Positions 1 to 32,890 of a DNA stretch of 32,890 nucleotides are shown in pieces (the first letter of the stretch is position 1; each line of letters starts with the position of its first letter). The notes beneath the pieces are model-generated. The model did not search any database. It was not told the DNA's origin and saw nothing but the letters and a program-made list of their open reading frames with translations. The translations under genes were made by a program, and so were the position numbers. Source of the DNA: Candidatus Bathyarchaeota archaeon (GTDB lineage Archaea; Thermoproteota; Bathyarchaeia; Bathyarchaeales; SOJC01); NCBI GenBank assembly GCA_026014805.1, contig JAOZHR010000018.1, forward strand, positions 1 through 32,890, written 5' to 3'.

Positions 1-432
1 CAATGTTAGTTTGTTTGCAGCAAAAAGAAGCACAACATCTGCAGTTTTCGGACCCACACCTGGTAACCCAAGCAGCTTTTCACGAGCCTGTTCGAACGGT
101 GTTTCAAATATGAAGTTGAGGGAACCGCCAAAATCTTCTAAAATGATGTTGGAAATCTTCTTTATGACCCTCGCCTTGTTGCGATACAAACCAGCCACTT
201 TAAGAGCCTCTTCAATTTCTGCCAAGTCAACCTTCGAAAGAGCTTCGGGCGTTAACTCAAACTTCTTCGAAAGATTTTCGAAGGCTCTAGCCGTGTTTCT
301 GTCATTTGTGTTCTGCGAAATCACAGTGAAAACGAGTGTTTCGAAAGGATCTCTTTCTTTTTCACGCCAATTTGGCAACTCAAACTCTTTTCGAAGCACT
401 TTCAAAATTTTGTTTGCTCTTTTCTTGGACAT
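1..432 (-). CDS. nth: Endonuclease III (HhH-GPD DNA glycosylase), C-terminus cut by window edge
   Basis: I translated this on the minus strand: 144 codons run open from an ATG at 432 to the window edge. The protein begins MSKKRANKILKVLRKEFELP and has the Nth-typical segment FETLVFTVISQNTNDRNTARAF near residues 30-51, then the helix-hairpin-helix LPGVGPKTADVVLLF near residues 123-137. The Lys in GPKTAD (about residue 129) matches the catalytic lysine of the family. The catalytic Asp (VDTH motif) and the C-terminal 4Fe-4S cysteines, if present, lie beyond position 1. The family excises oxidised pyrimidines and nicks the abasic site in base-excision repair. A TATA-like element (AGCTATATAG) lies about 45 bp upstream. 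The call is secure; the symbol follows the general family. Confidence 0.85.
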   Translation of the reverse strand, partial: MSKKRANKILKVLRKEFELPNWREKERDPFETLVFTVISQNTNDRNTARAFENLSKKFELTPEALSKVDLAEIEEALKVAGLYRNKARVIKKISNIILEDFGGSLNFIFETPFEQAREKLLGLPGVGPKTADVVLLFAANKLTL

Positions 433-563
433 GTTGTACGTCGCCAATTGAAACAACCATTGAACAAGCCTCATCTATATAGCTTGTTTTCTCTCTCTTT
501 CCATTTATGCTGTCAACTAGATAGCGTACTGAAGAATCTGAGCGGTGCGCGTCATTTGGGATT

Positions 564-2846
564 TTATGGAGCCGATGTTTGTCCGTATTTGCTGACAATA
601 GTGACTATGTCGAAGATGTCTATTACGCCGCCGTTCGGAGCCACGTCAGCGCCTGGGAACCAGTTCTTGTCTGGCTTGCCAGTTCCTTGAGAGCCATAGG
701 CTCCTGCAGCAGTCACTACGTCGTAGATGTCGATTTTGTAGCTGCCACTGCGTGGTTTTGGTCCGGTTTCGAATTTCCAGGCGAAGTCGATCTCGCCTAA
801 AAGTGGTGTTTCCATCCAGTAGTAGGGATTCCGCTTCAGCGTCAGGCTACCATCTACTCCAGGAGTGAACGCGGTTGCGTAGTACATCCCAGCGCCCTCA
901 AAAATTGTCTGCCAAGACAAATCGCCAGGTGTGTAGCCGATGGCGTCTCCATATTGCCAGTAGTCTACAACAACTATTGCGTTGGCTGTCAGGTTTACGA
1001 AAACTTCCAGCTTACCCTCTGGGTCATATGGCAATTCGTTTTGTTCAATTATGTTGTAATCACTGAATATGTTTATGGGGGTACCGTTCACTGTTACCGA
1101 GTTTATCCAGACTGGCTTGCCGCTTAAGTTGACAGGGCCTGGAGTTGTAAGGTTGATTCCTTCAACGAAAGTTTCCGTGCTCTGGCTTCCGAGTGTGGGT
1201 TGCTGCATCCACGTATCCATTGGTAGAATGTACCCGGCAGCTTTGTAGGTGTTCCAGTAGCTTAAGGAGTCGAAGTAAATGTCAACCTGTTGCGTGTCGA
1301 CAATGTCAATGTGATGAAGGGAGTCGAACGTGGAACTCCACCAGTCTGCTGGGGCTTGAATTATGTACCAAGCGCTGAAGAAGAAGTGGCTAGTGTTAAT
1401 GTTTGCTTTCTGATTACCTGTTACTGGTTCTGCAAAGTAGGAATCATTTCTGAGCCACTTTGTAATTTTTGTTTTATTCACACCGCTATCATTCCAGAAT
1501 CCAATCTTCCAGTCACGAACAAAACCAGCTTGATCAACTGAAAGGTCGTATGGATGGACATCGAGACCTCCGTGGAGGTTCATTCTGTCTAAGCATTGCA
1601 TGTCGTAGAACCAGTCTGAGTAGATGATGTTCATAGTCACAGGCAGGCCTATAGTTCCAAATCCGATGGTTGATCCGTCTGCCTTGTAGGCGTTCATAAA
1701 GGTATAATCGTTTTCAGGTCCAAAACCCTCCACGTTAACGACGCCAAGCAGGTTCTTGCTGTAAGCCCAGTAGCCCACATTGCTAAACAACGGGATGGTT
1801 ATACATTGTTCGGTGAAGTAGCCCAAAGCTTTCATAGTATTCTCGACAATCTCATCGCGGATAAGATCATAGTTAGCTTCGTATAGAAGTTGATCCAGTT
1901 TGGGATAGTTGGGGCTGCCATTGCAGTCAACGCCAGTAACGTAGTTGGGGCCCCATCTATACCAAAAGGGATGGCCATACAAGGAGTACAAGTATATAGG
2001 CGGGAATCTTCCAAGGCTCCATCCACCTGTGTAAATGTGGTAATCCATGTCACGAAACACCCTTTCCGTGAGAACTGGGTACGGTACGGTCACAGGTATA
2101 CCATGCTTTCTCATGTTGTCGACAAGCAGATTGCCAGCCTCAAACCGTCTGGAATCGTCAAATCTAATCACGGCGATCAATTCATCTAAGTCTTGTCCTG
2201 CTTTTTGTGGGTGATCTGCAGGGTAGGTTCGGATTTTTTTGGCAGAACTTGGAAACGCCTGATCGTAGTATGGGTTATCTACAGTGCCTTGCATGAAGCC
2301 GGCTGCATCCAATGTGTCTGCTGCTGCTTTGGGATTATATTCGTAGGGGTAGTTTGGAAACCAATAGGATTCGTTTCGCCAACCTTTGTGCGGTGGTGCT
2401 ATTGGCTGGTCGATTCTTTCAGCGAAACCTTCACAAATCGTCTCCACGATGTAGTCTTTATCAACTAAGAATGCGAGGGCTTGTCTAAAGCCTTGGTAAT
2501 TTGTGGGCGAACGTATGCCAGGATAAGTAGAAATGGTGCAGTTGTTGTTGATGTCAAACTGGTACATCCCTTGGTCGGCAGCAGGAGCTAACACGATGTT
2601 GGCGTCATTAATTGCGTCCTCAAACAGATCTGTTGTGAGCTCATAGCCAATTATGTCGATTTCGCCCGTCTTCAACGCCAAATATGCCATAGTTATGTTT
2701 GGATAGAAGTTAATGATGAGGTCTTCAGTTCTAGGTCCTCTCGTCGCTGATTCTGCAGCTACAGCGTTTGGTATATTCGTTGATATTGAAAACACTAAAA
2801 TGAGCATCGACACTGAAAGAGATACTTGCTCAACTGTTCTTTTCAA
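564..2846 (-). CDS. Peptide-type ABC transporter solute-binding protein with C-terminal dockerin-like repeats (orphan paralogue)
   Basis: 760 residues from a TTG start, chosen because AAAGGAG lies 9 nt upstream. A signal peptide (about residues 1-30, ending NAVAA) precedes a two-lobed SBP_bac_5-type fold. Blocks shared with the second SBP at 23022-25253 include RSPTNY.GFRQA, Y.YTGGWS.GRFPP and a GPEN.YTF.NAYK segment. The last ~60 residues contain two dockerin-like units, KIDIYDVVTAAGAYG and ADVAPNGGVIDIFDIVTI. The canonical Ca loop (DxNxDG) is only partly kept. The likely role is capture of oligopeptides or similar solutes outside the cell. No permease or ATPase gene lies beside it, so it probably shares the transporter encoded at 25480-30662 or another one. 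It has its own promoter (2928-2943). At about 740 residues these SBPs are longer than the usual 500-600. The ligand is unknown. Confidence 0.85.
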   Translation of the reverse strand: MKRTVEQVSLSVSMLILVFSISTNIPNAVAAESATRGPRTEDLIINFYPNITMAYLALKTGEIDIIGYELTTDLFEDAINDANIVLAPAADQGMYQFDINNNCTISTYPGIRSPTNYQGFRQALAFLVDKDYIVETICEGFAERIDQPIAPPHKGWRNESYWFPNYPYEYNPKAAADTLDAAGFMQGTVDNPYYDQAFPSSAKKIRTYPADHPQKAGQDLDELIAVIRFDDSRRFEAGNLLVDNMRKHGIPVTVPYPVLTERVFRDMDYHIYTGGWSLGRFPPIYLYSLYGHPFWYRWGPNYVTGVDCNGSPNYPKLDQLLYEANYDLIRDEIVENTMKALGYFTEQCITIPLFSNVGYWAYSKNLLGVVNVEGFGPENDYTFMNAYKADGSTIGFGTIGLPVTMNIIYSDWFYDMQCLDRMNLHGGLDVHPYDLSVDQAGFVRDWKIGFWNDSGVNKTKITKWLRNDSYFAEPVTGNQKANINTSHFFFSAWYIIQAPADWWSSTFDSLHHIDIVDTQQVDIYFDSLSYWNTYKAAGYILPMDTWMQQPTLGSQSTETFVEGINLTTPGPVNLSGKPVWINSVTVNGTPINIFSDYNIIEQNELPYDPEGKLEVFVNLTANAIVVVDYWQYGDAIGYTPGDLSWQTIFEGAGMYYATAFTPGVDGSLTLKRNPYYWMETPLLGEIDFAWKFETGPKPRSGSYKIDIYDVVTAAGAYGSQGTGKPDKNWFPGADVAPNGGVIDIFDIVTIVSKYGQTSAP

Positions 2847-2927
2847 TTAGTTTTTCTCCTTTCTTGGTAGCTTTCAATTCGTAAGGATACATTCAAAACT
2901 ACCTAATTATGGTATTACTCAAAAAGA

Positions 2928-2943
2928 CTTAAATAGGTTTTCT
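2928..2943 (-). promoter_or_regulatory. BRE/TATA promoter of the orphan dockerin SBP
   Basis: On the minus strand this reads AGAAAACCTATTTAAG, a purine-rich BRE followed by a TATA-like box. Start would fall near 2908, giving a leader of about 60 nt before the TTG at 2846. It resembles the promoters of the second SBP (22950-22970) and of the distal cohesin gene (31565-31584) in the AGAAACCT core, the leader length and the AAAGGAG ribosome site. The match here is looser than between those two. Confidence 0.5.
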
Positions 2944-3034
2944 ATGAATAGAAAACATGATTTTCCCAGAATCTTCGTTTCTATGCGTCAATCTGTGAAT
3001 AACTATTATAAACAGATTAACGTAATCAATCTTT

Positions 3035-3310
3035 ATGCCAAACAAAGTTCATTGCGCCCATATCCTTGTAAAAACCGAGAAAGAGGCAAATGCGGTTCTG
3101 GAACGGTTGAAGAAAGGGGAAAAATTTGCAAACATTGCGAAGCAGGTCTCGCTCTGTCCGTCGGGAAAGCGTGGAGGAGACCTTGGAACGTTCAGAAGAG
3201 GAAAGATGGTGAAGGAATTCGAGAAAGCAGCTTTTGCCCTTCAAAAAGGACAGATTTCACCTGTAGTAAAAACGAAGTTTGGATACCACGTAATAAAGAG
3301 GCTTGAATAG
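3035..3310 (+). CDS. Parvulin-type peptidyl-prolyl cis-trans isomerase
   Basis: 91 residues, a stand-alone rotamase domain. Visible family motifs are the N-terminal CAHILVKTEKEA, the central FANIAKQVSLCPSGKRGGDLG and the C-terminal PVVKTKFGYHVIKRLE, which match the conserved His, the GGDLG turn and the GYHVI strand of parvulins. It lacks a signal peptide, so it should act in the cytosol and catalyse prolyl isomerisation during folding. A TATA-like TATTATAAAC at 3003-3012 lies 23-32 bp before the ATG, so the mRNA is probably leaderless. The length is that of small single-domain bacterial and archaeal parvulins. Confidence 0.93.
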   Translation: MPNKVHCAHILVKTEKEANAVLERLKKGEKFANIAKQVSLCPSGKRGGDLGTFRRGKMVKEFEKAAFALQKGQISPVVKTKFGYHVIKRLE

Positions 3311-3389
3311 GCTAAAATCCTTCTTCAAACAACCGTCACTAAACACTAAATACTGGCAATACAAAGCTAATTATGACATGGTGACTTGA

Positions 3390-3779
3390 ATGCCCAGAGC
3401 AACAATCGTGAAAGAAGAAATTTCAGAGAAAAACATGCACTTTTTGGCTATCTACATAGAGACCAAAAATGCGAGTTTGGTTCTACTTAGCGAAGCGGAA
3501 GACCAGCTAGGCACCTTAGCAGCATCCGTGCCATCTACTGAGCTACGAATTCAACCGCTTTTATCTTCAGTGCTTTTGGGGGATAGAAACACTACAACAG
3601 CACGTATGCTAGCAGAACGTCTCGCCGCCAAAACTGGGAAGATAGGACTCGTTTCCGTATACCTCAAAACTGTAAGTGAAACCGAAGCAAATCCAGTCCT
3701 CATGAAACTCTTCGAAAGAGTAACCACAGTAAGCAAAGCAGAACAGAAACATCGTGAAGGAGAGAGCATTAATACATGA
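3390..3779 (+). CDS. Putative proteasome assembly chaperone 4 (PAC4/PSMG4-like) protein
   Basis: 129 residues. The segment LLSSVLLGDRNTTTARMLAE followed by RLAAKTGKIGLVSVYL (about residues 56-92) follows the pattern I recall for eukaryotic PSMG4: a LLGD...TT...LA.RLA.KT......SYNL core, with a preceding strand pair. I assign it by that remembered pattern only; no search was run. If right, it would help assemble 20S alpha rings. A GGTGA ribosome site lies 5 nt before the ATG. Its stop codon overlaps the ATG of a short UbiD-like remnant (ATGA), a sign that the two were once co-translated. The C-terminal ~25 residues are polar and probably disordered. Confidence 0.5.
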   Translation: MPRATIVKEEISEKNMHFLAIYIETKNASLVLLSEAEDQLGTLAASVPSTELRIQPLLSSVLLGDRNTTTARMLAERLAAKTGKIGLVSVYLKTVSETEANPVLMKLFERVTTVSKAEQKHREGESINT

Positions 3780-3868
3780 GCCTACGAAGCTTTCTTCAAG
3801 AAACAGAAAAAAAACAAGTAGTGCGTGTAAGAGAAAGAGTGCCGCCACATGTCTGTCTTCCCATGTAG
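3776..3868 (+). pseudogene. N-terminal remnant of a UbiD-like decarboxylase gene
   Basis: A 30-codon frame starts at the ATGA overlap with the preceding gene and ends at TAG. Its peptide starts MSLRSFLQETEKKQVVRVRE, which resembles the amino terminus of UbiD-family decarboxylases (SLR.FL..LE..G.-hydrophobic-V...V.P). Nothing of the rest of a UbiD protein follows in any frame before the CBS gene at 3951. In archaea UbiD homologues act in the modified mevalonate pathway and in quinone or aromatic metabolism. This piece cannot be an enzyme, so it is either a deletion remnant or a chance short ORF. Confidence 0.35.
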
Positions 3869-3950
3869 AGACAAAACCTAAAAAGAAGCCAACCGTAAAT
3901 CCGTGTTAGCTTATATGCCGAGTTCAGAATACTAATGTGGTTGTGAATCT

Positions 3951-4406
3951 ATGTCCTTAAAGGTTGAAGATGCGATGGTGAAAGAAGTCATTACGATAGA
4001 CGAAAAGTCAACGATAAAAGAAGCAGCAGACGTGATGAACAGATTTGAAATCGGCTGCCTAATTGTCACCAAAAACGGCAAAGCAGTCGGCATACTAACA
4101 GAACGAGACTTACTAAAGAGAGTGGTAAGCCAAACAAAAAACCCTAGAAAGACAAAAGTGGAGACTGTGATGTCAAAACCTCTCATCGTCGTGGAACCAG
4201 ACATGGACTTAGAAGAGGCTGCCAAATTGATGTTTAAACTGAAAATAAAAAAACTTCCAGTAGTTGAAAGCGGACGACTCGTGGGACTGGTGACACTCAC
4301 CGATCTTGCACGTTTTCAGCCACAGATGATTCGCATCCTCAAAAAACTAAGCAAACAAATGGCGCCAAAACGAATGAAGAAAGTCGTCAACTACTACGTC
4401 GTGTAA
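3951..4406 (+). CDS. Tandem CBS-domain (Bateman module) protein
   Basis: 151 residues made almost entirely of two CBS domains. The first covers about residues 1-60 (VEDAMVKEVITIDEKSTIKE, GCLIVTKNGKAVGILTERDLL). The second covers about 66-125 (VETVMSKPLIVVEPDMDLEE, LPVVESGRLVGLVTLTDLAR). Bateman modules bind adenosyl compounds such as AMP, ATP or SAM and act as sensors. No effector domain is attached, so the partner is unknown. The basic tail (KQMAPKRMKKVV) could contact nucleic acid or membrane, which is speculation. A TATA-like element (GCTTATAT, 3909-3916) suggests its own promoter with a leader of about 13 nt. Confidence 0.92.
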   Translation: MSLKVEDAMVKEVITIDEKSTIKEAADVMNRFEIGCLIVTKNGKAVGILTERDLLKRVVSQTKNPRKTKVETVMSKPLIVVEPDMDLEEAAKLMFKLKIKKLPVVESGRLVGLVTLTDLARFQPQMIRILKKLSKQMAPKRMKKVVNYYVV

Positions 4407-4434
4407 TCGCTCAAAACACATTTTGGCGAGACAA

Positions 4435-5007
4435 TTAAGGAAGAGTAAACTCCCATTCGCACCACATGTTTTCTGGATGTGGACCTGGAGGGCATATATT
4501 GCATACTACTTCTATGTTTGGATTGAACTCCTTTGCAAAACTTTGGAGATAGCCAAATCGCACTTTCTTGCACTGGAACTCATCTAAGCCCTTTCTTATT
4601 CGCGTTTCTTGAGTTCGACAACGTGTCACTCGGAAAATCCCTCTCTTAACTGACACTTCGGATTCCTTTTCTGTTTGATATAGAGCCCAGCTCGTGTTTT
4701 TCAAAGTTTGAATCAGAGCTGCAACATTGTTCTCTTTTACGTCTAAAGTTTCCTTCAGTTCCCTGGCTTCAATTTTGCCCATGATTTTCCAACAATTCGC
4801 ATCGATTTGGGTAGCTGCCTCTGTGTCAAATTTTTTTTCTATTCCAAGAAAGTAGAGCCCATCAACCCGCCAAAGATTCTTGATATGCAAAAGGAAAAGC
4901 TTGAGAAGTTTATCTTTAGGAGTGTTGTCTAACATTTCCAAGTCTGTTCTAGTAGGCCAACTCATCATGAGCACCAGTAAATGGTTGATGACTATTTCCA
5001 TAAACAT
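4435..5007 (-). CDS. DUF6125-like protein of unknown function
   Basis: 190 residues from the ATG at 5007; ATGs at 5001 and 4965 are alternatives. A weak AGGAG lies about 13 nt before 5007, and a TATA-like CAATATTAAAC (about 5058-5068) supports a start in this region. The C-terminal segment has Cys residues in the order RFGYLQSFAKEFNP, VVCNICPPGPHPENMWCEWEF, the pattern I associate with DUF6125 proteins common in archaea and anaerobic bacteria. The three Cys and one His there could bind metal. The N-terminal half is helical (LLKLFLLHIKNLWRVDGLYF). No signal peptide or convincing membrane segment is seen. Function is unknown. Confidence 0.6.
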   Translation of the reverse strand: MFMEIVINHLLVLMMSWPTRTDLEMLDNTPKDKLLKLFLLHIKNLWRVDGLYFLGIEKKFDTEAATQIDANCWKIMGKIEARELKETLDVKENNVAALIQTLKNTSWALYQTEKESEVSVKRGIFRVTRCRTQETRIRKGLDEFQCKKVRFGYLQSFAKEFNPNIEVVCNICPPGPHPENMWCEWEFTLP

Positions 5008-5089
5008 ACATAAGTTTTCAGCTCCTGTGCGTTCTGAATATTAATCCTCACTTCATAAGTTTAATATTGTTTTGATGTAGAATTTAGAG

Positions 5090-5175
5090 ATAAGCGCATA
5101 GCGCGAATGGTGTGCAACCCCAAATAATGGGGATCACGCATACCCTTTACAGGGTATCCTAAATAGCGTTTGATT
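5090..5175 (+). ncRNA. Candidate structured non-coding RNA
   Basis: This gene-free stretch holds several nested complementary pairs. GTGTG (about 5110-5114) pairs with CACGC outside CCCC/GGGG (5118-5121 with 5129-5132). A perfect seven-base hairpin ATACCCT/AGGGTAT follows (5140-5146 with 5151-5157). An outer pair AAGCG/CGTTT (5092-5096 with 5167-5171) can close the whole. A TATA-like TTTAATAT (5060-5067) lies about 27 bp before the proposed 5' end, and T-tracts follow at 5174-5195. The same region read on the other strand could be a leader or a terminator, so strand and function are uncertain. It is not a tRNA and shows no C/D-box motifs. Confidence 0.4.
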
Positions 5176-5195
5176 TTTTTCTCCAAATTTTTTTT
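5174..5195 (+). terminator. T-tract terminator after the candidate RNA
   Basis: Two runs of seven and eight T (5174-5180 and 5188-5195) follow the hairpins at 5110-5157. Archaeal RNA polymerase terminates at such tracts without needing a hairpin. The plus-strand polarity fits the end of the candidate RNA. The minus-strand genes on either side would read these as A-tracts. Confidence 0.45.
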
Positions 5196-5240
5196 CTTCT
5201 CCTTGTCGTCTATCTTGGCGCGTTATTTTCACGCTATACA

Positions 5241-5534
5241 TCATTTCTGTTGTATATCGGGGTATTTCTCTCTTATTTTGGCGTCTGCTATTTTAGCAAT
5301 AGTGGCGTTGGAGATCAACACATGTTTGACATTCATGAGGTCGGCCAAGTCTGCTGGTTTTTGATCTTGAGTTATAAGCAATAAGTTGTTGTCCTTTGCA
5401 TATTCCACGACTTCCTTGTCTCTTGCTCCTTGCAGTCCTACGTCCTGTACAGTCAACACGTCCCATCCCAAAATCTCGAAATATTCTTTCAATCCTGCAT
5501 ACATTTCATCAAGTAGAAGCTTCAATGAGACCAA
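5241..5534 (-). CDS. DUF5615 PIN-like protein (possible toxin-type nuclease)
   Basis: 97 residues from a TTG start. The pattern LKLLLDEMYAGLKEYFEILGWDV, then VGLQGARDKEVVEYAKDNNLLLITQD, is that of DUF5615 (Mut7-C-like, PIN superfamily). The acidic residues of LLLDEM, ARDKEV and TQD stand where the metal-binding Asp/Glu of PIN-like nucleases lie. Such proteins are often toxins paired with a DUF433-type DNA-binding antitoxin, but no such gene is next to it. A TATA-like CTATAAATAT (5561-5570, minus) puts the transcript start about 5 nt before the TTG, so the mRNA is essentially leaderless. The frame ends at 5241; the Dpo4-like gene begins transcription separately upstream. Confidence 0.75.
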   Translation of the reverse strand: MVSLKLLLDEMYAGLKEYFEILGWDVLTVQDVGLQGARDKEVVEYAKDNNLLLITQDQKPADLADLMNVKHVLISNATIAKIADAKIREKYPDIQQK

Positions 5535-5607
5535 CTCGTTCCATTACAATTTGAAACATCATATTTATAGCATTGTTTACGTCGCGAAGAATGTGACAGC
5601 AGAATCG

Positions 5608-6711
5608 TCAAACAAGAGTTTTCTGTTCCATGCTTGAAGTGAAATTTGACGTTCTCACTCCTATCAGTCTTATCTTTCTATTTCTGGTGAGATATGGCTG
5701 AATGAGTTCTCTAGCAGTTTTTTGGATGCCTTGCAGATTGTTAGTGAAAAGAGACAGTGCCTTTCCATGGGTGTTAGTTTCGAAGTTCTCGTAGCGGATT
5801 TTGATAGTTACCGTTTTGAAATGCAATTTGCGTTCTACGAGTTCTTCATAGATTTCTTGGCTGAGTTTATCTAATGTTTCGAAGACTAACTCAAAGTCAG
5901 ATATATCTTCTTCAAAAGTGGTTTCTCTGCCCACAGACTTGACTACGCCTCTCTCAGCAAACTCACTGTTATCAACTCCGCGGGATGAGAGGCGATATTG
6001 AGCGCCCATTATGCCGAACTTTTCAGTTAAAACTGACACGTCAAAAGCAGCTAGGTCGCCTATTGTTTTTATACCGATTTCGTTTAATCTGCGCACTGTT
6101 TTCTTGCCTACCCACAACAGTTTCCGTACATGTAGCGGAGCCAGAAAACCTTCAACTTCACTCTCTTCAACAACTGTTATCCCATTAGGCTTCCTAAAAT
6201 CACTTGCTATCTTCGCTACAAATTTATTGTGTCCAACACCTATCGAACAGGTAAGCCTCTCTTTCTTATAGATCTCACGCTTTATTTCCTCTGCCAACCG
6301 TCTTGCATCTCTAAGATTGTCTATTTTTAGGCTAACATTGAGAAAAGCCTCGTCGAGCCCCCATTGTTCGAATTTATCTGTATATTTCTGGAGAATAGCC
6401 ATGATTCTGGATGAGGCTTGAGCATAAAGCTTGTAGTTAGGTTTTATATATACGGCGTCGGGGCAGAGTTTCCAAGCTCTTGAGATGGGTATTCTAGACT
6501 TTACACCATATTTCCTTGCCTCGTAGTTACAGGTGCTCACCACTCCTCTTCCCTTTCCCTCTTTTGGGTCAGCCCCAACAATAACAGATATTCCTTTGAA
6601 TTCTGGATGCTCTCGCTCTTCAACTGCAGCGTAGAACTGATCCATATCAACATGAAAAATTATTCTGCCTTTGGCTACCTCTCTACTACCTTTTCGTACC
6701 AATGCACTCAA
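5608..6711 (-). CDS. dinB: DNA polymerase IV (Dpo4/DinB-like Y-family translesion polymerase)
   Basis: 367 residues. The palm motif IIFHVDMDQFYAAVEE (about residues 17-32) has the first catalytic Asp and the Tyr steric gate. GLDEAFLNV supplies the second Asp-Glu pair (SIDEAF in Dpo4). SIGVGHNKFVAKIAS and KPNGI mark the palm/thumb, followed by the helix-hairpin-helix KTVRRLNEIGIKTIGDLA and a little-finger domain starting near residue 245. It copies past damaged bases with low fidelity. The TTG start at 6711 is uncertain because no good ribosome site is visible; nearby GTG codons are alternatives. The protein ends SSMEQKTLV, so a C-terminal PCNA-binding motif of the QxxLxxFF type is at best half present. 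Confidence 0.95.
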   Translation of the reverse strand: MSALVRKGSREVAKGRIIFHVDMDQFYAAVEEREHPEFKGISVIVGADPKEGKGRGVVSTCNYEARKYGVKSRIPISRAWKLCPDAVYIKPNYKLYAQASSRIMAILQKYTDKFEQWGLDEAFLNVSLKIDNLRDARRLAEEIKREIYKKERLTCSIGVGHNKFVAKIASDFRKPNGITVVEESEVEGFLAPLHVRKLLWVGKKTVRRLNEIGIKTIGDLAAFDVSVLTEKFGIMGAQYRLSSRGVDNSEFAERGVVKSVGRETTFEEDISDFELVFETLDKLSQEIYEELVERKLHFKTVTIKIRYENFETNTHGKALSLFTNNLQGIQKTARELIQPYLTRNRKIRLIGVRTSNFTSSMEQKTLV

Positions 6712-6904
6712 CCACTCAAGATGATACTTATTCCTACTGTTTTATTGTACTTCAGCGCATACATAGGTGTTTTTCTGATCTTCAAAGCATTCCTCTAGAA
6801 AAACTGCTCTATTGTCTTCAATATCAAATGGAAAAGTTTAAGAGTTCTATCTAAAAAGATGTGTGTCTTAGCACGTGGGTACAAATGCTTTGTGATGCTG
6901 TACA

Positions 6905-7123
6905 CTAAATTTTGGCAAGCTTTTTTCTTTGAAGTGGGGAGTTAATGATTTCGCGTAGCAGGTTCTGGGTTGGGATTACCACGGAAGCTTTAACCATGCT
7001 TTTCAAAGTTCGTATAGGTGTGTGGGTGATTTGAGTAGATGCTTTTAGCAGCTCTAGATTCCATTCAATGGCAGCTAGTTTCTTTTCGATTGGAAATGCG
7101 TATTTTTCATTTTTTTGGCTCAT
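6905..7123 (-). CDS. Small hypothetical protein
   Basis: 72 residues from an ATG at 7123, well supported by GGAGGT about 9 nt upstream and by TATA-like sequence further up (about 7140-7170). The sequence is basic and mostly helical (FPIEKKLAAIEWNLELLKAS, then a Lys/Arg-rich end). There are no cysteines, membrane segments or family motifs that I recognise. The adjacent genes give no functional hint. The ribosome site makes a real gene likely despite its size. Confidence 0.55.
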   Translation of the reverse strand: MSQKNEKYAFPIEKKLAAIEWNLELLKASTQITHTPIRTLKSMVKASVVIPTQNLLREIINSPLQRKKLAKI

Positions 7124-7239
7124 GGCTTTCGGACCTCCAAACTTATATCTCTTATATTGCTATATAGGATGCTTATTCCTTCAGAAACAATGTTCCCGAA
7201 ATCGACATATTCAGCTAATGAAAGCTTCTTTTATACACT

Positions 7240-8400
7240 TCATATAGAAGCTTCTTCAAGAGTTTGTATTTCATGCGGATAAGTAGCTCTATGCATCAGA
7301 AACACCACAACAGCAATTATAGCTACAATGACAATTCCACCACCAGCAAACACCAAAAATCTAGGAACAACATAAACAGAAGCAATTCTACTGTCCGCTC
7401 CCGCATATTCATCGTCTCCAGACCACGTTGCTTTTACATGATACTGTCCCCATAGCGGTGGGTTCCACGAAAACGTATATCGCCCATTTGTATCTAACTC
7501 CACAGTCCCAATAGAGAACCAATTACCATTTTCTACGGCGTACAACGTGACTGTTCCATTCGAAATTGAGACAGAAACTTGCCCAGTAATCACCACCGCG
7601 CTTCCTTCCACTATAAAGCTTGGTGAAATCGTCAAAGATATTGCGGAAGATTCGAATGTTCCGAAGCTTGATGAAATTTGCCCTGGGGCAATCTGCTCAT
7701 AATTCTCCAACGTGACAACTGCTACTTGAGCTCCTTCTAGCTCTGAGGGGCACTCTCCAACTCTCCAACCATTCTGCCAGTCGTCACCAGTACATTCCGC
7801 CATGTAGTATCGGACGCCTCTGTAGTCAACGTATGAAATTGTTGTTCGTACGTCCGCTGGAGGGCTAGGAAGGTTTACGCCGATGTTCATGTGGCTTTCA
7901 TGTTCATAATAGAGTAGGACAATGTTCAAGTTTTGTGATTTCATCAACGACGCTGCAACATATGAAAGCAAATCACAATCTCCTTTGTTTTCGACGATAG
8001 TTTCAACGGGATATTTGGTTTCTTCAACAACTTGATATGGAATCTGATGAACCACCATGAGAACCGCGTTCACGAAATCTTCCTCATCAGGAAAGATGCT
8101 TCTAATGTCTGCAGCCACAAGCGCCAGCGAATAAGGAGTTACAAAACTCGCGAAATTGTCCTGAGTTAACTGATGGCTCTTTTGCTGATAATATTCGTAT
8201 AGCAAATACGTTGTTGAAAGGGTGAGTTGATAAGTGGACTGTCCTTTGAGTAGAGAATATTTCTGCTCATAGTTTTGAGCAAAGCATACTCTCGAGAAAA
8301 TTAAAGCCAAAAAGACCCCCGTGACAATAGCCGCAACAAGTTTACCAGCCGTTTGTCGACGCATAGGACATCCCACAAAGGAACTTTCTAGTTTCGACAT
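7240..8400 (-). CDS. Membrane-anchored extracellular transglutaminase-like protein with Ig-like domain
   Basis: 386 residues. A hydrophobic segment (about 18-41, ending SRVCFAQ) is a signal peptide or anchor. Residues about 105-205 have a transglutaminase-like papain fold. The putative triad is Cys in NKGDCDLLSYVAASL, His in ESHMNIGVNL and an acidic residue in YMAECTGDDW. Residues about 250-345 form a beta-rich Ig-like domain of the Big type (ITGQVSVSISNGTVTLYA, ATWSGDDEYAGADS). A C-terminal membrane helix (FAGGGIVIVAIIAVVVFLMH) and a short acidic tail follow. Archaeal relatives may act as peptidases or crosslinkers on the cell surface; the substrate is unknown. It is transcribed alone, divergent from nothing close. 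Confidence 0.75.
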   Translation of the reverse strand: MSKLESSFVGCPMRRQTAGKLVAAIVTGVFLALIFSRVCFAQNYEQKYSLLKGQSTYQLTLSTTYLLYEYYQQKSHQLTQDNFASFVTPYSLALVAADIRSIFPDEEDFVNAVLMVVHQIPYQVVEETKYPVETIVENKGDCDLLSYVAASLMKSQNLNIVLLYYEHESHMNIGVNLPSPPADVRTTISYVDYRGVRYYMAECTGDDWQNGWRVGECPSELEGAQVAVVTLENYEQIAPGQISSSFGTFESSAISLTISPSFIVEGSAVVITGQVSVSISNGTVTLYAVENGNWFSIGTVELDTNGRYTFSWNPPLWGQYHVKATWSGDDEYAGADSRIASVYVVPRFLVFAGGGIVIVAIIAVVVFLMHRATYPHEIQTLEEASI

Positions 8401-8472
8401 GAAAAGGTCTATGAAATGGGAATCTGAATCTCTAGACAGTAATTATACCATACAATAATCGCGTACATCCAG

Positions 8473-8688
8473 TTAGATGTAGATGTATACAGTGTCTTTG
8501 TCTATTCGTACTACTTTTCCATTGGCCTTACAGAAGTCAAAAAGAATCTGCCGCATTCCTCTCAAAGTCTTTACTTTCTTCGCTTTCTTGCCCCAATCTG
8601 GATCAGCCAACAACCGCACAACAACATCCAAACTGGCGACACATTTGTTGCAACGCAAAGAGATATTCTCCTTTCCCCAGTCTTTCAC
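8473..8688 (-). CDS. Small protein with a single CxxC motif
   Basis: 71 residues from a GTG at 8688. One RCNKC pair stands near residue 12, followed by LDVVVRLLADPDWGKKAKKV and a C-terminal strand DTVYIYI. One CxxC alone could bind zinc only as a dimer. The frame stays open upstream and reads IEIVAFSVKDWGKE from an ATT at 8707-8709. A TATA-like GATATAAG lies about 26 bp before that ATT, so the true start may be a leaderless ATT there. I list the GTG as the conservative choice. The function is not recognised. Confidence 0.5.
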   Translation of the reverse strand: MKDWGKENISLRCNKCVASLDVVVRLLADPDWGKKAKKVKTLRGMRQILFDFCKANGKVVRIDKDTVYIYI

Positions 8689-8768
8689 AGAAAAAGCAAC
8701 TATTTCAATGATAAAGTGATTATTCCCGCAATCGACTTATATCTATCTAAAAAGCTGAAAGACATTAA

Positions 8769-8837
8769 ATGGATTACCGTGATGCCAAAAAGGCCCAAAT
8801 GTACTTCTTTGCAAAAAAAGGTTGGGCATTTCTCTAA
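8769..8837 (+). pseudogene. Possible broken small gene (22-codon frame)
   Basis: An ATG at 8769 lies about 25-30 bp after a TATA-like TTATATCT and opens a 22-codon frame, MDYRDAKKAQMYFFAKKGWA, then F, L and stop. Shifting frame near 8830 gives a continuation SNANAHYV, a stop, then ENGKTGAKHTK. It looks like a short protein broken by a frameshift and a nonsense codon. I cannot name a family, so this could be chance. The stretch also holds GCCCAA/TTGGGC, a six-base inverted repeat (8793-8798 with 8822-8827). Confidence 0.2.
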
Positions 8838-8887
8838 CGCAAACGCGCACTATGTATAAGAAAACGGAAAAACAGGCGCAAAGCACA

Positions 8888-9481
8888 CTAAGTAATATGC
8901 TCGAAGATTTGAGTGAACTTCTCCAAAATTCTGAAAGTCAACCCCCAAACCACATTTCCTTCCACAAAATAAGCTGGGACTTCTCCGAAAGGGAAATCAG
9001 CAGTTCCTCTGCATTCTCGCAATTTTTTCACAAGAGCCCAAACATACCCTTCTAATTCTTCGCTCAGTATTATTGTGGGCTCATGTTCTAAAAGGATGAC
9101 AAAAGAAGCTACTAGCAGCTTCGGCCTCACAGTTGACCTCGTATGTTCCAGCACTCCCAGAAAGCGACAACGATTAGCAATGTTTATGTTGGTCTCTTCA
9201 AGTGTCTCCCTAACAACGGTCTGTATTATATCCCGATCTTTCGGGTCACGTTTTCCACCGGGGAACGCCATCTGCCCTGACCATGGATCCAAAGGGCGCT
9301 CTGTCCTTTTCACTAGGAGAATGTTAAGACCTTGATCTGCAGGCTCCAGCAAAAGAGCAACTGCGGCATCTATATTTTGCGCTTCTGATGCAGGTTTCAG
9401 CTTTTGCGACAAGCTTCTTATGGTTTTAGTATAGTTTGGCATTATTGTCTCCCATTGAAGATGACTTAATTCAGCTTCCAT
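8888..9481 (-). CDS. Nudix hydrolase, CoA diphosphatase-like
   Basis: 197 residues from the ATG at 9481. The frame is open to 9517, but a strong TATA box (GCTATAAAAAC) lies in that extension about 25-30 bp before 9481, which makes 9481 a near-leaderless start. The Nudix box GX5EX7REUXEEXGU is present as GGKRDPKDRDIIQTVVRETL then EETNI. It is preceded by DPWSGQMAFPGGK, the pattern of CoA pyrophosphatases, which cleave CoA to phosphopantetheine and 3',5'-ADP. The N-terminal ~45 residues form a helical lead-in (KTIRSLSQKLKP). It is divergent from the Nfu gene at 9545, with overlapping promoter space. Substrate is by family only. Confidence 0.85.
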   Translation of the reverse strand: MEAELSHLQWETIMPNYTKTIRSLSQKLKPASEAQNIDAAVALLLEPADQGLNILLVKRTERPLDPWSGQMAFPGGKRDPKDRDIIQTVVRETLEETNINIANRCRFLGVLEHTRSTVRPKLLVASFVILLEHEPTIILSEELEGYVWALVKKLRECRGTADFPFGEVPAYFVEGNVVWGLTFRILEKFTQIFEHIT

Positions 9482-9544
9482 GTAAGAAGCGGTATTCAAG
9501 AAGTTTTTATAGCACACACTCTTAATGTTTTCGAGTGAGTTGCA

Positions 9545-9775
9545 ATGAACGAGAAGGTCAAAGAAAAAGTTGAGAAGGCAATCGAAGAGATAAGACCGAA
9601 TCTACAGGCTGATGGTGGTGACATTGAACTTGTCGATGTGGATAATGGAGTTGCTAAGGTTAAGCTGAAGGGGGCATGCGCAGGTTGTCCAATGTCAACG
9701 ATGACGATAAAGTGGGGAGTTGAAAACTTCCTAAAGCGAAAAGTGCCTGAAATAACAAAAGTTGAAACGGTTTAG
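9545..9775 (+). CDS. NifU-like C-terminal-domain iron-sulfur scaffold/carrier (Nfu)
   Basis: 76 residues, a stand-alone NifU C-terminal domain. The motif KGACAGCPMSTMTIKWGVE (about residues 42-60) has the CxxC that holds a bridging 4Fe-4S cluster between two monomers. RPNLQADGGDIELVDVDNGV is the conserved first half. Such proteins carry Fe-S clusters to apo-enzymes. The window has several clients: AOR, two multi-cluster ferredoxins and Nth. It runs divergently from the Nudix gene. Confidence 0.93.
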   Translation: MNEKVKEKVEKAIEEIRPNLQADGGDIELVDVDNGVAKVKLKGACAGCPMSTMTIKWGVENFLKRKVPEITKVETV

Positions 9776-9903
9776 AAAAACTGTATGGACTCGCAATAAT
9801 TGCTTGTGCGCAAGAACTGATCGTAAGTTATCTCTGTGTTTGATTCGAAGTTTTAATGAAACTCTCCGCGTAAGATTTGTTCTGGTTCTCATCAGTTGCA
9901 TTA

Positions 9904-10446
9904 CTAGAAAACCGGTCGTACACGTGCCATGCTCTCAAGGACCCAGCCTAAAGCGATTGTCGCTATACCGAGGCTGAACGTTACGAAGCAGTCTAGGATA
10001 AAAATCCATTCGAAACCGCTAGCCGCGCGAAAATATAATGTGAGCGCGTTATATTGAAAAACGGATAAAATGACTAGAGCTGCTCCAATTATGTAAAAAC
10101 AAACTCGTGCAATGACCTGGCTGGTTGTTAACCGATGCGTATAAGCCAAATATTTTTTGATGCTTTCAACCTCTTCTGCTCGGTTACGTGTAGATGTTCT
10201 TAACTCTTCCAATTCTTTTTCAAGATCCTTGAGGCGTCGTTCAGCGAATGTTTCCATTTCTTTGCGAAGACGGGAGTGTCTTGTCTCCTTCTTGTAAAGG
10301 GTCAAAATTGCTTTTTCTCTACTTTTTCCTTTATTGCCTAATTTTTCTATGTCATAATTTAATGACAACTCAGGGTTTGCATGTCCCATCCTTTTGTAAA
10401 TCTCAATAAGCTCCTCATACATTTTTTCGGTTTTTGCAGATGGCAT
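9904..10446 (-). CDS. Coiled-coil protein with two C-terminal membrane helices
   Basis: 180 residues from the ATG at 10446 (MPSAKTEKMYEELIEIYKRM). The frame can extend to a GTG at 10479, but the TATA-like CTTTAAATG near 10481-10490 would then be only a few bases away, so the internal ATG is preferred. Residues about 45-110 are highly charged and helical (EMETFAERRLKDLEKELEEL), a likely coiled coil. Two membrane helices follow (VCFYIIGAALVILSVFQY and IFILDCFVTFSLGIATIALG). No family is recognised; it may be a membrane-bound scaffold. Confidence 0.6.
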   Translation of the reverse strand: MPSAKTEKMYEELIEIYKRMGHANPELSLNYDIEKLGNKGKSREKAILTLYKKETRHSRLRKEMETFAERRLKDLEKELEELRTSTRNRAEEVESIKKYLAYTHRLTTSQVIARVCFYIIGAALVILSVFQYNALTLYFRAASGFEWIFILDCFVTFSLGIATIALGWVLESMARVRPVF

Positions 10447-10499
10447 CTTATTCACAAAAAATACAGATGTTTCAATCACATTTAAAGGTTTGAGAATTC

Positions 10500-10507
10500 A
10501 TATAATT
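10500..10507 (+). promoter_or_regulatory. TATA box of the membrane cohesin transcript
   Basis: ATATAATT begins 26 bp before the ATG of the 21-codon mini-ORF at 10526. Standard archaeal spacing puts transcription start at or next to that ATG. The cohesin gene at 10588 would therefore be the second cistron of a leaderless mRNA. Confidence 0.45.
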
Positions 10508-10525
10508 CCCTGAAGAGAATCAAGG

Positions 10526-10591
10526 ATGAACCTTGACGAAATAAAAGCGCGACTCTCGGCATTTAATCGAGAGAGCGGTGGGGTGGAATGA
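10526..10591 (+). CDS. 21-residue mini-ORF overlapping the cohesin gene start
   Basis: The peptide is MNLDEIKARLSAFNRESGGV plus E. Its TGA overlaps the ATG of the cohesin gene as ATGA. A TATA box 26 bp upstream places its ATG at the predicted 5' end of the mRNA. It has no recognisable domain. It may couple translation of the membrane cohesin protein to initiation at the leaderless 5' end. A chance short frame is the alternative. Confidence 0.35.
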   Translation: MNLDEIKARLSAFNRESGGVE

Positions 10592-12003
10592 AGAAAGTAA
10601 CGCAGAGAATCGTCTTCATACTGCTGGTAACTGTTATATTGACGCTTACTCCCAAAATTTCAGTTTCCGCTGCTGAATTACCGATGGAAATGCCGATTGT
10701 CTACGTGGATCCGCAGGACGCTTTTGCCGCCGTAGGAACAACTTTCAACGTAAGCGTTAAGGTTTTCAACCTCACGGATAGCTTCTATGGGACCGATGAG
10801 GAGTGGCTACCGGGTGAACCCCTACCGCCTCCAGGTTCGCGTCATAATTATTCTCTAGGCCACATGTATGGCTTCAGTATCAACTTCAGCTGGGATCCTG
10901 AGGTACTAGCATATGTCAGCCGTCTTGTCAAGACGCCAATAGAAGACCATCCAGACGGTGTTCTTTACGGACCAATATTTGAAATTCAAGACGATGTAAA
11001 CTCAACTGAAGGCACATATTCCGTCAAACAAAACTCCGGATTTCCTATATTTCCCATTGAGGGGTTTAATTGCCATAACAGAAGCGCGACGGTGTTTACA
11101 ATAACCTTCAAAGTAAAAAAGGCGGAGCCATGTTCACTGCACTTGGAGAGCGTCGAACTTTTGCTCGATCCTATCCTAGCGGCCGAGCAAATCTATTACA
11201 TAATTCCCCATCACGCTCTAGATGGAGCATTTACTCCCGTAGAGATGACCCGTGTCACCAGCATTGATGTTGGTGCCTTGATTGGTACACAACTGCACAA
11301 TCCGTTGATCTTAGGTGAAGATGCAATAGTGCGCGTTCTTGCCGCAAATGATGGAACGGTTCCAAACTCGTACAACTTAGTTGTTTATAACGACGCCATC
11401 CCTCAGGCAATGTGGGAGGGTGAAAATTTATCCCCGGGTGAAATGGAAACTTATACCTGCACTCTGAAAGCTGAGGATTTAAGGAGAGGGTTACACAAAG
11501 TTACAGCCAAAGCCACTATTTTATTTCGAAACACCACAATTGTTGATTCGGTCACTAAGGATTTTGTCGTTATCACCACTCCACTACTGAGTGTAAGTTC
11601 ACCGAACTACATACGTGAAAACGAGACAGTAATCCTAAACGCTGAAAAAAGCTTTCATCAAGATCCAGACAGCCAAATTTCAAACTATAGATGGTCAGTC
11701 TACGAACCTGGCGGAACTGTTCCAGCTTACGAATACGAGGGCACAAGCGTGACTCATACATTTATCAGGAACGGAACATGGCGCATAATACTGGTAGCTC
11801 GAGACAATTGGGGAGTTACATATAATCCGTTGCGAAATGCAACCATACCATACCGAAAAGAGATGTTGCTCGACGTGCACACAGGAAACGAGTCACCTCC
11901 GTACGATTTCGCGTTTGTGCAGACAGTTGTACTCGTCGCCAGTATAATATTGATAGCTGTAATTGGCATCGTTGTTTACAGAATAAGGAAAAAGCATCGT
12001 TAG
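10588..12003 (+). CDS. Membrane-anchored surface protein with cohesin-like and PKD-like domains
   Basis: 471 residues. Signal peptide about 1-28 (IVFILLVTVILTLTPKISVS). Residues about 38-215 form a cohesin-like beta domain: VDPQDAFAAVGTTFNVSVKV, MYGFSINFSWDPEVLAYVS and ATVFTITFKVKKAE fit the order of strands in that family. About 225-330 is a CARDB-like beta domain (VGALIGTQLHNPLILGEDAI). About 335-425 resembles a PKD domain (LNAEKSFHQDPDSQISNYRW, HTFIRNGTWRIILVARDNWG). A C-terminal helix (VQTVVLVASIILIAVIGIVV) and RKKHR anchor it in the membrane. Cohesins bind dockerins, and two SBPs in this window end in dockerin-like repeats, so this may be a docking anchor. GGTGG-rich sequence before the ATG can serve as ribosome site. 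Confidence 0.72.
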   Translation: MKKVTQRIVFILLVTVILTLTPKISVSAAELPMEMPIVYVDPQDAFAAVGTTFNVSVKVFNLTDSFYGTDEEWLPGEPLPPPGSRHNYSLGHMYGFSINFSWDPEVLAYVSRLVKTPIEDHPDGVLYGPIFEIQDDVNSTEGTYSVKQNSGFPIFPIEGFNCHNRSATVFTITFKVKKAEPCSLHLESVELLLDPILAAEQIYYIIPHHALDGAFTPVEMTRVTSIDVGALIGTQLHNPLILGEDAIVRVLAANDGTVPNSYNLVVYNDAIPQAMWEGENLSPGEMETYTCTLKAEDLRRGLHKVTAKATILFRNTTIVDSVTKDFVVITTPLLSVSSPNYIRENETVILNAEKSFHQDPDSQISNYRWSVYEPGGTVPAYEYEGTSVTHTFIRNGTWRIILVARDNWGVTYNPLRNATIPYRKEMLLDVHTGNESPPYDFAFVQTVVLVASIILIAVIGIVVYRIRKKHR

Positions 12004-12120
12004 ATGCCTTTGGTTGGCCATTGAAGGCGGAGACCAAAAGTTGAAGGCTTATGTATCCTAATGGAAATGTGTGAGCCAGACGGAACGTTACCTAATCTTT
12101 TCCGTGCTTAAACAGGGTGT

Positions 12121-12393
12121 TTACTTTTGATGCAGATGTAAACGTAGATCTTCGAGGCTTCTAAGGAACGTGTACCCTTTTTCTGTAACTTGGTACTTTT
12201 TCCCATATGTTTCGGCGGTTTCTTTGATGTAACCCATGTTAGTTAAGAAGAGTAGGTATTTGTTTAGCTGATCATAGCTTAGGCTGGCATGCTTCATGAT
12301 TGCGTATTTTCTTCCACCTTCATCGTATCGTCTAATCGTCTTAAGTACGTCTCTAAAAATCGTGACTCTATCCCTATATTTGAATGAACACAT
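12121..12393 (-). CDS. Winged-helix DNA-binding protein (HTH_45-like)
   Basis: 90 residues from the ATG at 12393; the frame is open to 12507, next to the tRNA, and 12417 is an alternative. A TATA-like TTTATTTATA (12431-12440, minus) excludes the longer forms and fits a start near 12408. The sequence YRDRVTIFRDVLKTIRRYDE, ASLSYDQLNKYLLFLTNMGY and KYQVTEKGYTFLRSLEDL matches the archaeal winged-helix type in which the second helix pair reads DNA and the YxVTxKG strand forms the wing. It is probably a transcription regulator; its target is unknown. Confidence 0.75.
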   Translation of the reverse strand: MCSFKYRDRVTIFRDVLKTIRRYDEGGRKYAIMKHASLSYDQLNKYLLFLTNMGYIKETAETYGKKYQVTEKGYTFLRSLEDLRLHLHQK

Positions 12394-12509
12394 CCTTACT
12401 GGGTCGAAGCCGAACATTACAAACAACCAATATAAATAAACGGTGTCCATGCTTTTTAGTGTTTTGCTTACGCGGCTTTTGGGTCGCGGGTTTGCGAAAA
12501 TTATCATGG

Positions 12510-12614
12510 TGGCGCCGCCGGTAGGAATCGAACCTACGACCGACTGGTTAACAGCCTCAGCCTCTGATAAGCCCTACCAGAGTCAGCTGCTCTACCTAAC
12601 TGAGCTACAGCGGC
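12510..12614 (-). tRNA. tRNA-Asn(GTT) with a 28-nt intron
   Basis: The acceptor stem GCCGCTG/CGGCGGC, D-stem GCTC/GAGC and T-arm GTAGG-TTCGATT-CCTAC are intact, and G73-CCA is encoded. Removing 12556-12583 gives an anticodon arm GCTGG-CTGTTAA-CCAGT with anticodon GTT. The intron then sits between positions 30 and 31, inside the anticodon stem, not at the usual 37/38. It contains a CTCTG/CAGAG hairpin, as expected for a bulge-helix-bulge substrate. A cut one or two bases away would leave a mismatch in the stem. Mature length is 73 nt plus CCA. Confidence 0.85.
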
Positions 12615-12692
12615 AACATAACGACTATTTTGACGAAGCTGGGAATATTTAAATCTTCATACGTCAAAACACAACAGTCTGAGGGTAAAGGA

Positions 12693-12884
12693 ATGTCTAG
12701 ACCAATGCGATTCCTTGTTTATCTCTGCTTCTCTTTAGGATTTCTGATCCTCCTACACCAGTACATTTTACATGGGGTCTTGTTTGAAATAGGAGACATC
12801 CACCACGAAACCTTTTCCATAGCCTTCTTCTCCCTCGGATTGGGCATTTTGCTTGGAACTGCCTGTAAAACTGGAAAACCTTAA
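12693..12884 (+). CDS. Small membrane protein, two predicted helices
   Basis: 63 residues from the ATG at 12693, chosen because AAAGGA is just upstream and the TATA-like TATTTAAAT at 12645-12653 gives a start near 12672. Earlier in-frame ATGs would lie before or at that start. Two hydrophobic stretches (FLVYLCFSLGFLILLHQYIL and FSIAFFSLGLGILLGTACK) are joined by a loop with GDIHHETF. It lies between two tRNA genes and no family is recognised. Confidence 0.6.
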   Translation: MSRPMRFLVYLCFSLGFLILLHQYILHGVLFEIGDIHHETFSIAFFSLGLGILLGTACKTGKP

Positions 12885-12914
12885 TTTCACTGTTACTCTA
12901 CAAAATAGGGAAGA

Positions 12915-13008
12915 GGGCCCGTAGCTCAGCTTGGTTAGAGCGACAGGCTCATAATCGTCTGGAAGAGAGACCTGTTGGTCGGGCGTTCAAATCGCCCCGG
13001 GCCCACCA
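12915..13008 (+). tRNA. tRNA with CAT anticodon and a 16-nt intron (elongator Met or Ile2)
   Basis: Acceptor GGGCCCG/CGGGCCC, D-stem GCTC/GAGC, anticodon arm ACAGG-CTCATAA-CCTGT and T-arm GGGCG-TTCAAAT-CGCCC fold cleanly, with A73 and encoded CCA. The intron 12954-12969 lies at the canonical 37/38 site. Anticodon CAT is 12950-12952. The G1-C72 start excludes the usual archaeal initiator. The GGGCCCG acceptor is also common in archaeal tRNA-Ile, so a CAT tRNA that TiaS converts to agmatidine-reading Ile2 is possible. Confidence 0.88.
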
Positions 13009-13069
13009 CCCTTAAGTTTACTTGAAACGGCATCTTAACAACAAGAGACTATGAGAAATCAGTGTCAGG

Positions 13070-13522
13070 ATGGATTGTTTGAGGCGTGAATACCCCGCAA
13101 AGCCTATCGTAGGCATAGGTGCAGTTATCATATGCAATGGCAAAATTCTTCTAGCTAAACGAGGTTCTGAGCCAGGTAAAAATAAATGGAGCATTCCAGG
13201 TGGTCTCGTTGAGCTTGGTGAAACTATGCAAGAGACGACCGTTCGAGAGGTAAAAGAAGAAACTAACCTTGATGTGGAAGTCCGCAGGTTGATCGACGTG
13301 GTAGATAACTTGGAGCCAGACGAAAAAGGCAGATTGCGCTACCACTTCGTTGTTCTCGATTTTCTTGTTCACTTGAAGGGAGGCAGTCTCCGAGCAGGAA
13401 GCGATGTTCTCGATGTGCGCTGGGTGTCTTTAGGCGAAGTAGAAGAACATGATTTGACAAAGACCTTTAGAGAGTTCTTTGAAAGGAACCGAGGAATGTT
13501 GCAAGGGTCTGATTCTTGCTAG
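13070..13522 (+). CDS. Nudix hydrolase, ADP-ribose pyrophosphatase-like
   Basis: 150 residues. The Nudix box reads GGLVELGETMQETTVREV then KEETNL (about residues 44-68), with all metal-binding glutamates. It is preceded by NKWSIPGG, a pattern shared with ADP-ribose and nucleotide diphosphate hydrolases. VGIGAVIICNGKILLAKRGS is the first strand pair. The family hydrolyses nucleoside diphosphates linked to another moiety; the substrate is not set by sequence. It starts about 60 bp after the CAT tRNA and could be co-transcribed with it. A short CAGG precedes the ATG. Confidence 0.9.
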   Translation: MDCLRREYPAKPIVGIGAVIICNGKILLAKRGSEPGKNKWSIPGGLVELGETMQETTVREVKEETNLDVEVRRLIDVVDNLEPDEKGRLRYHFVVLDFLVHLKGGSLRAGSDVLDVRWVSLGEVEEHDLTKTFREFFERNRGMLQGSDSC

Positions 13523-13647
13523 AATATCAAAACAAAAAGATTAGCCTTTGATGTGTGCGTACGCTTTACTCTTTTTGGTTGCGTCGTTCCCTTCAACCTA
13601 GGCTTCTTTCGCGTTAGACCTTAGCTTCACCCTTTCGTCGATCCATT

Positions 13648-13809
13648 TTAGATATATATCATTTTATGTTGTATTTTGATTTTGGTAATATGTCGAATGC
13701 GGCGACTTGAGCAAAGCGGACATTGGCATCGAGTTGGTTTATCCTGTTCCCTCCTCCTATTTTTTGGCGTCCAGCAATGATTTGCCTCTATTTCGATGCA
13801 TAAACACAT
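13648..13809 (-). CDS. 53-residue cysteine-rich (zinc-ribbon-like) protein
   Basis: The frame begins MCLCIEIEANHCWTPKNRRR and has a second Cys group, RCQCPLCSS, near residues 27-35, then a basic tail to position 53. The order C.C...HCWTP...CxCPxC resembles small archaeal zinc ribbons of the HxWTPR...P..CP.C type. A TATA-like TTAATTAAAT lies about 26 bp before the ATG, which fits a leaderless mRNA. It is below common length cut-offs. The rest of the 13523-13872 gap holds nothing else I can support. It may bind nucleic acid. Confidence 0.45.
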   Translation of the reverse strand: MCLCIEIEANHCWTPKNRRREQDKPTRCQCPLCSSRRIRHITKIKIQHKMIYI

Positions 13810-13872
13810 TTTATTAAATCGTAAGATTTAATTAACAGTAATCGTGAACATTATAAAGGGGAAGTCTGTTCA

Positions 13873-14163
13873 ATGGGAAAATCAAAAACGATTCCATTAG
13901 CCCGAGGTTTGGTAGGTGGTGAAACCAGCGCCATTTATGGGCAGCTTGAGGTATTTCTCACTAACTATAAGAACGTAAAAATTGTGATTAGGCGGAAGCC
14001 CTATTCCGATCGTTCAGACGTTAAATTTTCAATACCATTCACTGACTTGCAAGACATTATAGACATCCTGGACGCGGCTTTAGAGAAGCTTGACAGCTAC
14101 TGGCTCTCAAGAGTTGCTACTAGAGAACTCGAAAAAAATCTACGTTCGAAACCGTTGCCCTGA
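13873..14163 (+). CDS. Hypothetical protein, 96 residues
   Basis: The protein has a strand-rich first half (AIYGQLEVFLTNYKNVKIVI, DVKFSIPFTDLQDIIDIL) and a helical second half (AALEKLDSYWLSRVATRELE). There are no cysteines, signal peptide or membrane helix. A TATA-like ATTATAAAG at 13850-13858 ends about 15 bp before the ATG, with GGGGAAG as a possible ribosome site, so the leader is very short. I do not recognise the family. The ordered alternation of beta and helix suggests a real compact domain. Confidence 0.6.
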   Translation: MGKSKTIPLARGLVGGETSAIYGQLEVFLTNYKNVKIVIRRKPYSDRSDVKFSIPFTDLQDIIDILDAALEKLDSYWLSRVATRELEKNLRSKPLP

Positions 14164-14185
14164 GCGAAATAGTTCACAAACGCTA

Positions 14186-14286
14186 ATGAAGCATTGTTAG
14201 CAGACTGCGCGCGCGCAGAGCAAAAAGCCTATATTCATAGTTGCTGTTTTGGCTGTACTATTGCAGTAGTAATAGTGTTGTTTAGT
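14186..14286 (+). pseudogene. Broken N-terminal membrane-anchor coding of the cyclophilin
   Basis: From an ATG at 14186 one frame reads MKHC, a TAG, then QTARAQSKKPIFIVAVLAVL LQ and stop. A shift of frame near 14265 continues hydrophobically as AVVIVLFSMVGKN straight into the cyclophilin. Joined, the pieces make a typical Lys-Lys plus hydrophobic anchor. The anchor is therefore split by one nonsense codon and one frameshift. Either the gene has lost its anchor, or the sequence has errors here. The long frame from a TTG at 14194 crosses this zone in the wrong phase and looks unnatural (repeated Cys, YIHSCCFGC). Confidence 0.45.
14206..14217. repeat. Self-complementary GC-alternating 12-mer, upstream copy
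   Basis: TGCGCGCGCGCA is a perfect palindrome of alternating purine and pyrimidine, lying in the broken anchor region just before the cyclophilin. A near twin lies just after the gene at 14772-14783. Such tracts can take Z-form and are prone to slippage, which could explain the nearby frame changes. Confidence 0.6.
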
Positions 14287-14769
14287 ATGGTTGGTAAAAA
14301 TGGTTCAAGCACAGATAGGGTTTTGATTAGGACGAACATGGGCGACATAGAGATTGAGTTGTATGATGATATGCCTATTACAGCAGGAAATTTTAAGGAG
14401 CTGGTCCAACAAGGGGTTTATGATGGCACTATTTTTCATAGAGTAATTGATGGCTTTATGATCCAAGGAGGAGACCCTACTGGGACGGGATATGGTGATC
14501 CTTCAATACCTACAATACCGGATGAATTTACGGATCATAACAGAAACAGTAGGGGCACAATAGCCATGGCAAATGCAGGACCAAATACGGGAAGCAGCCA
14601 GTTCTTCATCAATCTTGTAGACAATAACTATTTGGATAGTAAGCATCCTGTTTTTGGGAAGGTTATAGAGGGGATGGATGTTGTTGACAGCATCGGAAAG
14701 GTAGAGACAGATGAAAGTGACAGACCACTACAAGAAGTTAGAATAATCAAAGCACAACTTGTTGATTGA
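14287..14769 (+). CDS. Cyclophilin-type peptidyl-prolyl cis-trans isomerase
   Basis: 160 residues from the ATG at 14287, the first start that leaves an undisturbed frame. The core is canonical: IFHRVIDGFMIQGGDPTGTG holds the catalytic Arg, and AMANAGPNTGSSQFFINL and HPVFGKVIEGMDVVDSI complete the active site. The length equals that of cytosolic prokaryotic cyclophilins. Upstream coding suggests an ancestral membrane anchor that is now broken, so the enzyme may be cytosolic here. No ribosome site is visible before 14287. A TTG at 14194 would add 31 residues including a partly hydrophobic stretch and remains possible. Confidence 0.88.
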   Translation: MVGKNGSSTDRVLIRTNMGDIEIELYDDMPITAGNFKELVQQGVYDGTIFHRVIDGFMIQGGDPTGTGYGDPSIPTIPDEFTDHNRNSRGTIAMANAGPNTGSSQFFINLVDNNYLDSKHPVFGKVIEGMDVVDSIGKVETDESDRPLQEVRIIKAQLVD

Positions 14770-14771
14770 CG

Positions 14772-14783
14772 TACGCGCGCGTA
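14772..14783. repeat. Self-complementary GC-alternating 12-mer, downstream copy
   Basis: TACGCGCGCGTA is a perfect palindrome beginning 3 bp after the cyclophilin stop. It shares the eight-base GC-alternating core with the copy at 14206-14217; only the outer base pairs differ. It might act as a protein-binding or structural site. No T-tract follows directly. Confidence 0.55.
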
Positions 14784-14909
14784 AATAGTCAGAAAATCTA
14801 GGAAATCAGGTTTCAACCTTTCTAAGACGTGTGAAAACCACTTGAAACAATTGATTAACAGTTTTCAGATTATCTACTCTTCAAATATCAGTGGAGGGTG
14901 TGTGGTTAG

Positions 14910-14982
14910 TAGCCCGGGAGAGATTCGAACTCTCGTCAGCGGGTCCAGAGCCCGCAATGCTTGACCGCTACACCACCGGGCT
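14910..14982 (-). tRNA. tRNA-Gln(CTG)
   Basis: The minus strand folds with acceptor AGCCCGG/CCGGGCT, anticodon arm GCGGG-CTCTGGA-CCCGC (anticodon CTG) and T-arm GAGAG-TTCGAAT-CTCTC. The A73 discriminator is at 14910; CCA is not encoded, unlike in the other two tRNAs of the window. No intron. A TATA-like GATTTATTAG lies 30-40 bp upstream. Confidence 0.95.
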
Positions 14983-15200
14983 TCATACAGTCAAAAAATT
15001 AATCACCTCTAATAAATCTAATCCAGCTTAACATGTTTTTCCGTGAGTTTTTCTTTGTTCCATTGCGCGTCCTAGCTTATCTCTTGGAGTTTTCGTCAAT
15101 CGCTGTGAAAAAGGTTGATGTAATTTACTCTTGCTCAGAAATGGGGTTCTTGATGTGAAATACCTTTTTTATTTCAGTTTTGTGAATCTGAAAGGCGAAA

Positions 15201-15329
15201 CCGAAAGATTTATATATTAAGACCAAGCCTTAGGCTTTACTACGGCGGCCAAATGGGCGATTTTCAATTCCGAAGTTTCTGATGAGGAAATTAATGGTTG
15301 TGACCGGTTTACGCCAGTCTAGATCATAG
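15201..15329 (+). promoter_or_regulatory. TFB promoter and long leader with two tandem upstream ORFs
   Basis: BRE CCGAAAGA (15201-15208) and TATA TTTATATATTAA (15209-15220) form the best promoter in the window and put the start near 15238. This leaves a leader of about 105 nt, long for an archaeal mRNA. It contains a 9-codon ORF (15253-15282) whose TGA overlaps the ATG of a 15-codon ORF (15282-15329), ending 12 nt before the TFB start codon. The tandem arrangement suggests translational coupling or attenuation of TFB synthesis. The part 14983-15200 shows no gene. Confidence 0.5.
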
Positions 15330-15341
15330 AAGAGTATTGCT

Positions 15342-16277
15342 ATGAGCAGGAAAACTATGGCGCGTCAGCGCTTAACGGATAAGTGTCCTGAGTGTAGTAG
15401 CTTGAATCTTATCCATGATTCTGACAGCGGGGAAACTGTTTGTGGTAATTGTGGGCTTGTTTTGCGTGAGCAGATGATGGATAAAGGCCCTGAGTGGCGA
15501 GCTTTTACACAGGAGGAAAAAGCCTCGCGTAGCCGAGTTGGGATACCTACATCATATTCAGTTCATGATAAAGGCTTGTCCACAGCGATTGGCCGTGTTG
15601 ACAGAGATGCTTTTGGTCGCAAGTTACCGCTTTCGACACGGTTGCAGATGTGGCGGTTGAGAAAGTGGCAGATTCGGTCACGTGTTCATTCAAGTGTTGA
15701 CCGAAATTTAGCGCAGGCCATGGCTGAGTTGGATCGATTGTCGGATAAAATGTATGTTCCGTCTTCGGTTAAGGAGAAGGCGGCGGTGGTTTATCGTAAG
15801 GCCTTGGATAAAGGTTTGGTGCGAGGCCGCTCTATTGCAGCTATTGCAGCTGCTTCTCTGTACGCGGCTTGTCGGACTACCCGTACACCGAGGACTTTAC
15901 GAGAGATTTCTGAAGCCAGTTTAGTGGACAAGAAGGATGTAGCGCGGTGTTATCGATTGTTGTTACGTGAGTTGGATATTAAGATGCCTATTGCTGACCC
16001 GTTGACTTATGTTTCAAAGATTGCTGAGCAGACTGGAATTAGTGGGCCGACGCAGGGTGTGGCGATTAAGATTTTGCATGATGCAAAGCGTAAGCGAGCT
16101 GCGGCTGGAAAGGATCCGATGGGTTTAGCTGCTGCTGCTTTGTATATTGCTTGCTTAATGGCTGGAGAGAAGAAGACGCAGAAGGATATTGCTGAGGCTG
16201 CAGGTGTCACTGAGGTTACTGTTAGGAACCGGTATAAGACTTTGAAGAGGCAACTGAATATAGTGGTGCCAGACTAG
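15342..16277 (+). CDS. tfb: Transcription initiation factor TFB (TFIIB homologue)
   Basis: 311 residues. The N-terminal zinc ribbon has CPEC near residue 15 and CGNC near residue 34. The B-reader/linker follows (DKGPEWRAFTQEEKASRSRV). Two cyclin folds complete the protein, at about 115-205 (AIAAASLYAACRTTRTPRTL) and 210-305 (GLAAAALYIACLMAGEKKTQ, AAGVTEVTVRNRYKTLKRQL). The C-terminal HTH reads the BRE next to TATA. TFB bridges TBP and RNA polymerase at every promoter. Archaea often have several copies; whether this is the main one is unknown. The purine-rich promoter is itself an ideal TFB target, so autoregulation is plausible. Confidence 0.97.
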   Translation: MSRKTMARQRLTDKCPECSSLNLIHDSDSGETVCGNCGLVLREQMMDKGPEWRAFTQEEKASRSRVGIPTSYSVHDKGLSTAIGRVDRDAFGRKLPLSTRLQMWRLRKWQIRSRVHSSVDRNLAQAMAELDRLSDKMYVPSSVKEKAAVVYRKALDKGLVRGRSIAAIAAASLYAACRTTRTPRTLREISEASLVDKKDVARCYRLLLRELDIKMPIADPLTYVSKIAEQTGISGPTQGVAIKILHDAKRKRAAAGKDPMGLAAAALYIACLMAGEKKTQKDIAEAAGVTEVTVRNRYKTLKRQLNIVVPD

Positions 16278-16450
16278 CTTTTTAATATGTGGCTCTTAAA
16301 TCGGGCTTTATAGTTCAGGCTTCTAAGATACTAAAGATACAGGTGTCACTCGGATAATGTATGTAATGCTAATCCTTGTAAGCAATGTTTGGAACGTATA
16401 AAATGGCTAATCTAAAAGCCGCACAAGCAATACAAACACTAAGAACTGCA

Positions 16451-16867
16451 TCATTCTCTCTTAATATAACACTGCATAATATTCGGACAAACGGCGCACT
16501 CGTCAGGAATGTCAAGTTCCTCAGGACGACTACGCAGATATCCTAAGAAGTGCCTACAGCTTTTAGAAGGCCTAGTTGCTTGCGGGCTCGAAACAGCCTC
16601 TCCTGATGTTCTATTTTTATCAATGACTCCCAATTGCGAGAATAATGTTTCCTCCTCATCAATAGCTTTTATGTGCACATGCCCCAAATGGTCCCCTCCA
16701 CCGCCTTCTAATAGCATCTCCAACCGCAACATGCAATGTGGACAAGCATAATACGTTTCACGGGGAAGCTTGGAATAATCTGTAACCATCACTGGCTGCT
16801 GAAACGATTGTCCGCATTTAGTATAGGGACAGGCAAGGTCTTCCTGCTTCAAAGATACCAACTTCAT
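16451..16867 (-). CDS. Zinc- or iron-binding cysteine-rich protein of unknown function
   Basis: 138 residues. The N-terminal part has a zinc-ribbon-like set, CPYTKC near residue 13 and CPHC near residue 42. The C-terminal part has CRHFLGYLRSRPEELDIPDE followed by CAVCPNIMQC, a Cys/His cluster pattern (C..HFLGYL...IPDEC..CP....C) seen in archaeal proteins of unknown role. The middle (GGGGDHLGHVHIKAIDEEET) has several His. Two metal sites are therefore likely. A start at 16867 is supported by a leader-free context but no strong ribosome site. It is next to TFB but on the other strand. Confidence 0.6.
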   Translation of the reverse strand: MKLVSLKQEDLACPYTKCGQSFQQPVMVTDYSKLPRETYYACPHCMLRLEMLLEGGGGDHLGHVHIKAIDEEETLFSQLGVIDKNRTSGEAVSSPQATRPSKSCRHFLGYLRSRPEELDIPDECAVCPNIMQCYIKRE

Positions 16868-17071
16868 AGCGTCTATTAATACTTCAGATATTGTTTCTTA
16901 ATAAACATTGCTGTATAAATGTACAACACTAATACACCTAGAAATAGGAGAGGGTTCTTTGTTTTTTCAGGGCCATCTCCCAATATATAGGAAGTAAATT
17001 ACGGAAAGACTAAATATTCCTCCACATTCTCATTGATGACGTAGTCTAATCATTAAGTTGAGACAAATATT

Positions 17072-18712
17072 ATGCAATCAGAAAGGCTTCAAGACAGAAT
17101 TAGTTTGTTAAAAATTATTTCTGAGAAGGCAAAGTTAGAGGAAGGTGGAGAAGCTGTTGAAAAAATACTCCGAGAAATTTTCAGAAGTCAAAAAATAAGC
17201 ACCAGGGACCTCGCTTATTTCACGCAACTCCCAGTACCCGTTACTGCAGCTGTCAGAAGAGAGTTGGAACATGAAGGTTTGGTAGCCAGAAACGGAGGTG
17301 CCTTTTTAACCGAAAAAGGAGAGAAATTTGTCAAGGAGCAGCTGGGACTCGTTTATTCTCAGAGGGTCATATGCCCAAAGTGTCAAGGAAGAAGCATCCA
17401 AATTCCAGATAAATTCATGCCCTTGCTGAAAAAGTTGAGAACGCACCTGAGCACACGACCAAGACCTTTGCCATGGTTAGATCAGGCACATGGAACACCC
17501 GAAACAGCTCTCTTAAGAGCTCTTTTTATGCTGGAAAAGGGCGATGTTGAAGGCAGAAGAATCCTGTTTTTAGGTGATGACGACTTCACATCTATCGCAG
17601 TTGGATTGCTGAGAGCTGCAAGAGAGATCACAGTCGTTGACATGGACTCGAGATTGCTGGGAGCTATTCAACATGTTTCTAAGGGGGAAAGCTTCAATAT
17701 CACTTGTGTCGAATGCGATCTTAGGAAACCGCTTCCTAAACATCTACATCATAAATATGATGTTGTCTTCACAGATCCGCCCTATACAACTACCGGTTTA
17801 ACCCTGTTTATTTCACGCGGCATTACAGCTCTTCAACCACGAAAGGGCGCAAGCGTGTACTTGGCTTATGCCCACAAATCTCCTAAAAGAATGTTGATGG
17901 TGCAGAAGACTTTGAATGCTATGGGACTTGCAGTTGTCGAGCAAATTCCAAATTTTAACACTTATGAAGGTGCAGGAATGTTTGCTAACACAACTTTTCT
18001 AGCGCGTCTTGAAACCACAGAGAAAACGAAGCCTCTAATTACGGGGGCTTTCGGCGACAAGCTCTATACAGGCGAGATTACCCAAACTGTGCGAACATAT
18101 CAATGTCGATGTAACGAAAAATTAATGGTGGGTGTGACTGAAGCGATTAGAACTGTTGAAGAACTAAAGGCAAGTGGCTGCCCCAAATGTGGAAGCGTTA
18201 AAGGTTTCAAGCTGATAAAGAAACAAAAACTGAAGAAAGCCTTGGTCGATAGGTTGGTTTTACGCAATTTTGCGTGGGCAGATTTTCCTGCGGTACTTGA
18301 GTTTGAAAGAGAAATTGCGAGGAAATCTTTTCCAAAGGCGCCGATTCTTGATGAGAAGTATCATAGGCAGAAGCTGGAAAAAGCGGTAAAAAGGGGGCAT
18401 GATAACCTTAAAGTTGCGCTTTTGGATAACGAGATTGTTGGCTGGCTGTGGCTGAGAATCGAAAAGGACAGAAGCACAAAAGAGAAATTCGGCTACATCA
18501 AAACCATCATCGTGAAACCCAAGCATCGCTATCAGGGATTCGGAAGGAAACTCATGAAAGCAGCAAAACATCGCTTCCTGAACAATGGAATTCGCAGAAT
18601 AGACCTTATAGTATCCGCTACTAACCATGACGCTGCCTTGTTCTTCGAAGAGGTTGGCTTCGAAAGGCAACACTCAACAATGAGAAAAAGACTAGAAAAC
18701 GAAGAGAAATGA
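17072..18712 (+). CDS. bpsA: Branched-chain polyamine synthase (BpsA/DUF43) fused to a GNAT acetyltransferase
   Basis: 546 residues. About 20-95 is a winged helix, then CPKC at 101-104. About 140-315 is the aminopropyltransferase Rossmann domain with GDDDFTS (168-174) and FTDPPYT (233-239), the BpsA active-site motifs. About 343-385 is a zinc-ribbon-like segment (CRC, CPKCG) found in the family. Residues about 393-540 are an added GNAT domain with the acetyl-CoA loop RYQGFGRKL (486-494) and ending NHDAALFFEEVGFER. BpsA adds aminopropyl groups from decarboxylated SAM to spermidine to give N4-bis(aminopropyl)spermidine. Known BpsA proteins are near 350 residues and lack the GNAT part. The stop overlaps the SpeD start (ATGA), so the two form an operon. 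The GNAT substrate may be the polyamine product; this is inference. Confidence 0.88.
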   Translation: MQSERLQDRISLLKIISEKAKLEEGGEAVEKILREIFRSQKISTRDLAYFTQLPVPVTAAVRRELEHEGLVARNGGAFLTEKGEKFVKEQLGLVYSQRVICPKCQGRSIQIPDKFMPLLKKLRTHLSTRPRPLPWLDQAHGTPETALLRALFMLEKGDVEGRRILFLGDDDFTSIAVGLLRAAREITVVDMDSRLLGAIQHVSKGESFNITCVECDLRKPLPKHLHHKYDVVFTDPPYTTTGLTLFISRGITALQPRKGASVYLAYAHKSPKRMLMVQKTLNAMGLAVVEQIPNFNTYEGAGMFANTTFLARLETTEKTKPLITGAFGDKLYTGEITQTVRTYQCRCNEKLMVGVTEAIRTVEELKASGCPKCGSVKGFKLIKKQKLKKALVDRLVLRNFAWADFPAVLEFEREIARKSFPKAPILDEKYHRQKLEKAVKRGHDNLKVALLDNEIVGWLWLRIEKDRSTKEKFGYIKTIIVKPKHRYQGFGRKLMKAAKHRFLNNGIRRIDLIVSATNHDAALFFEEVGFERQHSTMRKRLENEEK

Positions 18713-19059
18713 AAAACTTGAAGCAAATCAGAGAATTATTAGTGGATTTATACGGATGCAGAGCTGACCTTGACAACGCCAAATTCTTGACGGCTGTCTT
18801 AGAAACGGCAGCTCAAAAGATGGGAAGCAAAATAATTAAAACCACGTATCATAAGTTTTCGCCAACAGGCACAACTGTCATTGTCATACTTGCCGAGACC
18901 CACATTTCAATCCATACTTGGCCAGAGCACAAATACGCTGCCTTAGACATTTTCATATGTAGCGAAGAAATAGACCCTGAAATAGGATGGCAAGCCGTAA
19001 AGGACGCTTTAAACCCATCTTCATTTGAAATTCGCAAGATTACAAGAAAAATAGAGTGA
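18709..19059 (+). CDS. speD: S-adenosylmethionine decarboxylase-type pyruvoyl enzyme (SpeD), Thr at the cleavage site
   Basis: 116 residues, the length of class 1B prokaryotic SpeD. Typical features are LLVDLYGC near the N-terminus, YHKFSPTGTT, HISIHTWPEHKYAALDIFIC, the catalytic His at about 69 and the proton-donor Cys at about 84. The self-cleavage motif is normally Glu-Ser-His; here it is Glu63-Thr64-His65 (codon ACC, 18898-18900). Ser is what becomes the pyruvoyl group. Thr could still undergo backbone cleavage, giving a 2-oxobutyryl group, or the enzyme may be altered. Decarboxylated SAM is the aminopropyl donor for the BpsA gene it overlaps. Related SpeD proteins in archaea can also decarboxylate arginine, so the substrate is not certain. 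Confidence 0.88.
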   Translation: MKNLKQIRELLVDLYGCRADLDNAKFLTAVLETAAQKMGSKIIKTTYHKFSPTGTTVIVILAETHISIHTWPEHKYAALDIFICSEEIDPEIGWQAVKDALNPSSFEIRKITRKIE

Positions 19060-19098
19060 TGCCATCAGCGTTACCTTTATAACTTCAATTTGTCGATT

Positions 19099-19170
19099 AG
19101 GCACATGTTGGCGGGTGAGTGGGTGCCTCCCATCCGTTCCGCCATAAAAACCCCGGAATAGTGGAGGTGT
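19099..19170 (+). promoter_or_regulatory. Candidate pseudoknot riboswitch controlling the QueT-family gene
   Basis: AGGCAC (19099-19104) pairs with GTGCCT (19123-19128). TGGCGGG (19109-19115) pairs with TCCGCCA (19138-19144). The two helices interleave, the definition of an H-type pseudoknot. CCTCC (19126-19130) is also an exact complement of the ribosome site GGAGG (19163-19167), with G-U pairs extending it. Using CCTCC to hide the ribosome site would break the first helix, so the two folds exclude each other, as in a translational riboswitch. A TATA-like TTTATAA (19076-19082) would put a start near 19105, which would cut off the first strand; read-through from speD would keep it. Ligand, if any, might be a 7-deazaguanine. 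Confidence 0.45.
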
Positions 19171-19174
19171 AAAT

Positions 19175-19720
19175 TTGAGAATGGATGCAAGAGACCTCAC
19201 TTTGATGGCTGTCTTTACCAGCTTATATGTTGTTATCAACTTGGTTCAAGCTGTTACTGTTGGGAATCCGGCAATTTCTGGACCAGTACAGTTGCGTGTT
19301 GCAGACTGTTTAATCGCTCTTGCGGCGTTGCTTGGATGGCCTGTTGTAGCTGGAGTGACTGTTGGGTGCCTCTTAACTAACGCTTATGCTTTCGTCGGTC
19401 CAGTTGACGTAGTTTTTGGGCCAATAGCTAATTTAACTGCGGCAGTTTTAGTTCTGTTGCTTCGAAAGCGTCGATTACTGGCATGTATAGTTGCTGCTTT
19501 CCCAATAGGCATCATTGTAGGCGGTGGATATCTTTGGTGGTTTTTCGCGCCACCAGACATTTTTGGCTTAAACTTACCGGTGTGGATGGCTATGATGATA
19601 AGCATTACTGTAAGCAGTTTGATAGCTATAGCAGTAATAGGCTATGCTTTGCTGAAAGTATTAAGTATGCCTGAAGTGGTGGAGCCGTTGAAGTCTCGTG
19701 GGCTAAAAGTTTACAAATGA
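19175..19720 (+). CDS. queT: QueT-family transporter (queuosine/archaeosine precursor uptake)
   Basis: 181 residues with about five hydrophobic segments. The pattern GPVQLRVADCLIALAALLGW, GVTVGCLLTNAY and GPVDVVFGPIANL is that of the QueT family (GPIQFR..E.L, G...G..I.N, G..DVVFG). These are the substrate-binding components of energy-coupling-factor-like importers, assigned to queuosine precursors in bacteria. In archaea the natural cargo would be a 7-deazaguanine base for archaeosine. The TTG at 19175 has GGAGG 7 nt upstream; the ATG at 19181 is the alternative. A structured leader precedes it. No ECF ATPase is adjacent. Substrate is by family inference. Confidence 0.8.
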   Translation: MRMDARDLTLMAVFTSLYVVINLVQAVTVGNPAISGPVQLRVADCLIALAALLGWPVVAGVTVGCLLTNAYAFVGPVDVVFGPIANLTAAVLVLLLRKRRLLACIVAAFPIGIIVGGGYLWWFFAPPDIFGLNLPVWMAMMISITVSSLIAIAVIGYALLKVLSMPEVVEPLKSRGLKVYK

Positions 19721-19746
19721 CTTGGGCAAAAAGGGAGTTGAGAGAG

Positions 19747-20349
19747 TCACTTTTTCTTCTCGAAAAGCTCTCTGTATTTTTCCTCGATACGTTTCATTAT
19801 CTCTTTGCTTTCTGTTAGAAAGTCAGTTACGCCTTCGCCTTTAGCCATTTTGACGAGTTTTTTTGACGCATCAATCCACTTTTTGGAAGCTGCAACCCAA
19901 GTCTTTGCAATGTCAGATTCTTCAGCTACAAAATCTATCGCTTCCTCAGGGCACATCTCCTTGCATTTAGGATTTCCATCGCAAAGATCACAAATGACTA
20001 CAGTGTTAGCGTTTTCATCGTACCTTATGGCGCCATATTCGCATGCTTCTAAACACCACTTGCTACCATCACATTTCGCGTCATCAACGAGTATGGCTCC
20101 AGTTTCCTCAGATTGAAATAACGCATCCTTAGGACAAGCCCGTATGCAAGGTGTGTCTTCACATTGTCTGCAAGTAACTGCTAGATGTATGAAGGGCGGG
20201 CCTCGAATAATGCGAATTCGAGATTTCAGAGGATTAAGCACCTCTTCTTTTTCCCACGAACAAGCAAACTCGCATATGCTGCATCCGACACACTTTTCAG
20301 GGTTGACAGATAGGAACCTTTGATTGGCTTCCTTTTCCTCTGCGTCCAT
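19747..20349 (-). CDS. 4Fe-4S ferredoxin-type electron-transfer subunit with one altered cluster site
   Basis: 200 residues, a polyferredoxin of the HycB/DmsB type with four Cys groups: CVGCSICEFAC (20-30), CRQCEDTPCIRAC (60-72), CDGSKWCLEAC (93-103) and CDLCDGNPKCKEMC (120-133). In the third group Ser96 replaces the second Cys (codon AGC at 20062-20064). The paralogue at 20385-20888 has the intact CNGCGWCIEAC. The third site may hold a 3Fe-4S cluster or a Ser-ligated one. A helical tail (about 145-200) follows. GGAG precedes the ATG. It is third in the AOR operon and likely passes electrons from AOR to an acceptor or to the first subunit. Confidence 0.88.
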   Translation of the reverse strand: MDAEEKEANQRFLSVNPEKCVGCSICEFACSWEKEEVLNPLKSRIRIIRGPPFIHLAVTCRQCEDTPCIRACPKDALFQSEETGAILVDDAKCDGSKWCLEACEYGAIRYDENANTVVICDLCDGNPKCKEMCPEEAIDFVAEESDIAKTWVAASKKWIDASKKLVKMAKGEGVTDFLTESKEIMKRIEEKYRELFEKKK

Positions 20350-20384
20350 CGTAATAGATCTCCTAGTTTAACGTGTTGGCTATC

Positions 20385-20888
20385 TTATTCTGAAACTTTT
20401 TCCACAGCCTCATGGAACAACTTCTCTACCGCTGTACGCCTAGCCTTTTGAGCAAGGACATCAGCCGTCACAAAGTCTAGGGCTTCTTCGGGGCACCATT
20501 CAACACATTGGGGTTCACCTAGTTCCTTACATGTATCGCACACGTAAACCACCTTTGTCTCTGGATGCAACATGATTGCACCGTAATCGCATGCTTCGAT
20601 GCACCAGCCGCACCCGTTGCATTTATCTTCATCAACCATGATTATTCCCGTGTTTTCTTCTTGAGACAACGCGTCTCTTGGACAAGCAACAACACATGGC
20701 GGATCTTCGCAAAGTCTGCACGCAACTGCCAAGTTCACAAGAGGACCAAGCCGTATAGCACGTATTCGAGACTTTGTCGGATTGAACGTTTTTTCCTTCA
20801 CCATAGAACACGCGTACTCACAAACACAGCAGCCGACGCATTTTGCGGGGTCGGCTGAGACAAACTTCTTTTCGTGAAGCTTCGCCAA
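20385..20888 (-). CDS. 4Fe-4S ferredoxin-type electron-transfer subunit of AOR
   Basis: 167 residues from a TTG whose ribosome site GGAGAG lies in the end of the AOR gene; the start overlaps or abuts the AOR stop. Four full cluster sets are visible: CVGCCVCEYAC (17-27), CRLCEDPPCVVAC (57-69), CNGCGWCIEAC (90-100) and CDTC...CVEWC (117-132). Each pairs across the fold to bind four 4Fe-4S clusters. It is a close paralogue of the next gene, with shared context (NPTKSRIRAIR versus NPLKSRIRIIR). It should carry electrons from the tungsten enzyme. Confidence 0.92.
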   Translation of the reverse strand: MAKLHEKKFVSADPAKCVGCCVCEYACSMVKEKTFNPTKSRIRAIRLGPLVNLAVACRLCEDPPCVVACPRDALSQEENTGIIMVDEDKCNGCGWCIEACDYGAIMLHPETKVVYVCDTCKELGEPQCVEWCPEEALDFVTADVLAQKARRTAVEKLFHEAVEKVSE

Positions 20889-20889
20889 G

Positions 20890-22755
20890 TTACTTCTCTC
20901 CTTTTTTCTTCACTATATGAGCAAATTCGCCTAAGTCCAGCTCGTTGAGTTTCTCAATGGTGGGAATGCCGTCCTTTGTCCATCCACGCACTTCATAGTA
21001 GTCATCTAGCCCCAAGTCAAACTCCTCTTGGTTGACAACGCTTCCCTTTGCAACTCCCTCGTCAGGTATGGGTACTGTCATTATCTTTGGCGGCAAAGAA
21101 TCATATTCCCTCGTTCCGACACCCTCTCGGACGTTGAAGAGTCTTGCTAGGTTGTTTATTCTTTCACCTGCTTTTTTCAGTTCTTCAACGGTTATTTCGA
21201 TACCTGTTGCGAGAGTATAGTACTTTGCCATGTCTTCAAGGCCGTCGTAATATGTGCCCCTTGAGAACTTGCATAATATGAGAGAATCAATAACGTTGTA
21301 CACGTCTTCATTTTCCATGATTATTTTTCCTCTTCCTTTTTCAATGACAAAGCGATTCACTTTTCCTTTAACGTCAGGCGAGTAAGCACCTGATCGAAGA
21401 TGGCAAGCCCCTCGGAAGGAAACCGCAAATCCCAAGGCTGCCGTCTTCAAGCCTCTTATGTCATAGCCAGGCAGCTCTAAACCCTTAATGTGGCAGGCAT
21501 ATTTTTTGGCGCCCTTGCCGATTTTTTCAGCCGCCCTCTTGGTTCCCTCTGCGAGTACGTCGCCCAGCCAGCCATCTCGAGCACCGATTTTCTTCACCAT
21601 TTCTATGAGTGCTTCATGACTTCCAAAGCGGAGATCCATATTGTCAGTGTTCTCCTTTGTGAGAATTCCGTTTTCATACAGGTCCATTGCGAAGCCGACA
21701 ATAACTCCTGTAGAGATCCCGTCGATGCCATAATAATTGCATAAGCGCATTGCTTCAATGATGGCGTCCAAGCGATCGACACCGCAGTTTGGTCCTAGTG
21801 CCCATAGGCATTCGAATTCCATTCTTGAAGTGGATCCTTTGTATGGGCCTTCTGGAACTACTGCAATATGGTCGCAGCGCATGGCGCATGTTGCGCATCC
21901 GATGATTTTCTTGATGTAATGTTCGTTTAAGTATTCTCCGCTGACTTTTTCTGCTCCTTCAAAGGTGGCTTGAGTGAAGTTTCGTGTTGGTAAGGCTGCT
22001 AGAGCGTTTAGAACGAGGACGTTTTCAGGTGTTCCCAGGGTTCTGTATTTTCTGGTTGCTGGGCCTTTCATGTGTTCATGAATCATTTTTATGAATTCTT
22101 TGAATCCTTCGAGGTCTGCAACGTTTACATCTTTTGTGCCGCGGACTGCTACGGCTTTCAAGTTTTTGGAACCCATGACAGCGCCCATGCCAGTTCTTCC
22201 AACTGCTCTGAACTCATCATTTATGATTGATGCGAAACGGACGAGTTTTTCTCCTGCCTCGCCTATTGCCGATACGCGAATGTAGTAGTCACCTAGTTCT
22301 TCTTTGATGGCCACATCTGTTTCGTATGGTGATTTTCCTTTCAGATGCTGAGCGTCCAAGAGATGAACCGAGTCGTCGTCGATCCACGCGTACACGAGTT
22401 TTTCAGATTTCCCTGTAAAGATTACAGCGTCATAGCCCGCTCGTTTCAATTCAGGCCCAAAGAAACCGTGAGCTTTAGATTCAGCTATTCCTCCAGTTGC
22501 AGGTGACTTCGATACCACTGCATAGCCATTTCCTGCAGTCGGTCCCATGGTGCCGCTGAGAGGGCCCGTTACGAAAATCAATGGATTGTCCGGGTTGAAA
22601 GGATCAGTACCCGGCTTAGAGTTGTCTATGAGCAGACGGATGCCAAGTCCTATGCCTCCAATATACTGCTTAGCCAAATCCTCTTTCAATGGTTCTGTAT
22701 CGACTTTTCCGGTTGAAAGGTCAACACGTAATATCCGCCCTGCGTAAGATGACAA
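20890..22755 (-). CDS. aor: Aldehyde:ferredoxin oxidoreductase (tungstopterin enzyme)
   Basis: 621 residues, usual for the family. SSYAGRILRVDLSTGKVDTE starts the N-terminal domain, and NPLIFVTGPLSGTMGPTAGN and AVGRTGMGAVMGSKNLKAVA are the cofactor-binding domain motifs. The 4Fe-4S ligands are in GCATCAMRCDH, with a distal Cys in DSLILCKFSRGTYYDG. AFRGACHLRS-like (SFRGACHLRS) lines the active site. The reaction is oxidation of aldehydes to acids with ferredoxin reduction. A TTG start with GGAGG 7 nt upstream is used. The two following genes encode ferredoxin-like subunits, so this is a multi-subunit type, like those of WOR5/XOR and benzoyl-CoA reductase BamBC relatives. The substrate aldehyde cannot be read from sequence. 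Confidence 0.95.
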   Translation of the reverse strand: MSSYAGRILRVDLSTGKVDTEPLKEDLAKQYIGGIGLGIRLLIDNSKPGTDPFNPDNPLIFVTGPLSGTMGPTAGNGYAVVSKSPATGGIAESKAHGFFGPELKRAGYDAVIFTGKSEKLVYAWIDDDSVHLLDAQHLKGKSPYETDVAIKEELGDYYIRVSAIGEAGEKLVRFASIINDEFRAVGRTGMGAVMGSKNLKAVAVRGTKDVNVADLEGFKEFIKMIHEHMKGPATRKYRTLGTPENVLVLNALAALPTRNFTQATFEGAEKVSGEYLNEHYIKKIIGCATCAMRCDHIAVVPEGPYKGSTSRMEFECLWALGPNCGVDRLDAIIEAMRLCNYYGIDGISTGVIVGFAMDLYENGILTKENTDNMDLRFGSHEALIEMVKKIGARDGWLGDVLAEGTKRAAEKIGKGAKKYACHIKGLELPGYDIRGLKTAALGFAVSFRGACHLRSGAYSPDVKGKVNRFVIEKGRGKIIMENEDVYNVIDSLILCKFSRGTYYDGLEDMAKYYTLATGIEITVEELKKAGERINNLARLFNVREGVGTREYDSLPPKIMTVPIPDEGVAKGSVVNQEEFDLGLDDYYEVRGWTKDGIPTIEKLNELDLGEFAHIVKKKGEK

Positions 22756-22949
22756 ACTCTTTCCTCCAATTATACCCCATATTTAGCAAACACTATGATA
22801 AACACTTATGTAAAAAAGTTTCTTCTTTTTTCGGGAAAAACTCTGAAAATCTTACAGCAGACAAGTATATGAGAGCGCAGCATGATAGTCCTCGTCTGCA
22901 AAAGAATGTTGGGAACGCATTTTTTTCCATAATTTTACATAGAGGAATG

Positions 22950-22970
22950 TTCCAGAAACCTTTTTATTAG
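22950..22970 (+). promoter_or_regulatory. Promoter of the transporter SBP, shared with the distal cohesin gene
   Basis: TTCCAGAAACCTTT (22950-22963) followed by TTATTA gives BRE plus TATA. The same 14 bases stand at 31565-31578 before the cohesin gene. The leaders also share ATTGCTGAA and AAAGGAGAA, and have similar length, about 60 nt. The promoter at 2928-2943 before the other SBP has the related AGAAAACCTATTTAAG. This suggests a common regulator or a common duplicated leader. Confidence 0.6.
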
Positions 22971-23021
22971 GAAGTACCTTATTTGCATATTGCTGAAAAA
23001 AAGAAAGGAGAACAAGAAAAA

Positions 23022-25253
23022 ATGAATACCAAAAATGTTTCTATTGCTATTCTATTTGCTTCGATTTTACTGATGATATCTGTCTTTCCACTTCCTACAT
23101 TAGCGGAGAAAGGTCCAAGAAGTGACGATCTTATTGTCTATTACTACGGTGACGTGGAGTCAGCTTACGCAGCCTTGAAGGCTAACCAAATTGACGCTGT
23201 TGGTTATGAGATCACAGCCGACTTGTATGTGGATGCAAGTGCCGACGCTAACATCGTTCTCGGCGCTGTTGCTGACATGGGATTTTACGAGCATGACGTC
23301 AACAACAACGCTACTATCGACACGTACCCAGGGGTACGTTCACCTACAAACTACACAGGCTTTAGGCAAGCCATGGCGTGGTTGACCGACAAGGAATGGG
23401 TTGTAGACGAGGCTTGTGGCGGATTCGCTGAAAGAAATGACCAGATGATTGCATCGCCATTTAGGGCTTGGGGAAACGAAACGATGATGTTTCCCTTCTA
23501 TCCGTACGAGTATGACCCAATTGCAGCGGCTGACGCTTTGGATGGAGAGGGATTCCTACAGGGCACGACGCCGAACCCATACCACGATGCTGCTTTTCCA
23601 GGCTCAGCTGAGTACATTCGAGTCTATCCTGCAGGCCACTCCAAGGCTGGACAGGACTTGGACAATTTGGAAGTTTGCGTGCGAACCGACGACACTCGTA
23701 GGCTTCAGGCTGGAAGGCTGACTTATGGTAACATGAGGAAACACGGTATCCCCGTGAATGCCCTCGAGGCTGACATGGGCGGTCTCTACGACAAAGTGAT
23801 GGGCGCCTTTGACTACCACATGTACACCGGCGGCTGGAGTGTGGGAAGATTCCCACCAGTAACTCTTCACGGTCTATACCACTCTGAATTCACGTATTCC
23901 TACGGACCTAACTACGTGACGGGCAATGGCACTCATCCTTACCTCGACACGCTTCTTGACGGTTGTCGTTATCCCGCCACATATGACGAGGCTATCAGCT
24001 ACACCAAACTCGCTGCAGGATACATGACAGAAATCTGTGTGAACATCCCGTTGTTCAGCGCAAAATCATTCTGGCCTTGGCGCAAGAGTCTAGTAGGCGT
24101 CGTTAACATGGCAGGCTCTGGGCCCGAAAACGGCTACACCTTCGTGAACGCCTACAAGGTAGACGATTCAGCCATCAGATATGGACCTAAAGGTGCACCT
24201 ACAGCCATGAACATATTTTACTCAAGCTGGTACTACGACTGGCAAAACCTTGAACGGATGAACATGTACGGCGGCGTCGATGTACCCCCATATGACCTTT
24301 CAGCCGACCAAGACGGCTTAGTCACGGAGCGGCTTGTTGGTACATGGTGGGATACTGCTGCTTCTCCAGGTGATGAGAACAAGACAAAAGTCACATACAC
24401 GTTTAGAACTGATGCTTATTTCGTGGAACCCGTGACTGGTAACCAGCTAGAAAACGTTGACGCAACTAACGCTTATGTCAGCATCTGGTACGACTTCCAA
24501 CTTGGAGACGGCTGGTTCTTTGTAGACGTTACAGACATTCACCACCTCAACATTATCGGCTCCCATACTATTGAACTCTATTTCAACTCCTACAGCTATT
24601 GGAACGCCTACTACGCTACCCCACCCTTCAAGTCATTTAACCTGCTTCAAAAGGGTAGTTTGAGCAACATAAGCCGTGCTTGGAGCGGAAGCTGGACTGG
24701 CCCCGCTGGTTTTCTGGGTCTAAGCCACAAAGTATACTGGGTTGTCGATATATCCGTCGGCGGCGTGTCGCTAACTCGCGGCTCAGAATGGCACATACAA
24801 CGCAAAGGTCCTCTGGGACATGCTGATGTATGGGTGAATACAACTCGCACTGGAACTCTTGTCATAAACTACTGGAGCGCGGAAGATGGAAAAGGATTTA
24901 CACCTGGCAACTTGCCATGGACGGACTCTTTCGAAGGAGCTGGTGCGTGGTATGCAACTGCATTCACAAGTGGAATAGGTGGCAGCTTATCGCTGAAAAA
25001 GTCTGCATTCTTCTACATGGAGAAACCTCTGCTGGGCGAGATTGACTGGGTCAAGAAATCAGACGGCGCCTATAAGGTTGACATCTACGACATCGTTTTT
25101 GCAGCTGGTGCCTACGGTTCTCAAGGAACAGGCATACCTTCTTCCAACTGGTTCGCAGGAGCAGACGTGGCGCCTGAAGGCGGCAAGGTTGACATCTACG
25201 ACATCGTCACCATCGCCAGTAGATACGGCCAATCATTCGACGTGCCTCCATAG
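23022..25253 (+). CDS. Peptide-type ABC transporter solute-binding protein with C-terminal dockerin-like repeats
   Basis: 743 residues from the ATG at 23022, chosen because AAAGGAG lies 11 nt upstream; the frame is open from 22983. Signal peptide about 1-30 (IAILFASILLMISVFPLPTL). The SBP fold carries the same blocks as the paralogue at 564-2846 (RSPTNYTGFRQA, YHMYTGGWSVGRFPP, GPENGYTFVNAYK). At the end are two dockerin-like units, KVDIYDIVFAAGAYG and ADVAPEGGKVDIYDIVTI. It is first in line with permease and ATPase genes (25480-30662), so it is the feeder of that transporter. A dockerin on an SBP implies binding to a cohesin, and two such proteins are encoded nearby. The ligand is unknown; oligopeptides or oligosaccharides are possible. 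Confidence 0.88.
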   Translation: MNTKNVSIAILFASILLMISVFPLPTLAEKGPRSDDLIVYYYGDVESAYAALKANQIDAVGYEITADLYVDASADANIVLGAVADMGFYEHDVNNNATIDTYPGVRSPTNYTGFRQAMAWLTDKEWVVDEACGGFAERNDQMIASPFRAWGNETMMFPFYPYEYDPIAAADALDGEGFLQGTTPNPYHDAAFPGSAEYIRVYPAGHSKAGQDLDNLEVCVRTDDTRRLQAGRLTYGNMRKHGIPVNALEADMGGLYDKVMGAFDYHMYTGGWSVGRFPPVTLHGLYHSEFTYSYGPNYVTGNGTHPYLDTLLDGCRYPATYDEAISYTKLAAGYMTEICVNIPLFSAKSFWPWRKSLVGVVNMAGSGPENGYTFVNAYKVDDSAIRYGPKGAPTAMNIFYSSWYYDWQNLERMNMYGGVDVPPYDLSADQDGLVTERLVGTWWDTAASPGDENKTKVTYTFRTDAYFVEPVTGNQLENVDATNAYVSIWYDFQLGDGWFFVDVTDIHHLNIIGSHTIELYFNSYSYWNAYYATPPFKSFNLLQKGSLSNISRAWSGSWTGPAGFLGLSHKVYWVVDISVGGVSLTRGSEWHIQRKGPLGHADVWVNTTRTGTLVINYWSAEDGKGFTPGNLPWTDSFEGAGAWYATAFTSGIGGSLSLKKSAFFYMEKPLLGEIDWVKKSDGAYKVDIYDIVFAAGAYGSQGTGIPSSNWFAGADVAPEGGKVDIYDIVTIASRYGQSFDVPP

Positions 25254-25392
25254 GCAAATAGAACGAGAACAACTCCACCTCCCCTTTTTATTTCTTTAAG
25301 AAATTCTAAGCGACTTTTTGAATTGAAGAATAGTGCGCATATTTAAGCTCGCTCCTTTTTAGTGAAGTGAAAGTCATATCCAATAAGTTTTC

Positions 25393-25446
25393 GTTAACAC
25401 GCGTACACGTGAATGTTCTGTGAACGTGAAACTAAAGCTTAAATAC
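25393..25446 (+). promoter_or_regulatory. Promoter of the permease operon with dense palindromes (candidate operator)
   Basis: BRE GAAACTAAAG (25428-25437) and TATA CTTAAATAC (25438-25446) lie 34-52 bp before the ATG. Directly upstream are four palindromes in a row: GTTAAC (25393-25398), ACGCGT (25399-25404), CACGTG (25406-25411) and GTTCTGTGAAC (25415-25425). An activator or repressor site there would fit. The rest of 25254-25479 shows no gene. Confidence 0.4.
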
Positions 25447-25479
25447 AAAGCTGGACTCTAATTTTAGCGGTGACTATCG

Positions 25480-26469
25480 ATGGCCTTGAAATCTTACATC
25501 GCCAAAAGATTAGTCTACATGATTTTATTGATCTTCTTGGTTGCGACAGTAAATTTCCTTCTTTTCAACTTAATGCCCGGCAGTCCTTTAGATAAATATG
25601 TACAAGATCTGAGAGGTAAAATGACTAAGGAACGCTTTGAAGAACTAAAGGTGATATACGGTCTTGATAAGCCCCTCCATGAAAGATACATAATATACGT
25701 TCAAAACATGTTCACTTGGAATTTTGGATACAGCTATGAAACAAGGAACTATGTCAGGAACGACATAGTGAGGGTATTGCCCAATACCTTGCTGCTCATG
25801 GGCGTTGCCGAACTTGGCGCAATGATAATAGGAATCCTATTAGGCGTAATAGCCGCCTATAAAAGAGGAAGCTCCCTAGACACTTTATTGGTCACTGCCT
25901 CCTTGGGAACATATTCGGTCCCAGTATTCTGGATAGGCTGGCTTGCGCTTTCCTTCTTCGCCGTCTACCTAGGTTGGTTTGAAGTGGGGAGAGTTGAACC
26001 TCAAATCTGGGCTATTCACCCCCCGAGTTCTATAATAGAATATGTTGCCGGCCGCCTCTATATGATTATTCTTCCAGCAACAACCCTTTTCGTCTTCTTG
26101 TTCGGTGGCTGGGTCCTCCTAACAAGAGCCACGGTCCTCGAAACAATTACCGAGGACTACGTGACAACAGCCCGAGCCAAAGGACTGCCCGAAAGAACAG
26201 TTCTGTTCAAACACGTCTTGAAAAACGCCTCATTGCCGTTGATCACTAGTGTTGCATTAACCTTCGGCTTCCTTATATCTGGAGCCATAATAACTGAAAC
26301 AGTCTTCTCATATGGAGGCATGGGATTACTAGTGTGGAATGCCATACAAAGGAACGATATGCCGGTAATGCAAGCATTCTTCTTTGTAATGGCGCTGTTA
26401 GTAATCGTAGCAAACTTCTTAGCAGATATACTATATGGTGTAATAGATCCGCGAATAAAGTATGGGTGA
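25480..26469 (+). CDS. dppB: Peptide-type ABC transporter permease (DppB/OppB family)
   Basis: 329 residues with about six membrane helices. The N-terminal YIAKRLVYMILLIFLVATVN and NLMPGSPLDKYV are the DppB signature. The EAA loop DYVTTARAKGLPERTVLFKH (about residues 225-244) contacts the ATPases. The C-terminus LADILYGVIDPRIKYG is typical. It forms half of the channel with the DppC protein that starts 8 bp after it. Its own promoter lies at 25428-25446. The substrate is defined by the SBP. Confidence 0.93.
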   Translation: MALKSYIAKRLVYMILLIFLVATVNFLLFNLMPGSPLDKYVQDLRGKMTKERFEELKVIYGLDKPLHERYIIYVQNMFTWNFGYSYETRNYVRNDIVRVLPNTLLLMGVAELGAMIIGILLGVIAAYKRGSSLDTLLVTASLGTYSVPVFWIGWLALSFFAVYLGWFEVGRVEPQIWAIHPPSSIIEYVAGRLYMIILPATTLFVFLFGGWVLLTRATVLETITEDYVTTARAKGLPERTVLFKHVLKNASLPLITSVALTFGFLISGAIITETVFSYGGMGLLVWNAIQRNDMPVMQAFFFVMALLVIVANFLADILYGVIDPRIKYG

Positions 26470-26477
26470 AATCAAAT

Positions 26478-28046
26478 ATGCCATCACGCAAAGAACAATT
26501 TTCCTTCAAGATTCAAAGGTTCAAGGGTTTCTGGAATCTATATAAGCAAAGTAAACGAGGCGTACTTGGAATAGGAATCATTATGTTTTTCGCCGTTGTG
26601 GCCATCTTTGCTCCGCTCATAGCACCGTTAGACCCGCTAAACCCGAAGTGGCCCGGATATTACCCCGGCGGTGAGCAACCAAAGCAAGCTGAGAAACTTT
26701 GCGTTCCAATATGGTACAAGTCAGTTCTGGGTATGCATCAGCTTTCAGAAAGCTTTCAACTGACGGAAAATCATGAATTAACCTCAAGAACGGCCTTCGA
26801 ACAATGGGTACCAATCTACAATCCTACATACACCTCAGTGCAATATAACGAAACAAGAGGTCAACACAACAATGATGGTTGCATCGAGATATTATACAAA
26901 CGTGAAGAAGGCCAAGCTGCTCCTCAGGATAGTAAGGCAAGCATAACATTTGCCAAAAGCTTCGAATATCCTTATGAAAACAATCCACAGTCGTTCTGGT
27001 ACCATTACTCTCTCTCTGTAGAGAACAAAACGCCCATAATACTCGATTTCCCCATTGAGATTAGTATCCAATTTCGCAGAGGGAATGAACCAGACGCAAT
27101 TCTTGTTAAAACGATTAGTTTACCGAAACCCGTACTCGTAGGTGAAGCGAACGAGACAAAATGGTACAGCAAAGGAGGAACTACGCTAGGAGATCTGTCT
27201 ATAATAGAAGAAACAACATTCACTAAAGCCGGGAACTACACATACGAGTTCGTGGTTACGATCTTCGATCCGGAAGGCAGTAATTCCGATTTAAGAGTTT
27301 ATGTTGACAACTTGCAAGTAATATTGTATGGTGAAGCATTCGGCTTGCTGGGTACCTCGTCGTTCCCCGAGGCATCCCCAAGAGATCTTTTCACTATGTT
27401 AGTGCATGGAACTAGAATCTCCTTTATGATTGGGATTCTCACAGCAGTTTTTTCTGTATTGATTGGACTGATTGTAGGGCTAGTTTCGGGGTACGTGGGC
27501 GGATTGGTTGATGAAGGACTGATGCGATTCGCAGACTTTCTTTTAGTATTACCAGGCTTGCCGCTGCTAATAGTTTTAGTTACAGTGCTCGGTAAATCAA
27601 TCTGGAACATAATAGGCGTACTTATATTCATGGGGTGGATGGGCTTCTCACGAACTGTGAGATCTATGACTCTTAGTCTGCGAGAAAGACCATTCATTGA
27701 AAGCGCCAAAGCCGCCGGAGCAAACAAAAGCTACATAATATTCCGCCACATCGTTCCTAACGTATTCGCTTTAGTGTACATCTCATTGGCAACATCTGTT
27801 CCAGGCGCCATAATTGCGGAAGCATCCCTAGCTTGGCTTGGACTGGGCGATATCACTATACCTTCTTGGGGCATAATGCTGTTCGACTTCAGCAAGACCC
27901 AAACGGCTGTTGTAAAAGGAATTGGTGAATACTGGTTCTGGGTGATACCTCCAGGCTTCGCAATCGCATTGATGGCAATGGCTTTCATCCTAATGGGATT
28001 CTCCCTTGACGAAATCTTGAACCCAAGGCTGAGGAAAAGACGCTAG
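26478..28046 (+). CDS. dppC: Peptide-type ABC transporter permease (DppC family) with large extracellular insertion
   Basis: 522 residues from the ATG at 26478, 8 bp after dppB and preceded by GGTGA in the dppB end; the open frame before it is the dppB shadow. Normal DppC proteins have about 300 residues. Helix 1 (GVLGIGIIMFFAVVAIFAPL) and LDPLNPKWPG are normal. Then about 215 residues (70-285) are inserted on the outer face, before LLGTSSFPEASPRDLFTMLV where the family resumes. The insert is beta-rich, with NET/NYT glycosylation-like sites and one Cys. The core has the EAA loop PFIESAKAAGANKSYIIFRH. The insert might touch the dockerin SBP or another surface protein. Confidence 0.9.
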   Translation: MPSRKEQFSFKIQRFKGFWNLYKQSKRGVLGIGIIMFFAVVAIFAPLIAPLDPLNPKWPGYYPGGEQPKQAEKLCVPIWYKSVLGMHQLSESFQLTENHELTSRTAFEQWVPIYNPTYTSVQYNETRGQHNNDGCIEILYKREEGQAAPQDSKASITFAKSFEYPYENNPQSFWYHYSLSVENKTPIILDFPIEISIQFRRGNEPDAILVKTISLPKPVLVGEANETKWYSKGGTTLGDLSIIEETTFTKAGNYTYEFVVTIFDPEGSNSDLRVYVDNLQVILYGEAFGLLGTSSFPEASPRDLFTMLVHGTRISFMIGILTAVFSVLIGLIVGLVSGYVGGLVDEGLMRFADFLLVLPGLPLLIVLVTVLGKSIWNIIGVLIFMGWMGFSRTVRSMTLSLRERPFIESAKAAGANKSYIIFRHIVPNVFALVYISLATSVPGAIIAEASLAWLGLGDITIPSWGIMLFDFSKTQTAVVKGIGEYWFWVIPPGFAIALMAMAFILMGFSLDEILNPRLRKRR

Positions 28047-28103
28047 CACAAAAGCCTTCGTTAGCCACCCACGATAAAAGGGAGATCTACGTCATCTGGC
28101 TTT

Positions 28104-28550
28104 TCAGGTGCGAGCTGAACCAGCTATGAAATCAATTTTTTCATTCACGTAAGTCCAGAAGTTTCTCTCAAGCTTTTCTTCAGCTTCTTGCGATTTGACA
28201 CCGCGCAAAAATGCAATCCCGCCACCAAACAAAGTTGTGAGCCGACCAAGCTTCACGAACAAATTGGAACGGGCCCCAGTAATAAACTGCAACACAAAAT
28301 CGTTTGGGTCTCCAGAAATATAAACGGTGACTCTGTCTAAAACTTCATGTACATATGTAGGTCTGGCAGTAATTTTTTGCGCTTTTGTCTTCTCTTCTCT
28401 AATTGTCCTAAAAAGTTTCTTCTCAAAGAATCGCTCAACCCATTCACTTAAGAGCATGAGATCAACGTTTCTACCAGTGTATCGGTTTTCCGTGCAGCAT
28501 TCCTCCTTTCTAATCACTCTTTTGCTAAAGTAATGCTTCCCTTTAAGCAT
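28104..28550 (-). CDS. Hypothetical protein lying inside the transporter cluster
   Basis: 148 residues from the ATG at 28550; an internal ATG (MLLSEWVERFFEKKL) is an alternative. The C-terminal half has strands and helices (RVTVYISGDPNDFVLQFITG, LVKLGRLTTLFGGGIAFLRG). No signal peptide or known motif is recognised. It reads against the transporter genes and splits dppC from dppD. A TATA box shared with dppD (28600-28611) would start its mRNA near 28580. Function unknown. Confidence 0.55.
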   Translation of the reverse strand: MLKGKHYFSKRVIRKEECCTENRYTGRNVDLMLLSEWVERFFEKKLFRTIREEKTKAQKITARPTYVHEVLDRVTVYISGDPNDFVLQFITGARSNLFVKLGRLTTLFGGGIAFLRGVKSQEAEEKLERNFWTYVNEKIDFIAGSART

Positions 28551-28599
28551 TTTTGAAACAAGACAAACAAATTCAAGAAGAGGAGTTGCATGGCTTAAA

Positions 28600-28611
28600 G
28601 CTTATATAAAC
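28600..28611. promoter_or_regulatory. Bidirectional TATA element between the hypothetical gene and dppD
   Basis: GCTTATATAAAC is almost self-complementary, so it can serve both strands. Plus-strand transcription would begin near 28631, giving a leader of about 50 nt to dppD. Minus-strand transcription would begin near 28580, giving about 30 nt to the gene at 28550. The next genes on both sides fit. Confidence 0.4.
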
Positions 28612-28682
28612 AATACTTCTTGTTACTCTATAAGATCTAAGATCTGTTGATAGCAAAAACAAGAAGATGTGAGTGATCAAGC

Positions 28683-29645
28683 ATGGCGATACTTGACGTT
28701 CAGAATTTGTCCACTTACTACTTAATAGGCGAAGGATATGTAAAGGCTGTAGAAGGCGTTAGTTTTCAACTGGAAAAGGGAGAAGCCATGGGGTTGGCAG
28801 GAGAGTCTGGATGCGGTAAGACCACTGTCGCTCTTTCTTTACTTAAAATTCTACCTTCAAATGGTAGAATAATCAATGGAAAAATTTTGGTGAGAAACAC
28901 CGACGTTGTCAGCTTGAGCGAGGTTGAAATGCGGAAACGCATCAGATGGAAGGTGATATCAATGATATTTCAAGGCGCCATGAACGCTTTGAACCCACTT
29001 TATAAAGTAGGCGATCAAATCGTTGAAGCCATTAGATTGCATGAACCCGAAGTATTCAGGAAAGAAGCAAAAGAAAGAGCCGCAAAACTTCTAGAAATGG
29101 TAGGGATAGACGCTTCAAGAGTAGATAATTTTCCTCACGAGTTTAGTGGGGGAATGAAACAACGAGCATTGATAGCTATGTCTCTGTGTAACAATCCAGA
29201 TGTGGTCATCGCCGACGAGCCAGGAACAGCTCTAGACGTTATTGTACAAGCACAGGTTCTAAGATTGATGAGAGAGCTAAAAGATAGATTGAATTTGTCA
29301 ATCATTATGATATCCCATGACCTTTCAATGATTGCCGAGATATGTCAGAAGATTTGTATTATGTATGCGGGATACTTAGTCGAGCACGGAGACATCGTGA
29401 AAATCTTCAAGAAACCATTGCACCCATATACTGTAGATCTGATAGGATCTTTTCCAAGTATTCACGCTGAAAAGCAAGAAATGATATCCATTCCAGGTTC
29501 CCCACCAGACCTTTTTGACCCACCTCCTGCGTGTAGATTTCACCCGAGATGTAAATACGCCATGGATATATGTAAGAAAGAGGTGCCTAAACTGCTCAAA
29601 ATATCAAAGGATCATTTTGTAGCGTGCCATTTGGTTAAAGACTAA
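28683..29645 (+). CDS. dppD: Peptide-type ABC transporter ATPase (DppD/OppD family)
   Basis: 320 residues. Walker A is GESGCGKTT (about 39-47), the signature motif is FSGGMKQRA, Walker B is VVIADEPG, and the H-loop is IMISHDLS. The family C-terminus carries CRFHPRCKYAMDICKK and a final Cys in FVACHLVKD, the conserved Cys set of peptide ATPases that holds an Fe-S cluster in studied cases. It hydrolyses ATP with the DppF partner. It has its own promoter, apart from dppBC. Confidence 0.93.
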   Translation: MAILDVQNLSTYYLIGEGYVKAVEGVSFQLEKGEAMGLAGESGCGKTTVALSLLKILPSNGRIINGKILVRNTDVVSLSEVEMRKRIRWKVISMIFQGAMNALNPLYKVGDQIVEAIRLHEPEVFRKEAKERAAKLLEMVGIDASRVDNFPHEFSGGMKQRALIAMSLCNNPDVVIADEPGTALDVIVQAQVLRLMRELKDRLNLSIIMISHDLSMIAEICQKICIMYAGYLVEHGDIVKIFKKPLHPYTVDLIGSFPSIHAEKQEMISIPGSPPDLFDPPPACRFHPRCKYAMDICKKEVPKLLKISKDHFVACHLVKD

Positions 29646-29660
29646 AAGAGGATGCAACAC

Positions 29661-30662
29661 ATGGAAGATCTAATAATAAAGGCTGAAAATCTGAAAAAGT
29701 GGTTTCCCATTAAGGTGGGGTTCTTTCGAACAGTTTTTTCGAAGGAGGAACTGGCTGTACGTGCTGTGGATGACGTTTCATTTGACATAAGAAAGAGTGA
29801 AATTTTCGGCTTGGCTGGAGAAAGCGGTAGCGGAAAGACCACTACGGGGAGACTTTTACTGAGACTAATTGAACCTACTGGTGGAAAAATCTACTTTAAA
29901 GGTAAAGACATTACGTCAATTCCAGAATCCGAGATGAAATCGTTTCGACGGAAAATGCAGATAATCTTTCAAGACCCTTATGAGTCGTTAAACCCTAGAA
30001 TGACTACAAGAGACATAGTTGCTGAGCCTTTGAGATTATTGCAGGAAACAATCACCCCGGATCAGGTAGATAGAAGAGTAAATCAAGTGCTGGAGGATGT
30101 TGAATTGACCCCTCCCCAGAAGTTTGTCCTAAGATATCCTCATGAACTCAGTGGGGGACAAAGGCAAAGAGTCGCCGTTGCAAGGGCTTTCGCTATAACC
30201 CCTGAGTTTATAGTTGCAGATGAGCCTGTGTCCATGCTTGATGTCTCTATTAGAGCTGAAATCCTGCGCCTTATGATTTCCATGGTGGAGAAATATGCTT
30301 CCTCGTTCCTCTACATAACCCATGACTTAGCCCTTTCACGTCATATGTGTGACCGTCTTGGCATAATGTACTTGGGTAAAATCATGGAGATGAGTGAGAC
30401 GGAAAAGGTTGTTTTTGAGCCTCTTCATCCTTATACAAAGGCGTTGATTGAGGCTGTACCAGTTCCTGATCCTACGGCTAAACGTGTTGAAACGGTTATC
30501 AAGGGAGAGATTCCGAGTCCCATTAATCCGCCTTCTGGCTGCAGATTCCATACTCGTTGTCCTGCCTACATAGGAGATATATGCCGTACGAAAGAACCGC
30601 AGTTGATCAATGTTGGTAAGAACCACTACGTTGCTTGTCACCTTTACAGTTCAGAAAAATAA
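29661..30662 (+). CDS. dppF: Peptide-type ABC transporter ATPase (DppF/OppF family)
   Basis: 333 residues from the ATG at 29661, because GAGG stands 8 nt before it; the ATG at 29652 overlaps that site. Walker A is GESGSGKTT, the signature is LSGGQRQRVAVAR, Walker B is FIVADEPVSMLDVS and the H-loop is LYITHDLA. The C-terminus again has CRFHTRCPAYIGDIC and a Cys near the end. It starts 15 bp after dppD, so the two are co-transcribed. It should pair with DppD under the DppBC channel. Confidence 0.94.
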   Translation: MEDLIIKAENLKKWFPIKVGFFRTVFSKEELAVRAVDDVSFDIRKSEIFGLAGESGSGKTTTGRLLLRLIEPTGGKIYFKGKDITSIPESEMKSFRRKMQIIFQDPYESLNPRMTTRDIVAEPLRLLQETITPDQVDRRVNQVLEDVELTPPQKFVLRYPHELSGGQRQRVAVARAFAITPEFIVADEPVSMLDVSIRAEILRLMISMVEKYASSFLYITHDLALSRHMCDRLGIMYLGKIMEMSETEKVVFEPLHPYTKALIEAVPVPDPTAKRVETVIKGEIPSPINPPSGCRFHTRCPAYIGDICRTKEPQLINVGKNHYVACHLYSSEK

Positions 30663-30715
30663 CACTTTCTTCTTTCTATGTTGCTTGTAGTTGAGGCTTA
30701 AGCATGTGCGTTAGA

Positions 30716-31384
30716 TCATTTTTGTCTATCTTTTCTTCGTGACTTGTATGATTGTTTGGTACTCGCCGCCCAGATAGATAGGAAAGCGCCTCCGACGATC
30801 AATGCTACTCCAACTGGCAGAAGGTTGCCAAAAGAGTATTCCTTTTTCAAAACTATTCTCCATAAGTCAAGGTGTGGCAAGTGTGCGTCAGGAGGGTAAT
30901 AATACCTTGCCATTGCGATACCATAGCTGTACACGTATGCTGTGTAATTGCCGTCGTGTTGTGTCTCTCCGCCTAGATTCTCTGGAGAATCATTGGAGGT
31001 TCCCAGTTTAGATTTATCGACAATTAGGCCTTCGCTTTCTGATTCAAGAGTAATATTGAGTTCTGGTCTTTTTGTGACTAAGTTTACCCGAAAATCAGCT
31101 TTCAGAGTGGTATTACCACCTGTTGGATCGGTGATGTTTATCCAAATTCTAGCGATAGCCGGAACGCCATTCGGGATGTCTATCAGTTTAGGTCCTGCAA
31201 ATGCTACAAATATTTTTTCACCCCTGTCAAATTGCTTCGAGATTTTCCATTGTCCGTAACGTAGATCCTTAACTATTTCCACTAGCTGGTTCTCAGGAGT
31301 TTCAATGGCATGATTAGCCAATGAAAAGATTATGATTCCTGCGAACAGAATGATGAACCCAACACTGAGTGGAATTTTTCTCAA
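30716..31384 (-). CDS. Membrane protein with an extracellular beta-rich domain
   Basis: 222 residues. An N-terminal hydrophobic segment (SVGFIILFAGIIIFSLANHA) and a C-terminal one (LPVGVALIVGGAFLSIWAAS) enclose about 155 residues of polar, likely extracellular sequence. That part contains several N-glycosylation-type sites (NITD, NTT, NIT, NYT) and strands such as RIWINITDPTGGNTTL and KADFRVNLVTKR. The tail KSRRKDRQK is basic, so both ends appear cytosolic. No named family is recognised. It sits between the transporter and cohesin genes but faces the other way. Confidence 0.6.
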   Translation of the reverse strand: MRKIPLSVGFIILFAGIIIFSLANHAIETPENQLVEIVKDLRYGQWKISKQFDRGEKIFVAFAGPKLIDIPNGVPAIARIWINITDPTGGNTTLKADFRVNLVTKRPELNITLESESEGLIVDKSKLGTSNDSPENLGGETQHDGNYTAYVYSYGIAMARYYYPPDAHLPHLDLWRIVLKKEYSFGNLLPVGVALIVGGAFLSIWAASTKQSYKSRRKDRQK

Positions 31385-31487
31385 TTTATCACCTTAGTGT
31401 TTGTTTAGGTAATCGAAGACGCTTTTGATATTAAGTCTTTCTGATTGATGGTGTGGTTTTTTTGTTTAGTATGCTTGTTTGGTGATT

Positions 31488-31532
31488 AGCATGTGTGCTT
31501 GTGCTGGGTGTCGGTAAGCATGTACTGCTGGG
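31488..31532. repeat. Two-part direct repeat upstream of the cohesin gene
   Basis: AGCATGT then TGCTGGG occur twice: 31488-31494 with 31502-31508, and 31517-31523 with 31526-31532. The spacing inside the units differs (7 and 2 nt). AGCATGT also occurs near 30701. It lies about 35-75 bp upstream of the cohesin promoter and could be an activator site, or a chance feature of G/T-rich sequence. Confidence 0.25.
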
Positions 31533-31564
31533 GTTTTCTAGACAAATTAGATAATAGAGAAATC

Positions 31565-31584
31565 TTCCAGAAACCTTTAATTAT
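31565..31584 (+). promoter_or_regulatory. Promoter of the distal cohesin gene, shared with the SBP gene
   Basis: TTCCAGAAACCTTT (31565-31578) followed by AATTAT is BRE plus TATA. The 14-mer is identical to that at 22950-22963. The leader of about 30 nt after the start also has ATTGCTGAA and AAAGGAG, the ribosome site 10 nt before the ATG at 31633. Confidence 0.6.
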
Positions 31585-31632
31585 AGAAGTGGTAGTTGTA
31601 ATAATTGCTGAAGAGAAAGGAGAAAAAAATAG

Positions 31633-32890
31633 ATGAAACTAAAGATGGAGAAAGCTATTAGCATATTGCTTACATCGACACTTTTGCTCAGCTTATTCAT
31701 GGCACTAACACCCTCAGTATTTGCACAGACGACCATTGTCAGGTTCTTTCCTCAACCCTCACCACAAGCCGAACTCACGAGTAACGGTCAAACGTTCACC
31801 GTTGCTTGCGTAGTCGAAGACGTTACAAACCTTTACGGTTTGGACATTCAAATAGCATGGAACACGACTTACCTTGAATACGTAAGTCACGAAAAAACTG
31901 GAACTGTCGAAGATTATCCAAATCCTATTCCGCCAAGCCCCTACGCAGGAATCATCCACGCGGCAGCGTTCTGGCTTAAAGACGACGTTAACGAAACAGC
32001 GGGAACGTACTGGTTGGCCGGCAGCTCTCTGGCTCCAGCACCATCCTTCAACGGTAGCGGAACAGCCTTCGTAATGACTTTCAGGGCAATTAACCTGCCC
32101 TTCGGCGACCCCCTACAGTTCTTCTACACGTACCTGAACTTCGTGGCAATTGACCTTGCTGCAGGCGGTGGTGGTTCACTCGGATTCAATAGCGAGGACG
32201 GTGTGATTAAACACTGGTATCTTGAAAGAGTTATTCCTCCGTGGCCTCTGCTGAAGATAGACCCAGTATCCTATGAAGCCTCAGCCCTTGGTGAAGTATT
32301 CGATTACGATGTATGGCTGCTGGGAGCAGGCGACACCGACTTGGATCCCTACTGGGACGTCGGCGGAATCGACGTATACATGAACTTCAACTCGACCTTG
32401 ATAAAGGCGATAGACATAACTATCGACCCTGACGGAAACTTCACAGACTTCTGGCCTCACGGAGGCATCTTTGTAACTGCAAACGACACTGACAATGTGG
32501 CAGGAACAGCACACGTGGCATTCATAGGATACGGTGAACCTCACACTGCTCCATATGGGCAGATAAAAATGTTCAGCGTTACATTCAACGTAACCTACGA
32601 GTCAACAGAATATCCTCCACCAAGTGCACCCGTCACATTGAAGAACCCAACAACCTACACAGGCGCGTTCACATTTGACTCAATCGGTGGACTAATCAAT
32701 ATTGCCGACCCAGTGGGCACTACTTATTATGAACTGGTTCCAGACTTCTTAGCTGGACCTTTCGAGATGCTCAGTTGGGAGGACAACGGCGACGGCGTGC
32801 TTAGCCCAAGCGACCAATTCATACTGAACGACACAACCACTGGCTTCTACTTTGACTACCACCTAACCGCTATAAGTGGCACACTGAACC
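31633..32890 (+). CDS. Secreted protein with two cohesin-like domains, C-terminus beyond window
   Basis: I translated this from the ATG at 31633 (AAAGGAG 10 nt upstream): 419 codons run open to the edge. A signal peptide (about 1-31, ending PSVFA, then QTT) is followed by a first cohesin-like domain at about 38-195 (LTSNGQTFTVACVVEDVTNL, YGLDIQIAWNTTYLEYVS). A second lies at about 205-365 (IDPVSYEASALGEVFDYDVW, VGGIDVYMNFNSTLIKAIDI). Near residue 385 an EF-like loop DNGDGVLSPSDQF appears. The first domain matches the membrane-anchored cohesin protein at 10588 in the YG-----W----L-YVS block. It shares its promoter with the dockerin SBP, so the two may be made together. The C-terminal anchor, if any, is not seen. 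Confidence 0.75.
   Translation, partial: MKLKMEKAISILLTSTLLLSLFMALTPSVFAQTTIVRFFPQPSPQAELTSNGQTFTVACVVEDVTNLYGLDIQIAWNTTYLEYVSHEKTGTVEDYPNPIPPSPYAGIIHAAAFWLKDDVNETAGTYWLAGSSLAPAPSFNGSGTAFVMTFRAINLPFGDPLQFFYTYLNFVAIDLAAGGGGSLGFNSEDGVIKHWYLERVIPPWPLLKIDPVSYEASALGEVFDYDVWLLGAGDTDLDPYWDVGGIDVYMNFNSTLIKAIDITIDPDGNFTDFWPHGGIFVTANDTDNVAGTAHVAFIGYGEPHTAPYGQIKMFSVTFNVTYESTEYPPPSAPVTLKNPTTYTGAFTFDSIGGLINIADPVGTTYYELVPDFLAGPFEMLSWEDNGDGVLSPSDQFILNDTTTGFYFDYHLTAISGTLN

Follow-up and report, generated by a model that had tools for sequence, protein, structure and literature searches.

The locus raises the question of what precedes the queT gene of an archaeon that belongs to the Bathyarchaeota, and whether this short stretch controls the gene at the RNA level. 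The window, i.e. the whole stretch of DNA that was analyzed (32,890 nucleotides), is a contig from a genome (G000) of 1.79 Mb with a completeness of 96.6%. The open reading frame behind the leader matched the ECF-type transporter family PF06177 (E 9.7e-23, 81.5 bits, above the Pfam gathering score of 33.7), confirming its assignment to the QueT family in a sequence-only reading of the same DNA. Its start codon is TTG, located 7 nt 3' of GGAGG, and the start position is conserved among homologues. Besides the AdoMet decarboxylase gene (Table 1), a branched-chain-polyamine-synthase-like gene lies upstream on the same strand. Elsewhere in the window, two tRNA genes were found (12513-12614, minus strand; 12915-13005, plus strand), which, with about 91-102 nt, have room for introns; ARAGORN missed one of them and left the anticodon of the other unnamed. 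The reading put forward here, with a probability of about 0.75, is that the element, forming the 5' leader of the queT transcript, functions as an archaeal translational OFF riboswitch, which would bind a 7-deazaguanine, most likely preQ0.

Archaea make archaeosine from preQ0 (PMC5372724). For this purpose, preQ0 is inserted into their tRNA as a base. The gene for TGT was present in the host genome; QueF was not found in it, nor was a full-length QueC, partial PP-loop matches being restricted to open reading frames of 528 and 483 amino acids. Within this family, a full-length QueC was encountered in G002 only, inside the queT operon. The simplest reading is that the organism salvages preQ0 for archaeosine. 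In this organism, the leader would thus regulate base uptake.

Table 1. Features of the queT locus (positions in the window)
Feature	Position	Strand	Remarks
AdoMet decarboxylase gene	18709-19059	+	5' of queT, same strand
TATA-box-like element TTTATAA	19076-19082	+	A+T peak in homologous leaders
AGGCAC, 5' arm of the helix proposed earlier	19099-19104	+	outside the conserved element; unconserved, no pairing signal, 5' of or level with the predicted transcript start
Conserved leader RNA, candidate aptamer and expression platform	19109-19169	+	about 61 nt; match to model R1 and class-wide homologues
P1 5' strand GGCGG	19110-19114	+	GC/CG/AU/UA/GU covariation with 19139-19143
5' junction GUGA	19115-19118	+	conserved; GUAG, GUAA or GUGG in other leaders
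P2 5' strand GUGGG	19119-19123	+	partner 19129-19133; covariation weaker but significant
Anti-Shine-Dalgarno strand GUGCCUCC	19123-19130	+	core CCUCC 19126-19130; complementary to 19163-19170; covaries across genera
P2 3' strand CCCAU	19129-19133	+	pairs with P2 5' strand
3' junction CCGUU	19134-19138	+	conserved, near-invariant in 121 leaders
P1 3' strand CCGCC	19139-19143	+	pairs with P1 5' strand; covariation
Conserved tail AAACCCCGG (AAAnCCCGG)	19148-19156	+	near-invariant
Shine-Dalgarno strand GGAGGUGU	19163-19170	+	core GGAGG 19163-19167; covaries with the loop strand
queT	19175-19720	+	substrate component of an ECF-type transporter; PF06177 match

When used as a DNA query within the same family, the leader was found 5' of QueT in ten relatives, with 82-96% identity. 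It is better conserved than the protein behind it, as the QueT of G002 shares 26% amino acid identity with that of the window versus 83% identity for the leader. A covariance model (R1), built from ten sequences, matched the window at 19106-19177 (97.6 bits). It also matched 129 of the 163 genomes of the order, 181 of the 257 genomes of the class Bathyarchaeia, and 18 further genomes elsewhere in the phylum, in a phylum sample that was drawn evenly and in which many genomes are draft metagenome assemblies. When 84,980 species of bacteria and archaea were scanned with a gapped exact pattern, 117 stretches matched; all 80 matches listed out of these 117 were archaeal, belonging to Bathyarchaeota, Methanomethylicota/Verstraetearchaeota, Nitrososphaerota, and one Njordarchaeum. 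The same scan of viral contigs gave no matches. The good copy in Njordarchaeum guaymaensis (L224), 5' of a QueT-like open reading frame, suggests either spread beyond the phylum of the window or a binning error. One relative (G004) possesses a QueT gene without the leader RNA. A degenerate leader copy occurs in G012 (L023:569-599) beside an AdoMet decarboxylase gene; no QueT match was obtained in this incomplete draft genome, and the copy looks like decay after gene loss.

Alignment of 121 leaders revealed a consensus order consisting of P1 gGCG(G/C), the junction GUGA (or GUAG, GUAA, GUGG), P2 GUGG(G), a loop xCCUCC, the P2 strand (C)CCAC, the junction CCGUU, P1 (C/G)CGCc, a spacer of variable length, the tail AAAnCCCGG, a few nucleotides, GGAGGN, and the start codon. 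The tail possibly contributes to a pocket or a tertiary contact. P2 and the helix between its loop and the Shine-Dalgarno sequence share nucleotides, namely the same C residues, so that both cannot be complete simultaneously. When folded alone, the leader had a mildly unusual energy (z -1.6), and the minimum-energy fold paired the Shine-Dalgarno region in a nested hairpin ACCCC/GGAGGU, both being points against the riboswitch reading. This predicted pairing of AAAnCCC with the Shine-Dalgarno sequence was discarded, as it lacked covariation (p 0.23). Similarly, pairing of AAAnCCCGG with GUGA (p 0.41) or with the P2 5' strand (p 0.89) gave no covariation signal.

This architecture differs in part from that of the sequence-only reading, which had drawn an H-type pseudoknot out of two interleaved helices, AGGCAC/GTGCCT and TGGCGGG/TCCGCCA. 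All words that it quoted are present (AGGCAC, 19099-19104; TGGCGGG, 19109-19115; GTGCCT, 19123-19128; TCCGCCA, 19138-19144; CCTCC, 19126-19130; GGAGG, 19163-19167) and complementary in the window, and the TGGCGGG/TCCGCCA helix is real and has been conserved. This does not hold for the AGGCAC/GTGCCT helix: most homologous leaders within the family lack AGGCAC while keeping the other parts. Furthermore, pairing of the 16 nt before P1 with the loop equalled the permuted level in the 121 homologues (mean duplex energy -4.54 versus -4.56 kcal/mol, p 0.56), and a helix pair of the H type that was at least equally good arose in 230 out of 1000 dinucleotide shuffles of the leader (23%). In addition, the A+T content of 120 homologous leaders peaked between -36 and -28 relative to P1, in the manner of a TATA box. 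Given the usual distance between TATA box and transcript start in archaeal promoters, the queT mRNA probably starts about 19103-19107, as predicted from the sequence, a few nucleotides 5' of P1, which leaves AGGCAC largely or wholly outside the RNA. The TATA-like element, previously counted as a point against a riboswitch, thus only removes the wrong helix. The AGGCAC/GTGCCT pseudoknot was therefore rejected, its unconserved, chance-level pairing and a 5' arm that reaches no further downstream than the predicted start making the structure as originally drawn scarcely credible. The complementarity of CCTCC to the GGAGG ribosome site, also pointed out there, is real and conserved. As judged from the aligned leaders, the conserved pseudoknot is the one between the P2 loop and the Shine-Dalgarno sequence. 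The idea that only one of two states can exist survives in a modified form, in which P2 competes with the loop x Shine-Dalgarno helix for common nucleotides.

Covariation was assessed by genus-level and within-family permutations, standing in for a phylogeny-aware test such as R-scape. P1 was paired in 99.2% of the 121 aligned leaders, with GC, CG, AU, UA, and GU versions. P1 and P2 together contained 27 double-changed cells, compared with 7.7 in shuffled data (a value reached in none of 500 shuffles), in an alignment that was fitted to P1 and P2 and hence somewhat favours both. The loop x Shine-Dalgarno helix was absent from the model, which makes its test independent. Across 78 genera, its mean duplex energy was -12.8 kcal/mol versus -11.3 kcal/mol upon permutation (0 of 20,000 permutations), and the within-family permutation was significant as well (p<=0.001). 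The base beside CCUCC and the base beside GGAGG paired in 54 cases against 44.9 expected (p 0.0007). Also, the length of the C-run correlated with that of the G-run (r=0.72), with agreement in 20 of 20 genera for which P2 offers no explanation. Fully rewired versions of the helix were found in L190 (UUUCCGAC/GUCGGAAA), L145 (UCAUCUCC/GGAGAUGA), and L188 (UUGCCUCC/GGGGGCAA). In six leaders, P2 was down to two pairs or fewer, yet the pseudoknot run still counted 5-7 pairs; L163 had a weak pseudoknot (3). The comparison of leaders indicates that complementarity of the P2 loop to the Shine-Dalgarno sequence is maintained even where both strands change. The covariation among homologues that had been suggested as a check was thus obtained for both stems and, most clearly, for the pairing of the loop with the Shine-Dalgarno sequence; the AGGCAC/GTGCCT helix showed none.

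These data bear on two alternatives. P1 and P2, which form an imperfect inverted repeat, could serve, just 3' of the TATA box, as a DNA operator for a transcription repressor, and a location over the transcript start is typical of archaeal repressors. This is very unlikely, however, because loop and Shine-Dalgarno sequence covary across 35-50 nt, compensatory flips in P1 (GC to CG) are not needed by an operator, and conservation extends via the tail up to the start codon. Likewise, the element could be a leader without a ligand, tuning translation constitutively or sensing temperature, with a loop that imitates the 3' terminus of 16S rRNA and fixes the basal level of queT translation. Indeed, the CACCUCC of many loops equals the 16S tail, and loop and Shine-Dalgarno sequence may each be constrained by 16S rRNA. 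Nevertheless, pairs such as those in L190 are unlike 16S, and the near-invariant unpaired GUGA, CCGUU, and AAAnCCCGG as well as the restriction to one pathway are unexpected for such a leader, which makes it a highly improbable explanation.

The gene context ties the element to 7-deazaguanine metabolism. The first downstream gene was QueT in 108 of 115 loci and QueC in two (L148 and L151, of G104 and G103, respectively). In these two, a QueT-like gene follows, so that the order is reversed and the RNA still comes first, indicating that it tracks promoter position and not one particular gene. The first gene of L141 reads as a QueC-like PP-loop protein. In two further loci, both from Nitrososphaerota, a QueE-like gene comes first (L205, 1504-2208, minus strand; L215, 4556-5236, plus strand); QueE was the best NCBIfam match for both, under the curated cut-offs, and a QueC-like gene follows in L205. 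QueC was the second gene in 35 of the 55 second genes scanned. Hence, transport (QueT), CDG synthesis (QueE), and preQ0 synthesis (QueC) have a common leader. An unnamed membrane family of about 230 amino acids came first in four loci (L170:5318-6004, L196:3070-3771, L197:3070-3771, and L189:3069-3785). It had no Pfam or NCBIfam match, and in a profile comparison with QueT, no more than 22 N-terminal residues matched (probability 30%); it is a candidate new 7-deazaguanine transporter. These four loci, like the leaderless QueT gene of G004, count against the riboswitch reading. In the one remaining locus of the 115 (L118), the first gene is probably a frame mis-pick.

The neighbourhood also bears on the alternative that the leader RNA is a protein-binding site. 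The strict sequence conservation of junctions and tail would fit such a site too, and the structural data are the same as for a riboswitch. However, no regulator gene recurred beside the element among the genes scanned, the neighbours being QueT, QueC, and QueE, and the described regulators in queT leaders that were reviewed recently are riboswitches (PMC11625349). A protein site is therefore considered unlikely. The riboswitch reading, in turn, agrees with the finding that metabolite genes are preceded in cis by a 5' leader whose structure is conserved and covaries.

As to known systems, the element of the window and seven homologous loci gave no Rfam match at the gathering threshold. The preQ1 families, i.e. 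preQ1-I, preQ1-II, and preQ1-III (which we take to be RF00522, RF01054, and RF02680), were not matched up to E 10 by the element of the window, L088, or L145, in agreement with the earlier remark that the leader does not fit the preQ1-I or preQ1-II consensus; no covariance-model match to any preQ1 class was obtained. Two weak sRNA matches of L088 in Rfam (E 2.8 and 4.8) were dismissed as chance. No published description of such an element was found in the open-licence literature searched.

The element nevertheless shares the queT or 7-deazaguanine gene context and a pseudoknot able to engage the Shine-Dalgarno sequence with the preQ1 classes, while lacking both a covariance-model match and a bacterial distribution (80 of the 80 matches listed being archaeal). 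A 2024 review of preQ1 riboswitches gives bacterial phyla and does not mention archaea (PMC11625349). Like preQ1-II (the COG4708/queT leaders of Streptococcaceae and relatives), the element is a queT leader with the Shine-Dalgarno sequence in a pseudoknot and presumably acts by translational control, as preQ1-II does (PMC11625349), but preQ1-II is limited to Bacillota (PMC11625349), its sequence and stem layout differ, and its model does not match here. PreQ1-I is likewise a compact pseudoknot, with anti-Shine-Dalgarno/Shine-Dalgarno pairing in translational examples, and precedes que biosynthesis and transporter genes; it is, however, much smaller, is given only for bacterial phyla in the review, does not match by model, and differs from the archaeal element in that the latter has a second stem and the conserved AAAnCCCGG tail. 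PreQ1-III also combines queT leaders and a pseudoknot, but measures about 100 nt, is mostly metagenomic and from Ruminococcaceae (PMC11625349), and its model does not match either. The crcB/fluoride riboswitch (RF01734) shares archaeal occurrence (PMC2864571), whereas its sequence, genes, and ligand are unrelated. By analogy, the element resembles preQ1-II and translational preQ1-I in its presumed working, yet by covariance model it is outside every described class.

The proposed mechanism is as follows. The junctions GUGA and CCGUU and the tail AAAnCCCGG would form a pocket. A bound ligand would favour the loop x Shine-Dalgarno pseudoknot, thereby turning off translation of queT and, in related operons, of queC or queE. 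In the ligand-free state, P2 would form and leave the ribosome site free. This assignment of bound and apo states and the OFF direction follow the example of preQ1 riboswitches, in which ligand binding sequesters the Shine-Dalgarno sequence (PMC11625349). PreQ0 would be the likeliest ligand because QueE, QueC, and QueT all serve the preQ0 pool; alternatively, preQ1 or some other 7-deazaguanine may bind. The suggestion of a new archaeal leader RNA linked to a 7-deazaguanine, already contained in the sequence-only reading, is strongly supported by covariation, distribution, gene context, and the absence of an Rfam match, the ligand itself being deduced.

Taken together, a real, widely conserved RNA able to hide the queT ribosome-binding site very probably represents an undescribed riboswitch class. 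It may well be the fourth structural class of 7-deazaguanine riboswitches, the first archaeal one, and the first for preQ0 or another archaeosine precursor, distributed over Bathyarchaeia, Methanomethylicia, some Nitrososphaerota, and a Njordarchaeum, and relying on a pseudoknot that the Shine-Dalgarno sequence itself forms under the control of a ligand. Few archaeal riboswitch classes are known; the three classes covered by the 2024 preQ1 review have been described from bacteria only. If true, the element would constitute a class-wide archaeal regulator of the supply of a tRNA-modification precursor, in lineages with little or no genetics. Furthermore, it marks pathway genes, so that any gene behind it, the unnamed membrane family included, becomes a candidate for a role in taking up or making 7-deazaguanines.
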